Origin: Nocardioides sp. QY071
GTDB taxonomy: Bacteria; Actinomycetota; Actinomycetes; Propionibacteriales; Nocardioidaceae
Direction of reading: 5' to 3'
DNA length: 64,000 nucleotides
Assembly: GCF_029961765.1 (NCBI RefSeq)
Contig: NZ_CP124681.1
Location: forward strand, 3,162,001 to 3,226,000
Part shown: one piece after another, positions 1 to 64,000 of the stretch
How positions within the stretch are numbered: position 1 is the stretch's first letter
Layout of the letters: each line of letters opens with the position of its first letter
Notes under the pieces: model-generated
What the model was told of the DNA's origin: nothing
Database searches by the model: none
What the model saw: only the letters and a program-made list of their open reading frames with translations
Translations under genes and position numbers: made by a program

Positions 1-83
1 CTCCGCTCCGAGCTGGTGGCCGGACCCAGGGTGCACACGATCTTGGCTCTCCGCACCCTCAGAGCCTATCGGGCAATTGGAAC

Positions 84-136
84 GTCAAAAACGCCGACCC
101 GGCTCATCCCGAGAGGTTTCGGGATGAGCCGGGTCG
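84..136 (-). terminator. Rho-independent terminator of the gltBD unit
   Basis: A perfect 17-bp inverted repeat (95-111 against 120-136, 8-nt loop) lies just past the gltD stop. Read on the minus strand the stem is followed by GCGTTTTTGAC, so it is a classical intrinsic terminator. I see no gene in bases 1-83 to its left. Confidence 0.9.
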
Positions 137-143
137 TTGTCCG

Positions 144-1605
144 TCAGACCACCAGCGGACGCGCGGTCGGCGGGATCGGCGCGGGCAGCTGGGTGCTGCC
201 GGTCAGGAAGGTGTCCACACCGGCGGCCGCGGCCCGGCCCTCGGCGATCGCCCACACGATGAGCGACTGGCCGCGGCCGGCGTCGCCTGCGACGAAGACG
301 CCCTCGACGTTGGTCGCATAGCTGTTGTCGCGCTTGATGTTGCCGCGCTCGTCGAGCTCCAGGCCGAGCTGCTCGACCAGGCCGGGCTGCTCGGGACCGA
401 GGAAGCCCATCGCGAAGAGGACCAGGTCGGCCGGGATCTCCCGCTCGGTGCCCTCGTGCTCGACCAGCTTGCCGCCCTCGAAGGACACCTCGACCAGGCG
501 CAGCGCCCGGACGTTGCCGTCCTCGTCGCCGAGGAACTCCTGGGTCGACACGGCGTACACCCGCTCGCCACCCTCCTCGTGAGCGGAGGAGACCCGATAG
601 GTCATCGGGTACGTCGGCCACGGCTGCCCGTTCGGGCGGTCCTCCGTCGGCTGGGGCATGATCTCCAGCTGCGTGATCGAGGCCGCACCCTGGCGGATCG
701 AGGTGCCGAGGCAGTCGGCGCCCGTGTCACCGCCACCGATGATGACGACGTGCTTGCCGTCGGCGCGGATCTGGTCCTCGACCGTCTCCCCCAGGGCGAC
801 CCGGTTGGCCTGCGGCAGGAACTCCATCGCCTGGTGGATGCCCTTGAGCTCGCGGCCCGGGACCGGGAGGTCGCGCGGGACGGTGGAGCCGACGGCCAGG
901 ACGACGGCGTCGAAGCGGTCCTTGAGCGCGTCACCGGTGAGCTTGCCGGTGCCGACCTCGACGCCGGAGCGGAAGACCGTGCCCTCGCGGCGCATCTGGT
1001 CGAGCCGGCGCTCGAGGTGCTTCTTCTCCATCTTGAACTCGGGGATGCCGTAGCGCAGCAGGCCACCGGGCTGGTCGGCCCGCTCGTAGACGGCCACGGT
1101 GTGGCCGGCCCGGGTGAGCTGCTGGGCGGCGGCCAGGCCCGCGGGACCGGAGCCGATGACGGCGACGGTCTTGCCGGTCAGCCACTCGGGCGGCTGCGGC
1201 CGCACGAAGCCCGACTCGTAGGCCCGGTCGATGATCGAGACCTCGATGTTCTTGATGGTGACCGCGGGCTGGTTGATGCCGAGGACGCACGCCGTCTCGC
1301 AGGGAGCCGGACAGAGGCGACCGGTGAACTCCGGGAAGTTGTTGGTCGCGTGCAGGCGCTCGATGGCACCGTCCCAGTCGTCGCGCCAGACCAGGTCGTT
1401 CCACTCCGGGATGATGTTGCCCAGGGGGCAGCCGGAGTGGCAGAACGGGATCCCGCAGTCCATGCAGCGGCTGGCCTGGACGTTGATGATCGGCAGCAGC
1501 GCACGACCGATCCCACCCGGGTAGACCTCGTTCCAGTCGTGGACCCGCTCCTCGACCGGACGACGCCCGGCCACCTCACGGGTGTTCTTCAAGAACCCCT
1601 TCGGG

Positions 1606-1613
<8 letters not shown>
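144..1613 (-). CDS. gltD: Glutamate synthase (NADPH) small subunit
   Basis: A 489-residue GOGAT beta subunit. It passes electrons from NADPH through FAD and Fe-S centres to GltB for glutamate synthesis. Cysteines at 50, 53, 58, 62 and 101, 105, 109 form the two N-terminal Fe-S motifs; GSGPAG at about 154-159 binds FAD; a second GGGDTG motif near residue 290 binds [16 protein letters not shown] near the C-terminus completes the FAD fold. The ATG at 1611-1613 overlaps the end of gltB by 8 nt, so translation is probably coupled. A strong terminator follows the stop. Length is normal for the family. Confidence 0.96.
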
Positions 1614-6162
<4,549 letters not shown>

Positions 6163-6310
6163 GGAAGGCACCAAGGTTCTCCCGTCGGCTACGTCTGCGT
6201 CCCGGTCGAGCCCGTGGGCCGGTGAGGGACTAACAGAAGGTGGGGCGCAAGGGACGGCACTGGCCCACGCGGCGGAGCCCTCAGGTTAGCAGCATGTCAA
6301 CTGCGTGTGT

Positions 6311-7279
6311 TCAATCGTTTTCGTCCGTGGATGCGTCGCCGGTCACATCGGCCGCGGGCTCGTCCTCGGCGGCCGGGCCGCGCCCGTCGACGTACACCTG
6401 CTCCTCGCGCCCGGGCCGGTTGCGCGTCGCCCACACGAAGTAGGCGGCCGCCGCGATGAACAGCACGATCGAGGTCCACACGTTGAACCGCAGGCCGTAG
6501 ACGTTCTCGAGCTGGACGTTGTCGACGCGGAGGTACTCGATCCAGCCGCGGCCCAGGGTGTAGGCCATGACGTAGACCGCCATCACCCGGCCGTGGCCCA
6601 GGCGGAAGCGGCGCTCGAGCCAGATGATGAGCGCGAACGCGGCCAGGTTCCACAGGCACTCGTAGAGGAAGGTCGGGTGGAAGACGACCCCGTCGGGGTA
6701 GGGACCGCCGAGCGCGACGCCGCAGTTCGCCCCGCTGGTCTGCACGCCGTCGACCAGGCACTGCCAGTGCTTCTGCTGGATCTCCAGGCCCCACGGCAGG
6801 TCGGTGGGCCGGCCGTAGAGCTCCTGGTTGAACCAGTTGCCCCAGCGGCCGATCGCCTGCGCGACCAGGACCCCGGGCGCGAGCGCGTCGAGCAGCGGCA
6901 GCACCTTGATGCCGCGGCGGCGGGCGCCGATCCAGGCACCGAGGGCGCCGAGGGCGACGCCGCCCCAGATGCCGAGGCCGCCCTCCCAGACGTAGAGCGC
7001 CTTGACCGGCTCGCCGCCGGAGCCGAAGTACTTCTCCCAGTCGGTCGCGACGTGGTAGAGACGGGCGCCGACGAGGCCGAACGGGACCGCCCAGATCGCG
7101 ACGTCCTGGACCTCGCCGAACGTGCCGCCGCGGGCCTGCCAGCGCTTCTCGCCGATCCAGATCGCCACGACGATGCCGAGGATGATGCACAGGGCGTAGC
7201 CGCGGAGCGGGAACGGCCCGAGGTGCCACACGCCCTGCGACGGGCTGGGGATCGTGGCAGCGATGAGGGCGGGAAGCAC
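6311..7279 (-). CDS. lgt: Prolipoprotein diacylglyceryl transferase
   Basis: A 322-residue multi-pass membrane enzyme that transfers diacylglycerol to the lipobox cysteine of prelipoproteins. Family motifs seen are EGGLGIWGG, the signature GRWGNWFNQELYGRP and HPTFLYE. The C-terminus is an acidic hydrophilic tail (about 40 residues). The GTG start at 7277-7279 has AGGAG about 7 nt upstream. The gap to the upstream SCO1 lipoprotein gene is 30 bp and holds an 11-bp direct repeat (TCCTGGTCGTG twice on the plus strand). A lipoprotein substrate and its modifying enzyme are thus adjacent. Confidence 0.95.
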   Translation of the reverse strand: MLPALIAATIPSPSQGVWHLGPFPLRGYALCIILGIVVAIWIGEKRWQARGGTFGEVQDVAIWAVPFGLVGARLYHVATDWEKYFGSGGEPVKALYVWEGGLGIWGGVALGALGAWIGARRRGIKVLPLLDALAPGVLVAQAIGRWGNWFNQELYGRPTDLPWGLEIQQKHWQCLVDGVQTSGANCGVALGGPYPDGVVFHPTFLYECLWNLAAFALIIWLERRFRLGHGRVMAVYVMAYTLGRGWIEYLRVDNVQLENVYGLRFNVWTSIVLFIAAAAYFVWATRNRPGREEQVYVDGRGPAAEDEPAADVTGDASTDEND

Positions 7280-7309
7280 GGCGACTCCTGGTCGTGTCCT
7301 GGTCGTGTG

Positions 7310-7903
7310 TCAGTCGTCGGTGAGCAGCGTGTGGATGTCCGAGGCGAACTCCGCGCTCGAGGTCTCCTGGCTCCACAGCGCGACGGCCTGATGGCTGCTG
7401 TCGATGGCGAAGGTGCTGGTGGTGTGGCCGCCCAGGTCGTAGCCGCCGGTGGGCAGCTTCTTCCCGTCGCTGACGTAGACGTGAAGTGAGTTGCCGATCT
7501 CGATGATGGTGTCGAGGTCGCCGGTGACGCCGATGAAGTCCTTGTCGTAGCGGTCCAGGTAGGTCCGCAGCGTCTTCTCGTCGTCGCGGGCCGGGTCGGT
7601 GGTCACGAACACCACGTCGACCTCCTTGCGGTCCGCGGAGTCGAGCCGGTTCATCGCCGCGGCCAGGTTGTTCATGACCATCGGGCAGTAGTCGGGGCAG
7701 CTGGTGTAGCCGAAGAACACCAGGGTGAGCGGCTTCGTGGTGTCCTTGCCGAGGGAGTACGACGACCCGCCGGTGTCGGTCAGCGCGATGTCGGAGGCCT
7801 TGTAGGGGTTGGTCAGCCGGCTTCCGGTGAAGGTGTCGGACTCGCCGCTGCAGGCCGACAGCGCCAGGCCGAGCAGGACGACGAGGGCTGCGAGCCTACG
7901 CAC
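7310..7903 (-). CDS. SCO1/SenC-family copper chaperone lipoprotein
   Basis: A 197-residue exported lipoprotein of the SCO1/SenC/PrrC thioredoxin fold, which in this family delivers copper to cytochrome c oxidase. The signal peptide ends in lipobox LSAC with Cys18. The metal site CPDYC (Cys69, Cys73) and a distant His (about residue 160, in GGHTTS) are present. Two GTG starts are possible. I prefer 7901-7903 because AGGAGG lies 5 nt upstream; the other (7909) sits on that Shine-Dalgarno. The start overlaps the trpA stop by 8 nt, tying it to the trp unit by position rather than by function. Confidence 0.88.
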   Translation of the reverse strand: MRRLAALVVLLGLALSACSGESDTFTGSRLTNPYKASDIALTDTGGSSYSLGKDTTKPLTLVFFGYTSCPDYCPMVMNNLAAAMNRLDSADRKEVDVVFVTTDPARDDEKTLRTYLDRYDKDFIGVTGDLDTIIEIGNSLHVYVSDGKKLPTGGYDLGGHTTSTFAIDSSHQAVALWSQETSSAEFASDIHTLLTDD

Positions 7904-8704
7904 GGACACCTCCTGCGAGCTCCTCGGTGAGCGTTGCCAGGGCGGCCAGGCCCGCGGCCCGGTCGCGGGGGTGGTCGAGCAGGGTGCGGACGAAGGCGGA
8001 GCCGACGATCACCCCGTCGGCGTACGACGCCAGGTCGGCCGCCTGGGCGCCCGTGCTGACCCCGACGCCCACGCCGACCGGGAGGTCGGCCCCCTGCTTC
8101 GGGCTCAGGGCCTTGGTGCGCGCGATCAGTGGGGCCACGCCCGCGGCGGTGGCCTGCTTGGTGCCGGTGACGCCCATGACGCCGGTGGCGTAGACGAAGC
8201 CGCGGGAGGCCGCGGTGGTCAGCGCGATCCGCTCGTCGGTCGACGACGGGGAGACCAGGAAGACCTTGTCGAGGTCGCGGGCATCGGCGGCGGCGATCCA
8301 CTCGGGCGCGTAGTCCGGCGTGAGGTCGGGCGTGATCAGGCCCGCTCCCCCGGCGTCGGCGAGGTCCTGTGAGAACCGCTCCACGCCGTACCTCTCCACC
8401 GGGTTCCAGTAGGTCATCACCAGGGTGGGCGTGCCGGTGGCGGCGACCGCCTCGACGACCCGCAGCACGTCGCTCGTGCGGATGCCGGCGTCGAGGGCCT
8501 GCTGCGCGGCGGCCTGGATGATCGGGCCGTCCATGACCGGGTCGCTGTAGGGCAGGCCGATCTCGATCACGTCGCAGCCGGCCGCGACCATCGTCCTCAG
8601 CGCGGCGATGCTGCCCTCGACGTCGGGGAAGCCGGCCGGCAGGTAGCCGACGAGCGTCGCCCGAGCCTCGGCCCGCGCCTTCTCGAACGCGGTGCTGGTG
8701 GTGC

Positions 8705-8708
<4 letters not shown>
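7896..8708 (-). CDS. trpA: Tryptophan synthase alpha chain
   Basis: A 270-residue TIM barrel cleaving indole-3-glycerol phosphate to indole, which is channelled to TrpB. The catalytic pair Glu49 ([11 protein letters not shown]) and Asp60 (MDGP) falls at the canonical positions. The GTG start overlaps the trpB stop as GTGA (4 nt), implying coupled synthesis of the two subunits. It is followed with an 8-nt overlap by the SCO1 lipoprotein gene. Confidence 0.97.
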
Positions 8709-9987
<1,279 letters not shown>

Positions 9988-9991
<4 letters not shown>

Positions 9992-10812
9992 CCAGCCCTC
10001 TGATCCATTGTTTTCAGGCCCGTCATTGCTGCGACCGCCTGGCGCGGTGCGCCGTCCTTCACGAGCGCCTCGCCGACGAGCACCGCACGGGCGCCCTCGC
10101 CGACGAACCGCTCGACGTCCTCGGGTCCGAAGATGCCGGACTCGGCGACCTTGACCCGGTCGTCCGGGATGAGGGGCGCGAGCCGGCCGAAGACGTCGAG
10201 GTCGACCTCGAGCGTCTTGAGGTTGCGCGCGTTGACGCCGACCAGCTCGGCGCCGACCTCGACCGCACGGGCGGTCTCCTCCTCGTCGTGGACCTCCATC
10301 AGCACGGTGAGGCCGAGCTCGCGGGCGTAGTCGTGGAGGCGGCGCAGCCGCTCGCCCGGCAGCGAGACCACCATGAGCAGCGCCAGGTCGGCGCCGGCGG
10401 CCCGGGCCTCGAGGAGCTGATACTCGGTGACGATGAAGTCCTTGCGCAGCAGCGGAGTGTCGACACTGGCGCGGACCGCGCGCAGGTCGTCGAGGCTGCC
10501 TCCGAAGCGTCGCTGCTCGGTCAGCACGCTGATCGCGGCCGCGCCGCCGGCGGCGTACTCGCTCGCGAGGGCGGACGGGTCGGGGATGTCGGCCAGGGCG
10601 CCCTTGCTCGGGCTCCGGCGCTTCACCTCGGCGATCACGCTCGAGCCGGGTGCGCGCAGGTGCGGCATCGGGTCGCGCGGCGGGTCGACGTCGGCGAGCG
10701 CGGCCCGCAGGTCCGCCTCCGAGGTCACCGCCTGGCGGGCGGCGAGGTCCTCGAGCACTCCGGCGACGATCCCGTCCAGCACCGTGGGCTGGGAGGCCTG
10801 GGGGGCCGACAT
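9988..10812 (-). CDS. trpC: Indole-3-glycerol phosphate synthase
   Basis: A 274-residue TIM-barrel enzyme closing the indole ring. The motif [10 protein letters not shown] (about 62-71) contains the catalytic lysine and phosphate-binding residues. The ATG at 10810-10812 has GGAGG 6 nt upstream. It is the first gene of the leftward trpC-B-A-SCO1-lgt-glt run. No trpF, trpD, trpE or trpG is seen nearby; the TrpF reaction is presumably done by PriA at 21.2 kb. I find no leader peptide or attenuator with tryptophan codons upstream. Confidence 0.96.
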
Positions 10813-10918
10813 CTGACGCCTCCGTGACGTTTCTGTGGTGGGCTCTGGTTCACCGCGCAGGTTTGGTGGGCGGCTCGCGCTGGGGAAGGTCCGACGGCAC
10901 CGACACACCGACGCGTGG

Positions 10919-10947
10919 TGTCGAGTGTGGCACGCGGCCGTTAGGGT
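10919..10947 (+). promoter_or_regulatory. Candidate promoter of the first DUF4190-like gene
   Basis: TGTCGA (10919-10924), 17-bp spacer, TAGGGT (10942-10947). The -10 fits TANNNT but the -35 is weak. It would give a leader of about 60 nt with AGAAGGGAC as ribosome binding site before the GTG at 11013. Confidence 0.35.
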
Positions 10948-11012
10948 TCCACACACCGCCCGGAACTCGGTCGGGCCGCACGACACCTGCACACCTGAGA
11001 AGGGACCTCATC

Positions 11013-11345
11013 GTGAGCTACAACGAGCCGCCGAACTACGGCACCCCGCCCCCGCCGCCCGCTGGTGGCTACGGATACGGCGGTCCCGTCGGTGGAGGAG
11101 ACCACCCGCAGGGCACGACGATCCTGATCCTCGGCATCCTGAGCATCGTCTGCTGCGGAATCTTCACCGGCATCCCGGCGATCATCATGGGCAAGAAGGC
11201 CCTCGACGAGAGCAAGACTGCCAACTACTCCAACGCGGGCGTCATCAAGGCCGGTTGGATCTGCGGCATCATCGGCACCGTCTGGTCCGCGATCGGCATC
11301 GTGATCTACGCGATCATCTTCATCGCCGCGCTCTCCTCCAGCTGA
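11013..11345 (+). CDS. DUF4190-like small membrane protein
   Basis: A 110-residue protein with a Pro/Gly/Tyr-rich cytoplasmic head (about 35 residues) followed by two hydrophobic segments joined by a short loop (GKKALDESKTANYSNAG). This is the layout of actinobacterial DUF4190 proteins, whose function is unknown. The GTG at 11013-11015 has a purine-rich site (AGAAGGGAC) upstream. The head starts MSYNEPP, close to MSANEPP in the next gene, so the two look like tandem paralogues. A terminator separates them. Confidence 0.75.
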   Translation: MSYNEPPNYGTPPPPPAGGYGYGGPVGGGDHPQGTTILILGILSIVCCGIFTGIPAIIMGKKALDESKTANYSNAGVIKAGWICGIIGTVWSAIGIVIYAIIFIAALSSS

Positions 11346-11364
11346 GCCGCGCCGAGACCACCGA

Positions 11365-11400
11365 ACGCCCCCTGACCGCTGCGGCGGCAGGGGGCGTTTG
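11365..11400 (+). terminator. Intrinsic terminator between the two DUF4190-like genes
   Basis: A 10-bp perfect stem (ACGCCCCCTG at 11365-11374 with its complement at 11388-11397), 13-nt loop, then TTTG. It ends the first gene just before the ribosome binding site of the second, so some readthrough must feed the second gene unless it has its own start. Confidence 0.75.
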
Positions 11401-11427
11401 TCACCCGACCCGCACCGAAGGACCGCT

Positions 11428-11787
11428 GTGAGCGCGAACGAGCCCCCTCCCCCGTACGGCGCAGCGCCGCCGGGCCCCTACCCGCCCTACGGCTACGGTC
11501 CGCCGCGGCAGCAGTCCGGTCTCGCCGTCGCGTCGATGGTGACCGGCATCGTCGGCGTGGTTCTCGGGTTCTGCGGCTTCTTCGGCTTCTTCGGGTTCGT
11601 CGGCCTGATCGGGATCGCGGGCATCATCTGCGGGGTGCTCGCGAAGACGGACATCCGCCGCTCGGGAGGCGCGAAGACCGGTGACGGCATGGCGCTGGCC
11701 GGCATCATCACCGGCGCCATCGGCGCGGCGATCGGCGTCGCGAACATCGCGCTGATCGTGTTCGTGGTGAGCAGCTACAGCGTCTAG
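11428..11787 (+). CDS. DUF4190-like small membrane protein, second copy
   Basis: A 119-residue protein with a Pro/Tyr-rich head (PPPPYGAAPPG) and two glycine-rich membrane segments separated by KTDIRRSGGAKTGDG. The GTG at 11428-11430 has AAGGA about 7 nt upstream; an earlier GTG-like start would run through the terminator and is not preferred. It converges with the DUF2752 gene, only 9 bp separating the stops. Function unknown. Confidence 0.75.
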   Translation: MSANEPPPPYGAAPPGPYPPYGYGPPRQQSGLAVASMVTGIVGVVLGFCGFFGFFGFVGLIGIAGIICGVLAKTDIRRSGGAKTGDGMALAGIITGAIGAAIGVANIALIVFVVSSYSV

Positions 11788-11796
11788 CCCCGGGTG

Positions 11797-12180
11797 CTAG
11801 GGGGCGAGCCAGGACCCCGCCGGGGTGTTGCGCACGACGGCGAACAGGAGCATCACCCCGACCAGCCCGACCGTCAGCACGGTCGTGCGGCGATCGGGGA
11901 CCGACCAGGCCCGTCCGGTCCAGCGCCCGTGCGTCCAACGCACCATCGCGTAGAGCACGAACGGCAGCGCGACCACGAAGAGCAGGTTGCTCGACGCCGC
12001 GGCGCCGAACTGCAGGTCGGTGAGGTCGTTGACGGCGCGCAGGCCGCCACAGCCCGGGCAGTAGATCCCGATGGCCGCCGAGGGGCACAGCCCCCAGCTG
12101 CCCTGCTCGTGCGGGTCGCGCAGGTGCAGGGCGAGAGTCGCCGCAGCGAGGCCGCCGACGACGAGGGCGGGCGGCACCAT
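11797..12180 (-). CDS. DUF2752 membrane protein
   Basis: A 127-residue protein with three predicted membrane segments. The motif LCPSAAIGIYCPGCGGLRAV carries the CPxCG core typical of DUF2752, a family of unknown function widespread in actinobacteria near trp and his genes. The ATG at 12178-12180 lacks a clear Shine-Dalgarno; the gap to the upstream HGxxPAAW gene is 23 bp, so it is probably cotranscribed. Confidence 0.8.
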   Translation of the reverse strand: MVPPALVVGGLAAATLALHLRDPHEQGSWGLCPSAAIGIYCPGCGGLRAVNDLTDLQFGAAASSNLLFVVALPFVLYAMVRWTHGRWTGRAWSVPDRRTTVLTVGLVGVMLLFAVVRNTPAGSWLAP

Positions 12181-12203
12181 GCGGCGCCGCCGGGTCGCGA
12201 GGG

Positions 12204-12404
12204 TCAGTGACCGGCCTCGTGGAAGCCCATCTTGGCCATCACCAGGAAGACGACGCCTCCGGCGACCACGACGGCCGTGCCGATCCAGAACAGGGCCCAG
12301 TTCAGCGGGTGCAGGGACATGCCGATCGCGCCCACGACGAAGCCGACGAGCGCGACGAGGACGGCGGTCCAGGCCGCGGGGGTGTTGCCGTGGTTGTCGG
12401 CCAT
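12204..12404 (-). CDS. HGxxPAAW family small membrane protein
   Basis: A 66-residue protein starting MADNHGNTPAAW, the defining motif of a small actinobacterial family, then two membrane segments. GAGGAG lies about 10 nt before the ATG. Function is unknown; the family is found beside Trp-associated membrane proteins, as here. A TAGAAT hexamer at 12444-12449 could give it a leadered promoter of its own. Confidence 0.85.
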   Translation of the reverse strand: MADNHGNTPAAWTAVLVALVGFVVGAIGMSLHPLNWALFWIGTAVVVAGGVVFLVMAKMGFHEAGH

Positions 12405-12463
12405 GAGAGGGAACTCCTCGCTCGTTCGGGTGGATCGGGTGTGATTCTAGGGGGTGGAGGGGT

Positions 12464-13084
12464 TCACTCGTCCGTGGGGTCGTGGCCCTCGTCGAGTGAC
12501 TTCCACAGGTCGAGGTTCGACTGCCCGGCGGGATCCTGGCCGGCACCCGCCGGCGACCCGGTCCCCGCGGCCGTGGGGGCGTCGTACCGGCTGCCCATCT
12601 CGGGCCACGACGGCACCAGGCGTACGGCGGCACCCGCGGCGACGAGGGCGACCAGGGCGCAGCCGAGGGCGACCCACAGCCAGCCGCTGCGCTCGACGTC
12701 GACGGCCGTGACGTTGAGGCCGAGGCGGGTGGCGAGGTCGGCCGTGGCGTCGTCGTCCTGGACGAAGCCGCCGATGACGACCACGGCGAGGACGCCGGCG
12801 GCCGCGACCAGCGCGAGGACGGCGGCGCCGCGGCGCACGATACCGCGCGTGACGAGCAGGACGCCCCAGGCGGCGAGCGCGACCAGCGCCAGGGCGCCGG
12901 CGAGCGGGAACTCCACGGAGCGCTCCTGCACGGTGGGGGCGATGCCGCCGGCCGCGGTGAGCGTCGCCTCGGGGATCGCGAGCATCGCCTTGTGGCCCGC
13001 GACCGCGGCGAAGCCGCTGCCGGCGAGGCCGAGCAGGACGACCGGGCCGAAGGTGCGACGGGCGTTGTCGGTGCGCTCAGCCAC
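12464..13084 (-). CDS. Trp biosynthesis-associated membrane protein
   Basis: A 206-residue protein with four predicted membrane segments, a loop between the first two bearing [12 protein letters not shown], and a hydrophilic C-terminal tail. It fits the actinobacterial Trp-operon-associated membrane protein family, known only by neighbourhood. The GTG start overlaps the hisI stop by 8 nt. In many actinobacteria trpE lies between hisI and this gene; here it is absent. Confidence 0.8.
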
Positions 13085-13433
13085 CGAGCAGCCCCCCGTC
13101 GTCGATCAGGCCCTGGTCGAAGCAGGTGCGCGCCCCGGTGTGGCAGGCGACGCCGACCTGGTCGACCTTGACCAGCAGGGTGTCGCCGTCGCAGTCGAGG
13201 CGGACCTCCTTGACCTGCTGGGGGTTGCCGGACGTCTCACCCTTGACCCAGTACTCGCCCCGCGAGCGGCTCCAGTACGTCGCCCGCCCGGTCGTCAGTG
13301 TGCGGTGCAGCGCCTCGTCGTCCATCCACGCGAGCATGAGCACCTCGCCGGTGTCATGCTGCTGCACCACCGCCGGCACCAGCCCGTCGGGAGTGCGCTT
13401 GAGGCGGTCGGCGATCTCGGAGGGAAGACTCAC
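13077..13433 (-). CDS. hisI: Phosphoribosyl-AMP cyclohydrolase
   Basis: A 118-residue enzyme for the third step of histidine synthesis, opening the adenine ring of PR-AMP. The [17 protein letters not shown] segment and the metal-binding DCDGD and CHTGARTCF motifs are intact. There is no fused HisE domain. The GTG is 7 bp after the ABC exporter stop, so it is probably cotranscribed with the exporter, far from the other his genes. Confidence 0.95.
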
Positions 13434-13440
13434 GAGTCCA

Positions 13441-15279
13441 TTATCCGTGTTGGGCCACCCACGACGCGTGCAGCCTCGCGTAGGGGGTGTCCGCCTGCCT
13501 CACGAGCTCGGCGTGCGGGCCGTGCTGGACGATGCGCCCCCGGTCGACGACCACGACCACGTCGGCGGCCTCGGCGGTGGAGAGCCGGTGGGCGATGGTG
13601 ACCGACGTGCGTCCGCTCATCAGCCGCTCGAGGGCCCTTCCGATCCGGGTCTCCAGCTCGGGGTCGACAGCGCTGGTGGCCTCGTCGAGGACCAGCAGGT
13701 CGGGGTCGGCGAGCTGGGCACGGAGCAGGGCGACCAGCTGGCGCTCCCCCGCCGAGAGGGCCTCGCCGCGCTGGCCGACCCGGGTGTCGACGCCGTCGGG
13801 CAGCCCGGCCAGCCAGTCGCCGAGGCCGATCGTGTCTGCCGCCTCGCGGATGTCGTCCTCGGTGGCGCCGATCCGGCCGTAGCGGACGTTGGCGGCAAGG
13901 GTGTCGTCGAAGAGGAAGCCCTCCTGTGGCACCAGCACGACGCTGCGGCGCAGCGCGCTCTCGGCGACCTCGCGCAGGTCGATGCCGTCGAGCAGCACCC
14001 GGCCGCGGCTGGGGTCCATCAGCCGGGTGAGCAGCTTGGCGATGGTCGACTTGCCGGATCCGGTCTCCCCCACGACCGCGACCCGCTGGCCCGCGGGGAC
14101 CACGAGGTCGATGTCGCTGAGGACGTCGGGACCGCCCGGGTAGGCGAAGGTGACGGCGTCGAACCGGACGTCGATCGCGCCCTTGGGCAGGCTCTGCCCG
14201 GAGGGTCCGGGGTCGACGAGGTCGGCCGGGGTGTCGAGGATGCCGATGACGCGACGCCAGCCGGCGATGGCGTTCTGGGCGTCGGTGAGGATCTGGGTGC
14301 CCATCTGGACCGGCCCGACGAAGAGGGTGACCAGGAACGCGAAGGCGAGCACCTCGCCGGCCGTGATGCCGCCTGATGATCGGCCCCACGCGAAGCCCTG
14401 GCCGAGCCAGATGCCGACGATGAGCACGCCGGCGTTGGCGAAGCCGGCGGAGATGCCGCCGAGGCTGAACGAGAACGCGGTGAAGCCCTGGGCGCGGGTG
14501 CTGGCCGCCTTGTGGGTGTCGATGGCGGTGTCGATCCGCTCCTGGGTGCGCGCCTCGATCGCGTACGACTTCACGACCGCCGCCCCGACCACCGGCTCGG
14601 AGACCGCCGAGAGCAGCACGCCGACCTGGCGTCGTACGGTCCCGTAGGCGGCGGCCAGCTTGCGCTGGAAGTAGCGCAGGCTGAGGAAGAGCGGCGCGAA
14701 GCAGACCCACACGACGACGGCGAGCTGCCAGCTGTAGAAGACCATCACCACCGTCGCGATGAGCATCTGCCCGACGCTCACCACGAAGATCAGGCCGCCG
14801 AACACGAGGAACTGGCTGACCTGGTCGACGTCGCTGGTCACGCGCGAGACGAGCGCACCGCGGCGCTCGGTGTTCTGGGTGAGCAGCGGCAGGTCGTGGA
14901 CATGGCGGAACGCTTTGACCCGCAGGGTCGCGAGGCCGCGCTCAGCCGAGGAGAAGAGCCGCGCCGTCATGGCGTACGACGCCCAGCTGGTCACCACGAT
15001 CGCGGCGGCCGCGGCGAGTGCGAGCCAGGTCGTGAAGGCCGGGTCCGGGCCGTCGGGGCCGCGCAGGCCCTTGTCGATGGTCTGCTGCACGGCGATGGGT
15101 ACGACGACCTGGCCGACCGAGGCGAGCACGGCCAGCGCGAGGGTCCAGCCGACCCCCTCGACCAGCTCGGGCGAGTGGCGGATGCCGCGCCGGATGGTCT
15201 CCCAGGCGCCGATGTCCTCGCCGGTCGCGAGCCGGGTGTGCTCGGGAGCGCCCCGCTCCGGAGTCAGGGTCGTGCTCAT
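13441..15279 (-). CDS. ABC exporter half-transporter, canonical-site subunit
   Basis: A 612-residue TMD-NBD half-transporter: six membrane helices, then an ATPase with Walker [10 protein letters not shown] and Walker [13 protein letters not shown], with the catalytic Glu present. The signature loop is atypical (LSAGERQ rather than LSGGQ). Its ATG overlaps the upstream partner as ATGA. Together they look like a heterodimeric exporter in which one ATP site is degenerate: this protein's odd signature pairs with the partner's Asp-bearing Walker B. Substrate cannot be told from sequence. Confidence 0.9.
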
Positions 15280-17075
15280 GCGGTCACCTCCTCGTGCTCG
15301 GTCTCGTAGGCGTTGACGAGGCGGGCGTAGTCGGCGTTGCGAGCGACCAGCTCCTCGTGGGGGCCGCGGTCGGCGATCCGGCCGTCGACGAGGTAGAGCA
15401 CCTCGTCGGCCAGGCCGATCGTGGCCTTGCGGTAGGCGACCACGACCAGCGTGGTCTCGCTCCCACCCGGTCCGCCGGCGCGCAGGCCGGCCAGGATCCG
15501 GGCCTCGACCTCGGGGTCGACCGCGGACGTGGCGTCGTCGAGCACGAGGAGCCGCGGGCGTCGTACGAGTGCGCGGGCCAGCGCCAGGCGCTGCCGCTGA
15601 CCGCCGGACAGGGAGGTGCCGCGCTCCCCCAGCCGGGTGTCGATGCCGTCGGGCAGCGCGGCGACGAAGCCGTCGGCCTGGGCGGTGCGCAGCGCGGCCC
15701 AGACCTCGTCGTCGGTGATGTCGAGGCCCCCTCGTTGTGCACCCAGGGTGACGTTGCCGCGGACCGTGTCGTCGAACAGGAACGCGCTCTGCGGCACGAC
15801 GGCCAGCACCTGCGCCAGCCCACCGCGACGCAGCTCGCGCAGGTCGGTCCCGTCGACCCGGATCGCGCCGGCGTCGACGTCCACCAGTCGCGCCAGCAGC
15901 CCGGTCAGCGTGCTCTTCCCGGACGCGGTCGCGCCCACGAGTGCGACGGTGCGACCGGGCTCGACGTCGAAGGTGACCTCGCGCAGCAGGGGCCGGCCGG
16001 CGGTGTAGCCGAAGGCCGCGCCGTCGACCTCCAGCCGAACACCGCCGTCGTGACGGGGGGCTTCGCGGTCGCCGTACTCCATGGCTCCGGTGGCGGCGAT
16101 GACCGCAGCGACCCGTCGGTACCCCACCACGCTGCGCGGGAAGTCGCCCAACAGCCAACCGATCGACCGGATCGGGAACGCGACCACGGTGAGCAGGTAG
16201 GCGATGGTGACGACGTCTCCGGCGACCGTCGAGCCGGACACGACGCGGTGCACGCCGATCACCAGGACGACGAGGACCGCGAGGTTGGGCAGCGCGGCGA
16301 GCGTCGGGTCGAACGCCGCGCGGATCCGGCCGACCCGGATGTTGGCCTCGCGCAGCTCCTCGGCCTTGGCCCGGAACCGCTGGGTCTCCTCGGGCTCGCG
16401 GCCGAGGGTCTTGACGACGAGCGCGCCGTCGAACGACTCGTGGGCGATCTCGGAGAGCTCGGCACGCAGCTCCTGCGCGCGTGTCGCCCAGCCCTGGGCG
16501 AGGCGCTGGTAGACGACGTTGACGCCGATGACGAGCGGGAAGACGAGCAGGCCGACCGCGGCCAGGACCAGGTCGGTGAGCAGCATCTGCACCACCGCGA
16601 TGACCATCATCGCGACCGTCCCGACGGCCATCGGCAGCGGCGCGATCGGCCCCCAGGCCGCCTCGACGTCGGCGTTCGCGTTGGAGAGGAGCTCACCGGT
16701 CGGGTGCTTCTGGTGCCACTCCATCGGGAGGCGGAGGTACTGGCGGGTGACGGCGCGGCGGCTGTGCGCCTGCATCCGGTACTGCATGACACCCGCCCCC
16801 AGCCGGCGGGCCACGATGCCGACCGCGCGCAGGATGGCGACCCCGACGAAGAGGCCCAGCACCGCCCACAGCAGGCCGGCGCCGATCTCGCCGTCCCGGA
16901 ACGCCGGCAGCACGACGTGGTCCGTCGACCAGCCCAGGACCCACGCGTCGGCGACGGTCAGCGCACCGAAGAGCACGCTGCCGATCGTCGAGACCGCGAA
17001 GATCCAGGGCTCGCGCTTGATAGCCACCCAGAGCACGCCGAACCCGGCGGACGTCGTACCGCTTCCTGTGCTCAC
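15276..17075 (-). CDS. ABC exporter half-transporter, degenerate-site subunit
   Basis: A 599-residue TMD-NBD half-transporter with Walker A GATASGKST and a perfect LSGGQRQ signature, but Walker B reads LVLDDATSAVD: Asp replaces the catalytic Glu. I place the start at GTG 17073-17075, which has no good Shine-Dalgarno but shares GTGA with the stop of a 7-codon upstream ORF, suggesting coupled translation. A GTG at 17126 is in frame but has no ribosome binding site and would lie upstream of the putative -10. Confidence 0.88.
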   Translation of the reverse strand: MSTGSGTTSAGFGVLWVAIKREPWIFAVSTIGSVLFGALTVADAWVLGWSTDHVVLPAFRDGEIGAGLLWAVLGLFVGVAILRAVGIVARRLGAGVMQYRMQAHSRRAVTRQYLRLPMEWHQKHPTGELLSNANADVEAAWGPIAPLPMAVGTVAMMVIAVVQMLLTDLVLAAVGLLVFPLVIGVNVVYQRLAQGWATRAQELRAELSEIAHESFDGALVVKTLGREPEETQRFRAKAEELREANIRVGRIRAAFDPTLAALPNLAVLVVLVIGVHRVVSGSTVAGDVVTIAYLLTVVAFPIRSIGWLLGDFPRSVVGYRRVAAVIAATGAMEYGDREAPRHDGGVRLEVDGAAFGYTAGRPLLREVTFDVEPGRTVALVGATASGKSTLTGLLARLVDVDAGAIRVDGTDLRELRRGGLAQVLAVVPQSAFLFDDTVRGNVTLGAQRGGLDITDDEVWAALRTAQADGFVAALPDGIDTRLGERGTSLSGGQRQRLALARALVRRPRLLVLDDATSAVDPEVEARILAGLRAGGPGGSETTLVVVAYRKATIGLADEVLYLVDGRIADRGPHEELVARNADYARLVNAYETEHEEVTA

Positions 17076-17095
17076 TTCTGCCCGCAACCTCGCAC
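17072..17095 (-). CDS. Seven-codon leaderless leader ORF before the ABC exporter
   Basis: GTG CGA GGT TGC GGG CAG AAG then TGA, coding MRGCGQK. Its start lies 6 nt after a TAGGCT -10 hexamer (17102-17107), the leaderless spacing seen at eight other starts here. Its stop overlaps the exporter start as GTGA. This would explain how the exporter is translated without a Shine-Dalgarno. The peptide holds a single cysteine; a sensing role is speculative. No expression evidence is available. Confidence 0.5.
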   Translation of the reverse strand: MRGCGQK

Positions 17096-17101
17096 CGCGC
17101 G

Positions 17102-17107
17102 AGCCTA
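17102..17107 (-). promoter_or_regulatory. -10 element for the leader ORF and ABC exporter
   Basis: TAGGCT on the minus strand, 6 nt before the leader ORF GTG. No convincing -35 is seen. Confidence 0.5.
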
Positions 17108-17176
17108 TTCCTGCAGGGTCAGGCACGCAGCACCGCTACCGTCGACTCGTGGACAACCCCGGGGGCCACGAGCTCC

Positions 17177-18487
17177 TCACGCGGCGAGCTGGTTGATCAG
17201 GACCTCAGAGAAGGAGATCTCGGCAGGGGTGGGCGGATCGCCGGCGAGGTGGCCGGTGATGCGTCGTGTGCCGGTCGGGTCGACCAGGTAGTGGGCCCCG
17301 TAGGGATCGCGCCAGATCACGATCCCGGGGAACGGATGTCGCACCTGCCAGCCCGCATGGGTCTTGATCCGATGGTGCGTCCGCGTGAGTGGCCCCAGGT
17401 TGTCGATGCTCGTGGCCCCGCCTTCGGCGTAGGGCACCGCGTGGTCCAGGTCCATCCGCCGCGTCGTGTTGGCCGCGAACGGGAACACGTCGCCCGGGTG
17501 GATCAGGTGCACGGCCTCACGGAGTCGGGCCGGGATCTCGTAGGCATCGACCGGCGCCATCGCGGCCAGGTCAAGGACGGGAGTGATCTGAACCTTCGCT
17601 GCGCTGTCGCCCAGCAGTTCGACGACCCGGCCGATCGTGACCGGACCATGCCCCTCCAGCCGCGCGATCGGAGAGTCGGCGTAGATGTGGAGGTAGGCCT
17701 TCGCTCGGATCTCGACCGGACCTACCGAAGGGTCGACGTGGCTGGCCGGGTTCAGCAGCAACGCGGCGGCGGCGACGCGTCGGTCGTCGAGCAGGGCGTC
17801 GGGCATCGTGGCCTTCACCTTCTCCGCGACCGCGCTCACGGCGGCGTCCATGCCTGCGATCGTGACCGCGTCGGCGCGGATGGTGAAGGTGGCCATGCCG
17901 TGGCGGTTGATCCGGCTCATGCGGGCGCAGCGTTCCTTGGCGGCTGCCTCCTCACGAGCCCGGGCCAGCTCAGGAGCGGCCGCGGCGATCTTGCCCTCGA
18001 CCAGGGCCTCGAAGCGGGACCAGGCCAACCGGCCGTCGGCGACCTCGACTAGCTCACCGTCCACCCAGGCCGCCTCGTCCTCGGAGAGGTCGCGGGTGGC
18101 GGTGGCGACCAAGCGGGCGTGCGGGACGCGGACGGTCCCGGCTCGCACGCCGGCCCACAGGCGTGGGAGGCGGAGCTGGAGGTCGAGGGCGTCGGCGATC
18201 AGTTGGCGGGCACCGTAGGGGCTGGTCTGGATCCGGGCTCCGAAGGCTGCTGCGGCGTGTTCGGTGATCAGCGGTGTGCCCATGCCTCCGAGGCGTCGTG
18301 CACGCAACCTGGCGCGGCGGTCGGTCGGGGCGAGTCGGTCGGGGTGGTGCAGCACGGCCCAGTGGTAGGCCGCCTGAAGGATGTCCCGCTCGGCGTCGAG
18401 GCGGGCAGCGTGAGCAGCCTCGACGAAGTCGAGAACCCCCACTGCCGGCAGACCCTGGAGGTCCGCCACCGCCCGATCGGTGACCAT
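17177..18487 (-). CDS. DUF222 / HNH endonuclease signature protein (13E12-type)
   Basis: A 436-residue protein with an N-terminal helical DUF222 domain (about 20-300) and a C-terminal HNH module (about 345-377, DLDHAVPYAEGG, then N and HHRIKTH). The HNH His/Asn residues are present, so nuclease activity is possible. Such proteins are multi-copy in many actinobacterial genomes (the mycobacterial 13E12 repeat family) and may move as nuclease genes; their role is unknown. It interrupts otherwise conserved biosynthetic genes and heads a patch of orphan genes. Confidence 0.85.
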   Translation of the reverse strand: MVTDRAVADLQGLPAVGVLDFVEAAHAARLDAERDILQAAYHWAVLHHPDRLAPTDRRARLRARRLGGMGTPLITEHAAAAFGARIQTSPYGARQLIADALDLQLRLPRLWAGVRAGTVRVPHARLVATATRDLSEDEAAWVDGELVEVADGRLAWSRFEALVEGKIAAAAPELARAREEAAAKERCARMSRINRHGMATFTIRADAVTIAGMDAAVSAVAEKVKATMPDALLDDRRVAAAALLLNPASHVDPSVGPVEIRAKAYLHIYADSPIARLEGHGPVTIGRVVELLGDSAAKVQITPVLDLAAMAPVDAYEIPARLREAVHLIHPGDVFPFAANTTRRMDLDHAVPYAEGGATSIDNLGPLTRTHHRIKTHAGWQVRHPFPGIVIWRDPYGAHYLVDPTGTRRITGHLAGDPPTPAEISFSEVLINQLAA

Positions 18488-18521
18488 GCCGGCATCACAT
18501 CAAAGAGGTCCGACACAAACC

Positions 18522-19793
18522 TCAGGCTGCGTCTCGACAGAGCTCTCCCAGCTGCACACAGCGCTCGCGAGCCTGACCATCGACTGCAGCCGCCAGCGTG
18601 CTCCAGGCACTCATCCACTGGCTGCCGGTGCATTCCTTCAACGCGGCCTCGTGAGCACCCGGCACTGCGAACGCTGCGCGGAGGTGTGGCGCCGCACGGC
18701 CGGCGACGGACGCGTCGACGCTGACTCCCACGAGACACACCTCGATCACTCCGACGGCATTGGCGACGGCGGCCGGGTATCCCTGCGCCCGGAGGTCGCG
18801 AACGCGGGGCGAATCGCCGTACCGGCCGTCCTTGCGCGAACCCATGACGGTCAGATCGGTCAGGTAGAGCGTGCGCTCCTCGCAGCTGAAGCCGCGATCC
18901 AGTCGTCCCCCGAGGCGCGCCATGGCGAGGGCGTCGAGCCAACCCAGACCTTCGTCAACGCTGTCCCGGGTCAACATCACGACATCCGACGCCGTCTCGG
19001 CATCGATCTCGAGAGGACGGGACTCGAACATGAGGTACGGCGGATCGCTGATCGGGACCAGCCTGCCCAGCAGGAACGCGTCGGAGTCGCGCTCGGCCAG
19101 GGCGCCCAGGTTCAGGACCTCGATCTCGTCGCCCGTCGCGAGGTCCTCGAGCACCAATGCCGAGCCGCGGGTTCCGCGACCGGCATAGGCGCCCATCGGC
19201 GCGTTCCGCCACTCGTTGACGAGATCAGCCCGGCCGAGGAGACCGGGTTCAGCGCGTACCTCCAGGAAGTCTCCCAGGCCGCCGAAGTCGAAGACGGCGA
19301 TCTGCTGCACGACCCAGTCGCAGGCAGCGACCATGGTGCCGTACTCCTTCAGGGCGACCGGATCGTCCAGGAGCGCTTCGACGTGCTCCAGATGGAGAGC
19401 GTCGAGCACCATCCGGACCGCCGCGTCCGTCCGCGGATCCCGCTCGAGCAGCATCCAGCGATAGGCCTGGTCCACCGTCCAGCGAGCGAAGGGCCATCCC
19501 GCCCCGTGCTCCCCCAATGAGATCAGCTCCTGGAGCCGCGCGGGCCTGACCGTGCCTTCGACGAGCAGACCTTCGACCTCGTGCTCATACGCCGCCCGAG
19601 CGTCGCCCCGTGCTGCCGCGTCCACAGCAGCGCGCATCGCCTCGTGGTCGCTGGGGGTGAGGAGGTGTTCGATGTCCTGTCCTGGCCGGACGGTCGCCAT
19701 GACTCGGCGACGGTCTGCTCGCTGAGCGCGCCTGCGCGTCCGTCGGCGATCAGGGCGAGGTTGGGTGCGGTTCCGCTTCCGAGAGATGGGCAT
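18522..19793 (-). CDS. Hypothetical protein, basic N-terminus
   Basis: A 423-residue protein I cannot assign. It begins with a very basic segment (MPISRKRNRTQPRPDRRRTR, about 30 residues), then a mostly acidic, soluble-looking body without membrane segments or a signal peptide. Recognisable motifs are absent. The start at 19791-19793 is chosen because MPISRKR-type N-termini recur in actinobacterial hypotheticals; ATG at 19805 and at 19700 (giving 392 residues) are alternatives. It lies 34 bp upstream of the HNH gene in the same orientation. Confidence 0.6.
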   Translation of the reverse strand: MPISRKRNRTQPRPDRRRTRRRAQRADRRRVMATVRPGQDIEHLLTPSDHEAMRAAVDAAARGDARAAYEHEVEGLLVEGTVRPARLQELISLGEHGAGWPFARWTVDQAYRWMLLERDPRTDAAVRMVLDALHLEHVEALLDDPVALKEYGTMVAACDWVVQQIAVFDFGGLGDFLEVRAEPGLLGRADLVNEWRNAPMGAYAGRGTRGSALVLEDLATGDEIEVLNLGALAERDSDAFLLGRLVPISDPPYLMFESRPLEIDAETASDVVMLTRDSVDEGLGWLDALAMARLGGRLDRGFSCEERTLYLTDLTVMGSRKDGRYGDSPRVRDLRAQGYPAAVANAVGVIEVCLVGVSVDASVAGRAAPHLRAAFAVPGAHEAALKECTGSQWMSAWSTLAAAVDGQARERCVQLGELCRDAA

Positions 19794-19893
19794 GTCCGCC
19801 AGCATCCGACGTTGCTGCGCGGCGGACCACCCCTCTTTCGCGGCCTGTGGAGAACTCAGCGCACGCCCGACCCGATCGGACCATGCTGCTGGC

Positions 19894-20073
19894 ATGGACG
19901 TTCTCGGTGCCCGTCTCGGGGTCCTCTGCCTGGCCATCGCCGTTCTGCTGTGCGGCTGCGCCGCCGCAACCGGTCCGGAACCCGACCTACGCACGCCTCC
20001 GGTCCGTGACACCCCGCCGGCGCAACTCGGCGACGGCGCCGGCGACGGTGCCGACGGCCTCGCCACGCCGTGA
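19894..20073 (+). CDS. Small putative lipoprotein
   Basis: A 59-residue ORF with a clear lipoprotein signal: charged MDVLGAR, a hydrophobic stretch, then LLCGC. The mature part is a short Pro/Asp/Gly-rich peptide. The ATG at 19894-19896 lacks a strong Shine-Dalgarno. It converges with the 123-residue hypothetical (10-bp gap). It could be spurious, but the lipobox supports it. Confidence 0.45.
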   Translation: MDVLGARLGVLCLAIAVLLCGCAAATGPEPDLRTPPVRDTPPAQLGDGAGDGADGLATP

Positions 20074-20083
20074 CGGTCGTGGG

Positions 20084-20455
20084 CTACTGGTCGGAGCCCG
20101 GCGGGCCGACCGGGCTGACGATCCGCACACTCATGTGGAAGGTCGACATCGCGCCCTCGAGCACGACCAGGAACCCGTCGGGACCGTCCCGGTAGACGTC
20201 GCGGCGCTGCTCGAACGCCGGGTCGGGCGGGTTGAACTCGCGGCAGGCACGCAGGGCGGCCTCGAGCGCGGTGCCACGCTCGGCGTGAACGGTCTTGCCG
20301 ATCTGTACGACGGTCGGCGGCTTGAGGTCGCCGCGGTTGGAGTACTCGAGCATGACCCGCCACGGTCCCCGGCTGCCGGCGCCGTCGGACGCGGTCTCGG
20401 ACTCGGACTGGGCGGAGTTCGCGACGGCGCTCGGTTCGTAGCTGTCGTAGGTCAT
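20084..20455 (-). CDS. Conserved-looking hypothetical protein downstream of hisF
   Basis: A 123-residue soluble protein. The first 30 residues are Ser/Ala/Glu-rich and probably disordered; the rest has alternating strand and helix character (WRVMLEYSNRGDLKPP, ALEAALRACREFNPPD). GGAGGG precedes the ATG by about 8 nt. It follows hisF by 17 bp and is likely cotranscribed with priA-hisF. No family recognised. Confidence 0.65.
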   Translation of the reverse strand: MTYDSYEPSAVANSAQSESETASDGAGSRGPWRVMLEYSNRGDLKPPTVVQIGKTVHAERGTALEAALRACREFNPPDPAFEQRRDVYRDGPDGFLVVLEGAMSTFHMSVRIVSPVGPPGSDQ

Positions 20456-20472
20456 GGCCGGACCCTCCCCCG

Positions 20473-21249
20473 TCACCGGACCGGCACACCTGCCGCAGAC
20501 AGGGAGGCCTTCACGTCCGAGATCCGCAGGGTGCCGAAGTGGAAGACGGTGGCGGCGAGTACGGCGTCCGCGCCGGCCTCGACGGCGGGCGGGAAGTGCT
20601 CGACGGCACCGGCGCCTCCGGATGCGATGACCGGGACCGACACCTCGGCGCGGACCTTGCGGATCAGCTCCAGGTCGAAGCCGTCGGTGGTGCCGTCGGC
20701 GTCCATCGCGTTGAGGAGGATCTCGCCGGCGCCCAGCTCGGCGGCGCGGACGGCCCACTCGATCGCGTCGATGCCGGCGGACTGGCGGCCGCCGTGGGTG
20801 GTGACCTCGAAGCCCGAGTCGGTGCGGACCTCGGAGCCACTCGGCACGCGGCGGGCGTCGACGGAGAGGACCAGCACCTGGTTGCCGAAGCGGTCGGCGA
20901 TCTCGGCGATCAGCTCAGGGCGGCGGATGGCGGCGGTGTTGACGGCGATCTTGTCGGCGCCGGCGCGCAGCAGCCGGTCGACGTCCTCGACCGAGGAGAC
21001 GCCGCCGCCGACGGTGAGCGGGATGAAGACCTGCTCGGCCGTCGCGGAGACGATGTCCATCGTGGTCGCGCGACCCTCGTGGGACGCGGAGATGTCGAGG
21101 AAGGTCAGCTCGTCGGCGCCCTCGGCGTCGTACAGGCGCGCCAGCTCGACCGGGTCACCGGCGTCGCGGAGCTCCTGGAAGTTGACGCCCTTGACCACCC
21201 GGCCGGCGTCGACGTCGAGGCACGGGATGACCCGGACCGCGAGGGTCAT
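20473..21249 (-). CDS. hisF: Imidazole glycerol phosphate synthase cyclase subunit
   Basis: A 258-residue TIM barrel that forms imidazole glycerol phosphate using ammonia from HisH. The N-terminal [16 protein letters not shown] carries the catalytic Asp; TVGGG and ASGGAG phosphate loops are intact. The ATG overlaps the priA stop as ATGA. Its partner HisH is encoded about 1.8 kb upstream, beyond an oppositely oriented gene. Confidence 0.96.
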
Positions 21250-21983
21250 ACCAGCCCGCCGCGGGTCAGCTTGAGTGCGTCCTCCAGGGTGAATTGCCCG
21301 GTGTAGAGGGCGGTTCCGGCGATCGCGCCCTCGACTCCGACGGGCACGAGCTTCATCAGCGCGCGGATGTCGTCGAGTGTCGTGACGCCGCCGGAGGCGA
21401 CGACCGGACGCGACGTGGCGGCGCAGACGTCCTCGAGCAGCTGGAGGTTCGGGCCCTGCAGCATGCCGTCCTTGTTGACGTCGGTGACGACGTAGCGGGC
21501 ACAGCCCTCGGCGTCGAGGCGGGCGAGCGTCTCGTAGAGGTCGCCGCCCTCCTTGGTCCAGCCGCGCGCAGCCAGCGTGCGGCCGCGTACGTCGAGGCCG
21601 ACGGCCACCCGGTCGCCGTACGTCGCAATGGCGCGGGCACACCACTCCGGCTGCTCGAGGGCGGCGGTGCCGATGTTGACGCGACGACAGCCCGTGGCCA
21701 TGGCGGCCTCGAGCGACTCGTCGTCGCGGATGCCGCCGCTCATCTCGACCTGGATGTCGAGGCGGCCGACGATCTCGGCCTGCAGCTCGCGGTTCTGCCC
21801 GTGTCCGAAGGCCGCGTCCAGGTCGACCAGGTGCAGCCACTCGGCGCCGGCCTCCTGCCAGCGCAACGCGGCCTCGATCGGGTCGCCGAAGCGCTTCTCC
21901 GAGCCGTCCACGCCCTGCACCAGCTGGACGGCCTGGCCGCCCTTGATGTCGACGGCGGGCAGCAGCTCGAGGTAGCCGGTCAT
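21246..21983 (-). CDS. priA: Bifunctional HisA/TrpF isomerase PriA
   Basis: A 245-residue TIM-barrel isomerase. In actinobacteria this protein does both the HisA step and the TrpF step (phosphoribosyl anthranilate isomerase), and no trpF is seen with trpCBA here, which fits. Catalytic Asp residues lie in LPAVDIKGG and [13 protein letters not shown] and ASGG loops bind phosphate. The ATG at 21981-21983 is preceded by TAGGAT with a 7-nt gap and is the first gene of its unit, so a leaderless transcript is likely. Confidence 0.95.
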
Positions 21984-21990
21984 GGCCGCG

Positions 21991-21996
21991 ATCCTA
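21991..21996 (-). promoter_or_regulatory. Leaderless-type -10 of priA
   Basis: TAGGAT on the minus strand, then 7 nt, then the priA ATG. Transcription would start at or next to the A of ATG. The -35 region shows no clear consensus. Confidence 0.6.
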
Positions 21997-22110
21997 GATG
22001 AGCAGGATCGGGGTCCCGCGCCGCGTCTCGCCGACAGCCGACGAGACAGCCGACGAGACACGGGACCAAGGGACTAGAACTTGTTCTCTTTTTGTGATGG
22101 GGTGTCGAAA

Positions 22111-22141
22111 CCGGCCGCCACCTGGGAGGGGTGGCGGCCGG
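22111..22141 (+). promoter_or_regulatory. 12-bp hairpin in the 5' leader of the secreted protein gene
   Basis: CCGGCCGCCACC (22111-22122) pairs perfectly with 22130-22141 around a 7-nt loop, ending about 20 nt before the ribosome binding site GGGAGGG. There is no T-tract on the plus strand. It may stabilise the mRNA or act as an attenuator. A tandem 12-bp repeat (22035-22058) and an AGAAC/GTTCT palindrome (22077-22088) lie further upstream. Confidence 0.6.
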
Positions 22142-22172
22142 CACAACCACACATTTCGGGAGGGAAACCCAC

Positions 22173-23030
22173 ATGACCTTGCGTCATCGCTTCACCCTGC
22201 GCTCGGCGTCCGCCGGCGCTGTTCTCGGCCTCGCGGCCAGCACCGCCGTCGTCCTCGGTACGGCGGGCACGGCCTCGGCGACGCCGATCGACTTCAGCTG
22301 CGACGTGCCGATCCTCGGTCCGAACACGTTCTCGGTGGACGTCAGCACCAACGCGCCGGCAACCGCTCCGGCAGGGACGTCCGTCAGCCCGACGGTCACG
22401 TCCGTGATGACCGTGCCGGCAGGCCTGGCCGACACGATGCGTGGGCTGCTCGGCACCGACCAGATCGGCGGGACCGTCCAGGCCACCAACCTGGTCAACG
22501 GCGTGGCCGTGCCTATGACCATCACGATTCCCACGACCACCGTCCCGGCCAGCGGACCGATCGCGCTCACGGGGACCGGCGTGATGCCGGCCTTCACGGC
22601 GGGACCGGAAGGGACGACACACGAGATCACGGCCGGCGCGCAGAAGGTCGGCATGGTCCTGCTCAACGACGGCACCCCGTCGCCGTTCGACATCCCCTGC
22701 ACACCGGCGGCCGGTCAGAACACCCTCATCGGCTCCGTGAAGGCAACCGCGGCCCCGGCCTCGACGACCACGCTCAAGGCGAAGTACGTCAAGAAGTCGC
22801 GCAAGGCGACGGTCACGGCGAGCGTCTCCGCGCCGGGCGCCAACCCGTCGGGCACGATCACCTTCACCCTCAAGAAGGGCAAGAAGGTGAAGACCAAGAC
22901 CGTCGCGATCACCGGCGGCACCGCGAAGGCGACCTTCAAGAAGCTCCCGAAGGGCAAGTACAAGGTCACGGCGTCCTACACCGGGAGCGTCGGCTCCTCG
23001 AGCGCCACGACCAAGCTCAAGGTCCGCTGA
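22173..23030 (+). CDS. Secreted protein: DUF6801-like domain plus Ig-like repeat
   Basis: A 285-residue exported protein. A Sec signal peptide (about 1-39, cleavage near TASA-TP) is followed by a beta-rich domain of about 150 residues with two cysteines (FSCDVP and IPCTP) that probably form a disulfide; this resembles DUF6801. The C-terminal 95 residues form a Lys-rich bacterial Ig-like module (KKGKKVKTKTVAITGG). The ATG at 22173 has GGGAGGG about 8 nt upstream. It is transcribed against its neighbours and splits the his genes. Surface or matrix role is inferred only. Confidence 0.75.
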   Translation: MTLRHRFTLRSASAGAVLGLAASTAVVLGTAGTASATPIDFSCDVPILGPNTFSVDVSTNAPATAPAGTSVSPTVTSVMTVPAGLADTMRGLLGTDQIGGTVQATNLVNGVAVPMTITIPTTTVPASGPIALTGTGVMPAFTAGPEGTTHEITAGAQKVGMVLLNDGTPSPFDIPCTPAAGQNTLIGSVKATAAPASTTTLKAKYVKKSRKATVTASVSAPGANPSGTITFTLKKGKKVKTKTVAITGGTAKATFKKLPKGKYKVTASYTGSVGSSSATTKLKVR

Positions 23031-23036
23031 CCTCGG

Positions 23037-23069
23037 CCCGGGTCGGCTCCGTGACGGGGCCGGCCCGGG
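23037..23069. terminator. Hairpin between convergent genes (secreted protein / hisH)
   Basis: A 15-bp stem with two G-U wobbles and a TGA loop (23037-23051 with 23055-23069), between the stop of the secreted protein gene and the stop of hisH. No T-tract on either side, as is common for actinobacterial terminators; it could serve both directions. Confidence 0.65.
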
Positions 23070-23072
23070 TGA

Positions 23073-23720
23073 TCAGCCCAGCGAAGCGACCCAGTTGCGC
23101 AGCAGCTGCGCGCCCGCGTCGCCCGACTTCTCCGGGTGGAACTGGGTCGCGCACAGTGGCCCGTTCTCGACCGCGGCGACGAAACGGTCGCCACCGTGCT
23201 CGGCCCAGGTCACCAGCGGCTGGTGGCTGTCGGGCGTGCGGTCGTTGGTGACCAGCGTCCAGTCGCGCACGCCGTAGGAGTGCACGAAGTAGAAGCGCTC
23301 GTCTTCGATCCCCGCGAACAGCCGCGTCCGCTCGGGCACGGACACGGTGTTCCATCCCATGTGCGGCACGATCGGCGCCTGCAGCCGCTCGACCACGCCC
23401 GGCCACTCGCCGCAGCCCTCGGTCTCGACGCCGTGCTCGATCCCACGCTCGAACAGGATCTGCATGCCCACGCAGATGCCGAGCACCGGCCTGCCGCCGG
23501 AGAGCCGCCGGGCGATGATCCGCTCGCCGCGGATGGCCCGCAGCCCGCGCATGCACGCCTCGTACGCGCCGACGCCCGGCACCAGCAGGCCGTCGGCCTC
23601 CATCGCGGTGTCGAGGTCGCCGGTGAGGGTGACCGAGGCCCCGGCCCGCTCGACCGCGCGTACGGCGGAGCGCAGGTTCCCGGAGCCGTAGTCGAGGACG
23701 ACGACGGACGGAGCGCTCAC
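23073..23720 (-). CDS. hisH: Imidazole glycerol phosphate synthase glutaminase subunit
   Basis: A 215-residue class I glutamine amidotransferase supplying ammonia to HisF. The nucleophile Cys is in LGICVGMQ and the His-Glu pair is in [11 protein letters not shown] start at 23718-23720 overlaps the hisB stop as GTGA. It is the last gene of the hisD-C-B-H unit. Confidence 0.95.
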
Positions 23721-24358
23721 AGAGCGCCCTTCGTGGAGGGGATGCCGGTCTCGCGCGGGTCGATCGCGACGGCGTCGCGGAAGGCCCGGGCGAACGCCTT
23801 GAACTGGGTCTCGACGATGTGGTGCGGCTCGCGGCCCGCGAGCACCCGCACGTGCAGCGCGAAGTGGCCGTGGAAGGCGATCGACTCGAAGACGTGCTGG
23901 GTCAGCGAGCCGAGGTAGGACACCCCGGAGCCGCCGAGCTGGACGTACTGCTGGCCCTCCGGCTCGCCGGTGTGGACGCAGTAGGGACGCCCCGACACGT
24001 CGACGACGGCGTGCACGAGCGCCTCGTCGAGCGGGACGGTCGCGTCGCCGAACCGGCGGATGCCGACCTTGTCGCCCAGCGCCTGGCGCAGCGCCTGGCC
24101 GAGGGTGATCGCGGTGTCCTCCACGGTGTGGTGGGCGTCGATGTGGACGTCGCCGTCGGTCTGCACCGTGAGGTCGACCAGCGCGTGGCGCGCGAACGCG
24201 GTGAGCATGTGGTCGTAGAACCCGACGCCCGTGGAGATGTCGTGCTTGCCGGTGCCGTCGAGGTTCACCTCGACGACGACCTTCGACTCGCTCGTCTGCC
24301 GCTCGATCCGAGCAGTCCGGGCTCCGCCGTCTCGACCGCTCGCTGCGCTCGCGTTCAT
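23717..24358 (-). CDS. hisB: Imidazoleglycerol-phosphate dehydratase
   Basis: A 213-residue manganese enzyme for histidine synthesis. Metal ligands are visible in [21 protein letters not shown] and the C-terminal HHIVE region. It is monofunctional, without a phosphatase domain. The ATG overlaps the hisC stop as ATGA. The first 16 residues form a poorly conserved extension. Confidence 0.96.
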
Positions 24359-25467
24359 GCGCGCTCTCCATTCACATCGGTCAGTGCGGCCCGGAAGGCC
24401 GCCATCTCGTCGGGGGTGCCGACCGAGACCCGCAGCCAGCCGTCGGGCCCGGTCTCCCGGATCAGGACTCCCCGGTCGAGGAGACCCTGCCAGACAGCAT
24501 GACGCTCGGCGAATCGCCCGAACAACACGAAATTGGCGTCCGAGTCGGCGACGTCGTACGCCTCGGCCCGCAGCCACTCCACAAGCGCGTCCCGCTCGCG
24601 GCGCAGGTCGTCGACCCTGCCGAGCAGCTCGGGCGCGTGGCGCAGGGCCGCCAGTGCGACGGCCTGGGTGACGGCGGAGAGGTGGTAGGGCAGCCGCACC
24701 ACGCGGATCGCGTCGCAGATCTCGGGCGCCGCTGCGAGGTAGCCCAGCCGCAGCCCAGCGCCCGCGAACGCCTTGCTCATCGTGCGGGTGACCACGAGGT
24801 TGCGGTACGACGGCAGCAGCTCCAGCGCGCTCGGGACGCCGGTGCGCCGGAACTCGCCGTACGCCTCGTCGACCACGACGATCCCGCTGATGTCATTGCC
24901 GCCGGCGGCCTCGCACAGCATGGACACAGCCTCGGGCGGCAGCGCGGTGCCGGTCGGGTTGTTGGGGCTCGGCAGCAGGATCACGCTCGGCTGCTCGGTC
25001 TTCACCAGGTCGCGCGCGGCGTCGAGGTCGAGCGCGAAGTCCCCGGCCCGGCGCCCGGCGACCCAGCGGGTGTTGGTGTCGCGGGCGTACTCCGGATACA
25101 TCGAGTACGTCGGCGCGAAGCTCACCGCCGTGCGGCCCGGCCCGCCGAAGGCCTGCAGCAGCTGCAGCATGACCTCGTTGGAGCCGTTGGCCGCCCACAC
25201 CTGCTCGGGCACGACCCCGGCGGGGGTGTCTTTGGAGAGGTAGGCCGCGAGTGCGGTGCGCAGGCCGGTGAACTCCCGGTCGGGGTACCGGTTCAGCGTC
25301 GCAGCGGCCTCCCCCGCGGCCGCCGCGATGTCGGCGATACAAGCCTCGGACGGGCCGTAGGGGTTCTCGTTGACGTTGAGCTGGACGGGCACGTCGAGCT
25401 GCGGGGCGCCGTACGGCTCGATCCCGCGCAGCTCCTCGCGGAGCGGCGGCCAGCTATCTGCGGTCAT
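24355..25467 (-). CDS. hisC: Histidinol-phosphate aminotransferase
   Basis: A 370-residue fold-type I PLP aminotransferase. PLP lysine Lys232 lies in [15 protein letters not shown] and the PLP Asp200 in [10 protein letters not shown]; the NENPYGPS substrate loop is near residue 33. The ATG overlaps the hisD stop as ATGA. Confidence 0.96.
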
Positions 25468-26786
25468 CGCGTCGACCGGACCGTGATGGCGGCGCCGTGG
25501 CCGGGCAGGTCCTCGGCCTCGGCGAGGGTGACCACGTGGCCGGCGACCTCGGCGAGCGCCGCGGCGGAGTAGTCGATCACGTGCACCGACTTGGTGAACG
25601 CGCGCACCGACAGCCCCGAGGAGTGGCAGGCGCAGCCGGCCGTCGGGAGCACGTGGTTGGACCCGGCGCAGTAGTCGCCGAGGCTGACCGGGGCGTGCGG
25701 GCCCACGAAGATCGCACCGGCGTTGCGGACCCGGGCCGCCCAGGCGGCGGCGTCCTCGGTGTGGATCTCGAGGTGCTCCGCGGCGTACGCGTTGACGACC
25801 TCCAGCCCCTGCTCGAGGTCGCGGACCAGCACGATGCCGGACTGCTTGCCGGCGAGCGAGGTGGTGATCCGCTCGCTGTGCTTGGTCGCGGCGACCTGCT
25901 GGTCGAGCTCGGCCTCGACCTCGGCGGCGAGCCGCTCGGAGGTGGTGACGAGGACCGAGGCGGCGAGCGGGTCGTGCTCGGCCTGGCTGATCAGGTCGGC
26001 GGCGACGTAGGCGGCATTGCCGGTGTCGTCGGCGAGGATCGCGATCTCGGTGGGGCCGGCCTCGGAGTCGATGCCGATCTGGCCCTTGAGGATCCGCTTG
26101 GCGGTGACGACCCAGATGTTGCCGGGTCCGGTCACCAGATCAACGCGGGCGACGCGCCGGCAGGGGTCAGCGTCGTTGAGGCCGTACGCGAACATCGCGA
26201 TCGCCTGGGCGCCGCCGACGGCGTAGACCTCCTCGACACCGAGCAGCGCGCACGCGGCCAGGATCGTGGGGTGGACCGAGCCGCCGAACTCTTTCTGCGG
26301 CGGGCTGGCCAGCGCGATCGACTCGACGCCGGCGGTCTGGGCCGGGACGACGTTCATCAGCACGCTCGACACCAGCGGTGCGAGGCCGCCGGGCACGTAC
26401 AGGCCGACCCGGCCGACCGGCACCTTGCGGTGGGTGACCCGGGCGCCGGGACCGAGGTCGGTGACCGCGTCCTGCTCGAGCTCGTTGGCGCAGGTCGCCC
26501 GCAGCCGGCGGATCGACTCCTCGAGGCCCGCACGGATGTCGGGGTCGAGGTTGTCGAGCGCGGCCTGCATCGCGGCCGGCGCGACCCGGATGTCGTCGAC
26601 GCGCACGCCGTCGAACCTCTCCCCGAACTCCACGATCGCGTCCAGCCCGCGGGTGCGGACCTCCTCGCAGATCGCATGCACCGCCGGCACCGCCGCTTCG
26701 ATGTCGAAGTCGGCACGGGGCACTGCTGCGCGGTAGTCGGTCTCGGGACCGGCCTGACGCAGGTCGATGCGACGGATCAGGGACAT
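25464..26786 (-). CDS. hisD: Histidinol dehydrogenase
   Basis: A 440-residue zinc enzyme performing the last two oxidations to histidine. Family motifs include [19 protein letters not shown], the catalytic Glu-His pair in [15 protein letters not shown], and the C-terminal [14 protein letters not shown]. The ATG at 26784-26786 is the first codon of the unit and sits 7 nt after TAGAAT; the purine run between could also serve as a ribosome site, but the geometry favours leaderless initiation. Confidence 0.96.
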
Positions 26787-26793
26787 GCCCCCG

Positions 26794-26799
26794 ATTCTA
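26794..26799 (-). promoter_or_regulatory. Leaderless-type -10 of hisD
   Basis: TAGAAT on the minus strand, 7 nt before the hisD ATG. It lies in a 48-bp intergenic region shared with the divergent LON-like gene, whose own -10 is 23 bp away. Confidence 0.65.
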
Positions 26800-26822
26800 C
26801 GGTCGATGGTGGGTCCGCCCTC

Positions 26823-26828
26823 TAAGTT
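26823..26828 (+). promoter_or_regulatory. Leaderless-type -10 of the LON-like gene
   Basis: TAAGTT, then 6 nt, then the GTG start. No Shine-Dalgarno fits between them. Confidence 0.6.
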
Positions 26829-26834
26829 GGACAC

Positions 26835-27500
26835 GTGACGGACCAGCTCCCGATGTTCCCGCTGAACGCGGTGCTCTACCCGGGGGTCAGCGTGCCGCTG
26901 CACGTCTTCGAGGACCGCTACCGCGCGCTGGTGCACCACCTGCTGCGCACCGAGGACCCGGCGCAGCGGCTGTTCGGGTCGGTGGCGATCCGCGAGGGCT
27001 ACGAGGTCGGTGACCACGGCACCCAGTCGCTCTACCGCATCGGTGTGCGTCTGCAGCTCACCGAGGTCGAGGCCCGCGCCGACGGCAGCTTCGACGTCGT
27101 CGCGGTCGGCCGCGACCGGATCCAGCTGGACCGTCTCCTCACCACGGGCGACTACCCCGTCGGCGAGGTGACGCTGGTGCCGGCCGGGCCGGCGGAGGTG
27201 CCCGAGGTCGTCGTGCAGCAGGCGCGGGCGACGTTCACGGCGTACCGGCACGTGCTCAGCTCGATCGCCGGCGACCCCCTGCAGGGCGAGCTGCCCCAGG
27301 ACCCGACGTACCTGTCCTGGACGCTCGCGGCCTGCAGCCCGCTGCCGATGGGTGAGCGGCAACAGCTGCTCGAGGCCGAGGACACCACCGAGCGGCTGCT
27401 GCTGGTGACCGACCTGCTCCGCGCCGAGCTGCGGGCCATCAACGTGATCACCTCGCTGCCGGCGACCGAGGTCGCCCGCACCCGCTGGTCGCCGAACTGA
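26835..27500 (+). CDS. LON substrate-binding domain protein
   Basis: A 221-residue stand-alone copy of the N-terminal domain of Lon protease ([27 protein letters not shown]). There is no ATPase or protease domain. Such proteins are common in actinobacteria next to hisD; their partner is unknown. The GTG at 26835 is forced by the divergent hisD promoter. Confidence 0.88.
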
Positions 27501-27509
27501 GCGCAGGTC

Positions 27510-28004
27510 ATGGCGAGGAAGAAGCAGTCCGGCGGCGGTACGCCGGCCACCACCGCGCTGACGAGCGCCGGCGTGGCGTTCACGGTTCACGAGTACGACC
27601 ACGACGCCCGCACCGACTCGTACGGCGGCGAGGCCGCCGAGGCGATGGGCGTCGCGCCCGAGCGGGTCTTCAAGACCCTGTTCGCCGACATCGACGGCGC
27701 CCTCGTGGTGGGTGTCGTGCCGGTCTCGGGTCAGCTCGACCTCAAGGCGCTGGCCCGCGCGGTCGAGGGGCGCAAGGCGGCCATGGCCGACCCGAAGGCG
27801 GCCGAGCGGGCCACCGGGTACGTCGTCGGCGGGATCTCGCCGCTCGGGCAGCGCAAGGCGCACCCGACGGTCGTCGACGACTCCGCGCTGGACCACGACA
27901 CGGTGTTCGTGTCGGCGGGCCGGCGCGGGATGGAGGTCGAGCTCAGCCCTGCGGAGCTGGTGCGGCTGACGGCTGCGCGGGTGCGGAGGATACGGAAGGG
28001 TTGA
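27510..28004 (+). CDS. ybaK: Cys-tRNA(Pro) deacylase, YbaK type
   Basis: A 164-residue trans-editing enzyme that hydrolyses Cys-tRNA(Pro). The YbaK fold motifs [15 protein letters not shown] and [13 protein letters not shown] with its lysine are present. The ATG is 9 bp after the LON-like stop. Its last 62 bp overlap, on the opposite strand, the end of the convergent membrane protein gene. Confidence 0.9.
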
Positions 28005-28491
28005 GCGCGAGCATCAGCACCAGGTAGGCGAGCATCGCGCCGACCGGCCACGCGAGGTAGGGCGTCCAGCCCGCGACGGCGAGGTGGCCCGGCAGGGTGT
28101 CGCCGACCTTGTGGGCGGACAGCAGGCCGGCCGGGTCGGCCGGGCTGAACGACTCCCCCAGCAGGGTCATCACCAGCACACCGAGCCCGGCGCCGACCAG
28201 CACCGCGATGATCCCGGCCACAGCCTGGTTGCGCGCGAGCCAGCCACCGACCAGGCCGAGCAGGACCGCGAGCCCGAAGGCGACGACGACATAGGTCGCC
28301 GTACCGCTGAAGTCGCGGGTGATGCCCGGGTCGAACGGATCGGGGTACCAGGCCTTGCCGGCCACGGTGTCGTAGATCTTCCCGTCGGGGGCGGGCCCCC
28401 ACCACGTCCACCACAGCCAGCCGCCAGCGGCACCCAGGAGGGAGCCGAGCACCACGGGCACGAGGAGCGGCAGGACTGCCAGGCGCCTCAT
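27943..28491 (-). CDS. Membrane protein downstream of dnaE (DUF2567-like)
   Basis: A 182-residue protein with four predicted membrane segments and an extracytoplasmic loop after the first (about 35-65). The pattern resembles actinobacterial DUF2567 proteins found beside dnaE, but I am not certain of the family. The ATG overlaps the dnaE stop as ATGA. The C-terminal Pro/Ala-rich tail is encoded opposite the end of ybaK. Confidence 0.7.
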
Positions 28492-31400
28492 CGGTCGAGG
28501 CACCCCGGGCCGAGGAGCTGCTTGAGGTCGGCGAAGAGGGAGACCGAGGGAGTCACCCGCAGATTGTCCCCCAGTCGCATGACCTTGGTGGAGTCGCGGC
28601 TCAGCAGCTGGAGCCGCACCTCGGTCAGCCCGGCGTGGGAGGTCAGCACCTCGCGCAGCTGGGCCACGACCGGCCCGGTGCACCGGGTCGAGGGCAGGCT
28701 GATCACGACCGGGCCGTCGCTGCCCCGCTCCAGGTCGGGGACGGTGACCTCCTGGCCGCGCAGCTGCGCCGGCTCGCGGTCGGTGTCGAGCTGGCCGCGC
28801 ACCCGGATGATCGCGTCCTCGGTGAGGTACGGCGCCGCGAGCCGGTAGCTGCTCGGGAACAGCAGCACGTCGATCGCGCCCTCGAGGTCCTCGAGGGTCA
28901 CGGTGGCCCACGGGTCGCCGTTCTTGGTGATCTTGCGCTGGATCGAGGTGACCAGGCCGGCCACCGTCACCGTCGAGTTGTGCGGCCGGCTCTCGTCGGT
29001 GACCAGCTGGCCGATGGTGCAGTCGGTTCCGTTGGACAAGACGTGCTCGAGGCCGAGCAGCGGGTGGTCGGAGACGTAGAGGCCGAGCATCTCCCGCTCG
29101 TGGCCGAGCAGGGTCATCTTGTCCCACTCGTCGATCTCGGGGATCGCGACGCTCACGCCGAACCCTCCGTCGCCCCCGTCGTCGTCGCCCAGCCCGGCGA
29201 ACAGCGAGTCCTGGCCGATCGCCTCGTTGCGCTTGATGTCGACGTACTGGTCGACCGCGGTCTCGTGGATCGCGACCAGGGCGCGACGCAGGTGCTTCAT
29301 GTCGTCGAAGGCACCGGCCTTGATCAGCGAGTCGATGACCCGCTTGTTGCACACGGTGGCCGGCACCTTGGACAGGAAGTCGTTGAAGTCGGTGAACCGG
29401 CCCTTCTCGACCCGGGCCTCGGCGATGCCGTCGACGACGTTGGAGCCGACGTTGCGCACGGCGGTGAGGCCGAAGCGGATGTCGCGCCCGACGGCGGTGA
29501 AGTTGTGCGCCGACTCGTTGACGTCGGGCGGGAGCACCTGGATCTTCATCCGACGGCACTCGTTGAGGTAGATCGCCATCTTGTCCTTGTCGTCCTTGAC
29601 GGACGTGAGGAGCGCGGCCATGTACTCGGTCGGGTAGTTGGCCTTGAGGTAGGCGGTCCAGTAGGTGATGACGCCGTAGGCCGCGGAGTGGGACTTGTTG
29701 AACGCGTAGTCGGCGAACGGGACGAGGATCTCCCAGAGCGTCTTGACCGCGTCCTTGGGATAGCCCCGCTCGAGCATGCCGGCCTCGAAGCCCTCGAACT
29801 GCGCGTCGAGCTCGGCCTTCTTCTTCTTGCCCATGACCCGGCGCATGTTGTCTGCCGCGCCCAGCGAGTAGCCGGCCAGGACCTGGGCGATCGCCATCAC
29901 CTGCTCCTGGTAGACGATCAGGCCGTAGGTCTCCCCCAGCACCGGCTCGAGCGCCTCGGCGAGCGCCGGGTGGATCGGCTCGATCGGCTGGCGCCCGTTC
30001 TTGCGGTGGGCGTACTTGTTGTGGGAGTCGGCGCCCATCGGGCCGGGGCGGTAGAGCGCACTGACCGCGGTGATGTCGGCGAACTTGTCGGGCAGCATCG
30101 AGCGCAGCAGCGCGCGCATGCCACCGCCATCGAGCTGGAACACGCCCAGGGTGTCGCCCCGGCCCATCAGCTCGTAGGTGGCCCGGTTGTCGAACGGGAG
30201 TTCCTCGAGGACGACGACCTCGTCCTTGTTGGCCTTGATGTTGGCCAGCGCGTCCTCGAGGATGCGCAGGTTGGACAGGCCCAGGAAGTCCATCTTGACC
30301 AGGCCCAGCGACTCGCACATCGGGTAGTCGAACTGGGTGATCACCGCGCCGTCCTGCGGGCGGGCCATGATCGGCACGATGTCGATCAGCGGCTCGCTGG
30401 ACATGATCACGCCGGCCGCGTGCACACCCCAGTTGCGGATCTGGCCCTCGAGGCCGACCGCCGTCTGGTAGATCGTGCGGACGTCGGCGTCGGACTCGTA
30501 GAGCGCGCGGAACTCGCCGCCGTCGTTGTAGCGCTTGTGCTCGGGGTTGAAGATCTCCTTGAGCGGCACGCCCTTGCCCATGACGTCGGGCGGCATCGCC
30601 TTGGTGATCTTGTCGCCGATCGCGAAGCCGTGGTCGAGAACCCGGGCGGCGTCCTTGATCGCGGCCTTGGCCTTGAGCCGGCCGAAGGTGGCGATCTGCG
30701 CGACGCGCTCGGCGCCGTACTTCTCGGAGACGTACTGGATGACCTCGCCGCGCCGCGCGTCGTCGAAGTCGATGTCGAAGTCGGGCATCGAGGGGCGCTC
30801 GGGGTTGAGGAAGCGCTCGAAGAACAGGCCGTGCTCGAGGGGGCACAGGTCGGTGATGCTCAGGGCGTACGCCGCGATCGAGCCCGCACCCGAGCCACGA
30901 CCCGGGCCCACCCGGATGCCGTTGCGCTTGGACCACTGGATGAAGTCGGCGACCACGAGGTAGTAGCCGCAGTAGCCCTTCTGCGAGACGATCGCGAGCT
31001 CCATCTCGACGCGGTCCTTGACCTCCTGGGTCAGCCGGTCGCCGGGGTAGCGCGCCTCGATGCCGCGCCACACCTCCTTGCGGAACCAGGACTCCTCGGT
31101 CTCGCCGTCGGGGATGTCGGCGCGGGCCATGTAGCCGCCGGTCGACTCGGTGAACTCGACCGAGCAGCGCTCGGCGATCGCCACCGTGTTGTCGCACGCC
31201 TCGGGCATGCCGAACTTCCCGGCCCACAGCTCGCGCATCTCGGCCGCGGACTTGATGTAGTAGCCGCCGCCGTCGAACTTGAGCCGGTTGGTGTCGGAGA
31301 GCCGCTTGCCGGACGCGACGCAGATGAGGGCGTCGTGGGCGTCGGCGTCCTCGGGGTTGTTGTAGTGGGAGTCGTTGGTCGCGATCGGCGGGATGCCGAG

Positions 31401-32051
31401 CTCCTTGCCGAGACGCAGCAGGTCGTCGCGGACCCGCTTCTCGATGGAGATGCCGTGGTCCATCAGCTCCAGGAAGACGGACTCCTTGCCGTAGATGTCC
31501 TGCAGCTCGGCCGCCTCGCGGACCGCCTCGTCCCACTGACCCAGCCGCAGGCGGGTCTGGATCGCGCCGCTGGGGCAGCCGGTGGAGACGATGATCCCCT
31601 TGCTGTGCTCGGCGAGGATCTCCTTGTCCATCCGCGGCTTGAAGTAGTAGCCCTCCAGGCTCGAGCGCGACGAGAGCCGGAACAGGTTGTGCATGCCCTC
31701 GGTGGACTCGGCCCACATCGTCATGTGGGTGTAGGCGCCACCGCCGGCGACGTCGTCGCCGCCCTCCTCGGCCGCGTCGCCCTTGCCCCAGCGCACCCGG
31801 CGCCGCTCGCCCCGCTGGGTGCCGGGGGTGATGTAGGCCTCGATGCCGATGATGGGCTGGACGCCGTACTTCTTCGCCTTGGAGTAGAAGTCGTAGGCAC
31901 CGTGCAGGTTGCCGTGGTCGGTCATCGCGATCGCCGGCATGCCGAGGTCGTTGACGCGGGTGAACAACCCGTCGAGCAGCGACGCTCCGTCGAGCATGGA
32001 GTACTCGGTGTGCACGTGCAGGTGGACGAAGTCCCCGGCGTCAGCAGCCAT
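28488..32051 (-). CDS. dnaE: DNA polymerase III subunit alpha
   Basis: A 1187-residue replicative polymerase of the DnaE1 type. The N-terminal PHP domain starts HLHVHTEYSMLDG; the catalytic aspartates lie in MPDFDIDFDD; helix-hairpin-helix, OB-fold (VTVAGLVTSIQRK) and C-terminal tau-binding regions follow. Length matches the family. The ATG at 32049-32051 has GAGGAG about 14 nt upstream, which is distant. TAGGCT at 32105-32110 is a possible -10 for a leadered transcript. Confidence 0.97.
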   Translation of the reverse strand: MAADAGDFVHLHVHTEYSMLDGASLLDGLFTRVNDLGMPAIAMTDHGNLHGAYDFYSKAKKYGVQPIIGIEAYITPGTQRGERRRVRWGKGDAAEEGGDDVAGGGAYTHMTMWAESTEGMHNLFRLSSRSSLEGYYFKPRMDKEILAEHSKGIIVSTGCPSGAIQTRLRLGQWDEAVREAAELQDIYGKESVFLELMDHGISIEKRVRDDLLRLGKELGIPPIATNDSHYNNPEDADAHDALICVASGKRLSDTNRLKFDGGGYYIKSAAEMRELWAGKFGMPEACDNTVAIAERCSVEFTESTGGYMARADIPDGETEESWFRKEVWRGIEARYPGDRLTQEVKDRVEMELAIVSQKGYCGYYLVVADFIQWSKRNGIRVGPGRGSGAGSIAAYALSITDLCPLEHGLFFERFLNPERPSMPDFDIDFDDARRGEVIQYVSEKYGAERVAQIATFGRLKAKAAIKDAARVLDHGFAIGDKITKAMPPDVMGKGVPLKEIFNPEHKRYNDGGEFRALYESDADVRTIYQTAVGLEGQIRNWGVHAAGVIMSSEPLIDIVPIMARPQDGAVITQFDYPMCESLGLVKMDFLGLSNLRILEDALANIKANKDEVVVLEELPFDNRATYELMGRGDTLGVFQLDGGGMRALLRSMLPDKFADITAVSALYRPGPMGADSHNKYAHRKNGRQPIEPIHPALAEALEPVLGETYGLIVYQEQVMAIAQVLAGYSLGAADNMRRVMGKKKKAELDAQFEGFEAGMLERGYPKDAVKTLWEILVPFADYAFNKSHSAAYGVITYWTAYLKANYPTEYMAALLTSVKDDKDKMAIYLNECRRMKIQVLPPDVNESAHNFTAVGRDIRFGLTAVRNVGSNVVDGIAEARVEKGRFTDFNDFLSKVPATVCNKRVIDSLIKAGAFDDMKHLRRALVAIHETAVDQYVDIKRNEAIGQDSLFAGLGDDDGGDGGFGVSVAIPEIDEWDKMTLLGHEREMLGLYVSDHPLLGLEHVLSNGTDCTIGQLVTDESRPHNSTVTVAGLVTSIQRKITKNGDPWATVTLEDLEGAIDVLLFPSSYRLAAPYLTEDAIIRVRGQLDTDREPAQLRGQEVTVPDLERGSDGPVVISLPSTRCTGPVVAQLREVLTSHAGLTEVRLQLLSRDSTKVMRLGDNLRVTPSVSLFADLKQLLGPGCLDR

Positions 32052-32130
32052 CGGTGGTTCGGCGCTCCTCAGTGATCAAAGGGTGGTCGCTCGGGGAAGA
32101 GGACCAGCCTACGTGACGGACGAGGAGACT

Positions 32131-32619
32131 CTAGGCCGACCCTCCGACAGATCCGGGCGGCCACTCCATCCGCAGGTCCGGCTCCCGCTCCTCGTTGTCC
32201 GAGCCGTCGGTGTGCTCGCGCTCGACCAGCCCGCGGGCGGCGTAGAAGGCCCGGGCCGGGGCGTTCTGCTCGAAGACCCACAGGCTGAAGCCGCCGGGGT
32301 GGCGTGCCTTCACCAGCTCGAGCAGGGCGCCGCCCACGCCGGCGCCCTGGTGGGCCGGGTCGACGTACAGGTCGTCGAGCCAGGTCCGGGTGAACCGGGC
32401 GTAGCCGACGACCTCGCCTGCCGCCTCGGCGACCCAGCTCTCGGCCGTGGCGAAGTTGGCGGCGAGGTAGCTGCGGACCTCCTCGGGCCGGTGGATCCCG
32501 GGTGGCATGGCGGCCGCGGCCCGCGCGGCGACCTGGACGGCGGCGATGGCCGGCACGTCGGCAGGGACGGCCGGGCGCAGGAGCAGGCCCGCGCCGCCAG
32601 AAGGGTCAGTGGGCGTCAC
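32131..32619 (-). CDS. GNAT-family N-acetyltransferase
   Basis: A 162-residue acetyltransferase. The acetyl-CoA loop is [15 protein letters not shown] and the final strand-helix reads [18 protein letters not shown]. Substrate unknown. The GTG at 32617-32619 has GAGGTC upstream and overlaps the end of the pseudouridine synthase gene by 14 nt, so translation is coupled. Confidence 0.88.
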
Positions 32620-33544
32620 GGATGACCTCGAGCGCGTGCGCGAGGTCGGCGGGGTACGACGACTCGTACTCGACGTACGCATTCGTCTCCGGGTGCTCGA
32701 AGCCCAGCTTCACGGCGTGCAGCCACTGGCGCTCGAGCCCGACGCGACGGGCCAGCACCGGGTCGGCACCGTAGGTGAGGTCGCCGACGCAGGGGTGCTT
32801 GAGCGCGCTCATGTGCACCCGGATCTGGTGGGTGCGGCCGGTCTCGAGGTGGATCTCGAGCAGGCTCGCGAAGCGGTGCGCCTCGAGCGTCTCGTAGTGG
32901 GTGACGCTGTGGCGCCCGTCCTCCATGACCGCGAACTTGTAGTCGAACCTCGGGTGTCGCCCGATGGGGGCGTCGATCGTGCCCTCGAGCGGGTCCGGAT
33001 GGCCCTGGACCAGCGCGTGGTAGGTCTTGTCGACCGTGCGGCGCCGGAAGGCGTTCTTGAGGACAGAGTAGGCGTGCTCGGACTTGGCGATCACCATCAC
33101 GCCCGACGTGCCGACGTCGAGGCGCTGGACGATGCCCTCGCGCTCCTTGGCACCGGAGGTGGAGATCCGGAAGCCGGCGCCCGCGAGGTGCCCGACGACG
33201 GTGGGACCGCGCCAGCCCGGGGACGGGTGCACGGCGACGCCGACCGGCTTGTCGATCACGACGATCGCGTCGTCGTCGTGGATGATCTTGATACCCTCGA
33301 CCAGCTCCGGCACGACCTCGAGCGGGTCGGCCTCGGCCGGGATGGAGACGTCGAGCACCGAGCCGCCGAGGACCCGGTCGCTCTTGCCGCTGACCGGCGC
33401 CCCGTCGAGCACGACGAGGTCCTGGGCGATCAGCTCGGCGGCACGCGTGCGCGAGACTCCGAACAGCTGGGCCATCGCGACGTCGACGCGCTCGCCGTCG
33501 AGGCTGTCGGGGACGGGCAGGCTGCGGTGGTCGACCGTGGTCAC
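32606..33544 (-). CDS. rluD: RluA/RluD-family 23S rRNA pseudouridine synthase
   Basis: A 312-residue enzyme. An N-terminal S4 RNA-binding domain (about 13-60, SRTRAAELI) is followed by the synthase domain with catalytic Asp in [12 protein letters not shown] and HQIRVHM near the end. Exact target site is not assignable. The GTG overlaps lspA as GTGA. Confidence 0.9.
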
Positions 33545-34131
33545 GACTCCTCCTCGGCCACGTCGGTTCGGTCCTGCTGGGCACGGCTGCCGTCGAGGCT
33601 CACGCCGCGCAGCACCTGGAGCAGGATCAGTCCGACGCCGACGTTGATGCAGATGTCGGCGACGTTGAAGACCGGCCAGTTCGGCAGCATGAGGAAGTCG
33701 ACGACGTGGCCCTTGAACGGCCCCGGCTCGCGGAGCATCCGGTCGACGAGGTTGCCGTCGATGCCGGCGAGCAGCAGGCCCAGGCCGACCGCCCAGAGCT
33801 TGTTGACCACCTTGCGGCTCACCCACAGCACGACCACGGTCGCCACGCAGGCCAGGCAGGTGATGGCGACCGTGAACCGGATGCCGAGGCTGAACGCCGC
33901 GCCTGGGTTGTAGGTCAGGTGCAGCTGCAGCAGCTCGCCGACGACCTCGCGGTCGGGCTCGCCCGCAAGGTGGCGCACCGCCAGGACCTTCGCGACCTGG
34001 TCGATCGCGACCATGACCGCGGCGACCGCCGCGAAGAGCAGCCAGCTGCGCGGGTGGGCCAGGAAGCGCTCGCCGGTCCGGCCGGGTCCGTCGTCGCGGT
34101 GGTCTACCGGCGTTCCTCGCGCTGCTTGCAT
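33541..34131 (-). CDS. lspA: Signal peptidase II
   Basis: A 196-residue four-helix membrane aspartic protease that removes lipoprotein signal peptides after Lgt acts. Catalytic Asp130 (GIDGNLVDR) and Asp159 (FNVADICIN), and NPGAAFS, are all present. The ATG at 34129-34131 overlaps the TraR/DksA gene by 28 nt. The N-terminal 25 residues are hydrophilic and longer than usual. Confidence 0.95.
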
Positions 34132-34967
34132 GTCATGCACAGTGTGGCACGCGGGAAGGCCATCAGCCGCATCTTGCCGATCGGGTTGCCGCACGACTCG
34201 CACACGCCGTACGTGCCGTCGTCGATGCGTGCCAGGGCCCGGTCGATCTGGGCCACCTTCTCCCGCTCGTGGTTGAGAACTGTGAGCTCGTGGTCGCGCT
34301 CGAAGCTGGTCGCGCCGAGGTCGGCCTGGTCCTGGCCGGCACCGTCACCGGAGTCGCGCAACAGGCCACTGAGGTCGGCCTCCTGCTCCTCGAGGATCCG
34401 GGCGCTCGCCTCACGCTGCTCGTGGAGCTCGGCCAGCACCTCGGCGAGCTCGGCGGCCGACCAGGCCTCCTCGTGGTCGAGGACGACCAGGGACGCAGGA
34501 GTGGCCTTGCGGGTCGTCGTCCGCTTGGCGGGGGCCGCCTTCTTGGCCGGTGCGGCCTTCTTCGCGGGGGCCGCCTTCTTCGCGGGGGCCGCCTTCTTCG
34601 CGGGGGCCGCCTTCTTCGCGGGGGCCGCCTTCTTCGCGGGGGCCGCCTTCTTCGCGGGGGCCGCCTTCTTCGCGGGGGCCGCCTTCTTCGCGGGGGCCGC
34701 CTTCTTCGCGGGGGCCGCCTTCTTCGCGGGGGCCGCCTTCTTCGCGGGGGCCGCCTTCTTCGCGGGGGCCGCCTTCTTCGCGGGGGCCGCCTTCTTCGCC
34801 GGAGCCGGCGCGGCCTTCTTCACGGCGGCCTTCTTGCCGGCCGTCTTCTTGGCGGCGGCCTTCTTGGCCGGCACCTCCGCGGTGGCGGTCGCCTTCCGTG
34901 GACGGATGATCTTCCGGGCGGCGGAAGCGGCCTGACCGGCCAACGACTTCTTCGTGCTGCGGGCCAT
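34104..34967 (-). CDS. TraR/DksA-type zinc-finger protein with histone-H1-like lysine-rich tail
   Basis: A 287-residue protein. Residues 30-147 are a Lys/Ala/Pro-rich domain containing fifteen exact KKAAPA hexapeptides (58-147). The C-terminal 110 residues are a DksA-like coiled coil and a C4 zinc finger (CESC at about 256-259 and CMTC near the end). DksA/TraR relatives bind RNA polymerase through the secondary channel; the tail resembles those of actinobacterial HupB or histone H1 and should bind nucleic acid. GAGGAG lies about 8 nt before the ATG. Gene position between lspA and divIVA is conserved in actinobacteria. Confidence 0.88.
34527..34796. repeat. 18-bp tandem repeat (VNTR) coding KKAAPA
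   Basis: Fifteen in-frame 18-bp units. Thirteen consecutive copies of GCGGGGGCCGCCTTCTTC (plus strand, from 34564) are identical at every base, pointing to recent expansion or continual homogenisation; the two units nearest the gene's 3' side differ at silent positions. Confidence 0.95.
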
Positions 34968-35100
34968 TGAAGGACTCCTCGAAAGGCGGCGACCCACGCG
35001 CCAGCAAGCGGTGGGCGTGCTGCGGAGGGTAACGGGTACGGCGAAAGGGTCCAAGGAGGCGCGCAGGGAGCGAGACCGGGCCGGCCGACCGACCGCCCGG

Positions 35101-35139
35101 AAAAGACGAACCGGCCGACCCGCGGTGCGGGCCGACCGG
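35101..35139 (-). terminator. Intrinsic terminator downstream of divIVA
   Basis: On the minus strand a 13-bp stem with two G-U wobbles (35127-35139 with 35111-35123, 3-nt loop) is followed by TTCGTCTTTT. It ends the divIVA transcript before the TraR/DksA gene. Confidence 0.75.
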
Positions 35140-35173
35140 TCGGTCGAGCTGTGCGGAGGGCGAGCCGGGTGGC

Positions 35174-35962
35174 TCAGGCCTCTTCCTCGCCGAGGATGGA
35201 GCGCAGCCGCTTGGGTGCGGGGGTCTCCTCGACCGGCGCCAGGGTGTCGCCCGGCGTCTGCAGCGACTCGAGCTGCTGGGTGAAGTAGCTCTTGAGGCGC
35301 GAGCGGTACTCACGCTCGAACGAGCGCAGCGTCTCGACCTCGGCCGAGAGCTTGTCGCGCTCCTTCTCGAGGTCGCCGAAGAGCTGGGTGCGGCGCTCGG
35401 CGGTCTCGGCGTCGAGCATCTCGGCGCGGGTGCGGGCGTCGGACTCGAGGCGGTCGGCCTTGACCTTCGCCTCGGAGGCGAGCCGGTCGGACTTGGTCCG
35501 GGCCTCGCCGACGATCTTGTCGGCCTCGTTCTTCGCGTCCTCGACGAGCTCGTCGGCGTTGCGCGTGGCGATCTCGAGGAGACGCGCGGCGGCGTTGGAC
35601 GCCTCCGGCACGGTCTCGACCCGGATCGTCTCGACGCCACCGGCGGCGGGGGCGGGCGCGGCGACGGGGGCCGCGACGACGGGCTCGACCGGAGCAGGGG
35701 CCACGACGGGAGCGGGAGCCGGGGGCTCGGGCAGGATCTCGGGCACCGGCGCCAGCTGGGTCGGAGCGTCGAAGGACGCGGACGACGACCCGGCCTGCGC
35801 GGCCGCGAGCTTCGCGCGGAGGTCGTCGTTCTCCTGGGTCAGCCGAGCGAGCTCAGCCTCGACCTCGTCCAGGAACTGGTCGACCTCGCCCATGTCGTAG
35901 CCCTCGCGCAGCCGAACCGGCGTAAAGCGCTTGTTGCTCACGTCCTCTGGCGTCAGGGGCAT
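35174..35962 (-). CDS. divIVA: DivIVA/Wag31 polar growth protein
   Basis: A 262-residue coiled-coil scaffold that marks poles and septa and directs cell-wall growth. It begins with the canonical MPLTPEDVSNKRF and the membrane-binding FTPVRLREGYDMGEVDQFLDEVE region; a Pro/Ala-rich linker (about 75-110) separates this from a long coiled coil (about 125-235). The ATG at 35960-35962 is chosen by homology; TTG at 35974 is in frame. The upstream region 35975-36020 is notably AT-rich and probably holds the promoter, with several TANNNT candidates. Confidence 0.94.
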   Translation of the reverse strand: MPLTPEDVSNKRFTPVRLREGYDMGEVDQFLDEVEAELARLTQENDDLRAKLAAAQAGSSSASFDAPTQLAPVPEILPEPPAPAPVVAPAPVEPVVAAPVAAPAPAAGGVETIRVETVPEASNAAARLLEIATRNADELVEDAKNEADKIVGEARTKSDRLASEAKVKADRLESDARTRAEMLDAETAERRTQLFGDLEKERDKLSAEVETLRSFEREYRSRLKSYFTQQLESLQTPGDTLAPVEETPAPKRLRSILGEEEA

Positions 35963-36070
35963 GGACCTCACCAATCTTCAATAAGTATCTCGACGGTATG
36001 TCTTCACGAACCATAGCGCCTGCGCGGGTGAAGGCGGCATCCGCGGCCCGCCACTGGCGTCACAGCAGTA

Positions 36071-36364
36071 TCAGAGCAGAAGGGTGGAACGGTTCACCGA
36101 CAGCAGCACGTAGGCCAGGATCATGACGAGGATGAAGCTGATGTCGAGGGCGAAGTTGCCGATCCGGATCGGCTTGATCACGCGGCGCAGCCCGTTGATC
36201 GGCGGGTCGGTGACGGTGTAGGCCAGCTCCAGGAACACCAGGACCGGACCGCGGGGCTCCCAGGCCCGTGCGAACACCTGCACCCAGTCGGTGATGAAGC
36301 GCACCCACAGGAACGCGATGAAGGCGAACAGCACGCCCTCGATGATCCAGCCGACGATCGTCAC
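36071..36364 (-). CDS. YggT family membrane protein
   Basis: A 97-residue protein with two membrane segments and the family motif DPPINGLRRVIKPIRIG. The role in actinobacteria is not established; it sits between sepF and divIVA as in relatives. The GTG lies 6 nt after TAGGTT, suggesting leaderless expression. Confidence 0.9.
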   Translation of the reverse strand: MTIVGWIIEGVLFAFIAFLWVRFITDWVQVFARAWEPRGPVLVFLELAYTVTDPPINGLRRVIKPIRIGNFALDISFILVMILAYVLLSVNRSTLLL

Positions 36365-36370
36365 GGCATC

Positions 36371-36376
36371 AACCTA
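36371..36376 (-). promoter_or_regulatory. Leaderless-type -10 of yggT
   Basis: TAGGTT on the minus strand, 6 nt before the GTG. No clear -35. Confidence 0.55.
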
Positions 36377-36511
36377 TCGCTCACTCATGAGCGCCCCGCT
36401 CGCACCCACCGGAGACCGAGCGACACGCTCGCGCAGGTCACCACCTACGGACTCGACCGCGTGCGCGGCAGCGCGGCGCGACGAAGGAGCGACGCGCTCG
36501 CGCCATCCAAC

Positions 36512-37045
36512 TCAGCTCTGGTTGAAGAAGCCGTCGGCCGCGATCGCCTGCTTGTCCTCGGCCGCGACGGTGACGTTCGGCGGCGAGAGCAGGAACACCT
36601 TGTTGGTCACCCGCTCGATGCTGCCGCGGGTCGCGAAGATCAGGCCGGCGGCGAAGTCGACCAGGCGCTTGGCGTCGGCGTCGTCCATCTCGGTGAGGTT
36701 CATGATCACCGGGGTGCCCTCGCGGTACTCCTCGCCGATCGAGCGCGCCTCGTTGTAGGTGGTCGGGTGCAGGGTCGTGATCCGGGACAGCTCCGCGACG
36801 ACCGGCTGCGGCGCGACTGCGACGGGGCGGCGACGCTCGTCGAGGTCGGCCACGCTGCCGGGGGTGCTGCCCGAGACGTTGGACGGTACGGCGCGGACGG
36901 GGCGCTCCTGGCGCGGCTCGCGGGTCTCACGACCGCGGGTCCTGTCGGTCGCCTCGTCGCCATAGTCGTCGTAACCAGCCTCGTCATAGCCGGTGTCCTC
37001 CAGCAGGCCGAGGTACTCACCGATCCTGCGCATCGCACCGCTCAT
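36512..37045 (-). CDS. sepF: Cell division protein SepF
   Basis: A 177-residue FtsZ-binding membrane anchor. The N-terminal amphipathic helix [17 protein letters not shown] is followed by an acidic and then Arg-rich linker and the C-terminal SepF domain (about 95-170, [23 protein letters not shown]). GGAGG lies about 9 nt before the ATG at 37043-37045. TAATGT at 37101-37106 overlaps the yggS stop and may be a -10. Confidence 0.94.
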
Positions 37046-37103
37046 GACTGTTGCCTCCGTGATCCGCGTCCCCGACTGGGAACGACTGGTGGTGTTGTGG
37101 ACA

Positions 37104-37802
37104 TTACTGGACCGCAGGCCTCGTTCCGAGGACCGCGGAGCCAATGCGTACGTGTGTCGCGCCGACCGTGATCGCCGCCTCCAGGTCGCCGCTCATCCCG
37201 GCCGACAGGACCGTCGCGTCGGGGTGGCGGGCGAGGAAGTCGGCGCGGATCCCGGCCAGCCGGGCGAAGGCCAGCGCGGGGTCGTCGTCGAGCGGCGCGA
37301 CGGCCATCAGGCCCCGCAACCGCAGCTCGGGGGTGCGGGCGACCTCGTCGGCGAGCGGCGCCAGCGTCGCGGGGTCGGCGCCGGCGCGGTGGTCGCGGCC
37401 GGGCGGGTCCAGGCTGACCTGGAGCAGCACGTCGACGACGTGGCCGGCGTCGGCGGCACCGCGGGCCAGCCGCGGGACCAGGGAGGTGCGGTCCACCGAC
37501 TCGACGACGTCGGCGTAGCGGGCGACGGCCGTCGCCTTGTTGGACTGCAGGCCACCGATGAAGTGCCAGTGCAGGCCGAGGTCGGCGCACTCGGCGGCCT
37601 TGGCCTCCGCCTCCTGGTGCCGGTTCTCCCCCACGTCGGTCACGCCGAGCCCGGCGAGCAGCCGGACGTCGGAGGCGGGGAAGTACTTGGTGACCACGAC
37701 GAGTGCGACGTCGTCGGCCGGGCGGCCCGCGTCGGCCGCCGCGCGCGCGATCCGGTCGCGGACGGCGGCCAGGTTGGCGCGCAGCTCCTCGGCGCGGGTC
37801 AT
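37104..37802 (-). CDS. yggS: YggS-family PLP homeostasis protein
   Basis: A 232-residue PLP-binding TIM-barrel protein. The PLP lysine lies in [32 protein letters not shown] and [12 protein letters not shown] are family motifs. In bacteria it controls PLP levels. The ATG overlaps the pgeF stop as ATGA; a GTG 9 nt upstream is an alternative. Confidence 0.93.
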
Positions 37803-38488
37803 GCGAGCCACACCAGCCCGGCGAAGCGACCGGCGCTCTCGCCGTCGCGTCGGTAGGAGTGGAAGGCGGTGTCCTCGAGCGTGCAGCCCGGGACGACGCT
37901 CGACGGCACGCCGGCGGCGGCGAGCTGCGCGGCGACGCCGGCGCCGAGGTCGAGCGCGGGCGTGCCCCAGCTCGTCTCGGCGTACGTCGCCGGCACGGCG
38001 GCCGCGACCTCGTCGCGCAGGTCGGCGGGCACCTCGTAGCAGCGGCCGCAGACGTGGGGGCCGATCCAGGCGCGGACGTCGCGGGCGCCGAGCTCGCGCA
38101 TCCTCTCGACGGTCCGGGTGACGACATCGAGCTGGACGCCGCGACGGCCCGCATGGGCGACGCCGACGACGGCGTCGACCGGGTCCGCGAGGACGACCGG
38201 GACGCAGTCGGCGACGCGGACCATCAGGCCGAGCCCGCGTCGCGCGGTGACCTGGCCGTCGCCGGTCGGGACGGAGTCGGACGCACCGTCGACGGTGACG
38301 ACGACGTCGCCGTGGACCTGGTGCAGCCGCGCGAACGGGACGCCGGCCTCCTCCCGCAACGCGGTGAGCGTGCCCGCGAGCCCGTCTCCCTCGCGGACGT
38401 CGAGGGACGCGTCGGTGAACGCGACCTCGACCCGGCCCGCGTCAGCGGGGGCCGGGTCGAAGTACACGGACTCACGGAAGGCATACAT
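37799..38488 (-). CDS. pgeF: Peptidoglycan editing factor PgeF (YfiH, laccase-domain)
   Basis: A 229-residue protein of the polyphenol oxidase/PgeF family. The zinc-site residues lie in LHQVHGD, VRVADCVPVVL, GVAHAGRRG and IGPHVCGRCYEV. In E. coli PgeF removes misincorporated amino acids from peptidoglycan precursors, which fits its place next to ftsZ. Gap to ftsZ is 27 bp. Confidence 0.92.
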   Translation of the reverse strand: MYAFRESVYFDPAPADAGRVEVAFTDASLDVREGDGLAGTLTALREEAGVPFARLHQVHGDVVVTVDGASDSVPTGDGQVTARRGLGLMVRVADCVPVVLADPVDAVVGVAHAGRRGVQLDVVTRTVERMRELGARDVRAWIGPHVCGRCYEVPADLRDEVAAAVPATYAETSWGTPALDLGAGVAAQLAAAGVPSSVVPGCTLEDTAFHSYRRDGESAGRFAGLVWLA

Positions 38489-38515
38489 ATGGCCGGTGAT
38501 CGAGCCTGTCGAGAT

Positions 38516-39703
38516 TCACTTGAGGAAGTCGGGGACGTCCAGGTCGTCGCCGTCGTCGAACTGCATCGGCGCCGGGTTGGTGCGGGCACCGACCGGCTGC
38601 GGCTCGGCGGGCGTCGCGGGGGCCTCGCGGGTCTGGGCGGGCTGGGCCGCCTGGGCGGGCTGGGCGGGCTGGGCGGGCGCCGTGCGCGCGGGGGCCGGGG
38701 TGGCCGGCGCCTGCTGTGCCGGGCGGCGTACGGCGGTCTCATCGCGACGCTTGGGCAGGCCGCCGTCGAAGCCGGCCGCGATCACCGTCACCCGGACCTC
38801 GTCGCCGAGGGCGTCGTCGATGATCGTGCCGAAGATGATGTTGGCGTCGGCGTGCACCGCGTCGGCCACCATCGCCGCGGCCTCGTTGATCTCGAAGATG
38901 CCGAGGTCGGAGCCACCGGCGATCGAGAGCAGGACACCGTGGGCGCCGTCGATCGAGGCCTCGAGCAGCGGGCTGCTGATCGCCATCTCGGCGGCGGCGA
39001 GCGCGCGGTCCTCGCCGCGGGCCGAGCCGATGCCCATCAGCGCGGAGCCGGCGTTGCTCATGACCGCCTTGACGTCGGCGAAGTCGACGTTGATCAGGCC
39101 GGGGGTCGTGATCAGGTCCGTGATGCCCGAGACACCCTGCAGCAGCACCTGGTCGGCCTGCTTGAACGCGTCGAGCATCGACACGTTGCGGTCCGAGATC
39201 TGCAGCAGCCGGTCGTTCGGGATGACGATGAGGGTGTCGACCTCCTCGCGGAGACGCTCGATGCCCTCGTCGGCGGACTTCTTGCGGCGGGCGCCTTCGA
39301 AGGTGAACGGACGGGTCACCACACCGATGGTCAGCGCACCGAGCGAGCGGGCGATCCGGGCGACGACCGGCGCGCCACCGGTGCCGGTGCCACCGCCCTC
39401 GCCCGCGGTCACGAAGACCATGTCGGCGCCCTTGAGCACCTCCTCGATCTCCTCCGCGTGGTCCTCGGCGGCCTTGCCGCCCACGTCGGGGTTCGCGCCC
39501 GCGCCGAGGCCGCGGGTCAGCTCGCGGCCGATGTCGAGCTTCACGTCGGCGTCGCTCATCAGCAGCGCCTGCGCGTCGGTGTTGATCGCGATGAACTCGA
39601 CGCCCTTGAGGCCGACCTCGATCATCCGGTTGACGGCGTTGACGCCGCCCCCGCCGATCCCGACGACCTTGATGATGGCCAGGTAGTTCTGTGCTGCTGC
39701 CAC
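38516..39703 (-). CDS. ftsZ: Cell division protein FtsZ
   Basis: A 395-residue tubulin-like GTPase forming the division ring. The tubulin signature GGGTGTG is at 103-109; the T7 loop and catalytic [11 protein letters not shown] are intact. A Pro/Ala/Gln-rich linker (about 325-355) leads to the C-terminal peptide [10 protein letters not shown] that binds SepF and FtsA-type partners. GTG start with GGTGGAG upstream. A 228-bp upstream gap holds the likely promoter. Confidence 0.97.
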
Positions 39704-39823
39704 TGCGGCTCCACCTCTCCGGTGTTGCGATGAGTTGTATGTGTCCGTTCACCGACGTCGGCGGCCGGACCGCTTCCCCCTCATTTCGATTGGGTGGCCA
39801 GCCGGCGTGTCGCCACAACCCTT

Positions 39824-39854
39824 ACCCTCAGCCTGAGGGTTATAGTTATGTCAA
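39824..39854 (-). promoter_or_regulatory. ftsZ upstream palindrome and promoter-like elements
   Basis: ACCCTCAGCCTGAGGGT (39824-39840) is an 8-bp perfect palindrome around one base. On the minus strand it is immediately preceded by TATAAC (39839-39844) and, 4 nt further up, TTGACA (39849-39854). If TATAAC is the -10, the palindrome covers the transcription start, as an operator would. The leader to the ftsZ GTG would be about 120-130 nt. Confidence 0.5.
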
Positions 39855-39931
39855 CCTCGTCGTGGTCACGACAGTAGGGACGGCGCCGGGCGCGATGGCG
39901 CAGACACGCCGTGGGCCGACAGGTTTCGCCG

Positions 39932-40675
39932 TCAGCTGGTGGTCGGTGCGCCGGGGACGGAGACGTCGTACACCTGGGCCTTGCGGTTGAGCAGCTCGAG
40001 GAGCACCGCAGCCTTGTCCTCGGCCTGGTCCGAGCTCCCCCAGCGCACCAGGCGCCCGTCGCGAAGGTGCAGGTCGATCTCGTCGACGCTGCGGACCTCG
40101 ACGAAGTCGACCAGTTCGGTGATCGCCGGGTCGAGGGCCACGACCACGGCTGCCCCTTCGGCGAGGGCGTCCCCGTCGGCTCCCGGGCCGATCTTGACCC
40201 GGGGCAGGCCGTCGGGGGCCTTGGCGAGCCGGCCGAAGGCGACGCCCGAGGCGTCGAGGTTGGTGAGCCGGTCGCCGCGGTCGAGGACGGCGACGGGGGT
40301 GCGCTCGACGATCTCTATCCGTACGTCGTGGGGCCAGGTGCGCGAGACGTCCACCGACTTGACGGTCGCCAGGGACTTCAGCCGTACCTCGATCGCGTGC
40401 ACGTCGACGGTCGCCAGCGGCCCGCCGAGGGGGACGTCGGCGGTCGCGAGCACCTGCTTCTCGGACAGCTGGGCGTTGCCGACCACCTGCACGGCGTCGG
40501 CGCGCAGCCACGGCGAGAAGTAGATCGCGTAGATGCCGAAGCAGAGCCCGCCGACGAGCAGCACGGCGGCCAGGACGTAGCGCCAGGTCAGCCAGCGGCG
40601 GGCGCGCTGGCGCCGGGCGAAGGCGCGGCGCATCCGGTCCTGCGGGCTCGGCCCCGTGCCCCTACCCCTCGCCAT
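39932..40675 (-). CDS. ftsQ: Cell division protein FtsQ
   Basis: A 247-residue bitopic protein: basic cytoplasmic head (about 1-30), one membrane helix (about 32-52), then POTRA (SPWLRADAVQVVGNAQLSEK) and beta domains. It belongs to the FtsQ-L-B divisome complex. The ATG overlaps the murC end by 14 nt. Confidence 0.92.
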   Translation of the reverse strand: MARGRGTGPSPQDRMRRAFARRQRARRWLTWRYVLAAVLLVGGLCFGIYAIYFSPWLRADAVQVVGNAQLSEKQVLATADVPLGGPLATVDVHAIEVRLKSLATVKSVDVSRTWPHDVRIEIVERTPVAVLDRGDRLTNLDASGVAFGRLAKAPDGLPRVKIGPGADGDALAEGAAVVVALDPAITELVDFVEVRSVDEIDLHLRDGRLVRWGSSDQAEDKAAVLLELLNRKAQVYDVSVPGAPTTS

Positions 40676-42038
40676 CGCCCGCCTCCGCGAGTGCGGCGGC
40701 GACCTGCGGCGCCAGGGTGGTCACGTCACCGGCGCCGAGGGTGAGGACCAGGTCGCCGGGACGGGCCAGCCCGACCAGCGTGGGCACGACGCCAGCACGG
40801 TCGGGCACGAACCGGACCCGGTCGGCAGCGAGGGGCACCGCGCCCGCGACCAGCGCACCGGTCACCTCGGGGTCGGGGTCCTCGCGGGCGACGTAGACGT
40901 CCATCACGACGACCTCGTCGGCCGCGCCCAGCTCGCGGCCCATCTGCTCGCCGAAGATCCGGGTACGGGAGACGAGGTGGGGCTGGAAGCAGACGACGAG
41001 GCGGCCGTCGCCGACCAGCGAACGGGCGGCCTCGAGGTCGCCGCGGATCTCGCTGGGGTGGTGCGCGTAGGAGTCGTAGACCCGCACTCCCCCGGCCGAG
41101 CCGACCGGCTCCATGCGGCGCTTGGCGCCGCGGTGCCTCGCGAGCCCGCGGACCAGGGCGGCGGGTTCGAGGCCGAGCTCGAGGCCGACGGCGAGCGCGA
41201 GCAGGGCGTCCTGGGCGTAGTGGCGCCCGGGGACGGCGAGCTCGACGGTGCCGAGGTCCGCACCGTCGCTGCTCACCCGGAACCGGGTGCGGCCGCCCTC
41301 GATGACGAGGTCGTGACCGCGCAGCCGGGCGTCGGGGGTGAAGCCGACGGTGCGGGTGGCGAGGTCGGCACGGTCGGTGAGGGTCACCGACGCGCGGGAG
41401 GCGAACGCGGCGAAGGCGGCCTCGTAGGCATCCTCGGTGCCCCAGTGGTCGAGGTGGTCGGCGTCGACGTTGGTGATCACGCCGATGCGCGGGGTGTAGA
41501 CGAGGAAGGCGCCGTCGGACTCGTCGGCCTCGACCACGGCGACCTCGCCGCCGCCGAGGGCGGCGTTGGTGCCGAGCGCCTCGACCTCGGCACCGATCGC
41601 GAAGGTGAGGTCGACGCCCGCCTCGCGCAGGGCCATCACGGTCATCGCCGTGGTCGTGGTCTTGCCGTGGGTGCCGGCGATCGCGACGACGTCCTTGCCG
41701 AGCAGCACGGACTGCAGGCCCGCCGAGCGCGGCCACAGCCGCAGGCCGCGCTCGCGGGCGGCGACGATCTCGGGGTTGTCCTCGCGGGCGGCGGTGGTCG
41801 CGACGACCGTGTCGACGCCGTCGAGGTGGGCCGCGTCGTGGCCGACGTGGACGGTGATGCCCTCGGCGCGCAGGGCCTGCACGACGGACGAGTCGTTGGC
41901 GTCGCTGCCGCTGACGACCACGCCGGCCTGGTGCATCAGCCGGGCGATGCCGGACAGCCCGGCGCCGCCGATGCCGACGAGGTGGACGTGACCTAGCCGG
42001 TCGACCGGCAGGATCTCGTCGGGGACGGGAATCTTCAT
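40662..42038 (-). CDS. murC: UDP-N-acetylmuramate--L-alanine ligase
   Basis: A 458-residue Mur ligase adding L-Ala to UDP-MurNAc. The Rossmann motif VGIGGAGLSG, P-loop AGTHGKTTTT, and YAHHPSEI are present. The ATG overlaps the murG stop as ATGA. Confidence 0.96.
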   Translation of the reverse strand: MKIPVPDEILPVDRLGHVHLVGIGGAGLSGIARLMHQAGVVVSGSDANDSSVVQALRAEGITVHVGHDAAHLDGVDTVVATTAAREDNPEIVAARERGLRLWPRSAGLQSVLLGKDVVAIAGTHGKTTTTAMTVMALREAGVDLTFAIGAEVEALGTNAALGGGEVAVVEADESDGAFLVYTPRIGVITNVDADHLDHWGTEDAYEAAFAAFASRASVTLTDRADLATRTVGFTPDARLRGHDLVIEGGRTRFRVSSDGADLGTVELAVPGRHYAQDALLALAVGLELGLEPAALVRGLARHRGAKRRMEPVGSAGGVRVYDSYAHHPSEIRGDLEAARSLVGDGRLVVCFQPHLVSRTRIFGEQMGRELGAADEVVVMDVYVAREDPDPEVTGALVAGAVPLAADRVRFVPDRAGVVPTLVGLARPGDLVLTLGAGDVTTLAPQVAAALAEAGDGEG

Positions 42039-43120
42039 CGGGCCGCGTCCTGGATGATCCGGGCCAGCCGCTCGTCCGCGTCGCGCGGGACGAGGTCGGC
42101 GGCCGCGGCGCCCATCCGGGCCAGCCGGTCGGCGTCGGTGGCCAGCGCGGGCACCGTGTCGGCGACGTAGTCGGCGGTGAAGGACGCGTCGTCCACCAGC
42201 ACGGCTCCCCCGGCGTCGACGACCGGGCGCGCGTTGAGCGCCTGCTCGCCGTTGCCGATCGGCAGTGGCACGAAGATCGCGGGTACGCCGGTCGCTGCCG
42301 CCTCGACGACGCTCGAGGCGCCGGAGCGGCAGACCATGACGTCGGCGGCGGCGAGCGCGAGGTCCATCCGGTCGACGAACGGCAGCACGATGTACGGGAC
42401 CCCGGTGGGGACCGGCTCGGTCCAGCCCGGGTCGCTCGCCCCGTTGGGGCCGATCACGTGGAGGACCTGGACGCCGGCCGAGCCGAGGGCGGCAGCGGCG
42501 CCGCTGACCGCCTGGTTGAGCCGGCGCGCGCCCTGCGAGCCGCCGGTGACGACGAGGGTCGGCCGGTCGGCGTCGAGCCCGAAGAAGGCGCGGGCCTCCG
42601 CGCGCAGGGCGGGCCGGTCGAGGGTGGAGATCATCCGGCGGATCGGCAGGCCGACGTACTCACCGCCCTTGAGCGGGGTGTCGGGGAAGCTGACCGCGAC
42701 CCGGTCGGCGATCCGCGCGCCGACCTTGTTGGCGATGCCGGGCAGTGCGTTCTGCTCGTGGACGACGAGGGGCAGCCTGCGCCGGCGCGCGGCGACGTAC
42801 GCCGGCATCGACACGTAGCCGCCGTAGCCGACGATCACGTCGGGACGCACGTCGTCGACCACCTCGAGCGCGGCCTTGACCGCGCCACGCAGCCGGGCCG
42901 GCACCAGGGCCAGGTCCTTGCCTGGCCTGCGCGGGAGCGGGACGGGCGGGACCAGGCGCAGCGGGTAGCCGGCCGCGGGCACGACCTTGTTCTCCAGGCC
43001 CCGGGGGGTGCCGAGACAGGTGATCTCGGCGTCCGGGTCGAGTCGGCGCAGGGCGTCGGCGGTCGCGAGCAGCGGAGAGGTGTGCCCCGCCGTGCCCCCG
43101 CCGGCCAGAAGAATCCTCAC
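42035..43120 (-). CDS. murG: Lipid II synthase MurG
   Basis: A 361-residue GT-B glycosyltransferase adding GlcNAc to lipid I. GGGTAGHTSP at the N-terminus, GGSQGARRLN and the UDP-binding CRSGASSVVEAAA motif are intact. The GTG at 43118-43120 opens the canonical MRILLAGGGTAGH start. It sits 7 nt after TAGGTT and 25 bp after ftsW, so an internal leaderless promoter is likely. Confidence 0.96.
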   Translation of the reverse strand: MRILLAGGGTAGHTSPLLATADALRRLDPDAEITCLGTPRGLENKVVPAAGYPLRLVPPVPLPRRPGKDLALVPARLRGAVKAALEVVDDVRPDVIVGYGGYVSMPAYVAARRRRLPLVVHEQNALPGIANKVGARIADRVAVSFPDTPLKGGEYVGLPIRRMISTLDRPALRAEARAFFGLDADRPTLVVTGGSQGARRLNQAVSGAAAALGSAGVQVLHVIGPNGASDPGWTEPVPTGVPYIVLPFVDRMDLALAAADVMVCRSGASSVVEAAATGVPAIFVPLPIGNGEQALNARPVVDAGGAVLVDDASFTADYVADTVPALATDADRLARMGAAAADLVPRDADERLARIIQDAAR

Positions 43121-43127
43121 GCGGCAG

Positions 43128-43133
43128 AACCTA
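43128..43133 (-). promoter_or_regulatory. Leaderless-type -10 of murG
   Basis: TAGGTT on the minus strand, 7 nt before the murG GTG, within the ftsW-murG gap. Confidence 0.55.
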
Positions 43134-43145
43134 TCGCGCGAGCCG

Positions 43146-44498
43146 TCACGCACTCAGACCGGCCGAACGGGCCCGGCGGCGCTGGGCGAGCGCCCGCGCG
43201 GCCGCCGGCTCGCGGCGGGCGAACCCGATCACCAGGCCGAGCGCGCTCAATGTCGGCAGCAGGCTCGAGCCGCCGTAGGACACGAGGGGCAGCGGGATGC
43301 CGATGACCGGCAGTAGCGCGAGCACCATGCCGACGTTGATGATCATCTGGCACAGCAGCCAGACCACGATGCCGAAGGTGCAGTAGCGCACGAAGGGCTG
43401 CTTGGTCTCGCGTGCGACCCGGACCCCGGCGTAGGCGAGGACCAGGAACAGGCCGATGACGAGCAGGGTGCCGACCAGGCCGAGCTCCTCGCCGAGCACG
43501 GCGAAGATGAAGTCGGTGTGGGCCTCCGGCAGCTGGCCCCACTTCTGCTGGCTGGCGCCGATGCCCTCGCCGAGGACGCCGCCGCTGGCCATGGCGTAGA
43601 GGCCGTGGGCCGGTTGCCAGCCGGTGCCGTGGTAGTCCTTGAACGGGTCGGCGAAGTTCGCGATCCGCGCCAGGCGGGTGGGCGAGGTGGCGGCCAGGCC
43701 GAGGGCGGCGACGGTGACGACGGCGAAGACCATGCCGAACAGCCGGCCCGGTGCCCCGACCACCCACAGCATCGCCACGAGGAGCGCGAAGAAGATGAGG
43801 GCCGTGCCGAGGTCCCGGCCGAGCACGACCAGGCCGGTCGCCAACGCCATGCCGGGCACGACCGGCACGAGCATCTGGTGCAGGTTGCCGAGGCGGCGCT
43901 CCTTGTTGGCGTAGATGTTGCTGGCCCAGATGATCAGCGAGAGCTTGGCGATCTCGGAGGGCTGGATCTGCAGCGGCCCCAGCACCAGCCAGTTCGTGTT
44001 GCCGTTGACCTCCTTGCCGGCGAACGCGGTCACGAACAGCAGCGCGAGCGACACGGCGAAGGCGGGATAGGACAGCCGGCGCACCCAGCGCTCGGAGACC
44101 CGTGAGGCGACGAACGCACACGGCACGCCGATCAGCACCCACATCACCTGGCGGCGCACGATCGTGTAGGAGTCGCCGGTCTCGCGGTAGGCCCGCACGC
44201 TGGAGGCGCTCAGCACCATGATCAGGCCGATCACGAGCAGCAGCGCGGTCGCGCCGAGCAGCAGGTAGTACGTCGTCAGCGGCCGGTCGAGCGCCTCCTT
44301 GAGGGCGCTCAGCCAGCCCGGCCGACGGGTCCGGGCACGCAGCAGCGGCCCCAGGCGGATGCGCGGTCTGGTGGACTCGGGGTTGGCGGTGGTGATGTCG
44401 CTCCCCCTCGCTCTCAGCCGCTGACGTGTTCCCGCACCGCCGCGGCGAAGGCGTCGCCCCGCGCGGCGTAGTCGGTGAACTGGTCCATCGAGGCGCAT
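43146..44498 (-). CDS. ftsW: Peptidoglycan glycosyltransferase FtsW
   Basis: A SEDS-family polymerase with ten predicted membrane helices; LGPLQIQPSEIAKL, HTDFIFAVLGEELG and the C-terminal VSYGGSSLL region are typical. The start is unclear. The interval shown uses the only in-frame ATG/GTG/TTG upstream of the first helix (44496-44498), inside murD, with no Shine-Dalgarno. A strong GAGGGGGAG (44401-44409) instead sits 4 nt before an ATC at 44394-44396 (416 residues), and an in-frame CTG (44415-44417) shares CTGA with the murD stop. The true N-terminus is therefore uncertain. Confidence 0.92.
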   Translation of the reverse strand: MRLDGPVHRLRRAGRRLRRGGAGTRQRLRARGSDITTANPESTRPRIRLGPLLRARTRRPGWLSALKEALDRPLTTYYLLLGATALLLVIGLIMVLSASSVRAYRETGDSYTIVRRQVMWVLIGVPCAFVASRVSERWVRRLSYPAFAVSLALLFVTAFAGKEVNGNTNWLVLGPLQIQPSEIAKLSLIIWASNIYANKERRLGNLHQMLVPVVPGMALATGLVVLGRDLGTALIFFALLVAMLWVVGAPGRLFGMVFAVVTVAALGLAATSPTRLARIANFADPFKDYHGTGWQPAHGLYAMASGGVLGEGIGASQQKWGQLPEAHTDFIFAVLGEELGLVGTLLVIGLFLVLAYAGVRVARETKQPFVRYCTFGIVVWLLCQMIINVGMVLALLPVIGIPLPLVSYGGSSLLPTLSALGLVIGFARREPAAARALAQRRRARSAGLSA

Positions 44499-45898
44499 CC
44501 CGGCGCCAGCAGCACGGTGTCGCCCGGCTGGGCGGCTCCGGCTGCAGCGGCGACGACGCGCCTCATCAGGTCGAGCTCTCCGAGGGCTCCAGTCTCAGGG
44601 GTGTCCACCTCGATCACCGGCACATCGGGTGCGTGTCGCGAAAGCGCCTCGGCGATGACCGCGCGGTCGCGGCCGATGAGGACGGCGGCGCGCAGCCGGT
44701 CGCCGACCGAGGTGACCAGGCCGTCGAAGGCCGCGCCCTTGGCCAGTCCACCGGCGACCCACACGACCGGCGCGAAGGCGGCCAGCGACGAGGCGGCGGC
44801 GTGCGGGTTGGTGGCCTTGGAGTCGTCGACCCAGGTGACATCGTCGTGCTCGGCGACGACCGCGATGCGGTGGCCGTCGGGGCGGAAGGACCGCAACCCG
44901 TCGCGTACAGCGGCCTGGCTGATGCCGTGCGCCCGCGCGAGGGCCGCGGCGGCGAGGGCGTTGGCCACGAAGTGCGGCGCCGTCGAGGCCAGGTCCTCGA
45001 GCGTGCACAGCTCGGCGGCACTGGTGGAGCGCTCCTCGATGAAGGCCCGGTCGACGAGGATGTCCTCGACGACGCCGAGCATGCCGACGGCGGGCGTGCC
45101 GAGGGTGAACCCGATCGCCCGGGCACCCTCGACGACGTCGGCGTCGCGGACCAGGTCCTCGGTGGCGGGGTCCGCGGCGTTGTAGACGCAGGCCCGCTGC
45201 ACGTTGGTGTAGATCCGGCCCTTGTCGCGGGCGTAGTCGTCCATCCCCGACGGTCCGGCGTACCAGTCGAGGTGGTCCTCGGCGACGTTGAGCACCGCGG
45301 CGCTCTCGGCCGACATGGAGTCGGTGTAGTGCAGCTGGAAGCTGGACAGCTCGACCGCGATGACGTCGTACGGCTCCGGATCCATGACCGCCTCGGTCAG
45401 CGGCAGGCCGACGTTGCCGGCCGCGACGCTTCGCAGGCCTGCCGCGCGCAGGATGCTGTCGAGCATCTGCACCGTAGTGGTCTTGCCGTTGGTACCGGTG
45501 ACGCACAGCCAGGGGGCGGGGTTCGCGGGGTCGCGCAGCCGCCAGGCCAGCTCGACCTCGCCCCAGACCGGGATCCCCCGCTCGCGGGCGGCCACGATGA
45601 TCGGCGCGTCGGGGCGGAAGCCCGGCGAGACGACCAGGACGTCGGCGTCCTCAGGCAGGGTCGAGGTCGCGCCCTCGTGGACCTCGATCCGCGCGCCGAG
45701 CACCTCGAGCAGCTCGGCGCGCTCGAGGATCCGCGGGCTCACCGACTCGGCGACGGCGTGGACGGACGCACCGAGGTGGAGCAGGTTGTCGACGGCGGCG
45801 GCACCGCTGGTGCCGAAGCCGGCGACGACGGCGCGCACGCCCTCCCAGGAGTCGGTGCGGCCGAGGGTGGAGACGTCAGGCTGGTTGACCTCAGGCAT
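44414..45898 (-). CDS. murD: UDP-N-acetylmuramoylalanine--D-glutamate ligase
   Basis: A 494-residue Mur ligase adding D-Glu. The P-loop VTGTNGKTTT, ELSSFQLHY and DDSKATNPHAA motifs are complete. The ATG at 45896-45898 shares one base with the mraY TAA (TAATG). An in-frame ATG upstream lies inside mraY and is not preferred. Confidence 0.96.
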   Translation of the reverse strand: MPEVNQPDVSTLGRTDSWEGVRAVVAGFGTSGAAAVDNLLHLGASVHAVAESVSPRILERAELLEVLGARIEVHEGATSTLPEDADVLVVSPGFRPDAPIIVAARERGIPVWGEVELAWRLRDPANPAPWLCVTGTNGKTTTVQMLDSILRAAGLRSVAAGNVGLPLTEAVMDPEPYDVIAVELSSFQLHYTDSMSAESAAVLNVAEDHLDWYAGPSGMDDYARDKGRIYTNVQRACVYNAADPATEDLVRDADVVEGARAIGFTLGTPAVGMLGVVEDILVDRAFIEERSTSAAELCTLEDLASTAPHFVANALAAAALARAHGISQAAVRDGLRSFRPDGHRIAVVAEHDDVTWVDDSKATNPHAAASSLAAFAPVVWVAGGLAKGAAFDGLVTSVGDRLRAAVLIGRDRAVIAEALSRHAPDVPVIEVDTPETGALGELDLMRRVVAAAAGAAQPGDTVLLAPGCASMDQFTDYAARGDAFAAAVREHVSG

Positions 45899-46968
45899 TA
45901 CAGACGCGAGACCCATTCGGCGTAGAAGATGCCGAGGCCGGTGGCGACGAAGAGACCGGTGATGATCCAGAACCGGATCACGACGGTCACCTGCTCCCAG
46001 CCGAGCATCTCGAAGTGGTGGTGGATGGGCGCCATCCGGAAGATCCGGCGGCCCTTGCTGAGCTTGAAGAAGCCGACCTGCAGCATGACCGAGACCGTCT
46101 CGAGGACGAACAGGCCACCGAGGATGACCAGCAGCAGCTCGGTGCGGGTCAGGATCGCGAAGCCGGCCAGCGCGCTGCCGAGCGCCAGCGAGCCGGTGTC
46201 GCCCATGAAGATCTTGGCCGGCGAGGCGTTCCACCACAGGAACCCGAAGCAGGCGCCGGTGATCGCCGCGGCGATGATCGCAAGGTCCAGCGGGTCGCGG
46301 ACGTTGTAGCAGGTGGCGCTGGGCTCCTCCTGGCAGAACTGGTTGCTCTGCCAGATGTTGACCAGCGTGTAGGCGCCGAAGACCATCACCGAGGCGCCGG
46401 CCGCGAGTCCGTCGAGGCCGTCGGTGAGGTTGACCGCGTTGCTGAACCCGGCCACGAACAGCCAGATCAGCAGGACCGCCAGGATCATCGGCAGCACGAA
46501 CCAGTCGAGCTCGCGCAGGAAGGAGACCTTCTCGCTGGCCGGGGTGCGGCCGTGGGAGTCCTCGAGCATCGGCGAGAGCGCCAGCCAGCCGAAGACCAGC
46601 GCGATCACGGTCTGGCCGGCCATCTTGGCCTTGCTGCGCAGGCCGAGGCTGCGCTGCTTGTAGATCTTGATGAAGTCGTCGAGGAAGCCGACCAGGCCCA
46701 TCCCGACGAACAGGAAGAGCAGCAGCAGCGCCGACGCGCTCGGCACGGTGAGCGTGATCAGCTTGGCCGCGAAGTAGCCGATGACAGCGGCCAGGATGAT
46801 GACCACGCCGCCCATGGTCGGCGTACCGCGCTTCGTGTGGTGGCTGGTCGGGCCGTCCTCGCGGATCTCCTGGCCGTAGCCCAGCTTGGTGAACGCGTTG
46901 ATCGCCACCCGGGTGCCGAGCAGCGAGATCAGCAGGGCGATGCCTCCGCCGAGCAGGATCGCTCTCAC
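45898..46968 (-). CDS. mraY: Phospho-MurNAc-pentapeptide transferase
   Basis: A 356-residue ten-helix enzyme making lipid I. The Asp-rich [31 protein letters not shown] and the HHH motif APIHHHFE are all present. GTG start overlaps the murF stop as GTGA. Confidence 0.97.
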
Positions 46969-48350
46969 GCCGTCGTCTCCTCGGTGCTCTTCATCAAGAT
47001 CGCCTCTGCCACCACTTCCAAGGCGGCGCCGCGCGACGCCTTGACGAGGACGACGTCCTCCGCCCCGGCATTCTGCCGCACCCAGGCCGTCGCTTCCTCA
47101 CGGCCGGCCGTGACGATCACCTCACCGGCCCCCGTGCGGGCGCCGTCGGCGATCCCGGAGGCGGCCTCGCCGACCACCACGACCACGTCGACACCGAGCC
47201 GGGCGGCGTCCTCGCCGACCGCGCGGTGGCCCGCGTCGTGCTCGTCGCCGAGCTCGCGCATCTCCCCCAGCACCGCGACGGTACGACGACGCGGCCCGGC
47301 GACGGCCACCAGCGCCTCGAGGGCGGCGCGCATCGAGTCAGGGTTCGCGTTGTAGGAGTCGTTGATCACGGTGAGCCCGTCGGCTCGCTGGTGGACCTCC
47401 ATGCGCCAGCGGGAGGCGGAGGTCGCCTCGCCCAGCGCCCGGGCGACGTCGGCCAGCCCGAAGCCGGCGGCCAGCGCCATCGCGGCGGCAGCGGAGGCGT
47501 TCGCGACCTGGTGGACGCCGGTCTGGAGCAGCTGCACCGGCGCCGACTCGCCCGCGCGGTCCGGCTCACGGTGCTCGAGAAGGAAGGCGGGCCGGCCGAG
47601 CTGGTCGAGGACGACGTCGCGCCAGCGCAGGTCGGCGGACTCGCCGAAGGTGACGACCCGCGCGCGGGTGCGCGACGCCATCGCGGCCACCAGCGGGTCG
47701 TCGGCGTTGAGGACTGCCGTTCCCTCGGCGGGGAGCGCCTCGACCAGCTCGCCCTTGGCCCGCGCGATCTGGTCGCGGCCGCCGAACTCGCCGATGTGGG
47801 CGGTGCCGACGTTGAGCACCGCCGCGATCGAGGGCGGTGCGATGTCACACAGGTAGGAGAGGTGGCCGACCCCGCGCGCGCCCATCTCGACGACCAGGAA
47901 GCGCGTGCCGGCGTCGGCGCGCAGCACGGTGAGCGGTACGCCGAGCTCGTTGTTGTTGTTGGCCGCGGTCGCAACGACCGCGGCCTCGCCGGCGAGGCTG
48001 CGCAGCACCGCGGCGAGGTAGTCCTTGGTGCCGGTCTTGCCCTGGGAGCCGGTCATCGCCAGCACGGTGGCGTCGAGCCGGTCCAGGACGTGGCGCGCGA
48101 GCCGGCCTGCTGCTGCCACCGGGTCGGTGACGACCACGGTCGGCGCGGTGGTCGGGCGGCTGCCGAGGACGGCATGCGCGCCGTCGGCGTAGTCGTGGCC
48201 GTCGACGCGCTCCCCCACGACCGCGATGAACAGGCCGCCGGCGAGCGGGGCGCGGCTGTCGACGTACGCCGGAGCGGAGACGGTGACGTCGTCGCCGTGG
48301 AGGGTGCCGCCGACCACCTCGGCGATCACCGAGAGCGGGAGCGGGATCAC
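46965..48350 (-). CDS. murF: UDP-MurNAc-tripeptide--D-alanyl-D-alanine ligase
   Basis: A 461-residue Mur ligase adding D-Ala-D-Ala. P-loop [22 protein letters not shown] and [11 protein letters not shown] are characteristic. GTG at 48348-48350 overlaps the murE stop as GTGA. Confidence 0.96.
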
Positions 48351-49873
48351 GCGTCACCCCCGGCCGGCAGCTGCGCGAGCAGCTCCCGGACGACCTCGCG
48401 GTCGTCGAAGGGGTGGACCACGCCGGCGACCTCCTGGCCCGCCTCGTGGCCCTTGCCGGCGACCAGGACGACGTCGCCGGGTCCGGCTCCGCGCAGCGCG
48501 GTCGCGATGGCCTCGCGGCGGTCGCCGATCTCGAGGAGCTCCGCGCCGCTGCGGGCGCCGGCCAGGCTGGCTCCCTCGATGATGGCGGCCCGGATCGCGG
48601 CCGGGTCCTCGGAGCGGGGGTTGTCGTCGGTGACGACGACCAGGTCGGCCAGCTCGGCGGCGATCGCGCCCATCACGGGGCGCTTGCCCCGGTCGCGGTC
48701 TCCCCCGGCGCCGATCACGACGACCAGCCTGCCACGGGTGACCGGGCGCAGGGTCCGCAGCACGGCGTCGACCGCGTCGGGCTTGTGGGCGTAGTCGACC
48801 ACGACGGTCAGGTCTCGGCCGGTGTCGATCCGCTCCAGGCGACCGGGTACGCCGCCCGCGCGGCCGATCCCGTCGGCGACCTGCTGGGCGTCGAAGCCCG
48901 CCTCAGCCGCGGCGGCGATCGCGGCCAGGGCGTTGGCGACGTTGAACTCGCCCGCCAGCGGGACCGCGCCGCGCACGGTCAGCCCGTCGGGGCCGTGGAC
49001 GGTGAAGGTCGAGCCGTCGGGACGCTGGTCGACGCCGGAGACGGTCCAGTCGGCGTCGGTGCCGACGGCGTAGGTGCGCATCGGGATCGACGCCTCGGCC
49101 ACGAGCCGGCGGCCGTGCTCGTCGTCGACGCAGACCAGCCCGAACCGCGCGTGCTCGGGCGTGAACAGCCTCGCCTTGGCGGAGAAGTAGTCCTCGACGT
49201 CGGCGTGGAAGTCGAGGTGGTCGCGACCCAGGTTGGTGAAGACGGCGACGTCGAACACCACGCCGTCGACGCGGCCCATGACCAGCGCGTGGCTGGAGAC
49301 CTCCATCGCGCAGGCGGTGACGTCGAGCTCGCCCATCCGGGCGAAGAGGCCGTGCAGGTCGGGCGCCTCCGGCGTGGTCAGCGCGGTCTTGACCTCCTCA
49401 CCGGCGATGCGGGTGCCGACGGTGCCGATCACGGCGCTGCGCACCCCGGCCGCGAGCAGGCCGCCGTCGAGCAGCCGGGTGACGGTGGTCTTGCCCTGGG
49501 TGCCGGTGACGCCGACCGTGCGCAGCCTGGCTGCCGGGTGCCCGTAGACGAGCGCGGCGACCGCGCCGAGGACGTGGCGCGGGTCGTCGACGACGAGCGC
49601 CGGGAGGCCGGTCGCGGCGGCCAGCGCGGCGCCCTCGGCATCGGTGAGCAGCGCGACCGCGCCGGAGGCGGCGGCCTGCTCGGCGAAGGTGGCGCCGTGG
49701 GCGCGCGAGCCCGGCAGGGCGGCGTACAGGTCACCGGGCTGGACCCGGCGTGAGTCCAGCGTCATCCCGCCCAGGTCGACGCCGGGGTGGGTCGTCGCGA
49801 GTCCCAGCGCCCGCGCGACGGCGTCGAGGGGCGTCAGCGGCGGGCGGGCGGGGCGGGTGGCGGTGGCGCTCAC
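48347..49873 (-). CDS. murE: UDP-MurNAc-tripeptide synthetase (DAP-type)
   Basis: A 508-residue Mur ligase adding the third peptide residue. The P-loop is [10 protein letters not shown]. The DNPR motif ([11 protein letters not shown]) is the diaminopimelate-recognition signature, pointing to DAP-type rather than lysine-type peptidoglycan. The second of two adjacent GTG codons (49871-49873) gives a GTGA overlap with the ftsI stop and is preferred. Confidence 0.95.
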
Positions 49874-51696
49874 CACTCGACCGGCGTCTGGTTGGGCTCG
49901 GTGCCGGTCGGCGCGACGCCGTAGCGACGCAGCGCGTGGCTCATCAGCTTGGCGAACGCCGGACCGGCGACGCTGCCACCGCCGCTGCCGGCGCGCGGGT
50001 TGTGGACGACGACGTAGATGGTGAACCGCGGGTCGTCCGCGGGCGCGAATCCCGCGAACGAGACCGTGAGGCTGCCGTCGTAGCGGCGGTCGACGACGCG
50101 CTGCGCGGTGCCGGTCTTGCCGGCGACGCGGTAGCCGGGGACAGCGGCCCGGGGCGCGACACCGGCGTCGGGGTCGACCACCCGCTCCATCATCAGCATG
50201 GTGTCGTGGGCGGCCTTGGCGCTGATCACGCGCTTGCTGGTGGCGACGTCGGTGCCGACCTCGGAGCCGTCGTCGGTGCGGGCCTCGCCCTTGACCAGGC
50301 TCGGGGCGATCCGGACACCGCCGTTGGCGATCGTGTTGACCGCGGTGATCATCTGGACCGCGTTGACCGACAGCGACTGTCCGAACGCGATGCGGTCGCC
50401 GACCTGGGAGGTCCAGGCCGCACCCTGCGGCAGGATGCCGCGGGTCTCGCCGCCCAGGCCGATCGCGGTGCGCGAGCCGAGCCCGAACTCGGTGAGGTAG
50501 CCGCGCAGCTGGCCGGGCTTGAACTGGTCGGCGGCGAGGACGGTGCCGACGTTCGAGGACTTGGCGAGGATGCCGGCCAAGGTGAGCTTGAGGATGCCGT
50601 GGTCCCAGTAGTCGCCGATCGGGCGGTCCTGGCGGTGCAGCTGGCCGGGGACCTTGAAGCGCTGCTCCTTGTAGGCCAGTCCGGCGTCGATGAGCGAGCT
50701 CATCGTCAGCACCTTCTCGACCGAGCCCGGCTCGTAGACGTCGGTCAGCGCCGAGGACTTGTAGAGCTCCTCCGGGTAGCGGCTCGGGTCGGCGGCGTCG
50801 TACGTCGGGTAGTCGGCCAGGGCCAGCAGCTCACCGGTCTTGGTGTCCTGGATGACCGCGATGCCGGACTCGCCGCCCGACTTCTGCACGGTCTGCTGCA
50901 GCACCCGCTGCGTGTAGTACTGCAGGTCGCGGTCGATGGTGAGCGTCAGGTTCTTGCCGTCGACCGCGGGGGTGACGGTGTTGTCGCCGAGCGGGATCTG
51001 GTTGCCGGCGCCGACCTCGTAGCGGGCCTCGCCGTCCTTGCCCGACAGGTAGGTGTTGAAGGAGTCCTCGAGCCCGGCGAGGCCGATGATCGCGGCGTCC
51101 TTGCCCTTCTTGCCGTTCTCGCCGAGGAAGCCGACGAGGTTGGCGGCCACGGTGTGGTTCGGGTAGACCCGCAGCGGGTCGCGCTCGGTCGCGAGACCGG
51201 CGAACGGGCGGCCCTTGTCGTCCTTGAACCGCTCCTGGATGTCGGCGACGACCTTCTCGGCCTTGCTGGCCGGCACCTGGCGCGCGATGTACTGGAACCG
51301 GCCGCCGTCGCCCTCCACCCGCAGCCTGCGCAGCGTCTCGAAGTAGTCGACGCCGAGCCGGTCGGACAGGATCGTGGCCAGCTCGGGCGCCACCGGCGAG
51401 GTGACCTTCGGGTCGGCGACGATCATCCGGCCGTCGACCGTGTCGGCCATCGGCTCGCCGTTGCGGTCGAGGATCTCGCCGCGCGTGGCGGGCAGCGTGA
51501 CCCGCACCTGCCCCTCGGCGGCGGCCATCTTCGCGTAGGACCGAGGGTCGACGCCCTGCAGCTGCACCAGCCGCGCGGCGAAGACCGAGAGCACCATCGC
51601 GATGAGCAGGAACCCGATCTGCATGCGACGGTGCGGGGAGCCCCGCAGGACCTCTCCGGTACGACGCCGCAGGCGGCTGGGGACGGGTCGGCTCAC
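49870..51696 (-). CDS. ftsI: Division-specific penicillin-binding protein FtsI (PBP3)
   Basis: A 608-residue class B PBP: short basic cytoplasmic head, one membrane helix (about 25-43), dimerisation domain, then transpeptidase with SxxK (Ser325-Lys328, GSVEK), SxN (380-382, SSN) and KTGT (527-530). I chose GTG 51694-51696, which begins MSRPVPSR and lies 7 nt after TAGGTT; TTG at 51705 is an alternative. The GGAG in between is only 3 nt from GTG, too close to act as a normal Shine-Dalgarno. Confidence 0.95.
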   Translation of the reverse strand: MSRPVPSRLRRRTGEVLRGSPHRRMQIGFLLIAMVLSVFAARLVQLQGVDPRSYAKMAAAEGQVRVTLPATRGEILDRNGEPMADTVDGRMIVADPKVTSPVAPELATILSDRLGVDYFETLRRLRVEGDGGRFQYIARQVPASKAEKVVADIQERFKDDKGRPFAGLATERDPLRVYPNHTVAANLVGFLGENGKKGKDAAIIGLAGLEDSFNTYLSGKDGEARYEVGAGNQIPLGDNTVTPAVDGKNLTLTIDRDLQYYTQRVLQQTVQKSGGESGIAVIQDTKTGELLALADYPTYDAADPSRYPEELYKSSALTDVYEPGSVEKVLTMSSLIDAGLAYKEQRFKVPGQLHRQDRPIGDYWDHGILKLTLAGILAKSSNVGTVLAADQFKPGQLRGYLTEFGLGSRTAIGLGGETRGILPQGAAWTSQVGDRIAFGQSLSVNAVQMITAVNTIANGGVRIAPSLVKGEARTDDGSEVGTDVATSKRVISAKAAHDTMLMMERVVDPDAGVAPRAAVPGYRVAGKTGTAQRVVDRRYDGSLTVSFAGFAPADDPRFTIYVVVHNPRAGSGGGSVAGPAFAKLMSHALRRYGVAPTGTEPNQTPVEW

Positions 51697-51703
51697 GCGC
51701 TCC

Positions 51704-51709
51704 AACCTA
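51704..51709 (-). promoter_or_regulatory. Leaderless-type -10 of ftsI
   Basis: TAGGTT on the minus strand, 7 nt before the ftsI GTG, in the short ftsL-ftsI gap. Same hexamer as at murG and yggT. Confidence 0.55.
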
Positions 51710-51720
51710 CGGCGCGGGGG

Positions 51721-52247
51721 TCACTGAACCGTGGCGGGCACGCCGTCGGTGGTGGGCTTCACCTTGATCTTGACGGGGTTCGGGTCGAGGTCGGCCGGGC
51801 GCTTCGGGCCGGGCTGCTGCAGCGGGAGCTTGTCGGCGCCGGTGGCCGGCTGCGGGTCGCCGCTGATCGTGCCGGAGCCGAGGTGCAGGACGCCCGCGCC
51901 GGTCGTCGGCATCACCATGCCGAGCTTCTCGGCCGCGGCCGCGACGTGGGCCGGGTCGTTGAGCGCCTGGATCTCCATCTCGAGCGCCTCCTGCTGCGCG
52001 CCGAGGTCGGTCGCCTGGTTGCGCAGCGCGGTCTCCCGGAAGGAGGCCTGCTGCATCGAGGTGTTGAACATGAGCAGGCCGATCACGCCACCGAGCAGGA
52101 TCACGCTGACGAAGGTCACGAACGGCACCCGCGCCGCGCGGGTGCGTCGCCGCGGGACGACCGTCAGCCGGGCCCGCTCCAGGGCCGCCTGCGCGACCCG
52201 GGGCGCGACGTACGGGAGCCGGTTGCGAAGAGGTGAGGTGGAGGACA

Positions 52248-52248
<1 letters not shown>
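51721..52248 (-). CDS. ftsL: FtsL-like septum formation protein
   Basis: A 175-residue bitopic protein: basic cytoplasmic region, one membrane helix (about 43-62), then a coiled coil (RETALRNQATDLGAQQEALE) and a Pro-rich tail. Topology and position between rsmH and ftsI identify it as the FtsL component, though sequence similarity in this family is low. The ATG shares one base with the rsmH TGA. Confidence 0.82.
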
Positions 52249-53234
<986 letters not shown>

Positions 53235-53235
53235 C

Positions 53236-53388
53236 TCAGCGCCCCGCGAGACGGGTCAGCACGAGCAGGAGTGCGCAGCCGACCGAGAGCGCCGCGGAGA
53301 AGGCCATGAGGGCGACGACGTCTCGTGCCTGCTCGCGGACGCGGCGCTCACCGGAGACCTCCGGTGGCTGCGTGCGAACGACGCTCAT
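53236..53388 (-). CDS. Small single-pass membrane protein in the dcw cluster
   Basis: A 50-residue ORF: hydrophilic head ([20 protein letters not shown]) and one hydrophobic helix (about 26-46) ending in Arg. GAGGGG lies about 8 nt before the ATG at 53386-53388. It stops 1 bp before rsmH. Function unknown; spacing and topology suggest a real, cotranscribed gene. Confidence 0.65.
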
Positions 53389-53675
53389 GACTTCGACCCC
53401 TCGACCCTGGAATGACTGTGCGGCTGGTGCTGCTGGTGCTGCCGACAAATGCGGCGGATCCGCAGAGCCAGGTCCCGGCCCGCTCCCGTTCCGGTGTTCG
53501 GGGTGCCGTCTGGTGCCGGGGAAGGTGCCCCAGAAGGCGGGGTTCGGCGAGGCGCCTGTGGCCGGGGAAGGTGCTACAGGTGGCTGCCTGGGGAGCGAGA
53601 ACGGGCTGAGACCTCGTCCTGCGGATCCGCTGTGTTGTTGTCAGTGCTGGTGGTGGTGCTGGTCCTGCTGAGGGA
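53389..53675. other. 287-bp repeat-containing gap between mraZ and the 50-residue gene
   Basis: No gene seen. It holds two copies of the palindrome GCGGATCCGC (53454-53463 and 53621-53630) and a 14-bp direct repeat GCCGGGGAAGGTGC (53515-53528 and 53561-53574), flanked by GCTGGTG-rich segments. The rest of the dcw cluster is almost gapless, so this space is unusual. Confidence 0.6.
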
Positions 53676-54098
53676 CTAGTCGTCGTCCTCGTCGAGGTCG
53701 GCGAACTCCTCCAGGGCCTCGAGCTGGAACTCGCGCCAGGCGGCGGGGTTCCAGATCTCCAGGCGGTCCCGGACCCCGATCACGACGACGTCGCGGTCGA
53801 GTCCGGCGTACTCACGCAGGTGTGCCGGGATGCCGACCCGGCCCTGCTTGTCGGGGGTGCTCTCGTCGCCGCCGGCGAAGAGGACCCGGGCGTAGCGCCG
53901 GGCGGCGCGGTTGGTCATCGGCCGGGCGGCTTGCCGCTCGGCCTCCTCGGCGAAGACGTCGGTCGGCCAGACGACGAGGCACTTGTCCTGTCCCTGTGTG
54001 ACCACGAGGCCCTCCGCCAGTCGATCCCTGAACTTCGCCGGGAGGAAGAGGCGGCCCTTGTCGTCGAGCTTCGGGGTGTAGGTGCCCATGAAGAGCAT
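53676..54098 (-). CDS. mraZ: Transcriptional regulator MraZ
   Basis: A 140-residue double-AbrB-fold regulator of the dcw cluster. Typical motifs are FMGTYTPKLDDKGRLFLPAKFRD in the first half and DKQGRVGIPAHLREYAGL in the second. The ATG at 54096-54098 (MLFMGTY) has GGGGG upstream; the next ATG (54087-54089) also has family support. The acidic tail DLDEDDD is short. Upstream lies its apparent operator. Confidence 0.95.
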   Translation of the reverse strand: MLFMGTYTPKLDDKGRLFLPAKFRDRLAEGLVVTQGQDKCLVVWPTDVFAEEAERQAARPMTNRAARRYARVLFAGGDESTPDKQGRVGIPAHLREYAGLDRDVVVIGVRDRLEIWNPAAWREFQLEALEEFADLDEDDD

Positions 54099-54132
54099 CG
54101 GGCCACCCCCAGCCGTCCCACCGGACTCCGCC

Positions 54133-54182
54133 GTTCCTCCACTTTCCCCCACACTACTCCACTTTCCTCCACCGTCAACCAC
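54133..54182 (-). promoter_or_regulatory. mraZ promoter overlapped by a 10-bp MraZ repeat operator
   Basis: On the minus strand five GTGG cores recur at exactly 10-bp intervals (units 54173-54182, 54163-54172, 54153-54162, 54143-54152, 54133-54142); four read GTGG(A/G)G. MraZ proteins are known to bind direct repeats on one DNA face with this period. A promoter is embedded: TTGACG (54173-54178), 16-bp spacer, TAGTGT (54151-54156). MraZ binding would cover the -35 to the start, so autorepression is expected. Confidence 0.8.
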
Positions 54183-54586
54183 CGAGGCCCCACTCGGTGC
54201 GGCGTTTCGCACCACCGCGCGCCCCAAATGCGCAGGTCAGCGCGCTGGGAGCGCTGGTGGAGCGAAGTGGAGGAGAAGTGGAGCGCCGGCGGAGAGCCGG
54301 CGGAGAGCCGGCGGGGAGCCGCGTCCGGTCGTGGCCGGGTGCCGCCGGGTGCTGCCGCCGTTCCCACGTCGGCCGCAGGCCGACTCGCCCGATCGGACGC
54401 CGTCGCGAGCGCCGCTTCCGGCCGATCTGGCAAGGCGGCGGAGCGAAGCCATGCTGGGCGCACGTCGAGCGACGGCAACGCAGCCAGGCCGAGTCGGAAG
54501 TGGCGCGCAGCAGGGGTGCGATTGGGCGAGTCGGCCTAAGGTTGCTCCACCGCAGCGAGGTGGCTGCTGAGAGAGGGAGAACAGCC
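54183..54586. other. Gene-free divergent region between mraZ and moxR
   Basis: About 400 bp without a supported gene. It contains three plus-strand GTGGAG cores (54257, 54267, 54278; spacing 10 and 11 bp), three 11-bp repeats GCCGGCGGAGA (54285-54317, third copy with one change) and the moxR promoter region. Its AbrB-type GTGG cores face the opposite way to those at mraZ. Confidence 0.6.
54537..54542 (+). promoter_or_regulatory. Candidate -10 of the moxR operon
   Basis: TAAGGT, fitting TANNNT, would give a leader of about 38 nt with AGGGAG as ribosome site before the GTG at 54587. No strong -35. Confidence 0.4.
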
Positions 54587-55552
54587 GTGGAGTCGCCGAG
54601 CACCGATGTGGACACCGTCGCGCGCGTCGCCGGCCGGATCCAGGCCAACGTGGAGAAGGTGATCGAGGGCAAGAGCGAGGTGGTCTCGGCCGCGATCGTC
54701 GTCCTGCTGGCCGAGGGTCACCTGCTGCTCGAGGACGTCCCCGGCGTCGGCAAGACCATGCTGAGCAAGGCCCTGGCCCGCAGCATCGACTCGACGGTGC
54801 GCCGCGTGCAGTTCACCCCGGACCTGCTGCCCTCCGACATCACCGGCGTGTCGGTCTACAACCAGTCGACGCGTGAGTTCGAGTTCCGCCCCGGCGGTGT
54901 GTTCGCCAACGTCGTCATCGGCGACGAGATCAACCGCGCCTCCCCCAAGACCCAGTCCGCGCTGCTGGAGTGCATGGCCGAGCGGCAGGTGACCGTCGAC
55001 AACATCACCTACCACCTCGAGTCGCCGTTCATGGTGATCGCGACCCAGAACCCGGTCGAGATGGAGGGCACCTATCCCCTCCCCGAGGCACAGCGCGACC
55101 GGTTCCTGGCCCGGGTCTCGATCGGCTACCCGGTGCCGGCCGCCGAGATCGCCATGCTCGCCAGCCACGGCGCGGTCAACCCCCTCGACGACCTGGAGCC
55201 GGTGACCGACAGCGCCGAGATCCGCAAGATGTGCGCGATCGTCAGCCAGGTGCACGTCTCCGACACGGTGCAGCGGTACGCCGTCGCGCTCACCGCCGCC
55301 ACCCGGCACAGCCCCGAGCTGGTGCTCGGCGCCTCGCCGCGCGCCACGCTCCACCTGGTCCGGGCGGCCAAGGCCCGCGCCGCCCTGCACCGCCGCGACT
55401 ACGTCCTCCCCGACGACCTGCGCGCCCTGGTCCAGCCGGTGCTCGCCCACCGCCTGCTCCCGAGCGCCGAGGCCGCGATCGGTGGGCGGAACGTCGCGAC
55501 CATCCTCGAGGGCATCGCGGCCCAGGTCCCGGTGCCCGAGCCGACCTCCTGA
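54587..55552 (+). CDS. MoxR-family AAA+ ATPase
   Basis: A 321-residue chaperone-like AAA+ ATPase. Walker A is GVGKT at about 53-57, Walker B IGDEINRASPKTQSALLE, and the C-terminal lid domain (HLVRAAKARAAL) is present. MoxR proteins commonly act with the DUF58 and transglutaminase proteins encoded next, in envelope or complex-maturation roles that are not defined. GTG start with AGGGAG about 9 nt upstream. Confidence 0.92.
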   Translation: MESPSTDVDTVARVAGRIQANVEKVIEGKSEVVSAAIVVLLAEGHLLLEDVPGVGKTMLSKALARSIDSTVRRVQFTPDLLPSDITGVSVYNQSTREFEFRPGGVFANVVIGDEINRASPKTQSALLECMAERQVTVDNITYHLESPFMVIATQNPVEMEGTYPLPEAQRDRFLARVSIGYPVPAAEIAMLASHGAVNPLDDLEPVTDSAEIRKMCAIVSQVHVSDTVQRYAVALTAATRHSPELVLGASPRATLHLVRAAKARAALHRRDYVLPDDLRALVQPVLAHRLLPSAEAAIGGRNVATILEGIAAQVPVPEPTS

Positions 55553-55572
55553 CGAGCACGCGCGGTCATCCG

Positions 55573-56790
55573 ATGCGCCGGCACCTCTCCTCCCTGACCC
55601 TCCGCGGACGCGCGTTCGTCGCGGCGGGGGCGACCGCGGTCGTGTGCGCGGTCGGCTTCGGCCAGCCCGCGCTGACCCGGGTCGGCGTCCTGGTCCTGGC
55701 CCTCCCCCTCCTGGCCGCGCTCGTCGTCAGCCGGCGCAAGCACGACCCCATGGTCGCCCGCACGGTGTGGCCGCGGCTGCTCCGCGCCGGCGAGACCGCG
55801 CGGATCGACCTCACCATCGCCAGCGACCGCAAGCGCTCGGACGGTGCGCTGCTGGTGGAGGACACGCTCCCCTACGCACTCGGCGGCCGGGCCCGGTTCG
55901 TGCTGCAGGGCCTCGGCGGCTCCTGGGAGCGCACGGTGTCCTACCCGGTGCGTTCCGACATCAGGGGCCGGTACGTCGTCGGGCCGGTCGTCGCCCGCCT
56001 GGCCGACCCGTTCGGCCTGGTCGAGCGGCGCCGCGCGATCGGCGGGACCGCCCAGCTGACGGTGACCCCGCGCGTCGTACCGCTCCCCTCGATCCCGTTG
56101 ACCGGCGGCTGGCAGGGCGCCGGCGAGCACCGGCCTCAGGCGTTCGCATCCGGGTCGGCCGAGGACGTGAGCGTGCGTGAGTACCGCCGCGGCGACGACC
56201 TGCGCCGCGTGCACTGGCGCAGCTCCGCGCGCATCGGCGAGCTGATGGTGCGCCGCGAGGAGCAGCCGTGGGAGGCGCGCGCCACGGTGCTGCTCGACAA
56301 CCGGCGCCTCGCCCACCGCGGCCAGGGCCCGGCGTCCAGCCTCGAGGCGGCGGTGATCGCGGCCGCGTCGCTGACCGTGCACCTCGAGCAGCACGGCTAC
56401 ACCGTCCAGCTCTGCACCGCCGACGGGACCGTGGGCTCCGACGGGGCCCTGGAGCACCTCGCCGTGCTGGAGATGACGCACCGCACCACCCTCGACGTGG
56501 CCTGGTCCGGCGAGCAGGCCCGCGGTGGCGTCGTGGTCGCCGTGCTCGGCGGCTTCCTCCCCGACGACAACGCGGCGCTGCGCCGGATCCGCCACGACGC
56601 GGGCGCCGCGCTGGCGCTCGTGCTCGACGTCGACCAGTGGTCCCCCGCCCGCGCGGGACTCGGCGCCGCCGCGGCGGCCGCCGTCACCTCGCTCGCCTGG
56701 CGTGCCACCTCGCTCGGCCCGCGCGACCACCTCGACGCGGCCTGGCGCGAGCTCGGCCGGGCCCCCGTGCGCGGAGGTGCGCGGGCATGA
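55573..56790 (+). CDS. DUF58 membrane protein
   Basis: A 405-residue protein: two N-terminal membrane segments (about 10-50), then a beta domain and a von Willebrand-like DUF58 region marked by SVREYRRGDDLRRVHWRSSAR. Family partners are MoxR upstream and transglutaminase downstream. The ATG is 20 bp after moxR and lacks a strong Shine-Dalgarno. Confidence 0.9.
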   Translation: MRRHLSSLTLRGRAFVAAGATAVVCAVGFGQPALTRVGVLVLALPLLAALVVSRRKHDPMVARTVWPRLLRAGETARIDLTIASDRKRSDGALLVEDTLPYALGGRARFVLQGLGGSWERTVSYPVRSDIRGRYVVGPVVARLADPFGLVERRRAIGGTAQLTVTPRVVPLPSIPLTGGWQGAGEHRPQAFASGSAEDVSVREYRRGDDLRRVHWRSSARIGELMVRREEQPWEARATVLLDNRRLAHRGQGPASSLEAAVIAAASLTVHLEQHGYTVQLCTADGTVGSDGALEHLAVLEMTHRTTLDVAWSGEQARGGVVVAVLGGFLPDDNAALRRIRHDAGAALALVLDVDQWSPARAGLGAAAAAAVTSLAWRATSLGPRDHLDAAWRELGRAPVRGGARA

Positions 56791-59144
56791 CCAGTGCCAG
56801 CCCGACGATCACCAACCGACGCGGCCCGTTCGGCCCGGTCCTGCTGCTCGGCGTCGTCGCCGTGCTGACCACGTGGGCGGCGCTGACCGCGTGGCGCGGC
56901 TTCGTCGAGATGCCCGGCAGCTACCTGCGCCCCCTCGCCGTCCTCGCCGCGCTGCTCGCCCTGAGCGGTGCCGGACTGCGCTGGTCGGGCGCGCCCCGCT
57001 GGCTCACCACCCTGGTCCAGGTCGTGCTCGCCACGGTCTTCGTCACCCACCAGATCACCGGCTCGCTCCTGCCGGTCGGCGCCACCGCCACCGAGATCTG
57101 GCAGTCGCTGGAGGCCTCGGTGCGCACGGCCCGGCAGTACGCCGCGCCGATCGGCGACCGGGTCGCTCCGGTCTGGCCGCTGCTCGTCGTCGCCGGCGCC
57201 GTGGTCCTCGTCCTCGTCGAGACCCTGGCCTGCACGCTGCGCCGCGTCCCCGCCGCCGGCCTCGGCCTGCTCGCGGTCTACGCCCTGCCCAGCGGCGTGC
57301 TCGACGGCGGCCCGGACGCCCTCAGCTTCCTCGGCGCCGCGGGCGGCTTCCTCGTCCTGCTCCACCTCGAGTCGCGCGAGCACCTGCTGCGCTGGGGCCG
57401 CACCGTCGGCCCGCAGCAGGACTCGATGTGGCGCGGCAACCCGGTGCGCGAGGCGATGCGGGCCGGTGCCGGACGGATCGGGATCACCGCGACGGCGCTC
57501 GCCCTCGTCGTCCCCCTGCTCCTGCCGACGGTCGGCGTCAACGTGCTCGACCTCGGCACCGGCAAGGGCAACGGCGACATCCGGATCCGCAAGCCGATCG
57601 CCGACATGCGCCGCGACCTCGAGCGCGGCGAGGACGTGCCGCTCGTGCGGCTGCGCACCGACGACCCGTCGCCGTCGTACCTGCGGATCTCGGTGCTCAA
57701 CCGCTACACCGGCGACGAGTGGAGCAGCGGCGACCGCGACGTGGCCCGCGACGACCGCGCCGACGGGTCGGTCCCCCTCCCCCGCGGGCTGTCCGAGGAC
57801 GTACGGCGCACCACCTTCGACTACGACGCGACGGTCAGCGAGCAGCTCGACTCCACCTGGCTGCCCACGCAGTATCCGATCTCCGCCGTCGACGCCCCCG
57901 GCGACTGGCGCTACGACCCGTCCACGATGGACTTCCTCGCCGCTGACGACGGCCTCGACACCCGCGGCGTCAGCTACACGATGACCGGCGTCGCCCTGGA
58001 CTTCGGCACCGACCGCTCGTTCTTCCGCGACTCGCGTACCGGCGACGTGTCCGAGGAGGTCCTCCACGTCCCCAGCACGGTGCCGCCGCTGGTGCGCAAC
58101 CTGGCCCGCGACGTCACCTCCGGCGCGACCACCGACTACGAGCGCGCCCTGTTGCTGCAGCGGTGGTTCCGCCAGGACGGCGGGTTCACCTACGACCTGC
58201 AGAAGGCACCCAAGGGCACCGGCAACCAGACCCTCGAGGGATTCCTGGCCCGCAACGGCCGGGTGGGCTACTGCGAGCAGTTCGCCTCCGCGATGGCCGT
58301 GATGGCCCGCGTGCTCGGGATCCCCGCGCGGGTGGCCGTCGGCTTCCTGCAGCCCGACCAGACCGGTACCCACACGTGGGTCTACAGCAGCCACGACCTG
58401 CACGCCTGGCCCGAGCTCTACTTCGCCGGCTCGGGTTGGGTGCGCTTCGAGCCCACCCCGTCCGGGCGCGTCCAGGAGGTCCCCGCCTACACCCGGGTCC
58501 CCGTCGACGGCGGCAGCGACGACCCGCGCGGCGGGCCGACCAACGCCACGTCGGCCGGCCCCGGCGCCTCCGGCACCGCGGCACCGAGCGCCGGGCCCAA
58601 CCGCCGCCCCGAGATCGACCGCGACCCCGGCACCGCCACCGGAGCCGACCAGGGCGGCCTTCCGCTGCCGGTGCTGATCGGCGGCGCGGTCGTGCTCGTG
58701 CTGCTGCTCGCCGGCATCGCCGCCCTCGGCGGCCCGACCGCGGTGCGGACCCGCGGGCGCCGTACCCGACTCGCGGGCTCGCCCGACGACGTGTGGCGCG
58801 AGGTCCGCGCCACCGCGATCGACCTGGGCCTGCCCTGGCCGGCCGGCCGGTCACCCCGCGAGTCCGGCGCCTTCCTGCTCGGCCACCTCGCCACCCCCAC
58901 CGACCGCCCCGCCGAGCGCCCGCGCACCGGCCCCGAGGCAGCGCCCGAGGCCGCCGACGCCCTGGAGCGGCTGGTCCTCGCCGTCGAGCACGCCCGGTAC
59001 GCGCGGCCCGGTGCGGTCGCCACGCTCGAGCGGACCTCGGTCGCCGAGGACGGTGCACTGGTCCTCGCGGCCCTGGAGGCCGGGGTCACGCCGCGGGCAC
59101 GGCGGCGGGCGCGGTGGGTGCCGATGTCGGTCTGGCGGCGTTGA
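56787..59144 (+). CDS. Transglutaminase-like membrane protein (TgpA type)
   Basis: A 785-residue protein: about six N-terminal membrane helices, a large extracytoplasmic region with a transglutaminase core, a Pro/Gly/Thr linker, a seventh helix (about 630-655) and a cytoplasmic DUF4129-like tail. Catalytic Cys is in RVGYCEQFASAMA and His in LHAWPELYF; where many relatives have FDPTP this one reads FEPTP, so the third residue is Glu rather than Asp. ATGA overlap with the DUF58 gene. Confidence 0.9.
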   Translation: MTSASPTITNRRGPFGPVLLLGVVAVLTTWAALTAWRGFVEMPGSYLRPLAVLAALLALSGAGLRWSGAPRWLTTLVQVVLATVFVTHQITGSLLPVGATATEIWQSLEASVRTARQYAAPIGDRVAPVWPLLVVAGAVVLVLVETLACTLRRVPAAGLGLLAVYALPSGVLDGGPDALSFLGAAGGFLVLLHLESREHLLRWGRTVGPQQDSMWRGNPVREAMRAGAGRIGITATALALVVPLLLPTVGVNVLDLGTGKGNGDIRIRKPIADMRRDLERGEDVPLVRLRTDDPSPSYLRISVLNRYTGDEWSSGDRDVARDDRADGSVPLPRGLSEDVRRTTFDYDATVSEQLDSTWLPTQYPISAVDAPGDWRYDPSTMDFLAADDGLDTRGVSYTMTGVALDFGTDRSFFRDSRTGDVSEEVLHVPSTVPPLVRNLARDVTSGATTDYERALLLQRWFRQDGGFTYDLQKAPKGTGNQTLEGFLARNGRVGYCEQFASAMAVMARVLGIPARVAVGFLQPDQTGTHTWVYSSHDLHAWPELYFAGSGWVRFEPTPSGRVQEVPAYTRVPVDGGSDDPRGGPTNATSAGPGASGTAAPSAGPNRRPEIDRDPGTATGADQGGLPLPVLIGGAVVLVLLLAGIAALGGPTAVRTRGRRTRLAGSPDDVWREVRATAIDLGLPWPAGRSPRESGAFLLGHLATPTDRPAERPRTGPEAAPEAADALERLVLAVEHARYARPGAVATLERTSVAEDGALVLAALEAGVTPRARRRARWVPMSVWRR

Positions 59145-59163
59145 CCGGCAGCTCCACGCGAGC

Positions 59164-59196
59164 GTCCGTCCCGGCGCCGCAGGCGCCGGGACGGAC
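59164..59196 (+). terminator. Terminator hairpin after the transglutaminase gene
   Basis: A perfect 15-bp stem (59164-59178 with 59182-59196) with a 3-nt loop, 20 bp past the stop. No T-tract. Confidence 0.75.
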
Positions 59197-59204
59197 CCTG
59201 GACA

Positions 59205-59233
59205 TGAAACAGCCCCCGGGTGAGCGGGGGCTG
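59205..59233 (-). terminator. Terminator of the DUF3040 gene
   Basis: On the minus strand a 9-bp stem (CAGCCCCCG / CGGGGGCTG, 59225-59233 with 59210-59218) is followed by TTTC. It faces the preceding hairpin, so the convergent pair is insulated from both sides. Confidence 0.7.
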
Positions 59234-59260
59234 CGGATGAGGTCCTCGGAGTGTGTCGGC

Positions 59261-59704
59261 TCAGAAGCCGCCGCGGTCGCGACGGCGGCGCCAGCGGGCC
59301 TGGAGGTTGTCCATGAAGCCGGAGGACCGGCCGTGGCCCCGACCGTGACCGCGACCGTGGTGGCCGCGGCGACCGCCGTCGACGACACCGAAGCCGGACG
59401 GGTGCGCCGACACGTTCGGAGCGGCTGCTCCCCCGCGCTGGCCGCGGACCGAGCCGAGCAGGATGGTGGCGGAGGCGAGCATGATCAGGAAGCCGGCGAC
59501 GCCGACGGGCCAGTAGCCGCTGACGGCTCCGCCCATCATCACGGCGATGCCGCCGGCGAAGACCACGCCGGCGAGGATGGCGCGGCGGCGGGCTGCCTGG
59601 CGGAGGGTCGTGCCCCGGAGGGTGGACGCGAACTTCGGGTCCTCCTCGCTGAGGGCGCGCTCCATCTGCTCCAGCAGTCGCAACTCCTCTTCCGAGAGTG
59701 GCAC
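59261..59704 (-). CDS. DUF3040 membrane protein
   Basis: A 147-residue protein starting with the family hallmark PLSEEELRLLEQMERAL and EEDPKFASTLR, then two membrane segments and a His/Gly/Arg-rich tail (HHGRGHGRGHGR) of unknown role. GTG at 59702-59704 has GGAGG 5 nt upstream; GTG at 59719 is in frame. Function unknown; the family is common next to actinobacterial dinB and dcw genes. Confidence 0.88.
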   Translation of the reverse strand: MPLSEEELRLLEQMERALSEEDPKFASTLRGTTLRQAARRRAILAGVVFAGGIAVMMGGAVSGYWPVGVAGFLIMLASATILLGSVRGQRGGAAAPNVSAHPSGFGVVDGGRRGHHGRGHGRGHGRSSGFMDNLQARWRRRRDRGGF

Positions 59705-59843
59705 CGAATCCTCCGACACGTGTGAGGCGGTTCCCCGCCCGATGACTCTTCCTCCAAGTGTAGGCAGGCATCTCCAGCGGTGGTAGGCCGTCCCCCGAAA
59801 TTGTGCGGTCGGCGTCCGGGGACGGTCCCGACGGGCCACCCGG

Positions 59844-61049
59844 TCACAGCAGGCTGGCCCGGCGCACGGCGGCGCTGCCGAAGCGGTCGACGGCCCGGTC
59901 GACGGCCCGGTCGGCGTCGGGCCAGCCGGGGTCGCGCTCGCCGAGGGCGAGCTGGCGGCTGTCGACGGGCCGGAGCCGGCGTAGGCCCTCGACCCGGACG
60001 CCGACCAGGCGGACCGCGAGCGGGCGCGGGCCGCGGGCCTCGAGGAGGCCGTCGAGGAGGGTGACCGCGACGGCGTACACCTCCTGGGTCACGTCGGTCG
60101 GCTCCGGCAGGGTGCGCGAGCGCTGGACGGTGGTGAAGTCGGAGAAGCGGACCGTGACCGTGACCGTGCGGCCGGTGCGTCCCGCGCCGCGCACCCGGGC
60201 GGCGACCCGGGCGGTCAGCCGGAGCAGCTCGCGACGCAGCTGCGCCCGGTCGCGTACGTCGACCGCCAGCGTGTGCTGCGAGCCCATGCTCCCCTCGGGC
60301 TCGCCCTCACCGAAGCCGAAGACCCCGGCACCGCCCGGCACCAGCTCGGTGCGGTCGCTCCCCCACACCAGGGCGTGCAGGTGCCCGCCGAGGTGACGCC
60401 CGAGCATCCGCCGGAGCAGGTCGACCTCGATCGCGGCGACGTCGCCGACCGTGATCAGCCCGAGACGGTGCAGGCGCTGACGGGTGGCCTCGCCGACGCC
60501 GTAGAGCACGCCCACGTCGAGCGGGTGGACCTCGGCGACGAACCGGTCGGGCGGGATCACCCGGACGCCGTCGGGCTTGGCCTGGCGGCTCGCCAGCTTG
60601 GCGACCGAGATGGAGGCCGCGATGCCGACCGAGCAGGTGATGCCGTGCTCGGCGCGGATCCGGGAGCGCAGCCGCTCGGCGATCGCCTCCGGCGGCCCGA
60701 ACAGCCGGACCGCACCGCGCACGTCGAGGAACGCCTCGTCGAGCGAGGTGACCTCGACCAGCGGAGTGACGGTGCGGAAGGTCTCCATGATCGCCTTCGA
60801 CACCGGGGTCAGCAGACCGAAGTCGGGCGGCATGGTGACCGCGTCGGGGCACAGCCGGGCGGCCTCGGTGCCGGACATGCCGGAGCGGATGCCGTAGCGG
60901 CGGGCCGGGTAGTTGGCGGACAGCACGACCCCGCGGTGCCCGCCGCCCACGACCACCGGGACGTCGTGGAGCTCGGGCCGGTCGCGGATCATCACCGACG
61001 CGTAGAACGCGTCCATGTCGACGTGCAGGATCGGGCAGGTGACGCTCAC
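59844..61049 (-). CDS. dinB: DNA polymerase IV (Y family)
   Basis: A 401-residue translesion polymerase. Catalytic Asp11 (HVDMDAFYASV), Asp104 and Glu105 (TSLDEAFLDV) are intact, followed by thumb and little-finger domains. I do not see a clear QLxLF-type clamp motif at the C-terminus. It is 30 bp downstream of the methyltransferase gene in a cluster headed by a LexA box. Confidence 0.93.
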   Translation of the reverse strand: MSVTCPILHVDMDAFYASVMIRDRPELHDVPVVVGGGHRGVVLSANYPARRYGIRSGMSGTEAARLCPDAVTMPPDFGLLTPVSKAIMETFRTVTPLVEVTSLDEAFLDVRGAVRLFGPPEAIAERLRSRIRAEHGITCSVGIAASISVAKLASRQAKPDGVRVIPPDRFVAEVHPLDVGVLYGVGEATRQRLHRLGLITVGDVAAIEVDLLRRMLGRHLGGHLHALVWGSDRTELVPGGAGVFGFGEGEPEGSMGSQHTLAVDVRDRAQLRRELLRLTARVAARVRGAGRTGRTVTVTVRFSDFTTVQRSRTLPEPTDVTQEVYAVAVTLLDGLLEARGPRPLAVRLVGVRVEGLRRLRPVDSRQLALGERDPGWPDADRAVDRAVDRFGSAAVRRASLL

Positions 61050-61079
61050 GGCCCGCTCCCGGGCCGTGTGCGACCGGGC

Positions 61080-61796
61080 TCAGGAGGCGGCGTTCGCCAG
61101 GACGTGGAGCTGGGTGGCCAGCGGGAGGTACTCCGGGCGCTGGGCCACCGCGCGCTCCAGGTCGACGAGGGCAGCGGCGGCGCCGGGCTCCTGGTCGACG
61201 AGGGCCGCGGGGACCAGGTCGGCGAAGACCCGGACGGCGTGGACGGACACCGCGCCGAAGCCGTGACCGGCGAGCAGGTCGCGTACCTCCTCGACGGTGA
61301 ACCGGCGACCCGTGCGGGTGTCGACGGGCTGCTGGTCGTCGAGCAGGTCGCGGGCCTGCTGGAAGTGACCCGCCATCGCGCGGGTGATGACAGCGGCGTG
61401 CCGCTGGCCGACGACGAGGCTGAGCAGGCCGCCGGGCCGCAGCACCTCGGCGATCCGCTCCAGCGCGAGCGACGGGTCGACCACCTCGAGGACGCCGTGG
61501 CACAGCACCACGTCGGCGCTGCCGGCCCCGACGACCTCGACGAGGTCGGCGACGTCGCCCTGCAGCCCGGAGACCTCGAGGTCGACCTCGCGCGCCCGGC
61601 GGGCCAGCGCCGCCAGGGCGTCGGGACTGGGGTCGACCACCCGGACCCGGTGGCCCGACTCCGCGAGCCGCACGGCGAAGCCGCCGGTGCCGCCGCCGAG
61701 GTCGACGACGTCGCGGGGTCCGCCCGCGAGCGCGGACTCGAGGGCGTCCCACACGACCGCGGTGCGGACCGATCCACGCTGCTCGCGAGAGGCCAT
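61080..61796 (-). CDS. Class I SAM-dependent methyltransferase
   Basis: A 238-residue Rossmann methyltransferase. SAM motif I is VVDLGGGTGGFAVRLA, the acidic ribose-binding residue is in RVVDPSPDAL, and motif IV is VLCHGVLEVVDP. Substrate unknown. The ATG at 61794-61796 lies 7 nt after TAGTGT, so the gene probably has its own leaderless transcript besides readthrough from the LexA-controlled promoter. Confidence 0.88.
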   Translation of the reverse strand: MASREQRGSVRTAVVWDALESALAGGPRDVVDLGGGTGGFAVRLAESGHRVRVVDPSPDALAALARRAREVDLEVSGLQGDVADLVEVVGAGSADVVLCHGVLEVVDPSLALERIAEVLRPGGLLSLVVGQRHAAVITRAMAGHFQQARDLLDDQQPVDTRTGRRFTVEEVRDLLAGHGFGAVSVHAVRVFADLVPAALVDQEPGAAAALVDLERAVAQRPEYLPLATQLHVLANAAS

Positions 61797-61803
61797 GTGC
61801 CGA

Positions 61804-61809
61804 ACACTA
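61804..61809 (-). promoter_or_regulatory. Leaderless-type -10 of the methyltransferase gene
   Basis: TAGTGT on the minus strand, 7 nt before the ATG. Confidence 0.55.
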
Positions 61810-61844
61810 GTGGTCACCTCAGGATGGCTCGGACAGGCACTCCG

Positions 61845-62303
61845 TCAGCCGACGGCCAGGCCCGCGAGCTGCTCGCCGAGCGGGACGTGCGGGGTGAGGC
61901 CGAGCGCCTGCTCGATGAGGGCGAGGAAGCGGTCGGCGTCGCGGACCAGGTCGTCGGCCTCGCGCTCGGTCGCGGCCCGGGACGACCCGGCCTCGGCCGC
62001 CGCGCGCTTGGAGGCGCCCGCGGCGAAGAAGGACGCCCACTCCGCGAGCTCGGGCGCGACCTCGGCGAGAAGCACCCAGGCATTGCGCTGAGCGCGCCGG
62101 CGGCCGGCCTCGGGGCGGGCCCGGGCGGCCAGCAGGGCGGCGGCGGCGCGCAGCGCGGCGACGTGGGCGCAGGCATAGCGGGTGGCCACGTCGCGGGCCG
62201 CGACCGCCTCGCTCAGCGATTCTGCCGACCGGATCAGGTAGTTGTGGGTGGTCGCCGGCAGGGCGTGCGGGCTGACCGTGAGAGGGGCGGACTGCTGGGC
62301 CAC
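61845..62303 (-). CDS. SAV_6107-type HEPN-domain protein
   Basis: A 152-residue all-helical protein of the SAV_6107 family, placed in the HEPN superfamily. Features are YACAHVAALRAAAALLAARARP and a Trp-rich helix (WVLLAEVAPELAEWASFF). Some HEPN proteins are RNases with RxxxxH; I see no such motif, so nuclease activity is not supported. GTG start with GGAGGAG upstream. A perfect LexA box overlaps its promoter. Confidence 0.85.
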   Translation of the reverse strand: MAQQSAPLTVSPHALPATTHNYLIRSAESLSEAVAARDVATRYACAHVAALRAAAALLAARARPEAGRRRAQRNAWVLLAEVAPELAEWASFFAAGASKRAAAEAGSSRAATEREADDLVRDADRFLALIEQALGLTPHVPLGEQLAGLAVG

Positions 62304-62325
62304 GGCGACTTCTCCTCCAGATCTG

Positions 62326-62343
62326 TTCGAACAGGTGTTCGAA
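62326..62343 (-). promoter_or_regulatory. LexA (SOS) box
   Basis: TTCGAACAGGTGTTCGAA: a 7-bp perfect inverted repeat around 4 bp, matching the actinobacterial SOS box TCGAAC-N4-GTTCGA exactly. It lies just downstream of the -10 of the promoter below, where LexA would block transcription of the HEPN gene and readthrough into the methyltransferase and dinB genes. Confidence 0.9.
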
Positions 62344-62350
62344 TGATCCG

Positions 62351-62380
62351 ACGGTACACCGCAGGTCCGACACTGCTCAA
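62351..62380 (-). promoter_or_regulatory. Promoter of the SOS-controlled HEPN unit
   Basis: TTGAGC (62375-62380), 18-bp spacer, TACCGT (62351-62356) on the minus strand. The start point would fall at the edge of the LexA box. Confidence 0.6.
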
Positions 62381-62427
62381 GAGGCAGCGCCGGAGACGGG
62401 ATGGGCGACCGGGCTCGGCGACCGGGC

Positions 62428-62928
62428 TCAGCGGCTCGCGAGCCGCACGTACTCCCGGCTCTGCGGGTGCCACAGGAACACCAGGGTCACCGCGCTGATC
62501 ACGGCGGCGGCGATCGCCATGCCGTCGACCATGGTCGGCGGGTCGGTGCGCACGGTCGCGACCGCGACCACGATCACGCCGGCGACGATCGCGGCCAGCG
62601 AGTGACGGGCCCAGTTGTAGCCGACCCGGAAGAGTGCGATGAGCGTGAGGGACAACACGGCCGTGACGCCGTAGAGGACCAGGATCACCGGGACGAACTC
62701 CACCGGCTGGACAGTGCTGTCGCCGACCTGCATGGGCGACCAGACGCTGCCGAGGTCCTCGCGCTGGGTGACCACGAGGACGCACACCAGCAACCCGGCC
62801 GCGACCAGGGACCACAGCAGCCAGCACGCGATCACGACCGCGGGCGGCCGGGCCGTCACCTCGCCGGGCTGCTCGCCCGGCCGCTCGACCTCCTGAGCGG
62901 CCTGCTGCTCGGCGTCGGTCTCGGGCAT
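62428..62928 (-). CDS. Hypothetical four-helix membrane protein
   Basis: A 166-residue protein with an acidic N-terminal head (MPETDAEQQAAQEVERPGEQ) and four hydrophobic segments, ending in a short basic tail. GGAGGAACC precedes the ATG at 62926-62928. No family recognised. Divergent from the second YbaK gene across 46 bp. Confidence 0.75.
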   Translation of the reverse strand: MPETDAEQQAAQEVERPGEQPGEVTARPPAVVIACWLLWSLVAAGLLVCVLVVTQREDLGSVWSPMQVGDSTVQPVEFVPVILVLYGVTAVLSLTLIALFRVGYNWARHSLAAIVAGVIVVAVATVRTDPPTMVDGMAIAAAVISAVTLVFLWHPQSREYVRLASR

Positions 62929-62961
62929 GGTTCCTCCAGTCCGTGGTGGGGTCGTGCTCGG

Positions 62962-62967
62962 TAGGGT
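62962..62967 (+). promoter_or_regulatory. Leaderless-type -10 of the second YbaK gene
   Basis: TAGGGT, then 7 nt, then ATG. No Shine-Dalgarno between. Confidence 0.6.
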
Positions 62968-62974
62968 CACCCCC

Positions 62975-63454
62975 ATGTCGGCCGAGCATCCCTCGATCAC
63001 CCGGTTCCGCGACGAGCACCAGCGCCGGGGCGGAACCGGCCAGATCGTCATTCTGCCCGACTCGGTCCACACCGCCGCACTGGCCGCCGAGGCCCTGGGG
63101 TGCGAGGTGGGGGCGATCGCCAACAGTCTGCTCTTCGATGCCGGCGGCACGCCGGTCCTCATCCTCACCTCCGGCGCCCACCGGGTCGACACCGACCTCG
63201 TGCAGGCCGCGATCGGCGGACCGGCGCTGCGGCGCGCGAAGCCCGACTTCGTCCGCCAGCACACCGGACAGGTGATCGGCGGGGTCTCCCCCATCGGCCA
63301 CCCGGTCCCGGTGCCGACGTACCTCGACCCCTGGCTGCAGCGCCACGAGGTCGTCTGGGCCGCCGCGGGCCACCCGGCGGCGGTCTTCTCGACGACGTAC
63401 GACGAGCTGCTCGCGCTGACCGGCGCCGAGCCCCTCGACGTGGCCAAGGACTGA
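62975..63454 (+). CDS. YbaK/EbsC-family aminoacyl-tRNA deacylase
   Basis: A 159-residue YbaK-fold protein, paralogous to the one at 27.5 kb but divergent. GAIANSLLF and the family loop GQVIGGVSPIGHP are present; the loop has His-Pro where the first paralogue has QRKAHP, so its tRNA specificity probably differs. Leaderless-type start. Confidence 0.85.
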   Translation: MSAEHPSITRFRDEHQRRGGTGQIVILPDSVHTAALAAEALGCEVGAIANSLLFDAGGTPVLILTSGAHRVDTDLVQAAIGGPALRRAKPDFVRQHTGQVIGGVSPIGHPVPVPTYLDPWLQRHEVVWAAAGHPAAVFSTTYDELLALTGAEPLDVAKD

Positions 63455-63464
63455 GGGCCCACCG

Positions 63465-64000
63465 GTGGCACGCGTCGTCGTCGTCGGCGGCGGTCTCGGC
63501 GGGATGGCCGCGGCCGCCCGGCTGGCCAAGCTCGGCCACGAGGTCGCGCTGCTGGAGGCGTCCGGCCGGCTCGGTGGCGCGCTCGCGCCGGTCGAGCGGG
63601 ACGGGTACCGGTGGGACGCCGGTCCGACCAGCACGCTGCTGCCCGCCGCCCTGCGCGACCTGTTCCGCAAGTCCGGTCGGCCGCTGGAGAAGGAGCTGGG
63701 GTCCGACCTCGAGCCGCTGCCGGTGCTGCGCGAGCACCGGTTCGCGGACCGCACCTCGGTGCTGCTGCCCGGCGGCTCGAGGGCCGACCAGATCGCGGCG
63801 TTCGACGCGCTGGGGCACGGACTCGGGGAGAAGTGGGCGACCCACGTCGACGTCTACGGACCGGTGTGGGACGTGCTGCGCCGCCACTACGTCGAGGTCC
63901 CGTGGGACCCGCGCACGAAGGGCGCGGTCCCCAAGGAGCTGGACTCGATGTTCGACATCCGCGAGACCCTCCACAAGCGGCTGCGTCACGCGTTCCGCGA
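63465..64000 (+). CDS. FAD-dependent oxidoreductase, phytoene-desaturase-like (truncated by window end)
   Basis: The first 178 codons of a protein that runs off the window. GTG at 63465-63467 opens [20 protein letters not shown], a dinucleotide-binding fold, then LLEASGRLGGALAPVERDGYRWDAGP, as in phytoene desaturase and protoporphyrinogen oxidase-like amine oxidoreductases. Substrate cannot be told. It is 10 bp after the YbaK gene and likely cotranscribed. Confidence 0.85.
   Translation, partial: MARVVVVGGGLGGMAAAARLAKLGHEVALLEASGRLGGALAPVERDGYRWDAGPTSTLLPAALRDLFRKSGRPLEKELGSDLEPLPVLREHRFADRTSVLLPGGSRADQIAAFDALGHGLGEKWATHVDVYGPVWDVLRRHYVEVPWDPRTKGAVPKELDSMFDIRETLHKRLRHAFR

Follow-up and report, generated by a model that had tools for sequence, protein, structure and literature searches.

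The locus lies on the minus strand of the window (the whole stretch of 64,000 nucleotides analysed here) and comprises a gene for a HEPN protein, followed by genes coding for a methyltransferase (MTase) and for DinB. A DUF3040 gene comes last, its membership in the HEPN transcript not having been shown (Table 1). The HEPN stop codon at 61845 is separated from the MTase gene by 27 bp if the latter starts at GTG 61817 and by 48 bp if it starts at ATG 61796, whereas 30 bp lie between the MTase (61080) and DinB (61049) genes. The gaps of 48 and 30 bp given in an initial annotation of this DNA were thereby confirmed, the former for the ATG start. A terminator scan gave a single terminator-like match, at 62035-62049 inside the HEPN gene, and none between genes.

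Concerning DinB, the IMS and IMS_C domains that define a DNA polymerase IV are both present, and HVDMDAFYAS and SLDEAFLDV, which we take to be the motifs of the active-site acidic residues, were read in the translation; among the NCBIfam Pol IV models, only PRK02406 scored above its cut-off. PADLOC returned weak matches for HEPN (E 0.01 and 0.046) and matched the MTase to mads_2 over residues 26-163 only.

Table 1. Genes and promoter elements of the HEPN locus (positions in the window)
Feature	Position	Strand	Basis
DUF3040/SCO2097-family protein, last conserved neighbour, start codon uncertain	59261..59764	-	profiles
DinB, Y-family DNA polymerase IV (PF00817, PF11799; IMS/IMS_C)	59844..61049	-	profiles
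Class I SAM-dependent methyltransferase (PF08241, Methyltransf_11), distantly CmoM-like	61080..61817	-	profiles; start GTG 61817 or ATG 61796
HEPN_SAV_6107 protein (PF18726), 152 aa, GTG start	61845..62303	-	Pfam 118.7 bits (cut-off 27.2); model; fold comparison
Ribosome-binding site GGAGGAGA, 7 bp before GTG	62311..62318	-	read from sequence
LexA box (SOS box) TCGAACAGGTGTTCGA, perfect palindrome	62327..62342	.	pattern search, sequence read
Exact PafBC/RecA-NDp motif TGTCGG-N10-TACCGT (-10 hexamer 62351-62356)	62351..62372	-	motif scan
-35-like TTGAGC	62375..62380	-	sequence; TTGAC near the same place in many relatives

The promoter region of the HEPN gene

Read on the minus strand, the elements follow each other as TTGAGC-AG-TGTCGG-ACCTGCGGTG-TACCGT-CGGATCAT-TCGAACACCTGTTCGA-ACAGATCT-GGAGGAGA-AGTCGCC-GTG. 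The LexA box, whose sequence and coordinates the initial annotation had given correctly, matches the consensus TCGAACN4GTTCGA without mismatch and forms part of an 18-bp palindrome, TTCGAACAGGTGTTCGAA (62326-62343). It lies 23 bp upstream of the HEPN GTG, within the 124 bp separating the HEPN start from ORF 62428-62928; since this ORF and the HEPN gene point the same way, no divergent gene competes for the box. When the pattern TCGAACANNTGTTCGA was searched with up to 3 mismatches, the window gave three matches vs. 1.24 expected by chance, this box being the only one with 0 mismatches and the other two having 3 each.

The letters of the TTGAGC-N18-TACCGT promoter claimed previously are present as well; what had been missed is that TACCGT doubles as the -10 hexamer of an exact PafBC motif, which ends 8 bp before the LexA box. 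Taking TACCGT as the -10 element puts the transcription start, by inference, at about 62344, a position covered by LexA. A scan of positions 59000-62500 for the sigma-70 consensus gave no promoter.

According to the accessible part of PMC8151990, the RecA-NDp motif reads TGTCGG-10N-TA-3N-T, and PMC11804915, also available in part, describes PafBC as activated by ssDNA, enabling RNA polymerase at such promoters. The HEPN promoter fits the pattern of a PafBC-regulon promoter (TGTCGG-N10-TANNNT), and exact motifs number two in the window vs. 0.14 expected. The second, at 32128-32149 on the minus strand, ends 76 bp upstream of the ATG of ORF 28488-32051, which codes for a DNA polymerase III alpha of 1187 aa, probably the replicative one. 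As for PafB and PafC, the genome has the two adjacent WYL genes expected of them, located by Pup, proteasome beta and tatC; the first protein carries WYL and WCX domains, the second was only read in translation, and both names are given by context.

Because TACCGT belongs to an exact PafBC motif next to the LexA box, dual control of the HEPN promoter by LexA and PafBC is predicted, without binding or induction data. Mycobacterial genes with both a RecA-NDp motif and an SOS box are known (PMC8223512, available in part). In the same partial sources (PMC11804915, PMC8223512), the recA promoter region of mycobacteria, which has P1 (PafBC) and P2 (LexA), likewise brings both damage pathways to bear on one gene; however, recA has two promoters, whereas the single one found here has its LexA box 8 bp after a PafBC-type -10 element.

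LexA boxes and PafBC motifs among relatives and in the genome

A first scan covered 55 relatives, nearly all Nocardioidaceae. One of them (L055) gave no HEPN profile match, yet has a perfect box, and was left out. Within 900 bp upstream of HEPN, 48 of the remaining 54 carry a perfect box, or 51 if 1 mismatch is allowed, vs. at most two of the 54 for any of 60 control palindromes. No such box was found upstream of HEPN in L031, L051 and L053; the sequence of L053 begins within the gene, and that of L031 extends about 0.65 kb upstream. Four downstream "control" matches in this set fit the extra boxes of L005, L021, L024 and L051 described below.

On a larger scale, PF18726 was found in 247 of 394 class genomes and in 36 of 396 phylum genomes (26 above cut-off). 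The 80 loci taken from the class were a manual choice of roughly one per genus, not a random sample, and did not include genera g1 and g4; five were dropped as second members of a genus, leaving 75 genera from 38 families with one HEPN locus each. A perfect box occurs within 900 bp upstream in 60/75 and one with at most 1 mismatch in 72/75, the 60 control palindromes reaching at most 1 of the 80 loci. The same box thus precedes SAV_6107-family genes in other actinobacteria, as the initial annotation had proposed to check. In two of the three misses a box escaped the search: L133 has its domain start set too early, with a perfect box downstream of that point, and in L120 a box with 1 mismatch precedes DUF6504 at 1230 bp upstream. 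This leaves L176. Twenty loci of the phylum sample, half of them from genus g4, have 5 perfect boxes and 8 with at most 1 mismatch; weak matches from outside the class (L105-L113) were excluded from the box counts and included among the 184 loci scanned for motifs.

The ten loci of genus g4 (inferred to be probably Streptomyces) have no box with at most 1 mismatch, though HEPN and MTase are kept. In L084 and L087-L092 of this genus, which lack a LexA box, a conserved CCGAAC-N4-GATCGA site is found 176-188 bp upstream of HEPN and may represent a diverged operator, among other possibilities. For g357 (probably Corynebacterium, again inferred), 20 of 41 genomes were sampled: within 300 bp, a box is present in 7/20 with at most 1 mismatch and in 13/20 with at most 2, the maxima for 179 control palindromes being 1 and 2 loci, respectively; the other 7/20 have no box with at most 2 mismatches over this distance. 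In family f90, loci L141, L142, L145, L149 and L154 carry two one-mismatch boxes exactly 40 bp apart upstream of HEPN.

The distribution of the PafBC motif is narrower. Among the box-bearing loci, the exact TGTCRG-N10-TANNNT occurs in 37/50 of the Nocardioidaceae-rich set and in 22/72 class genera, and in 44/50 and 29/72 when one core mismatch is allowed, vs. maxima of 4 and 3 for permuted cores. No exact core with a spacer of 5-9 or 11-15 was found in either box-bearing set (50 loci, 72 genera). Over all 184 loci, motif and box occur together upstream of HEPN in 63, at a spacing of 8 or 9 bp in 52 of these; the window's own locus (L095) and one genome counted twice (L099/L171) are among the 63. 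The rest of those loci (3.24 Mb) contains only two motif and box pairs, those of L120 and L133. The PafBC motif is a trait of this genus and of part of the class, i.e. a minority of its genera. In the genome under study, the exact motif is absent from the imuA and dnaE2 promoters (L221), the only two other damage promoters examined.

In the same genome (5.70 Mb), perfect TCGAACN4GTTCGA sites number four, whereas the pattern read backward as a control has none; the HEPN box is therefore not unique in it. One LexA gene passes the Pfam cut-off, so the repressor that an SOS regulon requires is encoded, and a cluster of near-boxes precedes it (L222:2089-2209; four with 1 mismatch, one with 2 and one with 3). 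A perfect box (L221:14134-14149; C1:2509133) stands 13 bp upstream of the dnaE2 ORF, and imuA-imuB, about 9 kb upstream of that box, are preceded by a one-mismatch box read by eye. With boxes before lexA, imuA-imuB and dnaE2, the box consensus holds in this genome. Both dnaE2 and imuA-imuB, in a split imuA-imuB/dnaE2 arrangement, are away from the HEPN operon and have their own box, dnaE2 being 0.7 Mb from the window operon. Two DNA polymerase III alpha genes were found, one of which matches the error-prone model PRK05672 (1417 bits) and is termed DnaE2; a second DinB-type match and one ImuB-like match are also present. The other two perfect boxes lie close to the beginning of a DUF222-HNH endonuclease gene (L226:1501-1516; C1:4158376) and at L224:1501-1516 (C1:2172386), where the neighbouring genes could not be securely identified.

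Could the box be a chance palindrome? Sites with at most 2 mismatches are plentiful in this GC-rich genome (602 vs. 323 for the control pattern), but the conservation relative to control palindromes and the four perfect sites against none make the odds of this negligible. A perfect box over the inferred start site, conserved in relatives, is what is expected of an SOS regulon member. LexA control of the operon is strongly supported as a prediction from sequence, and its extension to most of the sampled genera outside g4 is very likely; binding and induction data are lacking for both.

Gene neighbourhoods of the HEPN gene

Profile searches for five partner genes (DUF6504, dnaE2, MTase, dinB and DUF3040) gave the order DUF6504-HEPN-dnaE2 in 33/75 genera, belonging to 22 families, a context absent from the initial annotation. 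Pfam confirmed DUF6504 in 5/5 scanned proteins. Where more than 6.9 kb of downstream sequence was available (25 loci of this order), dinB was found in 24, DUF3040 in 19 and MTase in 18. As for the other genera, dnaE2 is near HEPN in a different arrangement in 8, MTase or dinB occur without dnaE2, as in the window, in 14, DUF3040 is the only partner in 4, and 16 lack all five, the downstream sequence being shorter than 1.5 kb in two of the latter. Allowing at most 1 mismatch, a box was found in 32/33, 8/8, 13/14, 4/4 and 15/16 of these groups, respectively. In none of the 184 loci is HEPN fused in frame to a partner. The HEPN-MTase-dinB order of the window recurs in L003.

Several loci show natural splits of this row. 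In L005, L024 and L051, the HEPN-MTase distance is roughly 1 kb greater than in their neighbours and the MTase match has a perfect box of its own 105-131 bp upstream, L051 having no box before HEPN; in L004 and L021, a perfect box lies 54-55 bp before the dnaE2 match. L141 (f90) and L164 (f92) have other HEPN neighbours and retain their box or boxes. From the boxes at split-off genes and at lone HEPN genes, each part seems to be under LexA in its own right. None of the five partners accompanies HEPN in family f90, so that a cis link between HEPN and the polymerases is not universal.

LexA control of DinB is a known theme and, with dinB in 24 of the 25 long loci, the box might simply serve dinB, with HEPN and MTase as passengers at the front of its operon. 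This is highly improbable, since the box is kept with HEPN where dinB went undetected (DUF3040-only and partner-free groups, L141 and L164) and split-off MTase-dinB genes have a box of their own. Another possibility is that, during damage, HEPN and the methyltransferase act jointly on RNA or protein and the polymerases are merely co-regulated: the ten g4 loci keep the two genes together, the 1.8 kb of downstream sequence available there containing neither dinB nor dnaE2, and the MTase resembles the tRNA methyltransferase CmoM. This too is rather unlikely, as MTase was not found near HEPN in 7 of the 25 long loci or in the 20 g357 loci, and the MTase does not qualify as a CmoM equivalog, scoring 92.6 bits vs. 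an NCBIfam cut-off of 366.

In g357, DUF3040 follows HEPN in 20/20 loci and mraZ in 18/20. The C. glutamicum genome holds PF18726, and mraZ in this species is cg2378; because of the HEPN-DUF3040-mraZ order, cg2381 is likely to be the PF18726 HEPN gene, an assignment by synteny only, not by sequence. In the available part of PMC5055667, cg2381 is placed in the LexA regulon (citing Jochmann 2009) and is labelled a conserved hypothetical protein; its ciprofloxacin-induced M-value of 3.86 is the second highest, after divS (5.38), among the genes of unknown function shown in the ciprofloxacin table. This system differs from that of the window, as neither MTase nor dinB was detected around HEPN in g357. 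The position beside DUF3040, a SCO2097-family morphological protein, and upstream of mraZ would also suit a checkpoint factor of the dcw region, acting in division or development and not in repair. We regard this as unlikely, HEPN being located between DUF6504 and dnaE2 in 33/75 genera and among other neighbours in L141 and L164.

The LexA control of HEPN, MTase and dinB claimed by the initial annotation is therefore supported by the conservation of the box, by the boxes at split-off MTase and dnaE2 genes and by the likely ortholog cg2381.

DUF6504 is found in 163/394 class genomes, including family f98, none of whose genomes is among the 247 with HEPN. It is thus not a strict HEPN partner, no contingency table having been drawn up. 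A comparison of DUF6504 with ImuB-C, made against the profile of one ImuB tail, gave a probability of 0.6% and no support. Of 14 control genomes, only that of Caulobacter has PF20114, and the genome under study gave no match to it. No literature on DUF6504 was found among open-licence papers. The window operon does not qualify as a mutasome operon, which would hold dnaE2 and an ImuB-C gene, neither being present. The putative DnaE2B-[ImuB-C]-PolY-RecA mutasomes of Actinobacteria (PMC12926913) resemble the row of the relatives, which has a small DUF6504 gene, dnaE2 and dinB; however, no HEPN or MTase is named in the available part of that paper, and the window lacks DUF6504 and dnaE2 in cis. 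The LexA targets listed for S. venezuelae (PMC9380542, in part) include dnaE2-dinP and, on a plasmid, a "hypothetical protein - DNA polymerase IV" operon; the selected-targets table names no gene as HEPN, supplements not being covered.

The HEPN protein and its possible place in the damage response

The window protein meets the definition of the HEPN superfamily (PF18726) by both family profile and fold. Its AlphaFold model, built from 67 sequences, has a pLDDT of 91.8, and VIA-align gave Z 14.9 to 2hsb (117 residues, rmsd 2.5), 13.3 to the sacsin HEPN and 13.2 to 1ufb. The first 24 rows are mostly HEPN or HEPN-MNT, unrelated helical bundles coming at 8.0 and below; as a caveat, helical models can reach Z of about 13 through arrangement alone. 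Foldseek alone was weak (best E 0.079), and a HEPN-profile sequence search of solved structures gave a best E of only 0.26. The HEPN fold is confirmed at the level of the predicted model.

Among 98 non-redundant sequences, W76 is invariant (98/98) and R52, A54, W89, F93 and F126 are nearly so. The RX4-6H motif that defines HEPN ribonucleases is not conserved in this set: R42-H47 has the right spacing, but sits in helix 39-61, and H47 is found in 65/98, with Tyr in 25. This agrees with the available part of PMC3710099, whose table lists HEPN-M (SAV_6107), the same family and from actinobacteria, with a catalytic motif that is not conserved; its row gives no gene association.

Two HEPN toxins, 7ae2 at Z 9.0 and 6m6w at Z 9.1, are among the fold neighbours, as is the RNase AbiV (9bj6, Z 10.0), and the protein might accordingly be a damage-induced RNase or toxin that slows growth during repair, as HEPN toxins do. 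The lack of a conserved motif, together with the absence of a constant antitoxin-like neighbour among the five families searched, makes this quite improbable. Because the RNase motif is not conserved, we prefer a role as a non-catalytic helical adaptor working with the error-prone polymerases or their regulation; a bound partner has not been shown, and this inference is held tentatively, at somewhat less than even odds.

DNA damage removes LexA through RecA on ssDNA, an established pathway. The explanation proposed here is that HEPN, MTase and dinB would form one DNA-damage-inducible operon, in which LexA bound to the box would cover the inferred start site and block transcription, and in which PafBC, once activated by ssDNA, is inferred to help RNA polymerase start at the HEPN promoter. 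The window operon would be a reduced form of a box-DUF6504-HEPN-dnaE2-MTase-dinB-DUF3040 damage-tolerance operon that is widespread in the class, its derivation from the longer one being an inference. We give this explanation as a whole a probability of roughly 0.7, in the absence of binding or expression data.

The suggestion of an undescribed module was half right. The associations of DnaE2, ImuB-C and PolY and the LexA regulation of cg2381 are already in print, in the partly available sources cited above; the HEPN family itself is not named as part of these in the papers found, and no paper linking the SAV_6107-type HEPN family to a damage response was found in the open-licence literature, available in part and without supplements.

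More speculatively, and with the odds against it for now, SAV_6107-type HEPN may be a core, so far unrecognised part of the actinobacterial damage response: a non-catalytic DnaE2/DinB adaptor, perhaps in an ImuA-like place, driven in this genus from a single LexA and PafBC promoter. If true, a family known mainly by its fold would join the core damage-response genes across a large part of a bacterial class, with translesion synthesis and induced mutagenesis as strong leads, and C. glutamicum would offer a simple genetic test. The PafBC-LexA promoter would also give a compact setting in which to ask how two damage signals combine.
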